From Owenweeksia hongkongensis DSM 17368 (lineage in GTDB: Bacteria > Bacteroidota > Bacteroidia > Flavobacteriales > Schleiferiaceae), in assembly GCA_945907425.1 (NCBI GenBank), contig CAMDTE010000006.1:1-39915 (forward strand): a stretch of 39,915 nucleotides of DNA, given 5' to 3'. The position numbers and the translations under genes are program-made. Positions 1-39,915 of the stretch are shown here, one piece after another (positions within the stretch are counted from its first letter, which is position 1; each line of letters begins with the position of its first letter). The notes below the pieces were generated by a model that was not told the origin of the DNA, did no database searches, and was given only the letters and a program-made list of their open reading frames with translations.

Positions 1-300
1 CCAGGTTCTGTGAAGCCTCACACCAAATTCAAGGCCGAGGTCTACATCTTGAAAAAAGAAGAGGGTGGCCGTCACACGCCATTCCACAACCGTTACCGTC
101 CACAGTTTTACTTGCGTACAACAGACGTAACGGGTGAGATCATGTTGCCAGCAGGTGTTGAGATGGTGATGCCAGGTGACAACTTGTCTATCGAGGTACA
201 CTTGATTGCTCCTGTAGCTATCAACCAGGGTCTTCGTTTCGCTATCCGCGAGGGTGGACGTACGGTAGGTGCTGGTCAGGTAACGCAGATCATCGAGTAA
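1..300 (+). CDS. tuf: Elongation factor Tu, C-terminal part (cut by window start)
   Basis: This is the last 99 residues of EF-Tu, the GTPase that delivers aminoacyl-tRNA to the ribosome. The reading frame is open from base 1 ([10 protein letters not shown]) and ends in TAA at 298-300. The visible part is the beta-barrel domain 3, with [11 protein letters not shown], the [16 protein letters not shown] stretch that lies at the kirromycin/EF-Ts surface, and the usual ending [15 protein letters not shown]. The GTPase domain lies upstream of the window. It is followed by tRNA-Trp and secE, the common Bacteroidota order. The GTG at base 10 is an internal valine codon, not a start. Identification is secure. 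Confidence 0.98.
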
Positions 301-313
301 TAGCAATTACCCA

Positions 314-356
314 GGGAATAGGGTGTTTTGGGGTAAAACTCGAAACACCTTTTCCC
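314..356 (+). other. RNA hairpin between tuf and tRNA-Trp
   Basis: Bases 322-328 (GGTGTTT) pair perfectly with 343-349. The stem continues outward through 320-321 and 314-318 with 350-356, with one bulged T at 319, giving about 14 pairs around a 14-base loop. No T run follows, so it is not a classical intrinsic terminator. It ends four bases before the mature tRNA 5' end at 361. A role in processing the tuf/tRNA transcript, or in partial termination, is inference. Confidence 0.55.
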
Positions 357-360
357 ATCT

Positions 361-431
361 ACGGGTGTAGTTCAAGGGTAGAATAGAGGTCTCCAAAACC
401 TTTGATGGGAGTTCGAATCTCTCCACCCGTG
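361..431 (+). tRNA. trnW: tRNA-Trp (anticodon CCA)
   Basis: A full cloverleaf can be drawn. The acceptor stem is ACGGGTG (361-367) with CACCCGT (424-430). The anticodon stem-loop is GAGGT-CTCCAAA-ACCTT with anticodon CCA at 393-395, and the T arm is GGGAG-TTCGAAT-CTCTC (407-423). The discriminator base is G at 431, as expected for tryptophan. The 3' CCA tail is not encoded (the next bases are CAA), so it must be added after transcription. It sits between tuf and secE and is probably cotranscribed with them. Confidence 0.96.
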
Positions 432-450
432 CAAGGCGAAAAACTGAATA

Positions 451-645
451 ATGGAAAAATTGAAATCCTATATTAACGAATCCTTGCAAGAGTTTGCAAA
501 GCATGCTACTTGGCCAACATGGAATGAGTTACAAAAGAGCACAGTGTTGGTCATTGTGGCCTCTATTTTGTTTTCTTTAGTGATTTTTGGTATGGACAAG
601 TCTATCGGTACTGTCTTGGATTTTGTTTATTCTCTTTTTGCATAA
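451..645 (+). CDS. secE: Preprotein translocase subunit SecE
   Basis: SecE is the small essential partner of SecY in the plasma-membrane protein channel. The 64-residue product has the single-span bacterial layout: an amphipathic N-terminal helix (KLKSYINESLQEFAKHATWPTWNELQ) containing the WPTWNEL element typical of SecE, then one membrane span (residues about 29-50) and a short tail. It lies 19 bases after the tRNA and six bases before nusG, the classic secE-nusG pairing. The start is the first ATG after the tRNA; the upstream sequence is A-rich with no Shine-Dalgarno. Family and context agree. Confidence 0.95.
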   Translation: MEKLKSYINESLQEFAKHATWPTWNELQKSTVLVIVASILFSLVIFGMDKSIGTVLDFVYSLFA

Positions 646-651
646 GAAGGC

Positions 652-1203
652 ATGAGCGAAACAGGAAAGAAGTGGTACGTTGTTCGCGCCATCAGTGGCC
701 AGGAGAACAAGATCAAGTCGTATATCGAGAATGAAATATCTCGTGTAGGCTTGAGCGATTTGATGGGTCAAATTTTGATCCCTACGGAAAAGGTATACCA
801 AATCCGTAACGGAAAGAAAGTCTTTAAGGAGCGCAATTATTTCCCTGGTTACATCATGGTTGAGATTTTATTGTCGGGTGAAGCAGTTCACACGATAAAA
901 AATGTGACCGGAGTGATTGGATTTCTCAGCGAAACGAAAGGGGGAGGACCTACTCCGCTTCGACTGAGTGAAGTCAATCGTATGCTGGGAAAAGTAGACG
1001 AGTTAGCAGAATCAGCGGAACTAATTACGGTTCCTTTTGTTATTGGAGAAACAGTGAAAGTGATCGACGGACCCTTCCGAGATTTTTCAGGCACTGTTGA
1101 AAAAATATTTGAAGAAAAGAGAAAATTGGAAGTGACGGTGAAAATTTTTGGCCGGAAAACTCCGTTGGAACTTGGATTCATGCAAGTGGAGAAAGAATCT
1201 TAA
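652..1203 (+). CDS. nusG: Transcription termination/antitermination factor NusG
   Basis: NusG binds the clamp of RNA polymerase, increases processivity and links polymerase to Rho or the ribosome. The 183-residue protein starts with the NGN domain (KWYVVRAISGQENKIKSYI, then the NYFPGYIMVE motif and GVIGFLSE). It ends with a KOW domain (about residues 125-183; VIGETVKVIDGPFRDFSGTVEKI). Its length is normal for the family. An AAGAAGG run lies directly before the ATG, one of few Shine-Dalgarno-like sequences in the window, though it is very close to the start. A hairpin with a T run follows the stop codon, before rplK. Confidence 0.97.
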   Translation: MSETGKKWYVVRAISGQENKIKSYIENEISRVGLSDLMGQILIPTEKVYQIRNGKKVFKERNYFPGYIMVEILLSGEAVHTIKNVTGVIGFLSETKGGGPTPLRLSEVNRMLGKVDELAESAELITVPFVIGETVKVIDGPFRDFSGTVEKIFEEKRKLEVTVKIFGRKTPLELGFMQVEKES

Positions 1204-1226
1204 AACGGAGGGTGCTCCCGTTTTTT
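1204..1226 (+). terminator. Hairpin with T run between nusG and rplK
   Basis: Bases AACGGAG (1204-1210) pair with CTCCCGTT (1215-1222), with one bulged C and a GGTG loop, followed by further T residues to 1226. This has the form of a weak intrinsic terminator. The genes on both sides are cotranscribed in many bacteria, so partial termination or attenuation is more likely than a full stop. Confidence 0.6.
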
Positions 1227-1230
1227 GTCA

Positions 1231-1269
1231 CTGTGGGCTTCCACCACGCGACGAAAGAAGAGTCCACAG
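1231..1269 (+). promoter_or_regulatory. Possible ribosomal-protein L1 leader hairpin before rplK
   Basis: CTGTGGGC (1231-1238) pairs with GTCCACAG (1262-1269), eight pairs with one G-T wobble, enclosing a purine-rich loop containing GACGAAAGAAG. It lies 27 bases before the rplK start. In other bacteria ribosomal protein L1 represses the rplK-rplA mRNA by binding a stem-loop in this leader. The position and a closed stem with an asymmetric purine-rich side fit such a site, but I could not compare it with the 23S rRNA target, so the assignment is tentative. Confidence 0.35.
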
Positions 1270-1296
1270 AAGTAACTAATGAGTAATAACTAGACA

Positions 1297-1734
1297 ATGG
1301 CTAAAGAGGTAAGCGCAATGATCAAGCTGCAGGTTCGCGGTGGTGCTGCCAACCCTTCGCCTCCCGTGGGTCCTGCCCTGGGTGCGAAAGGTGTCAACAT
1401 CATGGAATTTTGCAAGCAATTCAATGCACGCACGCAAGAAAAGCAAGGAAAGCTCTGCCCAGTGGTTATTACGGTGTATTCGGACAAATCGTTCGATTTC
1501 GTCGTTAAAAACCCGCCTGTGGCTGTGCAGCTGATGGAAGCCGCCAAAATAAAAGGGGGTTCAGCCATTCCTAATCGCACGAAGGTGGGCAAAGTAACTT
1601 GGGAACAAGTGAAGGCCATCGCGGAAGATAAAATGACCGACCTAAATTGTTTTACCATGAATTCAGCAATGAGCATGGTTGCCGGTACAGCACGTAGTAT
1701 GGGTCTAACTGTTACGGGCCAGAAGCCCTTCTAA
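1297..1734 (+). CDS. rplK: 50S ribosomal protein L11
   Basis: L11 forms the GTPase-associated centre on 23S rRNA and is needed for RelA-type sensing of uncharged tRNA. The 145-residue protein carries the family signature at the N-terminus ([21 protein letters not shown], which includes the proline-rich loop targeted by thiostrepton-class antibiotics). The C-terminal RNA-binding domain ends in [16 protein letters not shown]. Length is normal. The start ATG at 1297 gives [11 protein letters not shown], the usual N-terminus. rplA follows after 19 bases. Confidence 0.98.
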
Positions 1735-1753
1735 CCCGTAAAGAGACTGAACT

Positions 1754-2443
1754 ATGGCAAAACTGACTAAAAAACAGAAAGTAGCGAACGCACAGGTGGA
1801 CGCTAACAAGGAATACACACTGGTAGATGCTGCCGCGTTGGTGAAAACCGTAAGCACAACGAAATTTGACGGAAGCGTTGATTTGGCTGTACGCTTAGGT
1901 GTTGATCCGCGCAAGGCAAATCAAATGGTGCGTGGTGTGGTAAGCCTCCCTCACGGAACGGGTAAAACGGTTCGCGTGTTGGCTTTGGTAACACCAGACA
2001 AAGAGGCCGAGGCTATCGCAGCGGGTGCTGATTTTGTTGGAATGGACGAGTATTTGGATAAAATCAAAAACGGCTGGACAGACGTGGATGTCATCATCAC
2101 AGTTCCTGCTGCCATGGGTAAACTCGGACCTTTGGGTCGTGTGTTAGGACCTCGTGGTTTGATGCCTAACCCAAAGACTGGAACCGTGACAATGGAAATC
2201 GGCAAAGCCGTTACGGAAGTAAAGGCGGGAAAAATTGATTTCAAAGTGGACCGTTATGGCATTGTACATGCTTCTGTAGGACGTGTTTCTTTTGCGGCTG
2301 ATAAGCTTACTGAGAACGCAGAAGAAGTAATCAAGGCCTTGGTGCGTATGAAACCAACCGCTGCAAAAGGCACCTACATAAAAAGTATATACTTGAGCCC
2401 AACCATGGGCCCTGGTGTTGCTGTAGACACTAAATCTATCTAA
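1754..2443 (+). CDS. rplA: 50S ribosomal protein L1
   Basis: L1 builds the mobile stalk that helps deacylated tRNA leave the ribosome; in many bacteria it also represses its own operon. The 229-residue product has the L1 signatures: [24 protein letters not shown] near the N-terminus, and the central signature [21 protein letters not shown] (about residues 124-144). The C-terminus [21 protein letters not shown] is typical. It is separated from rplJ by only 11 bases, so there is no room for a separate L10-leader structure ahead of rplJ. Confidence 0.98.
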
Positions 2444-2454
2444 TACACTCTACC

Positions 2455-2982
2455 ATGACTAAAGAGGAAAAAAATCAATCCATTGAGGCATTGGTAAGCG
2501 TATTGGAAGGAACCAATATTGTTTACTTGACCGATACTTCAGGATTGGATGCGGAAACGACGAGCAATTTGCGTCGGGTTTGCGCCAAGCAAGGAATTAC
2601 CTTGACTGTGGTAAAGAACACGCTGTTGAAAAAGGCCATGGAACGTTCTTCAAAGAATTTTGATGAACTCTACGGTTCGCTGCACGGCAACACGAGCATC
2701 ATGACTGCTGAGATAGGAAATGCCCCTGCGCGACTTATCAAGGATTTCCGCAAAGGAACAATGACCAAGCCCATGTTGAAAGGGGCTTACATTGACGAAG
2801 CGGTATTCGTTGGCGAAAATCAGCTCGATACACTGGCAACACTGAAGTCTCGCGAAGAATTGATTGGCGATATTCTTCTGTTGTTGCAAAGTCCGGCCAA
2901 AAATGTTATTTCTGCTTTGCAAAATGGCGCGGGTCAAAAAATTGCAGGTTTGGTGAAAACCCTAGAAACCCGCAACGCTTAA
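2455..2982 (+). CDS. rplJ: 50S ribosomal protein L10
   Basis: L10 anchors the L7/L12 dimers to the large subunit. The 175-residue protein begins MTKEEKNQSIEALVSVLEGTNIVYLTDTSGL, followed by the conserved KNTLLKKAME segment that contacts 23S rRNA. It ends with the helical region (PAKNVISALQNGAGQKIAGLVKTLETR) that binds L12 N-terminal domains. Length matches the family. rplL follows 57 bases later, with an AT-rich spacer and no clear hairpin. Confidence 0.97.
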   Translation: MTKEEKNQSIEALVSVLEGTNIVYLTDTSGLDAETTSNLRRVCAKQGITLTVVKNTLLKKAMERSSKNFDELYGSLHGNTSIMTAEIGNAPARLIKDFRKGTMTKPMLKGAYIDEAVFVGENQLDTLATLKSREELIGDILLLLQSPAKNVISALQNGAGQKIAGLVKTLETRNA

Positions 2983-3039
2983 TTTTAGAACGCACTCAGC
3001 TTTTCACTGTATTAATTTAAACTGTTAAAATTCAAAACA

Positions 3040-3417
3040 ATGTCTGATATCAAAACCCTTGGTGACGCTCTTGTGAACCTCACCGTAAAAGAAGTAAGCG
3101 AACTCGCTTCTTATTTGAAAGTAGAATACGGAATCGAGCCTGCTGCTGCTGCAGTGGCTGTTGCTGCTGGCCCAGCTGCTGGTGGTGCTGCCGAAGTAGA
3201 AGAAAAAACTTCTTTTGATGTAATCCTTAAAGAGGCGGGTCCTTCTAAATTGGCCGTAGTTAAACTTGTAAAAGAGATGACCGGTTTGGGTCTTAAAGAA
3301 GCCAAAGACGCTGTAGATGCAGCTCCTGGCAAGATCAAAGAAGGCGTTTCTAAAGACGAGGCCGAAGCCCTGAAAAAACAGCTTGAAGAGGCTGGGGCTG
3401 TGGTTGAGTTGGCATAA
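3040..3417 (+). CDS. rplL: 50S ribosomal protein L7/L12
   Basis: L7/L12 is the multicopy acidic stalk protein that recruits translational GTPases. The 125-residue product has an N-terminal dimerisation helix pair (residues 1-32), an alanine/valine/glycine-rich flexible hinge (about 36-54) and the globular C-terminal domain with [24 protein letters not shown] and the ending AGAVVELA. All parts have normal size. It is followed by a strong hairpin (3439-3471) before rpoB, so its higher expression relative to rpoBC can be explained by partial termination. Confidence 0.98.
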
Positions 3418-3438
3418 GCCTACTAATCTCCCTTTTTT

Positions 3439-3478
3439 GTTTAGGTCCTTGGGGCAACCCAGGGCCTAAACTCTTTTT
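3439..3478 (+). terminator. Attenuator-type terminator between rplL and rpoB
   Basis: GTTTAGGTCC (3439-3448) pairs with GGGCCTAAAC (3462-3471). The stem extends through 3449-3453 with 3458-3461, with one bulged T, around a GCAA tetraloop of the GNRA type (3454-3457). CTCTTTTT and a second T run follow. This is the strongest hairpin inside the plus-strand cluster. In E. coli a partial terminator lies in the same rplL-rpoB position and lets only part of the transcripts read into the polymerase genes; the same role is inferred here. Confidence 0.8.
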
Positions 3479-3515
3479 CATTTTTTGATTTCCACGTCAC
3501 TAAGCGGTGAATTCC

Positions 3516-6500
3516 ATGGCGAAAGCAACCTCAAGGATTAATTTCTCCTCCACATCTGCCCCGGCTGATTGCCCGGACTTTTTGGATATCCAAATTAAGT
3601 CGTTCCAAGACTTCTTTCAAATAGAAACGAAGGCAGACGACAGGAAGTTAGAAGGGTTATTCAAAACCTTTTCAGAAAACTTCCCCATCACTGATTCACG
3701 GAACCAGTTTGTTCTTGAATTTATCGACTATTTCGTCGATCCGCCCCGATACTCCGAAATGGAGTGCATCCAGCGCGGTTTAACCTTTAGCGTTCCTTTG
3801 AAGGCGCGTTTAAAATTGTATTGCACTGATCCAGAGCACGAAGACTTTGACACAACGGTGCAAGACGTGTATTTGGGCACCATTCCTTACATGACTCCAC
3901 GCGGCACGTTTATCGTGAACGGCGCTGAGCGTGTTGTGGTGTCTCAATTGCACCGTTCACCGGGCGTATTTTTTGGACAAAGTTTCCATGCTAACGGCAC
4001 GAAGCTATATTCTGCCCGGGTTATTCCTTTCAAAGGAAGCTGGATTGAGTTCGCAACCGACATCAACAATGTCATGTATGCGTACATCGACCGGAAGAAA
4101 AAGTTGCCTGTAACCACTTTGTTCCGTGCCATTGGGTACGAGCGAGATAAGGATATTTTGGAAATTTTCGGACTGGCTGAGGAAGTTAAAGTATCCAAAG
4201 CAGGCCTAAAGCGTGTTCTTGACCGCAAATTGGCTGCGCGTGTGTTGAAATCATGGCGCGAAGACTTTGTGGACGAAGACACCGGAGAGGTTGTATCCAT
4301 CGAGCGAAACGAAGTGATCCTTGAGCGCGACACAGTCTTAGAAAAGGAACACCTTGACATGATATTAGAGGCGGATATTCAAACCATCTTGTTGCACAAA
4401 AGCGATGCAGAGGCCGGAGAATATTCCATTATATACAATACTTTACAAAAAGACCAGACAAACTCTGAGCGCGAGGCGGTTGCCTATATTTACCGTCAAT
4501 TGCGCAATGCAGAAGCGCCGGATGAAGAAACGGCACGTGGTATTATTGATAAATTATTTTTCTCAGAACAGCGCTACAGTTTAGGGGATGTAGGTCGTTA
4601 TCGTTTGAACCAAAAATTAGGTTTGAACATCGATTCATCCAACCAAGTATTGACTAAATTGGACATAATTTCTATCGTCCGTTACTTGATCGAATTGATC
4701 AATAGCAAAGCGGAGGTAGATGACATTGACCACTTGAGCAATCGTCGCGTGCGCACAGTAGGTGAACAATTGGCGAATCAATTTGGCGTAGGATTGTCTC
4801 GTATGGCGCGTACTATTCGCGAGCGAATGAATGTTCGTGACAACGAGGTATTTACTCCGGTTGACCTAATCAATGCAAAGACATTGAGTTCGGTCATCAA
4901 CTCCTTCTTTGGCACAAACCAATTGAGTCAGTTTATGGATCAAACCAATCCGTTGGCGGAGATTACGCACAAGCGTAGACTTTCAGCCCTCGGGCCGGGT
5001 GGATTGAGTCGTGAACGCGCTGGATTTGAGGTTCGTGACGTTCACTACACGCATTATGGACGTCTTTGCCCGATCGAAACACCGGAAGGTCCCAATATCG
5101 GTTTGATTTCTTCCCTGTGCGTTTTTGCCAAGATTAACGGAATGGGCTTCATTGAAACTCCTTACCGTAAAATTGAAGACGGAAAAGTAAATTTGCTGGA
5201 TGCACCGGTTTATTTGTCTGCTGAGGCGGAAGAAAACCGCGTCATTGCACAGGCTAACGCCAAATTGAATGCGGATGGTTCTTTTGTAAATCCACGTGTG
5301 AAAGTGCGTGATGAAGGAGATTTTCCGATGATGGAGCCCACACAAATCGATATGATGGACGTGGCCCCCAATCAAATCGCCTCTATATCCGCTTCTTTGA
5401 TTCCTTTCTTGGAGCACGATGATGCGAACCGTGCTTTGATGGGATCCAACATGATGCGTCAGGCCGTGCCTTTGCTGCGTCCTGAAGCACCCATTGTAGG
5501 AACCGGACTGGAATGGCAAGTGGCGAAGGATTCGCGCGTTTTGATCAATTCAGAAGGTGTGGGTACCGTCAAGTATGTAGACGCTATTGAAATTCATATC
5601 GAATACGATCGTACGGAAGAAGATGCTTTGGTGAGCTTTGAAAGCAATATCAAAGTTTATCCTTTGGTAAAATTCCTGAAAACGAATCAAAGTACTACGG
5701 TTAACCTTCGACCCATTGTCGTAAAAGGAGAACGTGTATCCGAAGGACAGGTGTTGTGTGAAGGCTATGCAACTCAAGGCGGTGAATTGGCTTTAGGGCG
5801 CAACCTATTGGTGGCCTTCATGCCGTGGAAAGGATACAATTTTGAGGATGCCATCGTTATCAATGAGCGGGTTGTTCGTGAGGATATTTTCACAAGCATT
5901 CACATTGATCAATATTCTTTGGATGTACGCGATACCAAATTAGGTATGGAAGAGTTGACGTCGGACATTCCCAACGTCAGCGAAGAAGCGACCAAAGATT
6001 TGGATGAAAACGGAATCATCCGCGTTGGTGCGGAAGTGAAACCGGGAGACATCCTTATTGGTAAAATCACGCCCAAAGGAGAAAGCGATCCTTCACCAGA
6101 AGAAAAGCTGCTGCGCGCCATCTTTGGTGACAAAGCAGGGGATGTAAAAGATGCTTCTTTGAAGGCGTCTCCTAGTTTGAACGGTGTGGTGATAGACAAG
6201 AAATTGTTTAGCCGCAGTCTGAAAGACAAGAGTCAACGAAAGAAAGACAAGGAAGAATTGGAGACATTGGAGCTGGAGTTTGCCTCTCAGTTGGAAACAC
6301 TTCGTACGTCTTTCTTAGAAAAATTGGGCCAATTGGTTGCCGGTAAAACGAGCCAAGGAGTAACCAATGATTTGAATGAAGAAGTGATTCCGAAAGGCAT
6401 CAAATTCACTCAAAAGGTGTTAAATGCCGTAGAAGATTATACTCACTTAATTGGGGGTGTGTGGACAACTGATACAGATAAAAATGTCTTGATTCAACGG

Positions 6501-7322
6501 TTGTTGCACAACTATAAAATCAAAGTCAGTGATATTACGGGTGTTTATCGCCGGAAAAAATTCACGATCAGTGTGGGTGACGAATTGCCAGCCGGTATTG
6601 TGAAATTGGCCAAAGTGACCATAGCCAAAAAGCGCAAGCTGAAGGTGGGTGATAAAATGGCGGGCCGTCACGGTAACAAAGGAATTGTGGCAAAAATTGT
6701 TCGTGAGGAAGACATGCCTTTCTTGGAGGATGGAACGCCTGTAGATATCGTATTGAATCCGCTGGGAGTGCCTTCTCGAATGAACATTGGCCAGATTTAC
6801 GAAACCGTTCTGGGTTGGGCTGGAATGAAATTGGGACGCAAATTTGCCACCCCTATTTTTGACGGTGCTACATTGGATGAAATCGGTGACCAATTGAAAG
6901 AAGCGGGATTGTCTGAGTTCGGGCATACCCATTTGTTCGATGGTGGAACAGGAGATCGTTTTGACCAAAAGGCAACCGTAGGTGTGATTTACATGTTGAA
7001 ATTGGGCCACATGGTGGACGACAAAATGCATGCACGTTCTATAGGACCGTACTCATTGATTACGCAACAACCATTGGGCGGTAAAGCGCAGTTTGGTGGT
7101 CAGCGATTTGGAGAGATGGAAGTGTGGGCATTGGAGGCTTTTGGTGCTTCCAACATCTTACGAGAAATCTTAACCGTTAAGTCAGATGACGTAGTGGGCC
7201 GTGCGAAAACGTACGAAAGCATAGTCAAAGGCGAACGTATGCCAGAACCGGGTATTCCCGAGTCATTCAACGTGTTGTTGCATGAACTTCAGGGCTTGGG
7301 TCTGAAAGTAACATTGGATTGA
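3516..7322 (+). CDS. rpoB: DNA-directed RNA polymerase subunit beta
   Basis: The beta subunit forms one pincer of RNA polymerase and much of the active-site cleft. The 1268-residue product shows the protrusion/lobe domains, the rifampicin-binding cluster ([19 protein letters not shown], then [11 protein letters not shown]), [19 protein letters not shown], the RHGNKG motif and the C-terminal clamp [24 protein letters not shown]. The serine at residue 490 (equivalent to E. coli S531) and the histidine of ITHKRR are wild type, so no resistance change is visible there. I start at the ATG at 3516 ([10 protein letters not shown]) rather than the in-frame GTG nine bases upstream, because this matches related proteins. 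Confidence 0.98.
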
Positions 7323-7350
7323 TTTTATTATAGAAAGTAAAAGGGAAACT

Positions 7351-10300
7351 ATGCTTCATAAAGCCGATCAAAATACAGGTCAATTTGAATCAATTACCAT
7401 CAGCCTGGCCTCTCCGGAGTACTTGTTGGGCCGCTCTAGCGGTGAGGTGTTGAAACCAGAAACCATCAATTACAGAACGCACAAACCGGAGAGAGATGGT
7501 TTGTTTTGTGAGCGCATTTTCGGACCTGTGAAGGACTTCGAATGTGCATGCGGAAAGTACAAACGTATTCGTTACAAAGGAATTGTCTGTGACCGTTGCG
7601 GTGTAGAGGTGACAGAGAAAAAAGTGCGCAGGGAGCGTATTGGACACATCAGCTTGGTGGTTCCGGTTGCGCATATCTGGTATTTCCGTTCTTTACCCAA
7701 TAAAATCGGCTATCTTTTAGGGGTACCTAGCAAGAAACTCGATATGATCATTTACTACGAGCGATACGTAGTGATTCAAGCGGGATTAGCGGTTGATCAG
7801 GACGGAAAGTCTTTTGACATGATGCAATTCTTGACGGAGGAAGAGTATTTGGACGCTTTGGATCGCTTGCCGAATCAGGACAATCACTACTTGGATGACT
7901 CAGACCCCAACAAGTTCATTGCTAAAATGGGTGCTGATGCCTTATTGATGTTGTTACATCGCATTGATTTGACCGCCTTATCCTACGATTTGCGTCACCG
8001 TGCGAACAATGAGACGTCGCAACAGCGGAAGCAAGAAGCATTGAAGCGATTGCAGGTGGTAGAAAATTTGCGCGAAGCCAATGTGCGTTTTGAGAACAAA
8101 CCAGAGTGGATGATCATGAAAGTTATTCCTGTGATACCACCGGAATTGCGTCCTTTGGTGCCCTTGGATGGCGGTCGTTTTGCCACTTCAGATTTGAACG
8201 ATTTGTACCGTCGGGTCATCATCCGTAACAATCGATTGAAGCGATTGCTAGAAATCAAAGCGCCAGAAGTGATTTTGCGTAATGAAAAGCGGATGCTGCA
8301 AGAAGCAGTAGATAGCTTGTTTGATAACACGCGCAAGGCTAGTGCTGTAAAAACAGAGAGCAATCGCGCTTTGAAGTCATTGTCTGACAGCTTAAAAGGA
8401 AAACAAGGTCGATTCCGTCAAAATTTATTGGGTAAACGGGTAGATTACTCTGCGCGTTCGGTGATTGTTATCGGGCCTGAATTGAAATTGCACGAGTGCG
8501 GCTTACCCAAAGACATGGCGGCAGAATTATTCAAGCCGTTTGTTGTACGCAAGTTGATTGAGCGCGGCATTGTGAAAACGGTGAAGAGCGCTAAAAAGAT
8601 TATTGACAAACGCGATCCCGTAGTTTGGGATATTTTAGAAAACGTAATGAAGGGCCATCCTGTTCTGTTGAACCGCGCTCCTACATTGCACCGTTTGGGA
8701 ATTCAGTCATTCCAGCCCAAGTTGATTGAAGGGAAGGCCATTCAGTTGCACCCTTTGACTTGTACGGCATTCAATGCTGACTTTGACGGAGACCAAATGG
8801 CTGTCCATTTGCCTTTGGGACCGGCGGCTATTTTGGAAGCGCAGATTTTGATGTTGGCTTCGCACAATATTTTGAATCCGGCCAATGGCTCACCGATTAC
8901 TGTACCTTCCCAAGACATGGTCTTGGGCTTGTACTACATGACCAAAGCCCGTCGCGATGCTCCCGAGTACCCTGTCAAAGGGGAGGGAAAGGTGTTTTAT
9001 TCCGCGGAAGAGGTGGGCATTGCCTACAATGAAAAAAAGGTGGACCTACACGCAATCGTTAAAGTACGACGCGAAGGATCTTTGATTGAAACCACCGTGG
9101 GTCGCATACTGTTCAATCAAGCGGTGCCAGCAAAGGCGGGATACATCAACGAGCTGTTGACGAAAAAGGCTTTGCGCGACATCATAGCAGATATTTTGCG
9201 CAAAACGGATGTTCCGACCACGGCGAAATTTTTGGACGACATAAAGGGGTTGGGTTACAGCCATGCCTTCCGTGGCGGCCTGTCTTTTTCGTTAGGAGAC
9301 ATTATGATTCCAAAAGAAAAGGAGTCTTTGATCGCTGGTGCTAATTCGGAAGTGGAGAACATCTTCATGAATTACAATATGGGTCTGATCACCAACAACG
9401 AGCGTTACAATCAAGTCATCGATATCTGGACCAATGCCAATGCGCGCTTGACCCAGGCAGCGATGAATCAGTTGATCAATGATCGCCAAGGTTTCAACCC
9501 GATTTATATGATGTTGGACTCCGGTGCACGGGGTTCAAAAGAACAGATTCGTCAGCTATCGGGTATGCGTGGCTTGATGGCCAAGCCTCAAAAATCGGGT
9601 TCTGGTGGAGGAGAAATTATCGAAAATCCCATTATTTCAAACTTTAAAGAAGGTTTGTCCATCTTGGAGTACTTCATTTCTACCCACGGAGCACGTAAAG
9701 GATTGGCGGATACAGCGTTAAAGACGGCGGATGCGGGATACTTGACCCGTCGTTTGGTAGACGTTGCACAGGATGTCATCATTATGAACGACGATTGTGG
9801 CACCTTGCGCGGCTTGGAAATTACTCCTCTAAAGAAAAATGATGAGATTGTTGAGTCTCTGTTCGATCGTATTTTGGGTCGTGTATCGCTTGTAGATGTA
9901 ATCAATCCGCATACGGGTGAAGTGCTTTTGGAATCAGGTCAATTGATCCATGAAACTGCCGCACGCCTGATTTCGGATTCTCCTATCGACATGGTGGAAG
10001 TGCGTTCCCCCTTAACGTGTGAGAGCAAACGCGGTATCTGCGCAAAATGCTACGGCCGGAATTTGGCTACCGCAAAACCAGCACAAATCGGTGAAACGGT
10101 CGGTGTCATTGCGGCTCAATCAATCGGTGAACCAGGAACACAGTTGACTTTGCGTACTTTCCACGTAGGGGGTACTGCGGGTAACGTTTCAGAAGAAAGT
10201 CGACTCACCGCGAAATTCGCGGGTGTGTTGGATTTAGAAGAGGTTCGCACGGTAAAGGGCGAGGATGCTGATGGTGCTATCATTGATATTGTCATTGGCC

Positions 10301-11631
10301 GGACCGGTGAGGTGAGAATCGTAGAGGAGAAGACAGGTATTGCCATTATGACGGCGAATATCCCCTACGGTGCTGCTTTAAAAGTGAAGAACGGAGCAAA
10401 AATTTCCAAGGGCGATGAAATTTGCACATGGGATCCGTACAATGCGGTGATTGTTGCCGAAATGGCAGGAGGCATTGCGTACGCAGACATTGTTCAAGGC
10501 GTTACGTACAAAGTGGAAATTGACGAGCAAACGGGCTTCCAAGACAAGGTAATTTCTGATTCAAGAAACAAAAAGCTTGTTCCGACACTTCAAATTGTGG
10601 ACAAGAAAGGCAATGAATTGAAGCATTATACCTTGCCAGTGGGTGCGCACTTGATGGTAAACGATGGTGAAGATATCAAAGCCGGTAAGGTTTTGGTGAA
10701 AATTCCTCGCCGTGGAGCCAAAGCAGGTGATATCACGGGCGGTCTGCCGCGTGTAACGGAGTTGTTTGAAGCACGTAACCCATCCAATCCAGCAGTTGTT
10801 GCCGAAATTGACGGAACGGTTTCTTATGGTAAAATCAAACGAGGCAATCGTGAGATCATTATTGAAAGCCGCACTGGTAGTCAGTACAAGTATCTGATCA
10901 ATCTAAATAAGCAGATTCTTGTACAAGAAAATGATTATGTGCGCGCAGGCACTCCTTTGAGCGACGGAGCCATAACACCATCGGATATTTTGGCGATTCA
11001 AGGTCCTATTAAGGTTCAGGAATACCTAGTGAACGAGATTCAGGAAGTTTATCGTATGCAAGGAGTGAAGATCAATGATAAACACTTTGAAGTGATTGTT
11101 CGTCAAATGATGCGTAAAGTTGAAATTCAAGATTCAGGAGATACGTTATTTTTGGAAGGGCATTTGGTTCATACCATGGATTTCATCGAGGTAAACGATG
11201 CAATTTTTGACAAGAAAGTCGTGGTTGAATCAGGCGATTCGGAAGAGTTTAAAGAGGGTATGATTGTTTCTGCCCGTCGCTTGCGCGATGAAAACAGCCG
11301 ACTGAAACGTGGTGATATGCGTTTGGTAAGTGCGCGCGATGCGCAACCCGCTACTGCGCATGTAATACTTCAGGGTATTACACGTGCCTCTTTGCAAACG
11401 AAATCCTTCATTTCTGCCGCTTCGTTCCAAGAAACGACGAAAGTGTTGAACGAGGCAGCGGTTGCAGGAAAAGTAGATCGTTTGGATGGTTTGAAAGAAA
11501 ATGTCATTGTTGGACACCGCATTCCTGCTGGAACAGGCATGAAGCGGTATTACACAAGCATCGTGGGATCGCAAGAAGACTACGACCAATTGATGGCAGC
11601 CAAAAACGTAGAAGTAGAAACGGCTGAGTAA
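7351..11631 (+). CDS. rpoC: DNA-directed RNA polymerase subunit beta'
   Basis: Beta' carries the catalytic magnesium site. The 1426-residue protein begins with the clamp and zinc-ribbon cysteines ([20 protein letters not shown], about residues 66-85). It contains the catalytic NADFDGD loop at residues 475-481 with the three magnesium-binding aspartates, and the second cysteine cluster ([15 protein letters not shown]). The bridge/trigger region includes [13 protein letters not shown]. The C-terminal part ends [15 protein letters not shown]. Length is in the Bacteroidota range. It lies 28 bases after rpoB, with a short AT-rich spacer, and 10 bases before the DUF3467 gene. Confidence 0.98.
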
Positions 11632-11641
11632 TTCATTCTGT

Positions 11642-11953
11642 ATGGAAGGTTCTGTTGACGAAAACCAAATTCAAGTAGAATTGTCGCCTGAAATGGCGGA
11701 CGGTGTCTATAGTAATTTAGCCATTATCAATCATTCCCATACGGAGTTCGTGGTCGATTTTTTACAGTTGATGCCTGGCGTTCCCAAGGCACGCGTAAAA
11801 TCACGCGTTATTTTGACTCCACAGCATGCCAAACGCTTGGTCAATGCTTTGAAGGAAAACGTTGCGCGATTTGAAGCCGTCAACGGGACGATTGAGGAAG
11901 GACAAGCTCCTGCTCTTCCCCTGCATTTTGGCGGTCCGACAGGGCAAGCCTAA
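11642..11953 (+). CDS. DUF3467 family protein
   Basis: This 103-residue soluble protein matches the DUF3467 family by its pattern: QIQVELSPEMADGVYSNLAIINHSHTEFVVDFLQLMPG, then VILTPQHAKRLVNALKENVARFE. The family is widespread, is often annotated only as a domain of unknown function, and in Bacteroidota is typically found just after rpoC. Here it begins 10 bases after the rpoC stop and is the last gene before a strong terminator, so it is transcribed with the polymerase subunits. A role linked to transcription is inferred from position only. No catalytic motif or membrane segment is visible. Confidence 0.85.
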   Translation: MEGSVDENQIQVELSPEMADGVYSNLAIINHSHTEFVVDFLQLMPGVPKARVKSRVILTPQHAKRLVNALKENVARFEAVNGTIEEGQAPALPLHFGGPTGQA

Positions 11954-11960
11954 GATTAAA

Positions 11961-11988
11961 AAAGCCGGCATTCGCCGGCTTTTTTTTT
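11961..11988 (+). terminator. Strong intrinsic terminator after the rpoBC operon
   Basis: AAAGCCGGC (11961-11969) pairs perfectly with GCCGGCTTT (11974-11982) around an ATTC loop, followed by T residues to 11988. The left side is preceded by an A run, so the same hairpin with a T tail is also formed on the minus strand. It probably ends both the rpoBC transcript and the converging minus-strand transcript. Confidence 0.92.
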
Positions 11989-11989
11989 G

Positions 11990-12208
11990 TTAAGACAGAA
12001 AGCCTCGCACCAGGGTGCGCAGCCCGTAAAACCCAAGCGCAGCTCCTCCAAACAGGAAAAGTAGCGTGACGATTCCCCAGCCGAAGTCACCTTGCCCAAA
12101 GGCCTTGGCGCCTACCCAGTGATACAAAGCGGGACCCGCAAAAAGCAACGGAAGAGCAATAGAGACGATGATAGCGCCTTTCATCACAAGATCATTATTG
12201 ATAGCCAT
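11990..12208 (-). CDS. Small two-span membrane protein, DUF6095-like
   Basis: The 72-residue product has two predicted membrane spans (about residues 10-30 and 46-66) joined by a short polar loop (WVGAKAFGQGDFGW). The segment LVMKGAIIVSIALPLLFAGPALYHW resembles the DUF6095 family of small Flavobacteriia membrane proteins, whose function is unknown. I start at the ATG at 12208 (MAINNDLVMKG); an in-frame ATG at 12226 would add six residues inside the aminotransferase gene. The reading frame overlaps the end of the aminotransferase gene by 14 bases, so the two are probably translated from one mRNA, ended by the terminator at 11961-11988. Confidence 0.65.
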   Translation of the reverse strand: MAINNDLVMKGAIIVSIALPLLFAGPALYHWVGAKAFGQGDFGWGIVTLLFLFGGAALGFYGLRTLVRGFLS

Positions 12209-13406
12209 AGGAAATAGAATTTTCAAGTGCGTTTTGTAAAATAAGAAGTCCTTCTTCTAGTTCGTGGTCCGACACAGAAAGGGGTGGGGCGATACGCAAT
12301 GCCTTGTTTTCAAACAAAAACCAATCGGTGAGCAATCCCCGTTCCAGTGCATATTTTTGAACAGACAAAACAGATTCGAAACGGGGTAGATGAACAGCCC
12401 ATAACAATCCTACTCCTGTCACTTTTTGAACTCCGGGAAAGGATTTTAGCGCGTGGGACAAGCGCTTCCCCTTGTCAAGAACCTGGGAAATCCAGGACTC
12501 GGATTGGAGCAACTCCAAAGCCGCCAACCCTGCAGCGCAAGACACAGGATGACCGCCAAAGGTTGTAATGTGGCCTAATAGGGGATTATCAGCCAATTGG
12601 CGCATGTGTTCATTCTTAGCAATGAAGGCGCCCAAAGGCATTCCCCCGCCCAAGGCTTTGCCCAAACAGAGAATGTCTGGGACAAGATCATTGTACGCTT
12701 GATGGGCCCAAAGATGTCCGTTGCGACCAAAACCGCATTGGATTTCATCAAAAATAAGAAGAGCTCCCTGTTTTTTACAGGCCGTCGCCAAAGACTGTAG
12801 GAAGGATTCTGTGCCTTGTTGGTAGCCCGACTCACTCTGAATGGGCTCAACGAGCACCGCGGCCGTGTGCGGGCCTATAGCCTCTATAGCGGTGAGACTA
12901 TTGTATTCGGCTATACGGTGACCGGGTACCAAGGGTCGAAAAGCTCGTTTAAACTCCTCTGAACCCATAGCGCTCAGCGCGCCCGCAGTAGATCCGTGAT
13001 AGGCTTGAGAAAAGGAAAGAATCTCGGATCTACCGGAAACTCGTTTCGCCAATTTGAGAGCCCCCTCGATGGCTTCTGCGCCTGAATTGACAAAGAACAC
13101 ACTGTCCAATCCATTGTCTAAGGAGCGCACTAGGGCATGCGCATAAGCGACCTGTGGCTGTTGAACCACTTCCCCATAGACCATGAGGTGCATGTACTTG
13201 TCTACTTGTTTTTTGACAGCCTCTACAATGGCAGGATGACTGTGGCCACAATTGCTGACGCCAATCCCGGAGATAAAATCCAAAATCTTTTTCCCGTCGG
13301 GAGTATATAAATAGGAACCCTGTGCTCGATCGATCTCCAAAGCCAGAGAAAAATCTGTTGTTTGCGCGTTATGACGCAAAAAAAGATCTCGCCATCCTAT
13401 ACCCAT
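12195..13406 (-). CDS. Class III PLP-dependent aminotransferase (ornithine/acetylornithine type)
   Basis: The 403-residue protein belongs to the class III aminotransferases, which move amino groups using pyridoxal phosphate. Visible features are NSGAEA (residues 107-112, cofactor phosphate binding), the DEIQCGFGR motif with Asp220 that contacts the pyridine nitrogen, and LGKALGGGMPLGA with Lys250 as the Schiff-base lysine. The HITTFGGHPVSCAAGLAAL segment is typical of the ornithine/acetylornithine/GABA group. The exact substrate cannot be read from sequence, and no arginine-biosynthesis genes lie nearby. The ATG start is supported by a TACCTTTG box four bases upstream. It is the last full-length enzyme of a minus-strand run of genes. 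Confidence 0.9.
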   Translation of the reverse strand: MGIGWRDLFLRHNAQTTDFSLALEIDRAQGSYLYTPDGKKILDFISGIGVSNCGHSHPAIVEAVKKQVDKYMHLMVYGEVVQQPQVAYAHALVRSLDNGLDSVFFVNSGAEAIEGALKLAKRVSGRSEILSFSQAYHGSTAGALSAMGSEEFKRAFRPLVPGHRIAEYNSLTAIEAIGPHTAAVLVEPIQSESGYQQGTESFLQSLATACKKQGALLIFDEIQCGFGRNGHLWAHQAYNDLVPDILCLGKALGGGMPLGAFIAKNEHMRQLADNPLLGHITTFGGHPVSCAAGLAALELLQSESWISQVLDKGKRLSHALKSFPGVQKVTGVGLLWAVHLPRFESVLSVQKYALERGLLTDWFLFENKALRIAPPLSVSDHELEEGLLILQNALENSISYGYQ

Positions 13407-13410
13407 AAGG

Positions 13411-13418
13411 CAAAGGTA
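13411..13418 (-). promoter_or_regulatory. Bacteroidota -7 box (TACCTTTG) before the aminotransferase
   Basis: The minus strand reads TACCTTTG, a perfect match to the TAnnTTTG element recognised by the Bacteroidota primary sigma factor. Only four bases separate it from the ATG at 13406. A TTG at the usual -33 distance is not evident. If used, transcription would begin at or next to the start codon, giving a leaderless mRNA. Confidence 0.5.
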
Positions 13419-13424
13419 ATGCGC

Positions 13425-13907
13425 TCAGGGTCGTCCCTGGCCTTGTCTTTCGCGCAATCGATCCAGCATAGCCTGTTTGAATTCTTCCTGCGCAACATGC
13501 AGGAGCAATACTTTTTTTGGCGATAGAACGGTCAGAAATTTTTCCTTGTATTTGCGCTCTAATCGCGCCCGTTCCTCCATGACACTTTGATGATTTTCCA
13601 TCAGTGTTAGGGCCTCTTTATCGGAAAGTTGCGCCCATTTTTCAGGATTCTTTACCATACGGCGCAGTTGAATCATCGGTTCGTGATCCAATTTTCGTCG
13701 CTCCGCTTTGAGTTCATTGAAGAGAGGCCAAAATTTCTGGGCCTCGACAGGGGTCAATTCCAACCGCTGCGTTAAGTACCCGATGAGCATGGATTCTGCT
13801 TTTTCATGATGGGAATGTCCTGCCTGCATGTGTTTTACAGGTTGTCCCAGAAGGGGGCCTGTTCCCAGAAGGAATAGGCAAACGATAAGGGTTAATCTAG
13901 TTTTCAT
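13425..13907 (-). CDS. Spy/CpxP-like periplasmic protein with histidine-rich N-terminus
   Basis: The 160-residue product has a Sec signal peptide (MKTRLTLIVCLFLLGTGPLLGQ). A histidine-rich start of the mature protein follows (His26, 31, 33 and 34), then a long charged helical region with RLELTPVEAQKFWPLFNELKAERRKL and a further MENHQSVMEERARLERKYKEKF segment. This helical pattern, with an LTP-type motif, resembles Spy/CpxP/CnrX periplasmic chaperone-sensor proteins. In Bacteroidota similar proteins are encoded beside ECF sigma factors, as here: the sigma gene and a small membrane protein lie directly upstream on the same strand. Metal binding by the histidines is inference. No catalytic role is expected. 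Confidence 0.7.
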   Translation of the reverse strand: MKTRLTLIVCLFLLGTGPLLGQPVKHMQAGHSHHEKAESMLIGYLTQRLELTPVEAQKFWPLFNELKAERRKLDHEPMIQLRRMVKNPEKWAQLSDKEALTLMENHQSVMEERARLERKYKEKFLTVLSPKKVLLLHVAQEEFKQAMLDRLRERQGQGRP

Positions 13908-13929
13908 GGGTACGGGTTTGGGTTTGGTG

Positions 13930-14247
13930 TTATTCTGAGGGCAATGCCAAGGTGCCCCATTCTTCGTCGGTCAATAGATGCGCCAATTCATCGCTGGTTG
14001 TGGAAATGTATCCTTCGCTGATGAGTTCAATAGCAAGGGCTTCCTGTCCCACAGAGGGTATTTTTCCAGTGGGGGTTGCCCAAGGCGAAATGTTCCACAT
14101 CAAGACGACAGAAGCGGCTATGCCCATCCCTGATCCTAGGTAAAGAAACCAAGGAGACGTGCGTTTGCGGACTCTTGGGATGGACCGCAAAGAAGCTTGA
14201 AGAAGTTTCAATTTCTCGGGAGATAGATGGATGCCGTCGTCTTTCAT
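13930..14247 (-). CDS. Small single-span membrane protein downstream of an ECF sigma factor
   Basis: I do not recognise a named family. The 105-residue product has a 30-residue basic cytoplasmic start (SPEKLKLLQASLRSIPRVRKRT), one membrane span (about 33-51), and a C-terminal acidic region outside (LAHLLTDEEWGTLALPSE). It begins nine bases after the sigma gene and ends 22 bases before the Spy-like gene. Position and topology suggest an anti-sigma or sensor role, but no zinc-binding anti-sigma motif (HxxxCxxC) is present. The anti-sigma idea is inference. Confidence 0.6.
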   Translation of the reverse strand: MKDDGIHLSPEKLKLLQASLRSIPRVRKRTSPWFLYLGSGMGIAASVVLMWNISPWATPTGKIPSVGQEALAIELISEGYISTTSDELAHLLTDEEWGTLALPSE

Positions 14248-14256
14248 GGTGATCGT

Positions 14257-14829
14257 TTATTGGATGAGTATTCCACTGTTTGGTTTAACCGTTTCTACGA
14301 ATTTTTGTATTTTTTGAACGGCATGGAAGTAGTTCGCCTTCAATCCTCCTTCAGATGTTCCAAGTATGGTTGTGATTTCTGAATAGGGCAATTCGTCAAA
14401 GTACCGCAATTGAAACACGAGTTTTTGTTTTTCTGGTAATTGAGCGATGGCCTTGTACAAGGTTTCCAGTATTTCGTCTCCCGTGAAAGAGGAAGAAATG
14501 GGTACTCCTTCATGGATTTCTTCAAAATCGCTCAACCGACCCACCAAAGAATGCTTTTTTTTCTTCCGAAGATGTCCCAATGCCTCATTGACCACAATGC
14601 GATAGGCCCACGTGGTGACCTTGGATTCAGCCCGAAAATGGGGCAAGTTCTCCCATATCTTGACAAAAGCCTCTTGCAAAACGTCTTTGGCGTCATCGTC
14701 CTGCAAGACGATGCGCAAGGCAGCTTTGTAGAATAGGCCCGTGGAGGAGGAAATCAATAGGTCAAAGGCCGCATCCCATTTTCGTTCCGCCACCTGTTGG
14801 GCTAATTGAAGTTCCAATGCGGCGCTCAT
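14257..14829 (-). CDS. ECF-type RNA polymerase sigma factor
   Basis: The 190-residue protein is a sigma-70 family factor of the extracytoplasmic function type. Region 2 is at about residues 28-90 (DDDAKDVLQEAFVKIWENL, then WAYRIVVNEALGHLRKKKK). Region 4 is at about 128-182 (LPEKQKLVFQLRYFDELPYSEITTILGTSEGG). Regions 1 and 3 are absent, as normal for this group. It heads a three-gene group with a single-span membrane protein and a Spy-like periplasmic protein, the usual shape of an envelope-stress or metal-stress switch. Its target promoters are unknown. The gene starts 30 bases after the transketolase C-half gene, so it may also receive transcripts from there. Confidence 0.93.
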   Translation of the reverse strand: MSAALELQLAQQVAERKWDAAFDLLISSSTGLFYKAALRIVLQDDDAKDVLQEAFVKIWENLPHFRAESKVTTWAYRIVVNEALGHLRKKKKHSLVGRLSDFEEIHEGVPISSSFTGDEILETLYKAIAQLPEKQKLVFQLRYFDELPYSEITTILGTSEGGLKANYFHAVQKIQKFVETVKPNSGILIQ

Positions 14830-14843
14830 GGTTGTTGGATGCG

Positions 14844-14852
14844 CAAATTTTA
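14844..14852 (-). promoter_or_regulatory. Possible -7-like box before the ECF sigma gene
   Basis: The minus strand reads TAAAATTTG, which resembles the Bacteroidota TAnnTTTG element but with one extra base between TA and TTTG. It lies 14 bases before the sigma gene start, in the only gap (30 bases) between that gene and the transketolase C-half. The match is imperfect and the call is weak. Confidence 0.25.
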
Positions 14853-14859
14853 CTCTCGT

Positions 14860-15813
14860 TTAACCACGTCGACTAAGCGCCCTTTTAGCGGCGCGAACAA
14901 TGGCGTGTTCGTCCAGCCCGTATTTCACCATCAACTCTTCTGGTGTTCCGCTTTCTCCGAACGAATCATTGACAGCGACCATTTCCAATGGAGCGGGGTA
15001 TTCTTTTGAAAGGAAACCGGCTACGGCTTCTCCTAGCCCTCCGTACAGTTGATGCTCCTCTGCCGTCACCACACAACCCGTTTTGGCTACGGACTTCAAA
15101 ATAGCCTCTGTGTCTAGCGGTTTCAAGGTGTGAATATTGATCACTTCAGCAGAGATGCCCTCTAGCGCCAATATGTCAGCTGCCAAGAGGGAAGGCCACA
15201 CGAGATGACCTGTTGCCAATAGGGTGACGTCTTTCCCCTCTTGCAAATGCAGTGCTTTACCGATGACAAAGGGTGCGTCAGACGATGTAAAATTAGGCAC
15301 TTTGGGACGGCCAAACCGCAAGTAAACCGGCCCGTGGTAGTCTGCAATGGCTAGCGTCGCTGCTTTGGTTTGGTTGTAATCGCAAGGATTGATGACCACC
15401 ATGCCCGGTAGCATGCGCATTAGTCCTATGTCTTCCAAAATTTGATGGGTGGCTCCGTCTTCGCCCAGTGTGAGTCCGGCATGGGACGCGCAAATTTTTA
15501 CATTCTTGTCTGAATACGCGACACTTTGTCGAATTTGATCGTACACTCTACCCGTAGAAAAATTAGCAAAGGTTCCCGTGAAAGGAATTTTCCCTCCAAT
15601 GGTCATTCCGGCTGCCATGCCGATCATATTGGCTTCGGCTATTCCTATTTGATAAAAACGATCGGGAAACTCCTTGGCGAAGGCATCCATTTTTAATGAT
15701 CCGGTCAAATCGGCGCAGAGGGCCACGACGTTGGGATTGATTCGACCCAACTCCAAAAGACCTGCACCAAAACCAGATCGAGTATCTTGACTGCCGTGAT
15801 TGCTGTAATTCAT
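14860..15813 (-). CDS. Transketolase, C-terminal half (pyrimidine-binding and C-terminal domains)
   Basis: This 317-residue protein is the second half of a split transketolase, which moves two-carbon units between sugar phosphates in the pentose phosphate pathway using thiamine diphosphate. It contains the pyrimidine-binding domain with the YQIGIAEANMIGMAAGM motif, where Glu60 should activate the cofactor, the FTGTFANFSTGR stretch and GEDGATHQ. The C-terminal regulatory domain ends near KYGLDEHAIVRAAKRAL. I start at the ATG at 15813 (MNYSNHGSQDTRSGFG); a longer frame upstream would run through the VWA gene. Its partner N-half is encoded at 17236-18084, on the far side of the VWA gene. The two chains should form one enzyme. 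Confidence 0.94.
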   Translation of the reverse strand: MNYSNHGSQDTRSGFGAGLLELGRINPNVVALCADLTGSLKMDAFAKEFPDRFYQIGIAEANMIGMAAGMTIGGKIPFTGTFANFSTGRVYDQIRQSVAYSDKNVKICASHAGLTLGEDGATHQILEDIGLMRMLPGMVVINPCDYNQTKAATLAIADYHGPVYLRFGRPKVPNFTSSDAPFVIGKALHLQEGKDVTLLATGHLVWPSLLAADILALEGISAEVINIHTLKPLDTEAILKSVAKTGCVVTAEEHQLYGGLGEAVAGFLSKEYPAPLEMVAVNDSFGESGTPEELMVKYGLDEHAIVRAAKRALSRRG

Positions 15814-15824
15814 AAGGGAAATAT

Positions 15825-17234
15825 TCAAGGGGTTTTTACTAAGGTGGAGATTCCTGATCCGATGGTGAATCCAACGGTCCGGGAGTAAAGGGTTTGTTGT
15901 GCGGCTCGGGGACGAACGACCATTTTGTACGTTCCGGGTTGAAGTCGATACTGTTGCCGCAACAGATGCGTGTCCAAATCGAGTAGCCAACTCCAGTGCC
16001 CGCTTTTTTCTACATAAATACTCCCTATGCTGGGGGCTTTCAACTGAATGGTTGCATCACCAGGCGCCGGAACAGCCAACTGGGTGGTTTTGTTGGGCGA
16101 AATGGTGACTATCTCTTCGTACCGCGGCAAGGTCAATATTTCCACTTTGTAGGTGCCGATGAGGTATCTCTGTTTTGCATTGACCGTTTGCACATGCAAA
16201 ATGGCCTCGCTGCCCAGTTGCCGAACCACCACAGGGGCGAGAGGTGATGTGGCCGTCAATCCAGGGACGGTTATTTCCAAGAATCCCGTGGGTGTTTTTG
16301 CGCCAATGTGGTTGTGTTTTCCGGGCACAATCCGAAGGGAATCCACCGTTACGGGTGGCACCGTCCCAATTTTCAAAGTATAGGTAATCAGAGGATCCAA
16401 AAGGAGGGTGTCCGGATTTCCTTTGTAGTTCAATGTGTGCACAAAGGACTGAACGGTTTTTCCTGTCAATTGATCTTCCAACAGGAGGCTTATATCCGTT
16501 TCCGATGGAATGTCCTGTGCGTCCAATAAATTGATTTGTGCCGTGGTGTTGTTGAGAACTTGCGTCATGACAATACCCAAGGCTTGTTTGAAGCTAGACT
16601 CATTCGTAGCATCGATGTACGTTCCAACGCAGTCGAATAATTTTTTCTGTTCCGCATCTAGCCCGACACCAATGATGAAGGGACGCAAAACAATGCCTTT
16701 CTTTTGCAGCATAGCGGAAACCGCGCAGGGATCTTCATCGCAGGCTTCAATCCCGTCTGTTATAAGGACCACAATATTCCGGCAGTCGGAACACGGCGGA
16801 AAATCTCCACCGGACCGCAACAAGGAACGCGCTATAGGGGTGGTGCCCATAGGTTTAAGCGATTGAATCCGTTTTTTGATTCGGCTCATATTGTCTTTCG
16901 CAAAGGGCACTTCCAATTTGGTGTCTTCGCAATCTTGGGGAGGGACGGGTTTTTGATGGCCGTACGCCCGTAAAGCCAATTCAAAATTCGGGTTGGGAAG
17001 GGAAGCCAAACTGTCCAACAATCGGCTCATCATTCGCTGCGCTGATTCCATTTTGGTCGCATTTTCCCACCGACCGTACATGGAGTAAGAAGCGTCAAAA
17101 ACAAACAGTATGCGCGTCAAGGGCGGCTTTTGCTCTTCCGTATTGGCTCCAGGTATAGGCGCTATGGGTTGTGCTGTCAAGACCATAGGGGTCAACAACA
17201 TACTCGCCAGTACTAGGGCGTTTTTCCAACGCAT
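15825..17234 (-). CDS. Secreted VWA-domain protein encoded between the transketolase halves
   Basis: The 469-residue product has a signal peptide (MRWKNALVLASMLLTPMVLTAQ). A von Willebrand factor A domain follows (about residues 40-225) with an intact metal-ion site: Asp47-x-Ser49-x-Ser51 (FDASYSM), threonines 131/132 (MGTTPIA) and Asp160 (LITDGIEACDEDPC). The rest (about 230-469) is beta-rich, with repeated strands such as GFLEITVPGL and PGDATIQLKAPSIGSIYVEKSG, resembling PEGA- or carboxypeptidase-like surface domains. Several cysteines flank the VWA domain. I start at the ATG at 17234, one base after the upstream stop; an in-frame ATG at 17249 would overlap it by 14 bases. A periplasmic or surface binding role is inferred; no link to sugar metabolism is evident. 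Confidence 0.85.
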   Translation of the reverse strand: MRWKNALVLASMLLTPMVLTAQPIAPIPGANTEEQKPPLTRILFVFDASYSMYGRWENATKMESAQRMMSRLLDSLASLPNPNFELALRAYGHQKPVPPQDCEDTKLEVPFAKDNMSRIKKRIQSLKPMGTTPIARSLLRSGGDFPPCSDCRNIVVLITDGIEACDEDPCAVSAMLQKKGIVLRPFIIGVGLDAEQKKLFDCVGTYIDATNESSFKQALGIVMTQVLNNTTAQINLLDAQDIPSETDISLLLEDQLTGKTVQSFVHTLNYKGNPDTLLLDPLITYTLKIGTVPPVTVDSLRIVPGKHNHIGAKTPTGFLEITVPGLTATSPLAPVVVRQLGSEAILHVQTVNAKQRYLIGTYKVEILTLPRYEEIVTISPNKTTQLAVPAPGDATIQLKAPSIGSIYVEKSGHWSWLLDLDTHLLRQQYRLQPGTYKMVVRPRAAQQTLYSRTVGFTIGSGISTLVKTP

Positions 17235-17235
17235 T

Positions 17236-18084
17236 TTAATAGTCGCCAAGGGTTTCTGGTAATTGACCCAGAGCGTTTTTCAATTCCTCGTCGTTGGGAG
17301 CGACTCCGTGCCATTTGTGCGTTCCGGCCATAAAATCCACGCCATGCCCCATAGAGGTCTGGAGAATGAGAGCAATAGGAAATCCTTTACCTGTCATGGC
17401 TTTTGCTTCGCTCAAGGCATTCACTACAGATTGCATGTCATTTCCCTCTTTCACCACAAGGACTTTCCATCCGAAAGCTTCGAATTTTAAGGCCAAATCT
17501 CCCATAGGAAGAACGCCGTCCGTTGGTCCGTCAATTTGTTGGCCATTCGCATCGATAGCCGCGATGATATTGTCTACTTTTTTCCCACCAGCATACAGTA
17601 CTGCCTCCCATATTTGTCCTTCTTGCAATTCTCCGTCACCGTGCAATGTATACACCAAGGAAGGGTCCCCGTTGGATTTTTTTGTTGCGGCTGCGCCCAA
17701 GGCAACGCTCAGCCCTTGACCTAAGGAACCAGAAGCCATACGAATTCCTTCCAAACCTTCATGGGTGGTAGGGTGCCCCTGCAACCGAGAGTTGATTTTG
17801 CGAAAGGTCGATAATTCGGACACGTTAAAATAACCAGACCGAGCTAACACGCTATAAAAGACGGGAGAGATATGTCCGTTGCTGAGGAAGAATAGATCCT
17901 GCCCTACACCATCCATAGAAAAGGGCTTGGGTGTGTGGTTCATTGCCTCAAAATACAAAGCGACCATGTATTCTGTGCAGCCCATCGAACCGCCAGGATG
18001 GCCAGAATTTACAGCGTGAACCATTCGGAGAATGTCGCGACGCACTTGCGTGCTCATCGCTTCTAGGTGGTCAATAGTGGCCAT
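17236..18084 (-). CDS. Transketolase, N-terminal half (thiamine diphosphate-binding)
   Basis: This 282-residue protein is the first half of a split transketolase. It has the SGHPGG motif (27-32), SNGH (68-71), and the thiamine diphosphate/magnesium motif GDG (149-151) spaced to Asn180 ([13 protein letters not shown] ... [10 protein letters not shown]). It lacks the pyrimidine-binding domain, which is encoded separately at 14860-15813. Split transketolases are common in Bacteroidota and other bacteria, normally with adjacent halves. A VWA gene lies between them here. The gene is divergent from ychF, and a TACTTTTG box lies 23 bases before its ATG. Confidence 0.94.
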
Positions 18085-18107
18085 GCAAAGGAGAGTTGTT
18101 GTTTATG

Positions 18108-18115
18108 CAAAAGTA
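18108..18115 (-). promoter_or_regulatory. Bacteroidota -7 box (TACTTTTG) before the transketolase N-half
   Basis: The minus strand reads TACTTTTG, a full match to TAnnTTTG, 23 bases before the ATG at 18084. A TTG at the expected -33 distance is not clear. It would drive the run from the transketolase N-half towards the sigma and aminotransferase genes, and it sits 15 bases from a plus-strand box for ychF. Confidence 0.5.
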
Positions 18116-18130
18116 GCACCTAAACGGGAG

Positions 18131-18138
18131 TACCTTTG
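18131..18138 (+). promoter_or_regulatory. Bacteroidota -7 box (TACCTTTG) before ychF
   Basis: TACCTTTG matches the TAnnTTTG element and lies 16 bases before the ychF ATG at 18155. TTG triplets at 18096 and 18099 lie too far upstream (29 or more bases of spacer) to be convincing -33 elements. Together with the minus-strand box at 18108-18115 it makes a divergent promoter region. Confidence 0.5.
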
Positions 18139-18154
18139 CGCAAATTTTTACCCC

Positions 18155-19246
18155 ATGAAATGTGGCATTGTCGGACTGCCCAACGTAGGAAAGTCCACCC
18201 TTTTTAACTGCTTGAGCAACGCCAAAGCGCACGCAGCCAATTTTCCTTTTTGCACGATCGAACCCAATATTGGAACAGTCAATGTGCCGGACCCGCGCTT
18301 GCAGGTTTTGGAATCCTTGGTGCGTCCCGAGCGTGTATTGCCCGCTACGGTTGAAATTGTGGATATAGCCGGGTTGGTCAAAGGCGCTTCGCGCGGCGAG
18401 GGTTTGGGCAATCAATTTTTGGGAAACATTCGCGAATGCAATGCGCTTTTGCATGTGCTTCGGTGCTTTGACAACCCGAATGTAATCCATGTAGAAGGCT
18501 CTGTTGATCCGCTGAGAGACAAAGAAACCATCGATTTTGAATTGCAGTACAAAGATTTGGAATCGTTAGAAAAACGTTGGGACAAGGCAAAGAAAGCGGC
18601 CAAAGGGGGTGCTCGAGAAGCCGTTAGAGAAGTCGAGCTGTGCGCAAAACTGGCATCTCACTTAGAAAAAGGATTGTCGGTGCGTTCGTTTTCACGATCC
18701 GAAGAAGAAAATGCATGGATTCAAGAATACCAGTTTATTACAGAAAAACCGGTATTGTATGTGTGCAATGTGGACGAATCGGCAGCCCAAACGGGAAATG
18801 CCTACGTGGAACAAGTCAGGGCTATTGCAAAGGCAGAAGGCTCGGGCGTACTCTTTATTGCCGCTGCAGTCGAGGCAGACATTACCGAGTTGGATTCGTA
18901 CGAAGAACGAGAATTGTTTCTAAGTGATTTGGGTTTGGACGAGCCTGGCGTGAACAAAGTAATCAGAAGCGCATACCATTTGCTCCAATTGCAGACTTAC
19001 TTCACCGCTGGCGTCAAAGAAGTTCGGGCCTGGACCATTCCTGTGGGCGCTACGGCTCCCCAATCGGCAGGCGTCATTCACTCTGATTTCGAAAAAGGAT
19101 TTATCCGGGCCGAGGTCATTTCGTATGCGGACTACGTACATTTTACGTCTGAGTCCGCAGCGAAAGAAGCGGGTAGAATGAGGGTGGAAGGAAAAGAATA
19201 CATTGTTCAGGATGGTGACGTGATGCACTTCCGCTTCAATGTCTAA
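18155..19246 (+). CDS. ychF: Redox-regulated ATPase/GTPase YchF (OBG family)
   Basis: YchF is a universally conserved P-loop protein that binds ribosomes and prefers ATP. The 363-residue length is exactly typical. The G1 loop [12 protein letters not shown] is at residues 7-18, followed by the switch region ([10 protein letters not shown]), the G3 motif [20 protein letters not shown], a coiled-coil insertion (about 130-205), and a C-terminal TGS domain ([13 protein letters not shown] ... [16 protein letters not shown]). The frame is open further upstream to 18032, but the ATG at 18155 gives the standard [10 protein letters not shown] start and agrees with the promoter-like box at 18131-18138. 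Confidence 0.97.
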
Positions 19247-19250
19247 TCGC

Positions 19251-19258
19251 TACCTTTA
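19251..19258 (+). promoter_or_regulatory. Possible -7 box (TACCTTTA) before parE
   Basis: TACCTTTA differs from TAnnTTTG only in the last base. It lies five bases after the ychF stop and seven bases before the parE ATG. It could give a separate, nearly leaderless parE-parC transcript; read-through from ychF is equally possible. Confidence 0.35.
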
Positions 19259-19265
19259 GCCTTTC

Positions 19266-21113
19266 ATGTCACAAGAAGTTCAATATACCGAAGACAACAT
19301 CCGCAGCCTCGATTGGCAGGAGCATATCCGCCTACGGCCGGGCATGTACATCGGTAAATTAGGCGATGGAACCACTCCTGACGATGGTATTTATATACTG
19401 ATCAAGGAAGTAGTCGACAATGCGATCGACGAGTTCGTCATGGGTGCAGGAAAGACAATCGAAATTTCTATCCAAAACGGTGTGGTCACTGTACGCGACT
19501 TTGGGCGGGGCATTCCTTTAGGGAAAATGGTAGACGCGGTTTCTAAAATGAATACCGGCGCCAAATACGATTCCAAGGCCTTTAAGAAATCCGTTGGATT
19601 GAATGGTGTGGGAACCAAGGCGGTGAATGCGCTGTCCAGTGAATTCATTGTTCAAGCCATCCGAGACAACCAAACGAAAATAGCCACCTTTCACCGGGGT
19701 ATTCTTGTGGAAGATTCTCCAGTAACGGAATCCACCGGAAGACGGGGTACTAAAGTGGTATTCACGCCCGATGCTTCTATTTTCCTGAACTACAAATTCC
19801 AAATGGAATATGTAGAGAAAATGGTGTGGATTTATGCACACTTGAACCCCGGATTGACCATTTATTTGAACGGGGAAAAATTTTACTCGGAGCACGGGTT
19901 GAGGGATTTGTTGCACAACAGCTTGAGTGGCGAAGTGATACACGACATCATTCATCTGCGTGGAGAAGACATCGAAATCGCTTTGGTTCACGCGGAAAAA
20001 TCGCAAAGCGAACAATACCAAAGTTTTGTGAACGGACAACACACTACGCAAGGGGGTACGCATCAGAGTGCTCTTCGGGAGGCGTTGGTCCAAACACTGC
20101 GGGGCTTTTACCAAAAACAATACGAGACGGCAGATATCCGTCAAAGTGTGATTGCCGCCATTTCCATCAAAGTGATTGAACCTATTTTTGAGAGCCAAAC
20201 AAAAACCAAGCTGGGTTCCAACGATATGGGTCCCTCTGGACCTTCTGTTCGATCGTTTATAGCGGACTTTTTAAAAACGGAATTGGACAATTTTCTGCAC
20301 CGCAATCCAGAGGTAGCAGAAGCGATTCAACGAAAAATTTTGCGTGCGGAAAGGGAGCGAAAGGATCTGAGTGGAATTCAAAAGTTGGCCCGAGAACGCG
20401 CCAAAAAAGCATCGCTGCACAACCGAAAATTGCGCGATTGCAAAATCCATTACAACGATCTCAAAAACGAACGCAGGTTAGAAACCACTCTGTTTATTAC
20501 GGAAGGTGATTCTGCCTCAGGGTCCATCACCGCTTCACGGGATGTGCAAACACAAGCCGTTTTTAGTCTCAAAGGAAAGCCGTTGAATTGCTACGGACTG
20601 ACCAAGAAAGTGGTGTATGAAAACGAAGAGTTCAATTTGCTCCAAGCTGCTTTGAATATTGAGGACGGGCTGGAAGAGTTGCGCTACAACAATGTGGTTA
20701 TTTCTACGGATGCGGATGTGGATGGAATGCATATTCGGCTCCTATTGATCACCTTCTTTTTGCAATTTTTCCCGGAACTGGTACAGGAAGGGCACTTGTA
20801 TATTTTGCAAACGCCTTTGTTTCGTGTGCGAAACAAACAGAAAACGATGTATTGTTATTCCGATGAAGAGCGTCGTGCGGCCATTGATGCCTTGGGCCCT
20901 CGTCCAGAAATAACCCGATTCAAAGGCTTGGGTGAAATATCCCCGGGCGAATTCAAGCACTTTATTGGTGGAGACATTCGGCTGGAACCTGTTTTGTTGG
21001 GTAAAGAACAAATTGAATCTTTGCTGGAATACTACATGGGAAAAAACACTCCTGAACGACAAGATTTTATTATTGAGAATTTACGGGTAGAACTGGAAGA
21101 TGCAGTGGAATAA
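19266..21113 (+). CDS. parE: DNA topoisomerase IV subunit B
   Basis: This 615-residue ATPase subunit pairs with ParC to separate linked daughter chromosomes. The GHKL ATPase domain begins with [14 protein letters not shown] and contains [20 protein letters not shown] and [13 protein letters not shown]. The TOPRIM domain has [11 protein letters not shown] (Glu413 onwards) and the acidic [12 protein letters not shown] motif. EGDSASGS rather than EGDSAGGS, together with the lack of a long insertion and the adjacent parC, points to topoisomerase IV rather than gyrase in Bacteroidota. ychF lies just upstream and parC begins 12 bases downstream. Confidence 0.93.
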
Positions 21114-21125
21114 GACGTTAGCATC

Positions 21126-23813
21126 ATGAGCGAAGAGGAGTATACCCTAGGGGAAGAGCCATTGGAGCTATCCGTCAACGAATCGGAAGAAGCACACCGA
21201 GAAGTGGGCGTATCCAGGGTGCGCACCATGTACCAAGATTACTTTTTGGAGTATGCATCCTATGTGATTTTAGAGCGCGCCGTTCCTACCATGGAGGATG
21301 GACTCAAGCCTGTCCAGCGTCGATTGATGCACGCCCTGCGCGAAATGGAAGATGGCCGTTTCCATAAAGTAGCCAATGTGATCGGGCAAACCATGAAATA
21401 TCATCCGCACGGGGATGCTTCTATTGGAGATGCCTTGGTGCAGTTGGGCCAAAAAAATATTCTGGTAGAAACGCAAGGAAACTGGGGCAATATTTACACG
21501 GGCGACAATGCTGCAGCTCCAAGGTATATTGAGGTACGCCTGAGCAAGTTTTCGCTAGAAGTAGTTTTCAATGGAAAAATCACTCCCTGGCAGGCTTCCT
21601 ACGACGGCCGTGCCAAGGAGCCTATTTATCTGCCTGTAAAATTCCCGTTGCTTTTGACGCAGGGAGTGGAGGGAATTGCCGTGGGGTTGAGTACCAAGGT
21701 TTTACCTCACAATTTCAATGAGTTGATCGACGCGTCGATTGCGCATTTGCGCGGAAAGAAATTTGACATCTTCCCCGACTTCCCAACAGGGGGCATTGCT
21801 GATTTTTCACAGTACAATGACGGGGAAAGAGGAGGGCGTGTGAGAGTTCGCGCCAAAATAACGGCGCCGGATAAAAAGACTTTGATCATTACGGAAATTC
21901 CGTTTGGGACCACCACCACTTCACTGATGGAATCCATTGTGAAGGCCAATGACAAAGGCAAAATCAAAATCAGAAAAATTGAGGACAATACGGCGGAACA
22001 GGTGGAGATTGTGGTGCATTTGGCGCCCAATATTTCTCCCGATAAATCCATCGATGCCCTCTATGCCTTCACCGCTTGCGAATCAAGCGTATCTCCTTTG
22101 TGTTGTATCATTCAAGACAATAGACCGGTCTTTATTGGCGTGTCTGAGCTTTTGCGCCGTTCCACAGACAACACCTTGGATTTGTTACGGCAAGAACTGG
22201 AGGTCCAGCTCACGGAACTACAAGAACAATGGCATTTTGCTTCCTTGGAACGAATATTCATTGAACACAAAATTTACCGTGACATAGAGGAGGCGGAAAC
22301 TTGGGAAACTGTTTTGGAATGCATACGGGTAGGATTGCTGCCCCACACAGGTCATTTGTTGAGGGCGGTGACGGAAGAGGATATTGTCCGTTTGACAGAG
22401 ATTCGAATCAAACGTATTTCCAAATTTGATTCTCAAAAGGCCGACGATCATTTGTTGTCCTTAGAGGGCCGCATGGTGGAAATAAAGCACCATTTGGAGC
22501 ATTTGGTAGACTTTGCCGTAGACTATTTCAAAAATTTAAAAAAGAAATACGGATCGGGAAGGGAGCGCAAAACAGAAATCCGATGGTTCGATGCCGTCGT
22601 TGCGTCCAAGGTCGCTATAGCAAATGAAAAGCTGTACGTCAATCGCGCAGAGGGTTTTGTGGGAATGGGCTTAAAGAAAGACGAATACATTTGCGATTGT
22701 TCTGATTTAGACGACGTCATTGTCATACGGGAAGACGGCACACTGTCAGTAACCAAGGTGGACCAAAAAATATATGTAGGGGCGGGAATTTTGTATGTGA
22801 ACGTCTTCAAGAAAGGGGACACGCGAACAGTGTACAATGCCATTTATAGGGACGGCTTGAAAGGGGCGAATTTTATGAAACGTTTCCCAGTTACTGGCGT
22901 AACCAGAGACAAAGAGTATCCCCTGACTCAAGGGACCAAAGGATCGGCTATTTTGTATTTGAGCGCCAATCCCAACGGGGAAGCGGAAGTAGTGACCGTC
23001 CACCATAAGCCCATACCGTCACTGAAAAAATTGCGTTTTGATGTTGATTTTTCGCTCCTGAACATTCGTTCACGATCTTCTCGGGGCAATACAGTGACCA
23101 AATACCCCATCAAGAAAGTAGAATTAAAAGAAAAGGGAGTCAGTACATTGGCGCCTCGCCCTATTTGGTTGGATGAATCGGTTCGACGGCTCAACGATGA
23201 AGGCCGTGGCCGCTTGTTAGGGGCATTTCGTGGAGAAGATAAAATACTCACGCTTACCCGTGGAGGCGTTTTTCGCTTGGTTACCTTTGACCTCAGCACG
23301 CATTTTAGTGAAGATGTGATTCATTGGGAGAAATGGCGCCCGGAAGGCCCAATAACCGTGATCTATTTTGACGCTTCCAAAGGAACGCATTTCATAAAAC
23401 GTTTTGTGATGGAATCGGACTCGGATCAACGGGTACTGCTGATTTCTGATTCGCCAGGCTCTAGCATGACTGCATTCAGCACGCATCCTACGCCCCAATT
23501 GATCGTGTCGTATAAAAACAATAAGGACAAACACAAAGAAGACGAGACTTTGGAGGCAGTAGAATGTATTGCTGTCAAAGGATGGAAAGCACAAGGAAAC
23601 AAAGTATCTCAGTGGCCTCTAAAATCTGTCCTTGTGAAGGAACCAGAAGGACCGAAAGAGGACGAGTCGGATTCTTTTTCTCTGCCGGAAGCAGAGGAGA
23701 TAATTCCACTCCCTTCGGTAGTAGATTTAAACCAAACCCAATTGCCCATCGATGATTTGGAATGGGAGGACTCGGGGGGAGATTCGGGTGTGCAAATAAC
23801 GCTAGATTTTTAA
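21126..23813 (+). CDS. parC: DNA topoisomerase IV subunit A
   Basis: ParC is the DNA-cleaving subunit of topoisomerase IV. The 895-residue protein starts with an acidic 35-residue stretch, then YASYVILERAVPTMEDGLKPVQRR and the quinolone-pocket helix HPHGDASIGDAL. The catalytic tyrosine is Tyr134 in NAAAPRYIEVRLS. A coiled-coil region (about 340-460) is followed by a C-terminal beta-pinwheel domain (about 500-800). It lacks the gyrase-type QRRGGKG box, consistent with ParC. The end is acidic and finishes VQITLDF. At the pocket, HGDAS has Ser at the position of E. coli Ser80-type residues shifted by family differences; I do not infer resistance. It forms an operon with parE and the next gene. 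Confidence 0.93.
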   Translation: MSEEEYTLGEEPLELSVNESEEAHREVGVSRVRTMYQDYFLEYASYVILERAVPTMEDGLKPVQRRLMHALREMEDGRFHKVANVIGQTMKYHPHGDASIGDALVQLGQKNILVETQGNWGNIYTGDNAAAPRYIEVRLSKFSLEVVFNGKITPWQASYDGRAKEPIYLPVKFPLLLTQGVEGIAVGLSTKVLPHNFNELIDASIAHLRGKKFDIFPDFPTGGIADFSQYNDGERGGRVRVRAKITAPDKKTLIITEIPFGTTTTSLMESIVKANDKGKIKIRKIEDNTAEQVEIVVHLAPNISPDKSIDALYAFTACESSVSPLCCIIQDNRPVFIGVSELLRRSTDNTLDLLRQELEVQLTELQEQWHFASLERIFIEHKIYRDIEEAETWETVLECIRVGLLPHTGHLLRAVTEEDIVRLTEIRIKRISKFDSQKADDHLLSLEGRMVEIKHHLEHLVDFAVDYFKNLKKKYGSGRERKTEIRWFDAVVASKVAIANEKLYVNRAEGFVGMGLKKDEYICDCSDLDDVIVIREDGTLSVTKVDQKIYVGAGILYVNVFKKGDTRTVYNAIYRDGLKGANFMKRFPVTGVTRDKEYPLTQGTKGSAILYLSANPNGEAEVVTVHHKPIPSLKKLRFDVDFSLLNIRSRSSRGNTVTKYPIKKVELKEKGVSTLAPRPIWLDESVRRLNDEGRGRLLGAFRGEDKILTLTRGGVFRLVTFDLSTHFSEDVIHWEKWRPEGPITVIYFDASKGTHFIKRFVMESDSDQRVLLISDSPGSSMTAFSTHPTPQLIVSYKNNKDKHKEDETLEAVECIAVKGWKAQGNKVSQWPLKSVLVKEPEGPKEDESDSFSLPEAEEIIPLPSVVDLNQTQLPIDDLEWEDSGGDSGVQITLDF

Positions 23814-23816
23814 CGC

Positions 23817-25484
23817 ATGAGAAATTTTTTAAAATATTGGTTTACGGCGGTATTGAGTGTGCTTGCCGTATTGGCAGCGCTGTCCCAGCCCAACAATGAT
23901 AGTTTGAATATACGCAAGTGGCGCCATTACCCCACATCGCAATGGGGTGTTTCTACTTCGGGTGTCAACAACGGTTTGTGGGGGTATGTGGATACTGTCT
24001 TGAACAAAGAATATGCTGTTGCCGGAAATTTCAAAGGGTTATTGATTACGGATGTGACCACCCCGGCCCAGCCCGTCAATAAGTTGTGGGTTCCGGGTGT
24101 GTACAGCATTTGGCGTGAGATTCGTAGCTACAAGAATTTTATCTATATGGTTCACGACCACGTGGATGCCACTAGTCCAGTGTCGGCGGAAGGGCTACTT
24201 ATCGTGGATATGGACAGTTTGTCATCTAGCAGATACAAAAAGATGAAAATACCCGTTCCGATGCCGAACAATACATGGGACACGGTGCGCAGGGCACATA
24301 CTTTGTTCGTGGATGAAAACGGTTATCTCTATTTGTTTGGAACCAATGTAGGGCAGGGCGGTGCCGTTATCCTCAACCTTCAGCCCGATCCTTGGAATCC
24401 AACGGTTGTGGGACATTTTAACGGTAATTACATTCACGACGGTTACGTAAGGAACGATACGCTATGGGCTGCTTCCTTGTGGAATGGCTTGGTCGTTGTT
24501 AATGTGGCGTTAAAGTCCAGCCCGATGATTATTGGGTCTTTTGCTACCCCCAGTAATTTTGCCCACAATGCGTGGTTAGACGATGCCGGAGATGTCTTGT
24601 TTACAACCGATGAGGTGGCCAATGGATTCATCACCGCCTACGATATTACGAATTTGAGCAATGTGACAGAGCTGTGGCGCAAGAAAGTACAGCCCAACAC
24701 AGGTATTATTCCACACAACGCCCATGTGAACGGAAGACATTTGCACACATCGTACTATACTTTCGGAACCATAGTGCAAGACATAGAATGTTCCAAGGAT
24801 CCTGTATTGATTGGGTATTACGATACATCGCCTTATTCCGGCGGGAATTTTCACGGAGCATGGTCCGTGTATCCCTATTTGCCCTCGGGGACCCTATTGG
24901 TCAATGATTTGGAAACGGGTTTATGGATTCTAAATCCGGATTTACCGCGGGTAACGCGCATCGGTGGTACGGTTGTATTTGATGTCAACGGTGCGGGTCA
25001 GAATACGCCGTGGACTGCCGTTATGGGGAACAATCCTGGGTATTTGTATTTTAAACAAAGGAGCGACACCGTTCAGGTATCATCCAACGGAACCTTTTTT
25101 TTCCGGACCATTGGCCCTCTGAGTGATACGTTGGTTTTTTCTATGCCGGGTGTAACTGTCACTGCGGAAATTCCTTTCTTGCGCTTAGGCGGAGGCTGTC
25201 CGCAGGACACCTTAGTGATCAACCACACCGTAGGTTTAGGGGAAAGCCCAACCTCCGCTTTGGTGTTAAGAACGAGCGAGAGTGCTTGGCATGTGAACGG
25301 ATGGCCTATGGATGCTGGCACCTTGGAGTATACCTTGTATACGGCTGTTGGGCAAAAAATACAGCATGGTTTGACCCATACATCCGTTGTGCCCTTTCCA
25401 GAAGGGGGTATCTCCGGGGCGTATATTCTTCACTTGCGCGGCATCAATGGACGTATTGCCGTTTTGAAGGCTATTCGTCCGTAG
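23817..25484 (+). CDS. Secreted choice-of-anchor B family protein with T9SS-type C-terminus
   Basis: The 555-residue product has a signal peptide (residues 1-23, ending ALSQ). A beta-propeller-like region follows (about 30-390) with repeated elements: GLLITDVTTPAQP, MVHDHVDATSP, GLLIVDMDSL, HDGYVRNDTLWAASLWNGLVVVNV, HNAWLDDAGDVLFTTDEV and HNAHVNGRHLHTSYY. These match the choice-of-anchor B/LVIVD-type repeat proteins. The last 80 residues (LYTAVGQKIQHG ... GAYILHLRGINGRIAVLKAIRP) look like a type A C-terminal sorting domain, so export through the type IX secretion system to the cell surface is expected. It starts three bases after parC, suggesting cotranscription although no functional link is obvious. 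Substrate is unknown. Confidence 0.85.
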   Translation: MRNFLKYWFTAVLSVLAVLAALSQPNNDSLNIRKWRHYPTSQWGVSTSGVNNGLWGYVDTVLNKEYAVAGNFKGLLITDVTTPAQPVNKLWVPGVYSIWREIRSYKNFIYMVHDHVDATSPVSAEGLLIVDMDSLSSSRYKKMKIPVPMPNNTWDTVRRAHTLFVDENGYLYLFGTNVGQGGAVILNLQPDPWNPTVVGHFNGNYIHDGYVRNDTLWAASLWNGLVVVNVALKSSPMIIGSFATPSNFAHNAWLDDAGDVLFTTDEVANGFITAYDITNLSNVTELWRKKVQPNTGIIPHNAHVNGRHLHTSYYTFGTIVQDIECSKDPVLIGYYDTSPYSGGNFHGAWSVYPYLPSGTLLVNDLETGLWILNPDLPRVTRIGGTVVFDVNGAGQNTPWTAVMGNNPGYLYFKQRSDTVQVSSNGTFFFRTIGPLSDTLVFSMPGVTVTAEIPFLRLGGGCPQDTLVINHTVGLGESPTSALVLRTSESAWHVNGWPMDAGTLEYTLYTAVGQKIQHGLTHTSVVPFPEGGISGAYILHLRGINGRIAVLKAIRP

Positions 25485-25494
25485 GAATCCGGTG

Positions 25495-26205
25495 TTAGAA
25501 ATTCGGTTTTAGTAAATATTTGCTGTAAAATTCATCGATGGCTTCCACGGCTTCTGCCGAGGTGTCCACTACGGTAAATAGTTCGATATCGTGAAGACTC
25601 ACCGTCTTCTCCTTCTCGATAAGCGTGTGCTGTACCCATTCCACTAGCCCTCCCCAATAGGCTCTTCCCACCAAAACGATGGGGAAAGGAGCAATTTTTT
25701 TTGTTTGAATCAACGTAATGGCCTCAAAAAACTCATCGAGCGTGCCAAAACCTCCCGGCATGACAACAAAGCCCTGAGAATATTTAACGAACATGACCTT
25801 TCGAACAAAAAAGTAATCAAAATCAATGCTTTTGTCGTGGTCTATGTACGGATTGTTGTGTTGTTCAAAGGGCAACTCGATGTTTAAACCCACGGAGGCT
25901 GCTCCCCCTTCTTTGGCCCCTTTGTTTGCGGCTTCCATAATTCCCGGACCTCCACCGGAAATAATGCCGTACCCTTTTTTTGCCAAGCCGTGGGCAATTT
26001 CCGTAGCCAAAGCATACCATGGGCTATCGGGTTTAAACCGGGCGGATCCGAAAATACTCACACAAGGGCCAATCTTTGCGAGGCGTTCATACCCCTCGAC
26101 AAATTCCGCCATAATTTTAAAAATAGCCCAAGAATCATTGCTCTTGGACTCGTTCCACGTCTTGCTTTTGAAAGCGCGTTGGATTCTTTCGTAATCAGTT
26201 GCCAT
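25495..26205 (-). CDS. LOG family protein (nucleotide 5'-monophosphate nucleosidase type)
   Basis: The 236-residue protein has the LOG/lysine-decarboxylase-like Rossmann fold. Motifs are SIFGSARF (50-57), GGGPGIMEAA (84-93), FVRKVM (133-138) and the signature PGGFGTLDEFFE (150-161). Related proteins hydrolyse AMP-type or cytokinin-type nucleotides to base and ribose phosphate; the old label of lysine decarboxylase is not supported for this group. The gene overlaps the uvrA end by 11 bases and is last in a five-gene run. Its stop is only 10 bases from the convergent choice-of-anchor B gene, and no hairpin lies between them. Confidence 0.88.
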   Translation of the reverse strand: MATDYERIQRAFKSKTWNESKSNDSWAIFKIMAEFVEGYERLAKIGPCVSIFGSARFKPDSPWYALATEIAHGLAKKGYGIISGGGPGIMEAANKGAKEGGAASVGLNIELPFEQHNNPYIDHDKSIDFDYFFVRKVMFVKYSQGFVVMPGGFGTLDEFFEAITLIQTKKIAPFPIVLVGRAYWGGLVEWVQHTLIEKEKTVSLHDIELFTVVDTSAEAVEAIDEFYSKYLLKPNF

Positions 26206-29026
26206 GCAGCAAAGGAGATAAATATTTTCCGGTTAGGCTCTTTTTTTCTTCGGAAACATGTTCTGGAGTGCCTTCTGTGACAATTTTACCGCCGCCGAAC
26301 CCCCCTTCCGGGCCTATGTCAATGACCCAATCGGCCTGTTTTACTACGTCCAAATTGTGTTCAATGACCAAAACCGTATTTCCCTTATTTACCAATCTTT
26401 GCAGAACGCCAAGTAAAACGTGTACATCCTCAAAATGCAAACCTGTGGTAGGTTCGTCCAAAATGTAGAGCGTTTGTCCCGTGTCTCGTTTGCACAATTC
26501 GGTGGCTAGTTTTACGCGCTGGGCTTCTCCGCCGGATAAGGTTGTAGAAGCCTGTCCCAGTGTAAGATAACCCAAGCCTACATCGAATAATGTTTGCAAA
26601 ACGCGCTTGGCCTTGGGAACATGTTCGAAAAAGGGAACGGCATCCTCCACACACAAATTGAGAACATCGGAGATGCTCTTGCCTTTGTAGCGTACTTCCA
26701 ACGTTTCTCGGTTGAATCGCTTCCCTTGACACGACTCACAGGGTACATACACATCCGGTAAAAAATTCATTTCGATGGTTCGAATTCCTGCTCCTTCACA
26801 GGTTTCGCAACGACCTCCCTTCACATTGAACGAGAAACGGCCTGGAGCATATCCTCGAATTTTTGCTTCGGGCAATTGAGCGAACAAACTACGAATTTCA
26901 TTGAAAAGCCCAGTGTACGTCGATGGGTTGGATCGGGGAGTGCGGCCAATAGGGCTTTGGTCTACGTCAATGACTTTGTCGATATGCTCTAAGCCATTGA
27001 TTTTTTTGTAGGGCAAAGGAGGGGTGAGCGCGTGGTAAAAATGTGCGGAGAGAATGGGGTACAGCGTTTCTGTTATGAGAGACGATTTTCCAGAGCCCGA
27101 CACACCGGTTACAGCAATCAAAGTTCCCAACGGCAAGGTCAAGGTCACATTTTTGAGGTTGTGCCCGGATGCCCCTGTCAAAACGATCGTCTTTCCATGT
27201 CCCAATCTTCGTTCTTGAGGAATCTCTATCTTTTTTTCACCTCGCAAATAAGCGCCCGTCAAGGAGGAGGCTTTCCTTATCGTTGAGTACGTGCCTTGAG
27301 CGACCACAAGCCCCCCGTGCAAACCCGCTTTGGGTCCCATATCGATGATCCAATCGGCTGCTTGAATCATGTCTTGGTCGTGCTCTACTACCAAAACACT
27401 ATTTCCTAGGTCCCGTAATTGCTTTAAGCTAGCGATCAGCCGCGCATTGTCCCGTTGATGCAAGCCAATGCTGGGCTCATCTAGGATATACAAGACATTC
27501 ATCAATTGCGATCCGATTTGTGTTGCTAAGCGAATTCGTTGCGCTTCACCGCCCGATAAACTTCGGGCCGGTCGATCCAGAGCCAGGTAGGTCAGGCCCA
27601 CCTCTACCAAGAACTGAACTCTTGTTTTTAGTTCTTTGAAAATTTCCTGTCCGATTTTTTTTTGCACAGGGTTCAACTGTGTTTCTGCTTCGACGAGCCA
27701 ATGTGCCAAAGTAGAAATGTCCATGCCGGCTATGTCTGCAATGTTTTTTCCAGCTATTTTGAATTGCAGAGATTCCGTTTTTAGCCTCGCTCCGTGGCAG
27801 GTGGGACACGTAATTTCCTCCATGTATTCCTCCGCCCATCGTTGCAGCGCGCGATTTCCCTCTGTCTTCGCCATCACGGTTAAAAAGGGAATCAGTCCTT
27901 CGTAATCCAATTTGATGCGACGCGTAATACCGACCGACTTGTTGACAAAATCAAAATTGTCCTTGCAGCCGTAAAAAATGGCGTCTCTCCCTTCTTCCGA
28001 AATTTCATTCCAAGGAGTATTTAAATCAAAGGCAAACTTTAGACCGATATACTCTAGCTGTTGTAAGATCCATGACTTTTTGTGCATCTCCAATGGGGCC
28101 AGGGCTCCTTTAGCGATGCTCATTTTTGGATGAACAACCACTTTTTGTAACGCCACTTCGTGCACAGTCCCCAGGCCGTGGCAATCCGGACAAGCCCCCT
28201 TGGGAGAGTTGAAACTAAAGGTATTGGGTTCTGGGTCCGGAGCAGCATCTCCCGTGGTAGGGCACATCAAGGACCGGCTGTAATGGTGAATTTTTTGAGT
28301 GGTAAGCTCCAAAACCATCAAAGAACCTTTGCCGTGTTTCAATGTCGTTTGAACGGCCTGTTTCAATCTGTCTGTCTGAGCGGAATCCACGACCAATCGA
28401 TCGATGACCACTTCAATATCGTGCGTCTTGTACCGGTCTAGTTTCATTCCGCGTTGAATTTCAACCACTTCACCGTTAATTCTCGCCCGCAAAAAACCCC
28501 ATTTGGCCATGGATTCAAACAACTCTCGGTAATGTCCTTTGCGCGATCGAACCAAAGGAGAAAGCAAAGCAATCGTTTGGCCGTGAAAAGTAGAGACGAT
28601 TCCATCCAGTATTTCCGTATCCGTGTGACTGACCATTTGTTGGCCGGTGGCGGCGGAATACGCAGTCGATGTTCGGGCAAACAACAACCGCAAGAAATCA
28701 TAAATTTCTGTGACGGTGCCCACCGTTGACCGTGGATTTCTACTGGTGGTTTTTTGCTCAATGGCAATCACAGGACTGAGGCCTTCTATCGTATCTACGT
28801 CTGGACGCTCCAACTGACCCATGAACTGTCGAGCGTAAGCGGAAAAAGTTTCCATGTACCGCCTTTGACCCTCCGCAAACAAAGTGTCAAAGGCCAAAGA
28901 GGATTTTCCGCTTCCGCTTAATCCAGTAATGACAACGAGTTTCTCTCTCGGGATCGATACATCAATGGAGCGCAGATTATGGACGCGAGCGCCATAAATG
29001 TGTATTTTTTGATCGTCTTCGCGCAC
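26195..29026 (-). CDS. uvrA: Excinuclease ABC subunit UvrA
   Basis: UvrA is the damage-recognising ATPase of nucleotide excision repair. The 943-residue protein has two ABC modules: the first Walker [10 protein letters not shown] at residues 35-43 and signature [13 protein letters not shown]; the second Walker [10 protein letters not shown] and signature [13 protein letters not shown]. Zinc cysteines are visible in [16 protein letters not shown] and the CETCEGAG ... [10 protein letters not shown] hairpin used for damage binding. The start is GTG at 29026, one base after the rfbC stop; no other start lies before the conserved [11 protein letters not shown]. Its placement in the mtaB-rfbC run gives no special clue. 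Length is normal. Confidence 0.97.
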
Positions 29027-29027
29027 G

Positions 29028-29606
29028 TTAAAAAGGAGAGTCGAAGGTTAACCAATCAGACCCTGCTTTGTCTTTGCTGCTGACCAACGGAAAAAAGGGG
29101 GTCCCGGCTAATCCTGGGTAAGAATACCAAGCTTTTTCCCAGGCAATGTCTAGCGTGGGGTCGCTGAAGTCTAGGCATCTCTCGTGTACAGGCGAGTAAA
29201 CTTGAGTGCATTTGTATCGAAAAATAGTATCGTCTTCCAATGTCAAAAAGCCATGCGCAAAGCCTGCGGGAATCCACAGCATGTTTTTTTTCTTTGCGTC
29301 AATGATTTCTCCGTACCAACGACCATAGGTTGGACTGTTTTTTCGAAGATCTAGTGCTACGTCGTACACTGCTCCGGCCGTTACGCTGACTAATTTTCCC
29401 TGGGCATTGGGAGGTACCTGAAAATGGAGACCTCTCAAAACGCCGCGTTTACTCATGCTCTCGTTGTCTTGAACAAAAGGTTCTGTTATCCCTTCGGCAG
29501 CAAAGTCGTTTTGGTTGAAGGCCTCAAAAAAATACCCTCTGTCATCGCCAAAAATACGCGGTTGAATAGACAAAAGGCCAGGGAGGGGAGTGGGTGTAGT
29601 CATCAT
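29028..29606 (-). CDS. rfbC: dTDP-4-dehydrorhamnose 3,5-epimerase
   Basis: RfbC makes the third step of dTDP-L-rhamnose synthesis, supplying sugar for surface polysaccharides. The 192-residue cupin protein contains RIFGDDRGYFFEAFN near the N-terminus, the catalytic-histidine motif RGLHFQ (His61), GAVYDVALDLRKNSPTYG, and FAHGFLTLEDDTIFRYKCT. The other rhamnose genes (rfbA, rfbB, rfbD) are not in the window, so it is a separated member of the pathway. Its ATG overlaps the upstream stop as ATGA (29603-29606), implying coupled translation; a second ATG follows immediately. Confidence 0.94.
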   Translation of the reverse strand: MMTTPTPLPGLLSIQPRIFGDDRGYFFEAFNQNDFAAEGITEPFVQDNESMSKRGVLRGLHFQVPPNAQGKLVSVTAGAVYDVALDLRKNSPTYGRWYGEIIDAKKKNMLWIPAGFAHGFLTLEDDTIFRYKCTQVYSPVHERCLDFSDPTLDIAWEKAWYSYPGLAGTPFFPLVSSKDKAGSDWLTFDSPF

Positions 29607-30412
29607 GATCGACAGAATGAAGCGGTGATTAGGGGATGCAGTTCTTGGACAATGCCAGGCGATCCGCTCAGTAGTTCTTGTTGAAACAATAAATCTCGGT
29701 CTGTTATTGCGTCCTTTCCAAAATCTAGAGATAGTCCGCCGGCTTCTCGCACAAGAACCAAGCCACCGGCAATATCCCAGGGGTGTAGGCCGACTTCAAA
29801 AAACGCATCGAATCGACCGCAAGCTACGTAGGCCAGATCTGTGGCTGCAGACCCTAAGCGTCGAACCCCTCTGGTTTTTCGCATACAGGCGTGCAGAACT
29901 TCCGTGTAGGCATCGAGCCGAGAAAAATCATAATAAGGGAAGCCGGTAGCAATCAGACTATCCGCTAAAACGACGGAAGATTTGACCGAAATAGGTTTTC
30001 CATTGCACGTGGCACCTTGTTGATCGATCCCGAGGAAATATTCGTCTTGGCCTAATTCATACACCACCCCAAGAATCAATCGGTCTGCATGCAACAAACC
30101 AACGCTGATAGCATAGGTGGGAATTCCGTGCATAAAATTGGTGGTACCATCTAAAGGGTCAATCACCCAATTGTACCCGCCCTTCTTTTCCTCGCCACTT
30201 CCTTCTTCGGCCATAAATCCAGCCGAGGGTATAATGCGCTGAAGCCCCTCTACCAATGCTTTTTCTGCTTCTTTGTCTACGTAACTCACCAAGGAATTGA
30301 GTGCTTTCGTTTCTATTTTATCCGACAAAAAGACTGCACTTTCTCCGCGGATAAAATCTCCTACGGGACGAATGACGGCCTCTATGGCCGTGCTTAATTC
30401 CAAAAGATTCAC
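29603..30412 (-). CDS. Inositol monophosphatase family protein
   Basis: The 269-residue enzyme belongs to the lithium-sensitive, magnesium-dependent phosphatase family, which includes inositol-1-phosphatase, CysQ and fructose bisphosphatase-like members. Metal ligands are visible: Glu69/Glu70 in FMAEEGSGEE, and Asp85 and Asp88 in WVIDPLDGTTNF; the second motif HPWDIAGGLVLVREAGG carries the distal aspartate. I start at GTG 30412, which overlaps the mtaB stop as GTGA; a longer frame to 30463 would run 55 bases into mtaB. The substrate cannot be fixed from sequence. A longer annotation starting further upstream would be an error in my view. Confidence 0.9.
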   Translation of the reverse strand: MNLLELSTAIEAVIRPVGDFIRGESAVFLSDKIETKALNSLVSYVDKEAEKALVEGLQRIIPSAGFMAEEGSGEEKKGGYNWVIDPLDGTTNFMHGIPTYAISVGLLHADRLILGVVYELGQDEYFLGIDQQGATCNGKPISVKSSVVLADSLIATGFPYYDFSRLDAYTEVLHACMRKTRGVRRLGSAATDLAYVACGRFDAFFEVGLHPWDIAGGLVLVREAGGLSLDFGKDAITDRDLLFQQELLSGSPGIVQELHPLITASFCRS

Positions 30413-31737
30413 GGGTGAGAGCTGTTGAAATGTTCCGCCTCGCAGGTTCCATCGGCGCGCCAAGTTCCTACTCTAATGTGTTCTACTGTATTGATTTTGC
30501 GCGAATCAAAAGGGGTGCTTAAGCGTATGTAGTTTTCTGAATACCCGTGAAGTCGTCCGTCCTTGTTGTCGGTTTCCCACAAGACCCTCCGGTGGGTTCC
30601 GATGTGTTTTTCATAAAATGCCCGCTGTTTCAGCGTGCTCAGTATGCGTAATCGGTTGTTGCGGGCTTTGCGCTCTGCTTGGGGAACAGTGCCGGGCAAA
30701 ACAATGGCTTCTGTGCGATCGCGCTCGGAGTAGGTAAAGACATGCAAATAACCAATGGGTAGGGATTCTAAAAAGGAGTAGGTCTCCAAAAACAATTCTT
30801 CCGTCTCGCCAGGAAAACCAACGATGACGTCCACCCCAATGCAGGCATCCGGCATCCTGTCCAAAATCCGGGACAATCGTTCTACGTACATCTCGCGTTG
30901 GTAACGTCTCTTCATCAAGGCGAGCAACACATTACTGCCGCTTTGCAAGGGGATATGAAAATGAGGAACAAACCTTTTGCTGGATGCGGTGAAATCAACG
31001 ATTTCATCTCGCAATAAATTGGGTTCTATGGATGAAATGCGAATCCTATCCAAGCCTTTGACCGTGTCTAGGGCCTGAATCAAATCCATAAAAGTATGCT
31101 CGTGGTGTTTGTTTCCCCCTTCTCCTTTGCCGTAATCGCCAATATTGACACCCGTCAATACCACCTCCTTGATGTCTTTTGTTACAATTTCATGCGCGTC
31201 GCTCAAGACTTTCTCCAGGGGTGCAGAGCGACTCACGCCACGCGCCAACGGGATGGTGCAATAGGTGCATTTGTAATCGCAACCGTCTTGAACCTTTAAA
31301 AAAGCGCGGGTTCGATCGCCCACACTGTAGGCGCTCGTAAATCGATCCACCTCTGTTATTTCACAGCTGTGAATTTCTGCGTGGGGTCTTTTTTCACTGT
31401 CCGACAAAAAACTGCGGAGGTTCATTTTTTCCTTGGCGCCCAATACCAAATCAACCCCCTCCATGGCGGCCACTTCGCTTGGCTTGAGTTGCGCAAAGCA
31501 ACCGGTTACGGCTATAAAAGCGCGGGGGTTTGCTTTCAAGGCCCGTCGAACAATGGTGCGACATTCCTTATCGGCTTGTTGCGTGACAGAACAGGTGTTG
31601 ATTACTACCACATCTGCTCCGTCTTTTATTTGTACTCTTAGAAATCCACCGTCTTGCAGATCTCGAGCCAAAGCAGAGCTCTCTGCAAAATTCAATTTAC
31701 AGCCCAAGGTGTGAAATGCTACCGTTTTTTGCGCCAT
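30409..31737 (-). CDS. mtaB: tRNA (N6-threonylcarbamoyladenosine37) methylthiotransferase MtaB
   Basis: MtaB adds a methylthio group to t6A37 in tRNAs reading ANN codons. The 442-residue protein has the three N-terminal cluster cysteines (Cys13 in TLGCKLN, Cys49 in NTCSVT, Cys80 in TGCFAQ), the radical SAM motif CDYKCTYC (Cys143, 147, 150) and a C-terminal TRAM-like region. TLGCKLN rather than the MiaB-type TxGCQMN supports MtaB. The frame runs 12 codons further upstream, but MAQKTVAFHTLGCK at 31737 is the natural start and lies five bases after a TACCTTTG box. It heads the run to the LOG gene. Confidence 0.94.
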   Translation of the reverse strand: MAQKTVAFHTLGCKLNFAESSALARDLQDGGFLRVQIKDGADVVVINTCSVTQQADKECRTIVRRALKANPRAFIAVTGCFAQLKPSEVAAMEGVDLVLGAKEKMNLRSFLSDSEKRPHAEIHSCEITEVDRFTSAYSVGDRTRAFLKVQDGCDYKCTYCTIPLARGVSRSAPLEKVLSDAHEIVTKDIKEVVLTGVNIGDYGKGEGGNKHHEHTFMDLIQALDTVKGLDRIRISSIEPNLLRDEIVDFTASSKRFVPHFHIPLQSGSNVLLALMKRRYQREMYVERLSRILDRMPDACIGVDVIVGFPGETEELFLETYSFLESLPIGYLHVFTYSERDRTEAIVLPGTVPQAERKARNNRLRILSTLKQRAFYEKHIGTHRRVLWETDNKDGRLHGYSENYIRLSTPFDSRKINTVEHIRVGTWRADGTCEAEHFNSSHP

Positions 31738-31742
31738 GCGTG

Positions 31743-31750
31743 CAAAGGTA
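31743..31750 (-). promoter_or_regulatory. Bacteroidota -7 box (TACCTTTG) before mtaB
   Basis: The minus strand reads TACCTTTG five bases before the mtaB ATG at 31737. It is separated by only five bases from the plus-strand copy at 31756-31763. Transcription would begin at or next to the start codon, so the mRNA would be nearly leaderless. Confidence 0.55.
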
Positions 31751-31755
31751 CGGAC

Positions 31756-31763
31756 TACCTTTG
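31756..31763 (+). promoter_or_regulatory. Bacteroidota -7 box (TACCTTTG) before the peptide-binding lipoprotein
   Basis: TACCTTTG lies four bases before the ATG at 31768. A TTTG at 31728-31731 is 24 bases upstream, a little far for the -33 element and inside mtaB. With the minus-strand box at 31743-31750 it forms a compact back-to-back promoter of only 30 bases between two start codons. Confidence 0.55.
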
Positions 31764-31767
31764 CCCT

Positions 31768-33402
31768 ATGCACCTCTTCCGCATACTCTTTGTGCTTGCC
31801 GTTCTGCTCATCGGTGTAGGTTGTGATTCCTCTGATGAAAGGGTAGATTCCCGTACTGTTTTCCGATACAACGAAGCCACGGGAATACCTACGCTAGATC
31901 CTGCCTTTGCTCGTGAGCAAGCGACAATATGGGCTGTAAAACATGTATTCAGCACACTGGTAGAGTTGGACTCAACACTGACTCCTCAACCATTGGTAGC
32001 GGCTTCTTGGAAACAGGAAGGGTTGCAATGGACCTTCTTCTTGCGCCAAGAGGTGTGGTTCCATCCCGGACCGGGGTTGCCAAAGGGTAGAAAATTGGTG
32101 GCTTCTGACGTGGTGTATTCGTACCGACGATTGGCAGATCCCGCCTTAGCGGCTCCCGGCGCTTGGGTATTGGAAAATGTAGATACTGTGTATGCACTTT
32201 CCGATTCCATCGTTGTAGTGAAAGTAAAAAAAGCCGGCCCTTCCCTTTTGGGGTTTTTAGCTATGGCCTATTGTTCTCTTGTCCCCAAAGAATCCGTGGA
32301 CGCCTTGGGAAATCAATTTGGTCAGCATCCCGTGGGAACCGGTCCCTTTGTCTTCAAACGATGGTTAACGGGAGAGAAATTGGTATTTCGCAAAAACAAC
32401 CGGTATTTTGAACGCGATGCAGAGGGGAAGTCATTGCCCTACCTGGAAGCCGTTTCTATTCGGTTTGTTCCGGATAGACAAGCCGCTTTTTTGTCTTATT
32501 TGAAAGGCGATTTTGATGTGGTCAATGGCTTGGATGGATCGTATAAGGATCAATTGTTTACCACCGCGGGCCAACTTCAACCCGGATTGGAAAAAAACCA
32601 CCGACTCCAAAAAGCGCCTTTTTTGAATACGGAATACTTGGCCATTGTGCAAGACAAGCCCAATCCCTTTTATCTACGAGATGTAAGGGTTCGAAAGGCC
32701 CTTTCCTTTGCCATTGATAGACCGGCCTTGGTTCGACATCTGAAAAACAACATAGGAATTCCTGCACACGGGGCCATGATTCCGGCGGGGTTAGAAGGAT
32801 TTCGCTCAGAAAAGGAATGGAAAAATCCATGGGTTCTTCGCAAAGATTCTGCCGTATATTTTCTTCGGGAAGTGGGCTTGGTAGACGCACAGGGTCAGTG
32901 GAAGAAGAAGTATCCCCCCCTTGTTTTGAGCACAGCAGAAACAGGCCGCGATGTGTGTGAGTTTATTCAGTCACAGTGGCAATCCGTGGGAGTTCCTTGC
33001 CGAATCGAGGTGTTGCCGGCAGCGGCCTTTAGAGAGTCAAAATCACAGGCAGGGCTAGGAATTTTTAAAGGTTCCTGGATTGCAGATTACCCAGATCCAG
33101 AAAATTACCTGAGCTTGTTTGATTCTCGACGGTGGACCCCAGCGGGTCCGAACTATACACGAACGGCTTCCGCAGTGTACGATTCCTGGCTCGATGCCTC
33201 CCTACGCGCTTCTACCCGTGAAGAACGCTTGCCTTATTTGTATGCGATGGAAGAGTGGGTGCACTCTCAGGTCGTCGTCATTCCACTGTGGTATGACGAG
33301 TCTGTGCGTGTGTTGAGAAAGAATATTCGCGGAGTGCCCAAACATCCTTTATTTTACCTTGACCTGCGCCGAGCTTACAAGGAGTCTCCCTCGATTCCGT
33401 AA
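31768..33402 (+). CDS. Peptide-type ABC transporter substrate-binding lipoprotein (SBP_bac_5 family)
   Basis: The 544-residue product has a lipoprotein signal (MHLFRILFVLAVLLIGVGC, lipidated cysteine at 19, followed by DSSDE). The body is of the OppA/DppA family: NEATGIPTLDPAFAREQATIWAVKHVFSTLVELD, then ALSFAIDRPALVRH, GAMIPAGLEGF and IADYPDPENYLSLF. It should bind peptides or a similar solute at the membrane. No permease or ATPase gene is beside it, so its transporter must lie elsewhere. I start at 31768; an upstream in-frame start lies inside mtaB and would destroy the signal peptide. The 3' end overlaps the convergent gene by 28 bases. Confidence 0.9.
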   Translation: MHLFRILFVLAVLLIGVGCDSSDERVDSRTVFRYNEATGIPTLDPAFAREQATIWAVKHVFSTLVELDSTLTPQPLVAASWKQEGLQWTFFLRQEVWFHPGPGLPKGRKLVASDVVYSYRRLADPALAAPGAWVLENVDTVYALSDSIVVVKVKKAGPSLLGFLAMAYCSLVPKESVDALGNQFGQHPVGTGPFVFKRWLTGEKLVFRKNNRYFERDAEGKSLPYLEAVSIRFVPDRQAAFLSYLKGDFDVVNGLDGSYKDQLFTTAGQLQPGLEKNHRLQKAPFLNTEYLAIVQDKPNPFYLRDVRVRKALSFAIDRPALVRHLKNNIGIPAHGAMIPAGLEGFRSEKEWKNPWVLRKDSAVYFLREVGLVDAQGQWKKKYPPLVLSTAETGRDVCEFIQSQWQSVGVPCRIEVLPAAAFRESKSQAGLGIFKGSWIADYPDPENYLSLFDSRRWTPAGPNYTRTASAVYDSWLDASLRASTREERLPYLYAMEEWVHSQVVVIPLWYDESVRVLRKNIRGVPKHPLFYLDLRRAYKESPSIP

Positions 33403-34439
33403 TCTACAAAAATGGGGTGATGATCGCTCCATCGCTGCTTGAAGGTGGTGTATTTCACAGCAACCCATGGTTTTTCAGCGAATACATGGTCAATACGAAG
33501 GGGCAACAGGGCCAATTTGGCGTATGAATTACCAAACCCTTTGCCTGCTTGCAAAAAAGCGTCTTCTGCTAAGCGAGAGGACTCACCGTAGACAAAGGAT
33601 GTAGGGGTGTCATTGAAGTCTCCCAGGAGGACTACGGGATGTTTGCTGCGTTGAGCGAATGCAATCACTTCGCCCATTTGTCGGGCCCGGATATATCCAG
33701 AACGGGCTAATCTGTACGCAATATCTCGTCCGTCCTTTATCCATTGATGCGATGCCGTAGAGTCGATGGGACTCAGTGTGGTGTATTTCTCGGGAACCAG
33801 AGACGTGGTGATCAAATGCACATTGATCAATCGAACGGTATCTCCTGCCGGAAGGGCTGCATCGGCCCATAAAAACCCACGATGCCCCGGATGACTTTCT
33901 GAAAAGGTATAAAACCCATGACGACCATAGGGTTTTTTACTGAAAAAGGCCAAGCCATAACCACCTTCTTCTTCCAATGCATACGGCCAGATGGTTTTTA
34001 AGCGCGGCGACAATTCGGTACGGTGCTCTTGCAATGCAATCAGCAAAGGGTCAGCGTTTTCTAAGCAAGAGAACATTCCTTCCTGTGTGGAGTTGAGCTG
34101 GGTCCATGTAGCATTTCTCCATCCATGAACGTTCCAAGTAGCGATGCGCCACAAAGGAGACTCGTTTCCTTCTCCGTGAAAAGTGATGACCCCTTTGTAT
34201 TGCGGATACATCACCACTAAGACCAAAACGCTTAAAAAGGCCCATGCTTTGAGTTGTGTCATCCAATACAACAGAAATCCCCCGTGCAATAACACAAAAA
34301 CAGGAGCTACGAGGCCCGCGAATCCCATAATAGACCCTCCCGTGGGCGCTACGTAAAAAGCGATGATACTAGGGATCGTCAGAAGTGTGGTGACCACGTG
34401 CCCTATAGCCATCAATGCGTGCAGTCCTTTGGGTTTCAT
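33375..34439 (-). CDS. Membrane-anchored endonuclease/exonuclease/phosphatase family protein
   Basis: The 354-residue protein has three N-terminal membrane spans (about 8-30, 37-60, 64-78), then a C-terminal endonuclease/exonuclease/phosphatase domain (about 95-354). Catalytic motifs are visible: Asn103 in IATWNVHG, Glu138 in LIALQEH, the INVHL segment, LLGDFNDTP and the terminal SDHHPIFVDY. The domain is probably outside the cytoplasm, and could act on nucleic acids or phosphodiesters of lipids or sugars; the substrate is not clear. It starts with an ATGA overlap on the rhomboid gene and is last of a five-gene run. Similar proteins next to rhomboids are frequent in Bacteroidota. Confidence 0.88.
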   Translation of the reverse strand: MKPKGLHALMAIGHVVTTLLTIPSIIAFYVAPTGGSIMGFAGLVAPVFVLLHGGFLLYWMTQLKAWAFLSVLVLVVMYPQYKGVITFHGEGNESPLWRIATWNVHGWRNATWTQLNSTQEGMFSCLENADPLLIALQEHRTELSPRLKTIWPYALEEEGGYGLAFFSKKPYGRHGFYTFSESHPGHRGFLWADAALPAGDTVRLINVHLITTSLVPEKYTTLSPIDSTASHQWIKDGRDIAYRLARSGYIRARQMGEVIAFAQRSKHPVVLLGDFNDTPTSFVYGESSRLAEDAFLQAGKGFGNSYAKLALLPLRIDHVFAEKPWVAVKYTTFKQRWSDHHPIFVDYGIEGDSL

Positions 34440-35161
34440 GCGCCGAGTTTGTCTAAAAAAGCTCTTTCATCGGGCTCTAAACTATCCAACCCAGTGGATT
34501 TCACCTTGTCTAAAACGGCATTCAACCGTGCGTTTGGATCGCGCAGTCCGTGCAAAACGGAGCGAGGCCTAGGTTTGGAGGAAAACAACGGCGTGGAAGG
34601 CCAAAAAGTACCACAGATTAATCCGGCCAGATGAGGCCATGCATTGCGGTGGTCTGCTACCGCGTAGACCCCTTCCATCAAAAACACGGCAGCCAACAAG
34701 ACCCACAACGGGAGGAAGCCAAAAAGGAATTTGACGCGGTGGCTCGGTTGCCTTTTCACGAGATGTGCAAAGACAGCCAAAACACCCGCTGAGCTTCCAA
34801 TCAGTGCGAAATCATCGGTTTTCCAAAACGAAGAAATCCAAAACAGCAAGCCTCCAGAGAGCAATCCTGCACAGAAGAGAATTCCGAATGATTTTTGATT
34901 ATGAACTACAGAACTCCAGGTACGGCCAATAAATTCCAGCAAAAGCACATTCCAAAAAACATGTACAAAATGAGCATGAAACCAACCGTAGCTGAGTAGC
35001 TTGGCGTAGTCTTGCGGAACCTTAGGAGCGCTGGTCAGAGCCATTGCTTGCGTTAAATCAATACCCACATAGGTGAGCAGCCACTGAACAATGAAGATCG
35101 CCAGTAAAATGACTACCAACGCATCGGAGGGTGTGTTAAGATGTTGGCGAATCCAGGTCAT
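34436..35161 (-). CDS. Rhomboid family intramembrane serine protease, with C-terminal extension
   Basis: This 241-residue protein has about six membrane spans and the rhomboid catalytic set: His67-x3-Asn71 (HVFWN, oxyanion side), the serine motif GSSAG (122-126, nucleophile Ser124), and His167 in WPHLAG. After the last span comes a cytoplasmic tail of about 55 residues ending in a helical module (ARLNAVLDKVKSTGLDSLEPDERAFLDKL) seen in Bacteroidota rhomboids. I prefer the ATG at 35161 (MTWIRQHLNTPSD), which leaves 14 bases after the upstream stop; an ATG at 35203 would overlap it by 28 bases. It is the second of two tandem rhomboid genes. Confidence 0.88.
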   Translation of the reverse strand: MTWIRQHLNTPSDALVVILLAIFIVQWLLTYVGIDLTQAMALTSAPKVPQDYAKLLSYGWFHAHFVHVFWNVLLLEFIGRTWSSVVHNQKSFGILFCAGLLSGGLLFWISSFWKTDDFALIGSSAGVLAVFAHLVKRQPSHRVKFLFGFLPLWVLLAAVFLMEGVYAVADHRNAWPHLAGLICGTFWPSTPLFSSKPRPRSVLHGLRDPNARLNAVLDKVKSTGLDSLEPDERAFLDKLGA

Positions 35162-35175
35162 CAAGGAACGCGAGC

Positions 35176-35853
35176 TTAAAAGCGAAATGCATTTTTTCGC
35201 CAATATCGAATCAAGAGGAACCCAAAGAGCATACCTCCCAAATGGGCGAAATGGGCCACCGCACTATTGCTTTTTGTAATTCCCAATACCAACTCCAACA
35301 CGCCGTATATAATCACAAAGTACTTGGCTTTGATGGGCAACAAAAAATACACATAAATTTCTTGGTTGGGAAAGGTCATGCCATAGGCCAATAACAGCCC
35401 AAAAATAGCTCCCGAAGCCCCTACCACTGGGGAATAGAGGAGTTGCCCAAGCGCATTCGCGGAAAAACCCCCTGAGAGTGCGCCTGCTTCCGTTAAAGCA
35501 TGGTATTGAAAGGCATTTACGCCCATATGCAAAAGAGCTGCCCCGAGACCCGTGGCAAAATAATAGGTTAAAAACCGTTGAGGTCCCCAGTAATTTTCCA
35601 TAGGGGAGCCAAACATCCACAAGGCCAACATATTGAAAAGCAGGTGTTCAAAATTTCCGTGCATGAACATGTGCGTCACCAATTGATAGGGTCGGAAATA
35701 CTCGGAATAAGGGAAAAACAAGCCCAATTCGTGGATCAAATCGATGCCCATTTGTTGGAATACAACGGTGGCAAAAAATAGTAACCCGTTGATTATGAGT
35801 AAATTTTTTACAACGATTGGTAAAAACGAAAATCGAGAAGGGCGATAAACCAT
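35176..35853 (-). CDS. Rhomboid family intramembrane serine protease
   Basis: The 225-residue membrane protein has the full catalytic set: HGNFEHLLFNM with His70 and Asn74, the serine motif GASGA (145-149, nucleophile Ser147) and His204 in HFAHLGGML. Six spans are predicted and there is no extra domain. Its sequence is clearly different from the neighbouring rhomboid (GASGA against GSSAG, and no C-terminal tail), so the pair is an old duplication or two lineages rather than a recent copy. It begins one base after the mutL stop (TAG) and is probably cotranscribed with mutL. Substrates are unknown. Confidence 0.92.
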   Translation of the reverse strand: MVYRPSRFSFLPIVVKNLLIINGLLFFATVVFQQMGIDLIHELGLFFPYSEYFRPYQLVTHMFMHGNFEHLLFNMLALWMFGSPMENYWGPQRFLTYYFATGLGAALLHMGVNAFQYHALTEAGALSGGFSANALGQLLYSPVVGASGAIFGLLLAYGMTFPNQEIYVYFLLPIKAKYFVIIYGVLELVLGITKSNSAVAHFAHLGGMLFGFLLIRYWRKNAFRF

Positions 35854-35854
35854 A

Positions 35855-37600
35855 CTAGGAGAATTGTTGTTGTAATTGCGTTGTGTTCAATTGCAATGCC
35901 ACCGTTGCGCCGTCTACGTCTTGCCAGGGGTGATGGCATTGTTGCCATTGCGTGACCAAAGCTACACATTCCTCCGGCCGAAGTGAAGTAGAAGAACGAG
36001 CAACCGCTATTTGGGCTAGTCTCCAGGCCGGTCCAATCAGTGCGGCCCCGGGTTTGTTATCCGGGTCTTGCAGCCAGGTCTCAAGAGCCAATGCGGCATC
36101 TTCTGGCGATAACACGACAGGAATTCCGTGCAATAGCAAATGATCCGCTGTAAATGTCCCATCAAAGCCCATGGCGGTTAGTATAGCCCACTGCTCTTCG
36201 GCAGAACTCCGTAACGCTGGGGAAAGTTCTATTTCCACGGGGAAAAGCAATTGTTGACTGGCGGTTCCGTGTCCCTCTAGGGCCCGCAAAAACCGTTCAA
36301 AAGCGATGACGCGTTGAGCCCGTTTCGTGTGAATGACCACCAAACCCTCCGGTTGCACTGTCGCAATAAAGCCAGCGGGCAAACCCGTGCACCAGGGCGT
36401 GTCCATCTGTTCGTTTTGGACTTCTGTGTGCGCAAACAAAGGATCCAAGGGAAATGCCTCGGTCTTCTGTGCAGCATTTGCGCGCTGGTTTTCAAATAAA
36501 AAAGGATTAAAGTCTGGGTTGACTGTAATCTGAGGCGGTCTAGGCAGATACCCAGCTTCCTGTGGGATGGGATGAAAAGAGGTCATCGCTTCAAAATCCA
36601 GTCCGGGCGCCACTTGGTATTGGCCTAACGCATGTTTGACAGCGGATCGAACCACCGCATACACGGCCCGTTCGTCGTCAAATTTAATTTCTGTCTTGGC
36701 GGGATGCACATTTACATCAATGCGTGCTGGATCAATGGCCAAGAAAAGCACATAAGCGGGGTGACTCCCCTCTGCAATCAGACCCTCGAACGCATCCACT
36801 ACCGCGCGATGGAGATAAGCACTTCGAACCATTCGCTTATTTACGAATAGGTGTTGGTCACCTCTTGTTTTCCGGGCATGTTCTGGTCTGAAAATAAAAC
36901 CATGCATTTGTACGATATCTGTTGCCTCTTGAACCGGCACGATGCGATCATTGGATTTCTTGCCCAAAACATGGAGCAATCGAGATCGATCGTTTTCTGC
37001 CTCCAAGTGAAATTCTTCCCGGCCATTGTGGGTAATGCTCCATCCAATGTGCGGATGAGCTAGGGCTAATCCTGTAAATACATCCAATACAGCACGAAAT
37101 TCAACGGGATCGCTCTTGAGGAATTGCCTACGAGCAGGGACGTTGAAAAATAGGTTTCGAATAGAGAGGTAAGTACCCATAGGGGCTGGCTTTTTTTCCG
37201 TCTTCGTTGCGGTTCCTCCTTCTAAAAAGAGATGCGTCCCCAGAGGCTCATCGGCTGTACGCGTCAGGCACTCCACATGAGAAATCGCAGCAATGGAGGC
37301 CAGCGCTTCCCCTCGAAACCCCATGGTACGGAGCGCGAACAGGTCATCCACTGTGCGCAATTTACTGGTGGCATGCCGCTCAAAGGCTAAAGGAACATCC
37401 TGTGAAGGAATGCCATTCCCGTTGTCGGTGATGGAAATCAAGGTTCTTCCGCCGTCTTGTAATACAAAAGAAATTCTCGAGGCGCCGGCATCGATGGCAT
37501 TTTCAGCCAATTCTTTTACGGCGGAGGCAGGGCGTTGCACAACCTCTCCAGCGGCTATTTGGTTGGCGATGTGTGGAGGGAGCTGTTGAATAGTGTTCAC
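35855..37600 (-). CDS. mutL: DNA mismatch repair protein MutL with altered C-terminal nuclease motif
   Basis: MutL links mismatch recognition by MutS to strand removal. The 581-residue protein has a complete N-terminal GHKL ATPase: QIAAGEVVQRPASAVKELAENAIDAGA, DNGNGIP (59-65), GFRGEAL (94-100) and VNVHPAKTEIKF. In the C-terminal domain the usual DQHAxxExxxxE metal-binding motif should appear where residues 424-435 read HTKRAQRVIAFE; only the final glutamate is kept. The later C-terminal cysteine/PNG element also looks lost (CHHPWQDVDGATV). I start at GTG 37600, which overlaps the upstream stop as GTGA; the frame extends eight codons further to an ATG-like start inside that gene. Nuclease loss is an inference. 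Confidence 0.92.
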   Translation of the reverse strand: MNTIQQLPPHIANQIAAGEVVQRPASAVKELAENAIDAGASRISFVLQDGGRTLISITDNGNGIPSQDVPLAFERHATSKLRTVDDLFALRTMGFRGEALASIAAISHVECLTRTADEPLGTHLFLEGGTATKTEKKPAPMGTYLSIRNLFFNVPARRQFLKSDPVEFRAVLDVFTGLALAHPHIGWSITHNGREEFHLEAENDRSRLLHVLGKKSNDRIVPVQEATDIVQMHGFIFRPEHARKTRGDQHLFVNKRMVRSAYLHRAVVDAFEGLIAEGSHPAYVLFLAIDPARIDVNVHPAKTEIKFDDERAVYAVVRSAVKHALGQYQVAPGLDFEAMTSFHPIPQEAGYLPRPPQITVNPDFNPFLFENQRANAAQKTEAFPLDPLFAHTEVQNEQMDTPWCTGLPAGFIATVQPEGLVVIHTKRAQRVIAFERFLRALEGHGTASQQLLFPVEIELSPALRSSAEEQWAILTAMGFDGTFTADHLLLHGIPVVLSPEDAALALETWLQDPDNKPGAALIGPAWRLAQIAVARSSTSLRPEECVALVTQWQQCHHPWQDVDGATVALQLNTTQLQQQFS

Positions 37601-37854
37601 GAAAAAAAAGTCAAATACGCCCACACCGCTCCGGCGGCGACCAGCAATCTATACAGCACTTTATTGGTGTTCAAAGCACTCGATCTGTGCTGACTCCACA
37701 CCGATCGGATGCGTTTCCTTATCTCATCCCCTTCCTTCCCCTCTCCGTTTTTGTAATTCTCTAAGCGGGCTTTCCTTTCGTCGAAAAGCCTCGGTTTGTA
37801 CTGAAATCCACGGGGTTTACGGACTTTAAACAAGCGTGAGGAAAAAATTGCCAT
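37597..37854 (-). CDS. Small basic protein with one C-terminal membrane span, upstream of mutL
   Basis: No named function is known to me. The 85-residue product begins MAIFSSRLFKVRKPRGFQY and contains the KPRxFDERKARLENYK pattern seen in small Bacteroidota proteins of this kind, followed by a charged helix and a membrane span (about residues 66-84) ending at the stop. The start is the ATG at 37854; an in-frame ATG at 37917 would place the promoter-like box inside the gene. It overlaps mutL by four bases (GTGA) and heads the run mutL, two rhomboids and the phosphatase-family gene. Confidence 0.7.
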   Translation of the reverse strand: MAIFSSRLFKVRKPRGFQYKPRLFDERKARLENYKNGEGKEGDEIRKRIRSVWSQHRSSALNTNKVLYRLLVAAGAVWAYLTFFS

Positions 37855-37874
37855 CTGTTTTGCTTGATTTTCCT

Positions 37875-37882
37875 CAAAGATA
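37875..37882 (-). promoter_or_regulatory. Bacteroidota -7 box (TATCTTTG) before the mutL operon
   Basis: The minus strand reads TATCTTTG, a full match to TAnnTTTG, 20 bases before the ATG at 37854. It supports 37854 as the start and would drive the five-gene run through mutL. A -33 TTG is not evident. Confidence 0.45.
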
Positions 37883-37896
37883 GGGTGATTTTGTCC

Positions 37897-37904
37897 TACT
37901 TTTC
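37897..37904 (+). promoter_or_regulatory. Possible -7 box (TACTTTTC) before the GH3 lipoprotein
   Basis: TACTTTTC differs from TAnnTTTG only in the last base and lies three bases before the ATG at 37908. With the minus-strand box at 37875-37882 it makes a divergent promoter region of about 50 bases. Confidence 0.35.
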
Positions 37905-37907
37905 GGT

Positions 37908-39915
37908 ATGAATTCATTGCGTTCTTTGGGCTTTGTTTGTGCCCTTTCCTTTTTTATAGGATCATGCCAAGCCCAGCCGGCACCCACTCATTTACCGTAC
38001 GATACGCCGGAGGCGACGCATTGGGCGGATTCCGTGTTCTCTACCTTAACAGCACGGCAGAAATTAGGTCAACTGTTCATGGTGGCGGCGTATTCTAACA
38101 AAACGCCACAACACGAAGCCGATTTGCAGTCCCTGAGTGCAAACTATGGCTTGGGGGGTGTAATTTTTATGCAAGGCGGCCCCGTTCGCCAGGCGAGAAT
38201 GACACAGGCCCTGCAAGAAAAAGCGAAAATCCCTTTGTGGATTGCTATGGATGCCGAATGGGATCTGGGCATGCGCTTGGACAGTACATTCAAATTGCCT
38301 TGGCCAATGACCGTTGGCGCAACGAATGACTCTGCGCTTTCCTATGCCTACGGGGCGACCATAGCCAAGCACTGCCGCAGGCTAGGGGTGCACATCAATT
38401 TTGGCCCTGTTTTGGATCTCAATACAAACCCGGACAATCCGATCATCAATGCGCGCTCATTTGGCGAAAACAGAGAGCGGGCGACTCGGTTGGCTCATGC
38501 CTATTTTAGAGGGCTACAGGACAACCATGTTTTATCGAACGCTAAACATTTTCCGGGCCATGGAGATACCGATCAGGATTCCCATAAAACGTTGCCAACG
38601 GTATCTCGCTCAAAAAGTGGTTTGAATGAAATAGAATTGTGGCCCTACAAGAAATTGCTTCCCAAAGGAATGGGGAGCGTAATGGCCGCTCACTTGAACG
38701 TGCCGGCGCTGGATCCGGGAGTCCCCACATCGCTATCGCACAAAGTAATTCATACCCTCTTGCGGGAAGAGTTGAATTACCAAGGTTTGGTTTTTACAGA
38801 TGCCCTCAACATGAAAGGCGTTTCTGAATCCAACGCTCCAGGAATGTTAGAAGAACGGGCATTGTTGGCGGGCAATGATGTTCTTTTATTTTCCCAGGAC
38901 ATGCCGCTGGCCGTCGAGCATTTAGAAAAAGCCATCGCAGAGGGTCGCATCAAACAATCGATAGTTGACGCGGCGGTGCGTCGCATTTTAAGAGCAAAAT
39001 ACTGGCTTTTGCACAACGTAAACTTGATTCCAGAGAGAGGAAACCTAGTAGAGGATCTCAACGATTCCAACAGTGCGGTACTGCACGCGCGCATTTTGCA
39101 GCGCGCGTTGACCGTTGTATCTGCAAAAAATAATTTCAACACCTCCATGGGCCAATGGACGAATGCCTTGGTAGTGGCTGTGGGGACAGACATTCCAACG
39201 GCATTGAAAGCGAGTTGGTCTGCCTCCGAAGTGGTGGTGCTGTCTACCCCCGACGTTGCGGCTTGGAATCAGGTACTGTCGAAAGCCAAAGGAGCCCCAG
39301 TAGTTATTGCCCATTTCACTTCCAATCTCACCCCGTGGAAATCCTCTTCTTTCCCCGCGTCATTGCCAGAGTGGGCGCAGAAAGTGGGACAAACATCCCC
39401 CACGATGGTTGTGCAATTTGGAAACCCCTATGCACTGAGGAAAGCACCGGTGGAAGGAGTTGAGGCGGTCCTAGTGGCCTACCAAAACCATCCAGTGGCC
39501 GTTGAGAATTTTGGTTCATTCCTTCGCGGAGAGGTATCTGCCCAGGGAATCTTACCGGTGACCGTAGGATCTAAGGCGCCGGCAGGGTTTTCTCATCCCG
39601 TAGCGGGAAGGGGCTCTTTGGTGGATGTTTCCTCTGTGGAAATGGCGGGATTTACAGGAGATTTGGAATCTAAAATTGCCGCTATTGCCATGGAGGGTAT
39701 TCACAGCAAGGCATACCCTGGATGCCAAGTAGTAGTGGTGCGAAAGGGTCAAGTTGCTTTGAATGTAGCGTACGGTGCGTTGGATTACACTGAAAATGCG
39801 CGCGCTGTTCTACCTTCCGATTATTACGACATTGCCTCTCTCAGTAAAATCATAGGCAGTATTCCGGCCCTTTTGGCATTGGATGCTCGAGGCCTTTTTT
39901 CGCCTACTGAGTCTA
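37908..39915 (+). CDS. GH3 beta-N-acetylglucosaminidase-like lipoprotein fused to a serine beta-lactamase-like domain (cut by window end)
   Basis: The frame is open from the ATG at 37908 to the last base, giving at least 669 residues. A lipoprotein signal ends in IGSC (Cys20). Domain 1 (about 30-360) is a GH3 hydrolase of the NagZ type: MDAEWDLGMRL, the KHFPGHGDTDQDSHKTLP loop (from Lys213, with the acid/base His region) and VFTDALNMKGV, where Asp298 should be the nucleophile. A GH3 C-terminal region follows (about 380-580). Domain 2 begins near residue 600 and shows SLSK at 644-647, the SxxK active site of class C beta-lactamase/esterase-like enzymes. The rest is outside the window. A role in cell-wall sugar turnover in the envelope is inferred. 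Confidence 0.9.
   Translation, partial: MNSLRSLGFVCALSFFIGSCQAQPAPTHLPYDTPEATHWADSVFSTLTARQKLGQLFMVAAYSNKTPQHEADLQSLSANYGLGGVIFMQGGPVRQARMTQALQEKAKIPLWIAMDAEWDLGMRLDSTFKLPWPMTVGATNDSALSYAYGATIAKHCRRLGVHINFGPVLDLNTNPDNPIINARSFGENRERATRLAHAYFRGLQDNHVLSNAKHFPGHGDTDQDSHKTLPTVSRSKSGLNEIELWPYKKLLPKGMGSVMAAHLNVPALDPGVPTSLSHKVIHTLLREELNYQGLVFTDALNMKGVSESNAPGMLEERALLAGNDVLLFSQDMPLAVEHLEKAIAEGRIKQSIVDAAVRRILRAKYWLLHNVNLIPERGNLVEDLNDSNSAVLHARILQRALTVVSAKNNFNTSMGQWTNALVVAVGTDIPTALKASWSASEVVVLSTPDVAAWNQVLSKAKGAPVVIAHFTSNLTPWKSSSFPASLPEWAQKVGQTSPTMVVQFGNPYALRKAPVEGVEAVLVAYQNHPVAVENFGSFLRGEVSAQGILPVTVGSKAPAGFSHPVAGRGSLVDVSSVEMAGFTGDLESKIAAIAMEGIHSKAYPGCQVVVVRKGQVALNVAYGALDYTENARAVLPSDYYDIASLSKIIGSIPALLALDARGLFSPTES

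Follow-up and report, generated by a model that had tools for sequence, protein, structure and literature searches.

Textbooks divide the bacteria with MutS and MutL into users of MutH and species whose MutL nicks; outside the MutH-using gammaproteobacteria, MutL normally nicks the DNA itself through the motif DQHAxxExxxxE. In E. coli, MutH nicks hemimethylated GATC, and MutL has no C-terminal metal site. From structures and mutants, zinc binding has been assigned to the three motifs of MutL endonucleases (DQHAxxExxxxE, ACR, and CPHGRP), with the Arg of CPHGRP also serving in catalysis; the three zinc motifs are absent from MutLs that have no nuclease activity (PMC10366529).

The mutL gene studied here is situated in the window, i.e., the whole stretch of 39,915 nucleotides that was analysed (Owenweeksia hongkongensis DSM 17368; GenBank assembly GCA_945907425.1, contig CAMDTE010000006.1). 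With E. coli MutL, its product shares the MutL fold, the ATPase, the QxLLxP clamp motif, and the missing C-terminal metal site, but no counterpart of E. coli MutH was found in this genome, and the C-terminal domain is nearer in sequence to nuclease-type MutLs (e.g., that of B. subtilis) than to that of E. coli. With the MutL endonucleases of B. subtilis, N. gonorrhoeae, and A. aeolicus it has the domain order, the C-terminal fold, the clamp motif, and an alignable motif II helix in common, but differs from them in every zinc ligand and in the catalytic Arg. The eukaryotic non-catalytic subunits MLH1 and yeast Mlh2 are likewise MutL homologues without the endonuclease motif; however, they act beside a catalytic partner (PMS2/Pms1), whereas the protein described here is the sole MutL found and would form a homodimer.

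Organization of mutL and residues at the nicking centre

The open reading frame (35855-37624, minus strand) comprises 589 aa, and the GTG at 37600 is a start that suits the MutL alignment better than the opening of the frame at 37624. The following features were assigned, with residues numbered along the complete open reading frame:

35855 to 37600, minus strand: mutL, likely start GTG 37600, single copy in the genome
36620 to 37591, minus strand: N-terminal GHKL ATPase and S5 domain (residues 12-335; phmmer against the E. coli MutL N-terminal domain, 1e-73)
35858 to 36412, minus strand: C-terminal dimerisation domain (residues 405-589; AlphaFold2 and Foldseek)
36296 to 36331, minus strand: HTKRAQRVIAFE, replacing DQHAxxExxxxE (residues 432-443; zinc-binding His and Glu and the critical Asp replaced)
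36239 to 36256, minus strand: beta-clamp binding motif QQLLFP, retained (residues 457-462; conservation of Q457 1.00, F461 0.98, P462 0.98)
36008 to 36016, minus strand: AQI at the position of the ACR motif (residues 537-539; zinc-binding Cys replaced by Gln538)
35903 to 35920, minus strand: DVDGAT at the position of the CPHGRP motif (residues 569-574; zinc-binding Cys and His and the catalytic Arg replaced)

The product matches the MutL family model TIGR00585 with 459 bits (cut-off 180), as well as both DNA_mis_repair and MutL_C of Pfam. The GHKL ATPase domain exhibits the usual motifs ENAIDAG, DNGNGI, and GFRGEAL, which, together with the phmmer match, bears out the sequence-only reading that the N-terminal ATPase is complete. 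The C-terminal dimerisation domain is recognised by PF08676 (56.8 bits), and its AlphaFold2 model (mean pLDDT 92.7) has the C-terminal domains of B. subtilis, N. gonorrhoeae, and E. coli MutL as top Foldseek matches. Judged by these features, the protein is a true member of the MutL family, but it fails the sequence tests for a MutL endonuclease: neither DQHAxxExxxxE nor the zinc motifs ACR and CPHGRP are present.

At the first of these motifs, H432-E443 aligns without gaps to DQHAAQERIKYE of B. subtilis MutL; a profile from the window protein and 46 relatives matches B. subtilis MutL (3gab) at 5e-31 and is ungapped across the motif. Of the six motif letters, five are replaced, namely D, Q, H, A, and the first E, such that the last Glu alone remains. 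The stretch, which becomes residues 424-435 when counted from GTG 37600, falls within 36295-36352, for which the loss of Asp, Gln, His, and the first Glu had been claimed before, and the gap-free alignment confirms this. The positions of ACR and CPHGRP were read from the alignment with B. subtilis and N. gonorrhoeae MutL. A changed Cys/PNG element near the C-terminus had also been pointed out; the change as such holds, with DVDGAT in place of CPHGRP, but the Cys of that element (C563) lies off the zinc position, six residues upstream of the zinc-binding Cys of CPHGRP. In the sister genome of the same genus (G006), HLPRVQQVLAYE is found at the motif position. Because this genome is eroded at the same place, chance or a sequencing error is unlikely as cause of the changed motif, and errors of frame or assembly were likewise rejected.

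An intact metal site elsewhere in the C-terminal domain was also looked for in the alignment, and no conserved set of Asp, Glu, His, or Cys residues was found; since no such column reaches 85% conservation within the own family, no replacement site is visible. With the catalytic Arg and the whole set of zinc ligands replaced, the proposal of a non-nicking MutL is supported by the sequence, and the window MutL has presumably lost nicking.

The clamp motif QxxLFP is near-invariant in Bacteroidia: computed over 218 sequences, the most conserved C-terminal positions include Q457, F461, and P462, together with A436, G486, and P502. MutL would be expected to contact the beta clamp through this motif, as via QxLLxP in E. 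coli MutSLH. In closely related pairs with eroded motifs, dN/dS of the C-terminal domain is mostly 0.05-0.25, i.e., far below 1 and a few times the value of the ATPase domain; purifying selection is measurable in these relatives only, the comparison of window and sister being saturated at synonymous sites. Since fold, clamp motif, and purifying selection are kept, the C-terminal domain seems to be used for something other than metal catalysis.

Distribution of the loss among Bacteroidia and other classes

The five zinc ligands were scored on one alignment, in which some sequences within the sets duplicate each other; the class of the sampled genomes is taken to be Bacteroidia from named relatives. 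None of the 68 other MutLs of the window's family keeps all five ligands, nor does any of 80 Flavobacteriales MutLs (mostly named records, e.g., Flavobacterium psychrophilum, L054). Class-wide, at least three ligands are lost in 69 of 70 sampled sequences, the exception being L236 (G124); L277 and L278, from the same family as L236, are also intact, like L276. Of 49 sequences from the remaining classes of the phylum, 38 keep all five ligands, and most of the rest form one cluster.

The tree was built from the N-terminal domain only, leaving out the columns of the trait itself, and the count of changes on it leaves out the rows L277 and L278. In this tree, the class stands apart from the others with 97% SH-aLRT, and the losers outside the class mostly fall in a second clade, which includes one intact member. 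Because the two sets of losers are separated on this tree, the site was lost one or more times near the base of Bacteroidia, with a repeated or parallel loss in another class.

The second losing cluster (L190, L196, L198, L254, L263, L265, and L266, plus L184, L185, and L189) reads DQNAAHER and ARRSAI, and the intact member L201 is nested inside it. One family of Bacteroidia (f39: L276, L277, L278, L308, L309) possesses a complete MutL nuclease site and no rhomboid neighbours of the kind described below; its intact site may mark an early branch or a transferred gene. In another genome of the window's family, a second, divergent MutL (L153, G019:C66) with DQHAAHKRILFE and CPHGRP, i.e., a largely canonical site, is found on a separate contig and may be a contamination.

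Many Bacteroidia still read [D/H]QQxAHERILYE, with the zinc ligands mostly gone and Asp, Gln, and Glu partly kept, and many of those outside Flavobacteriales keep Asp and the first Glu of the motif; in these, a weak unorthodox site is conceivable. The window MutL keeps one of the six motif letters. Within its family, smaller genomes are more eroded (genus averages, kinship ignored: Spearman 0.50, p 0.04, n = 17 genera). The loss is older than this genome, the window representing a late, further-eroded stage. The sequence-only reading had proposed a non-nicking MutL for this organism; the loss itself stands, but its scope was drawn too narrowly, nearly all sampled Bacteroidia being alike, and the rule from which that reading started, that MutL nicks outside the MutH-using gammaproteobacteria, seems not to hold for a class in which the loss is nearly general. 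No report of the site loss in Bacteroidia was found in the open-licence literature of PubMed Central.

Partner genes and neighbours of mutL

The MutS sequence, which spans two overlapping contigs, looks complete and carries both the mismatch-reading motif GDFYE and the C-terminal clamp motif QLSFI; among 197 genomes of the class, 188 have MutS domain I. RNase HII is present, and the assembly contains no second MutL. The assembly is about 91% complete, such that a partner nuclease outside it is possible. Within it, MutH (PF02976) gave no match, the E. coli control being positive, and EndoMS/NucS none either, with seven control genomes positive. The earlier statement that the adjacent genes offer no MutH thus extends to the whole of this assembly. 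That mismatch repair may be reduced, as had also been suggested, is not supported, given the complete MutS, the kept clamp motif, and the purifying selection in relatives; the interpretation as a whole retains its non-nicking MutL and missing MutH, but neither its restriction to one organism nor the reduced repair.

Two further nick sources were considered and rejected. A MutS2-like protein (L319, G000:C2) has the ATPase domain, but an Smr nuclease domain was not matched in it, a weak SH3-like match being all that appeared. In the class, MutH-family matches turn up sporadically, in 10 of 197 genomes. The strongest of them are open reading frames of about 450-510 aa, and several contain a pair of MutH-like stretches; judged solely by their length and the duplicated matches, they resemble Sau3AI-type restriction enzymes and were not accepted as true MutH.

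Downstream of mutL, the following genes are situated:

35176 to 35853, minus strand: rhomboid protease, directly downstream of mutL (Pfam PF01694; conserved neighbour)
34436 to 35203, minus strand: second rhomboid protease (Pfam; order conserved)
33375 to 34439, minus strand: membrane-anchored endonuclease/exonuclease/phosphatase (EEP) protein (PF03372)

The adjacency of mutL and rhomboid is found in all 30 class loci and in none of 30 loci of other classes. The order mutL-rhomboid-rhomboid-EEP exists in most Flavobacteriales loci with enough flank and in several other families of Bacteroidia, and it was not seen near mutL in the 30 loci of other classes. Operon order and site loss coincide strikingly, the intact-site family f39 being without rhomboid neighbours. 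A role of the first rhomboid protease (35176-35853) in DNA repair is unlikely. Directly upstream of mutL (37597-37917, minus strand), a small basic protein is encoded that probably ends in a membrane helix; it has no Pfam or NCBIfam match and is conserved beside mutL in many genomes of the family.

Possible course of repair and alternative explanations

Quite probably, the nuclease-dead MutL acts as a clamp-bound matchmaker in working repair, with entry from existing nicks or from another nuclease. MutS on a mismatch would load the MutL dimer, which would close on ATP and dock onto the beta clamp that the replication fork leaves behind; the clamp-docked MutL would then license excision by helicase and exonuclease, in the manner of E. 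coli MutL. The entry nick would not be made by MutL. Its simplest source would be strand ends already in the newborn strand, i.e., Okazaki ends and RNase HII cuts at ribonucleotides, the alternative source being a nuclease yet to be identified. The loss of the site dates back to about the base of Bacteroidia, with a further-eroded version in this genome.

The second of these sources can be set out as an explanation of its own, which is a sub-case of the matchmaker reading and differs only in where the nick comes from: a nuclease yet to be identified, recruited by clamp-bound MutL and playing the part of MutH, would have taken over nicking in Bacteroidia. A loss throughout the class in the sampled genomes, with MutS and MutL nevertheless kept and the C-terminal domain still under selection, fits this well, as does the failure to find MutH proper and NucS in this genome; however, no candidate was found, for the MutH-family matches of the class are sporadic and like restriction enzymes, and the MutS2 has no recognised Smr domain. 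It is a serious possibility that nevertheless falls short of being probable. The EEP protein, encoded by the sole nuclease-fold gene of the mutL operon, could instead be the nicking partner, and the operon would then have arisen together with the loss of the site, in accordance with the conserved gene order, the absence of mutL-rhomboid adjacency from the sampled loci of other classes, and the missing rhomboid neighbours in the one intact-site family. But 73 of 80 relatives have three membrane helices at the N-terminus, and the positive-inside charge predicts a catalytic domain outside the cytoplasm in 57 of these 73 (topology by a simple hydropathy rule, not a trained predictor), such that it is unlikely to nick chromosomal DNA; furthermore, at least two lost-site loci of the class (L310, L311) have no rhomboid or EEP match. 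The EEP protein was rejected as nickase on its predicted topology, and of all explanations this one is the most improbable.

Decay of mismatch repair in a streamlined lineage, with MutL on its way out, would account for the stronger erosion of the motif in the small genomes of the family and for a C-terminal domain only 42% identical to that of the sister. It is nonetheless unlikely, since a decaying gene would hardly show the low dN/dS of the eroded relatives, all of the 56 well-assembled genomes of the family contain a match to this MutL, MutS and the clamp motifs are intact, and Bacteroidia with large genomes show the same primary loss. Very unlikely, too, is a catalytic metal site made of other residues in the C-terminal domain: Asp, Gln, and the first Glu do survive in the motif of some Bacteroidia, and Cys563 reaches 93-99% conservation beyond the window's family, but several intact MutLs also have a Cys there, the positions reaching 85% at class level are scattered and do not include the zinc Cys and His positions, and the own family has no such position at all.

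Returning to the clamp-bound matchmaker, Bacteroidia include dominant gut and marine bacteria and, by sequence, are neither MutH users nor MutL nickers. There is a fair case that their mismatch repair runs without MutH or a nicking MutL, by means of fork-borne ends reached via the clamp or of an undiscovered nickase, i.e., in a third way. If this is true, either such a nickase exists or clamp-bound matchmaking on existing strand ends suffices in nature, which would directly concern the recognition of the new strand, a matter still unsettled. How a major class of bacteria starts mismatch repair thereby becomes a testable question.
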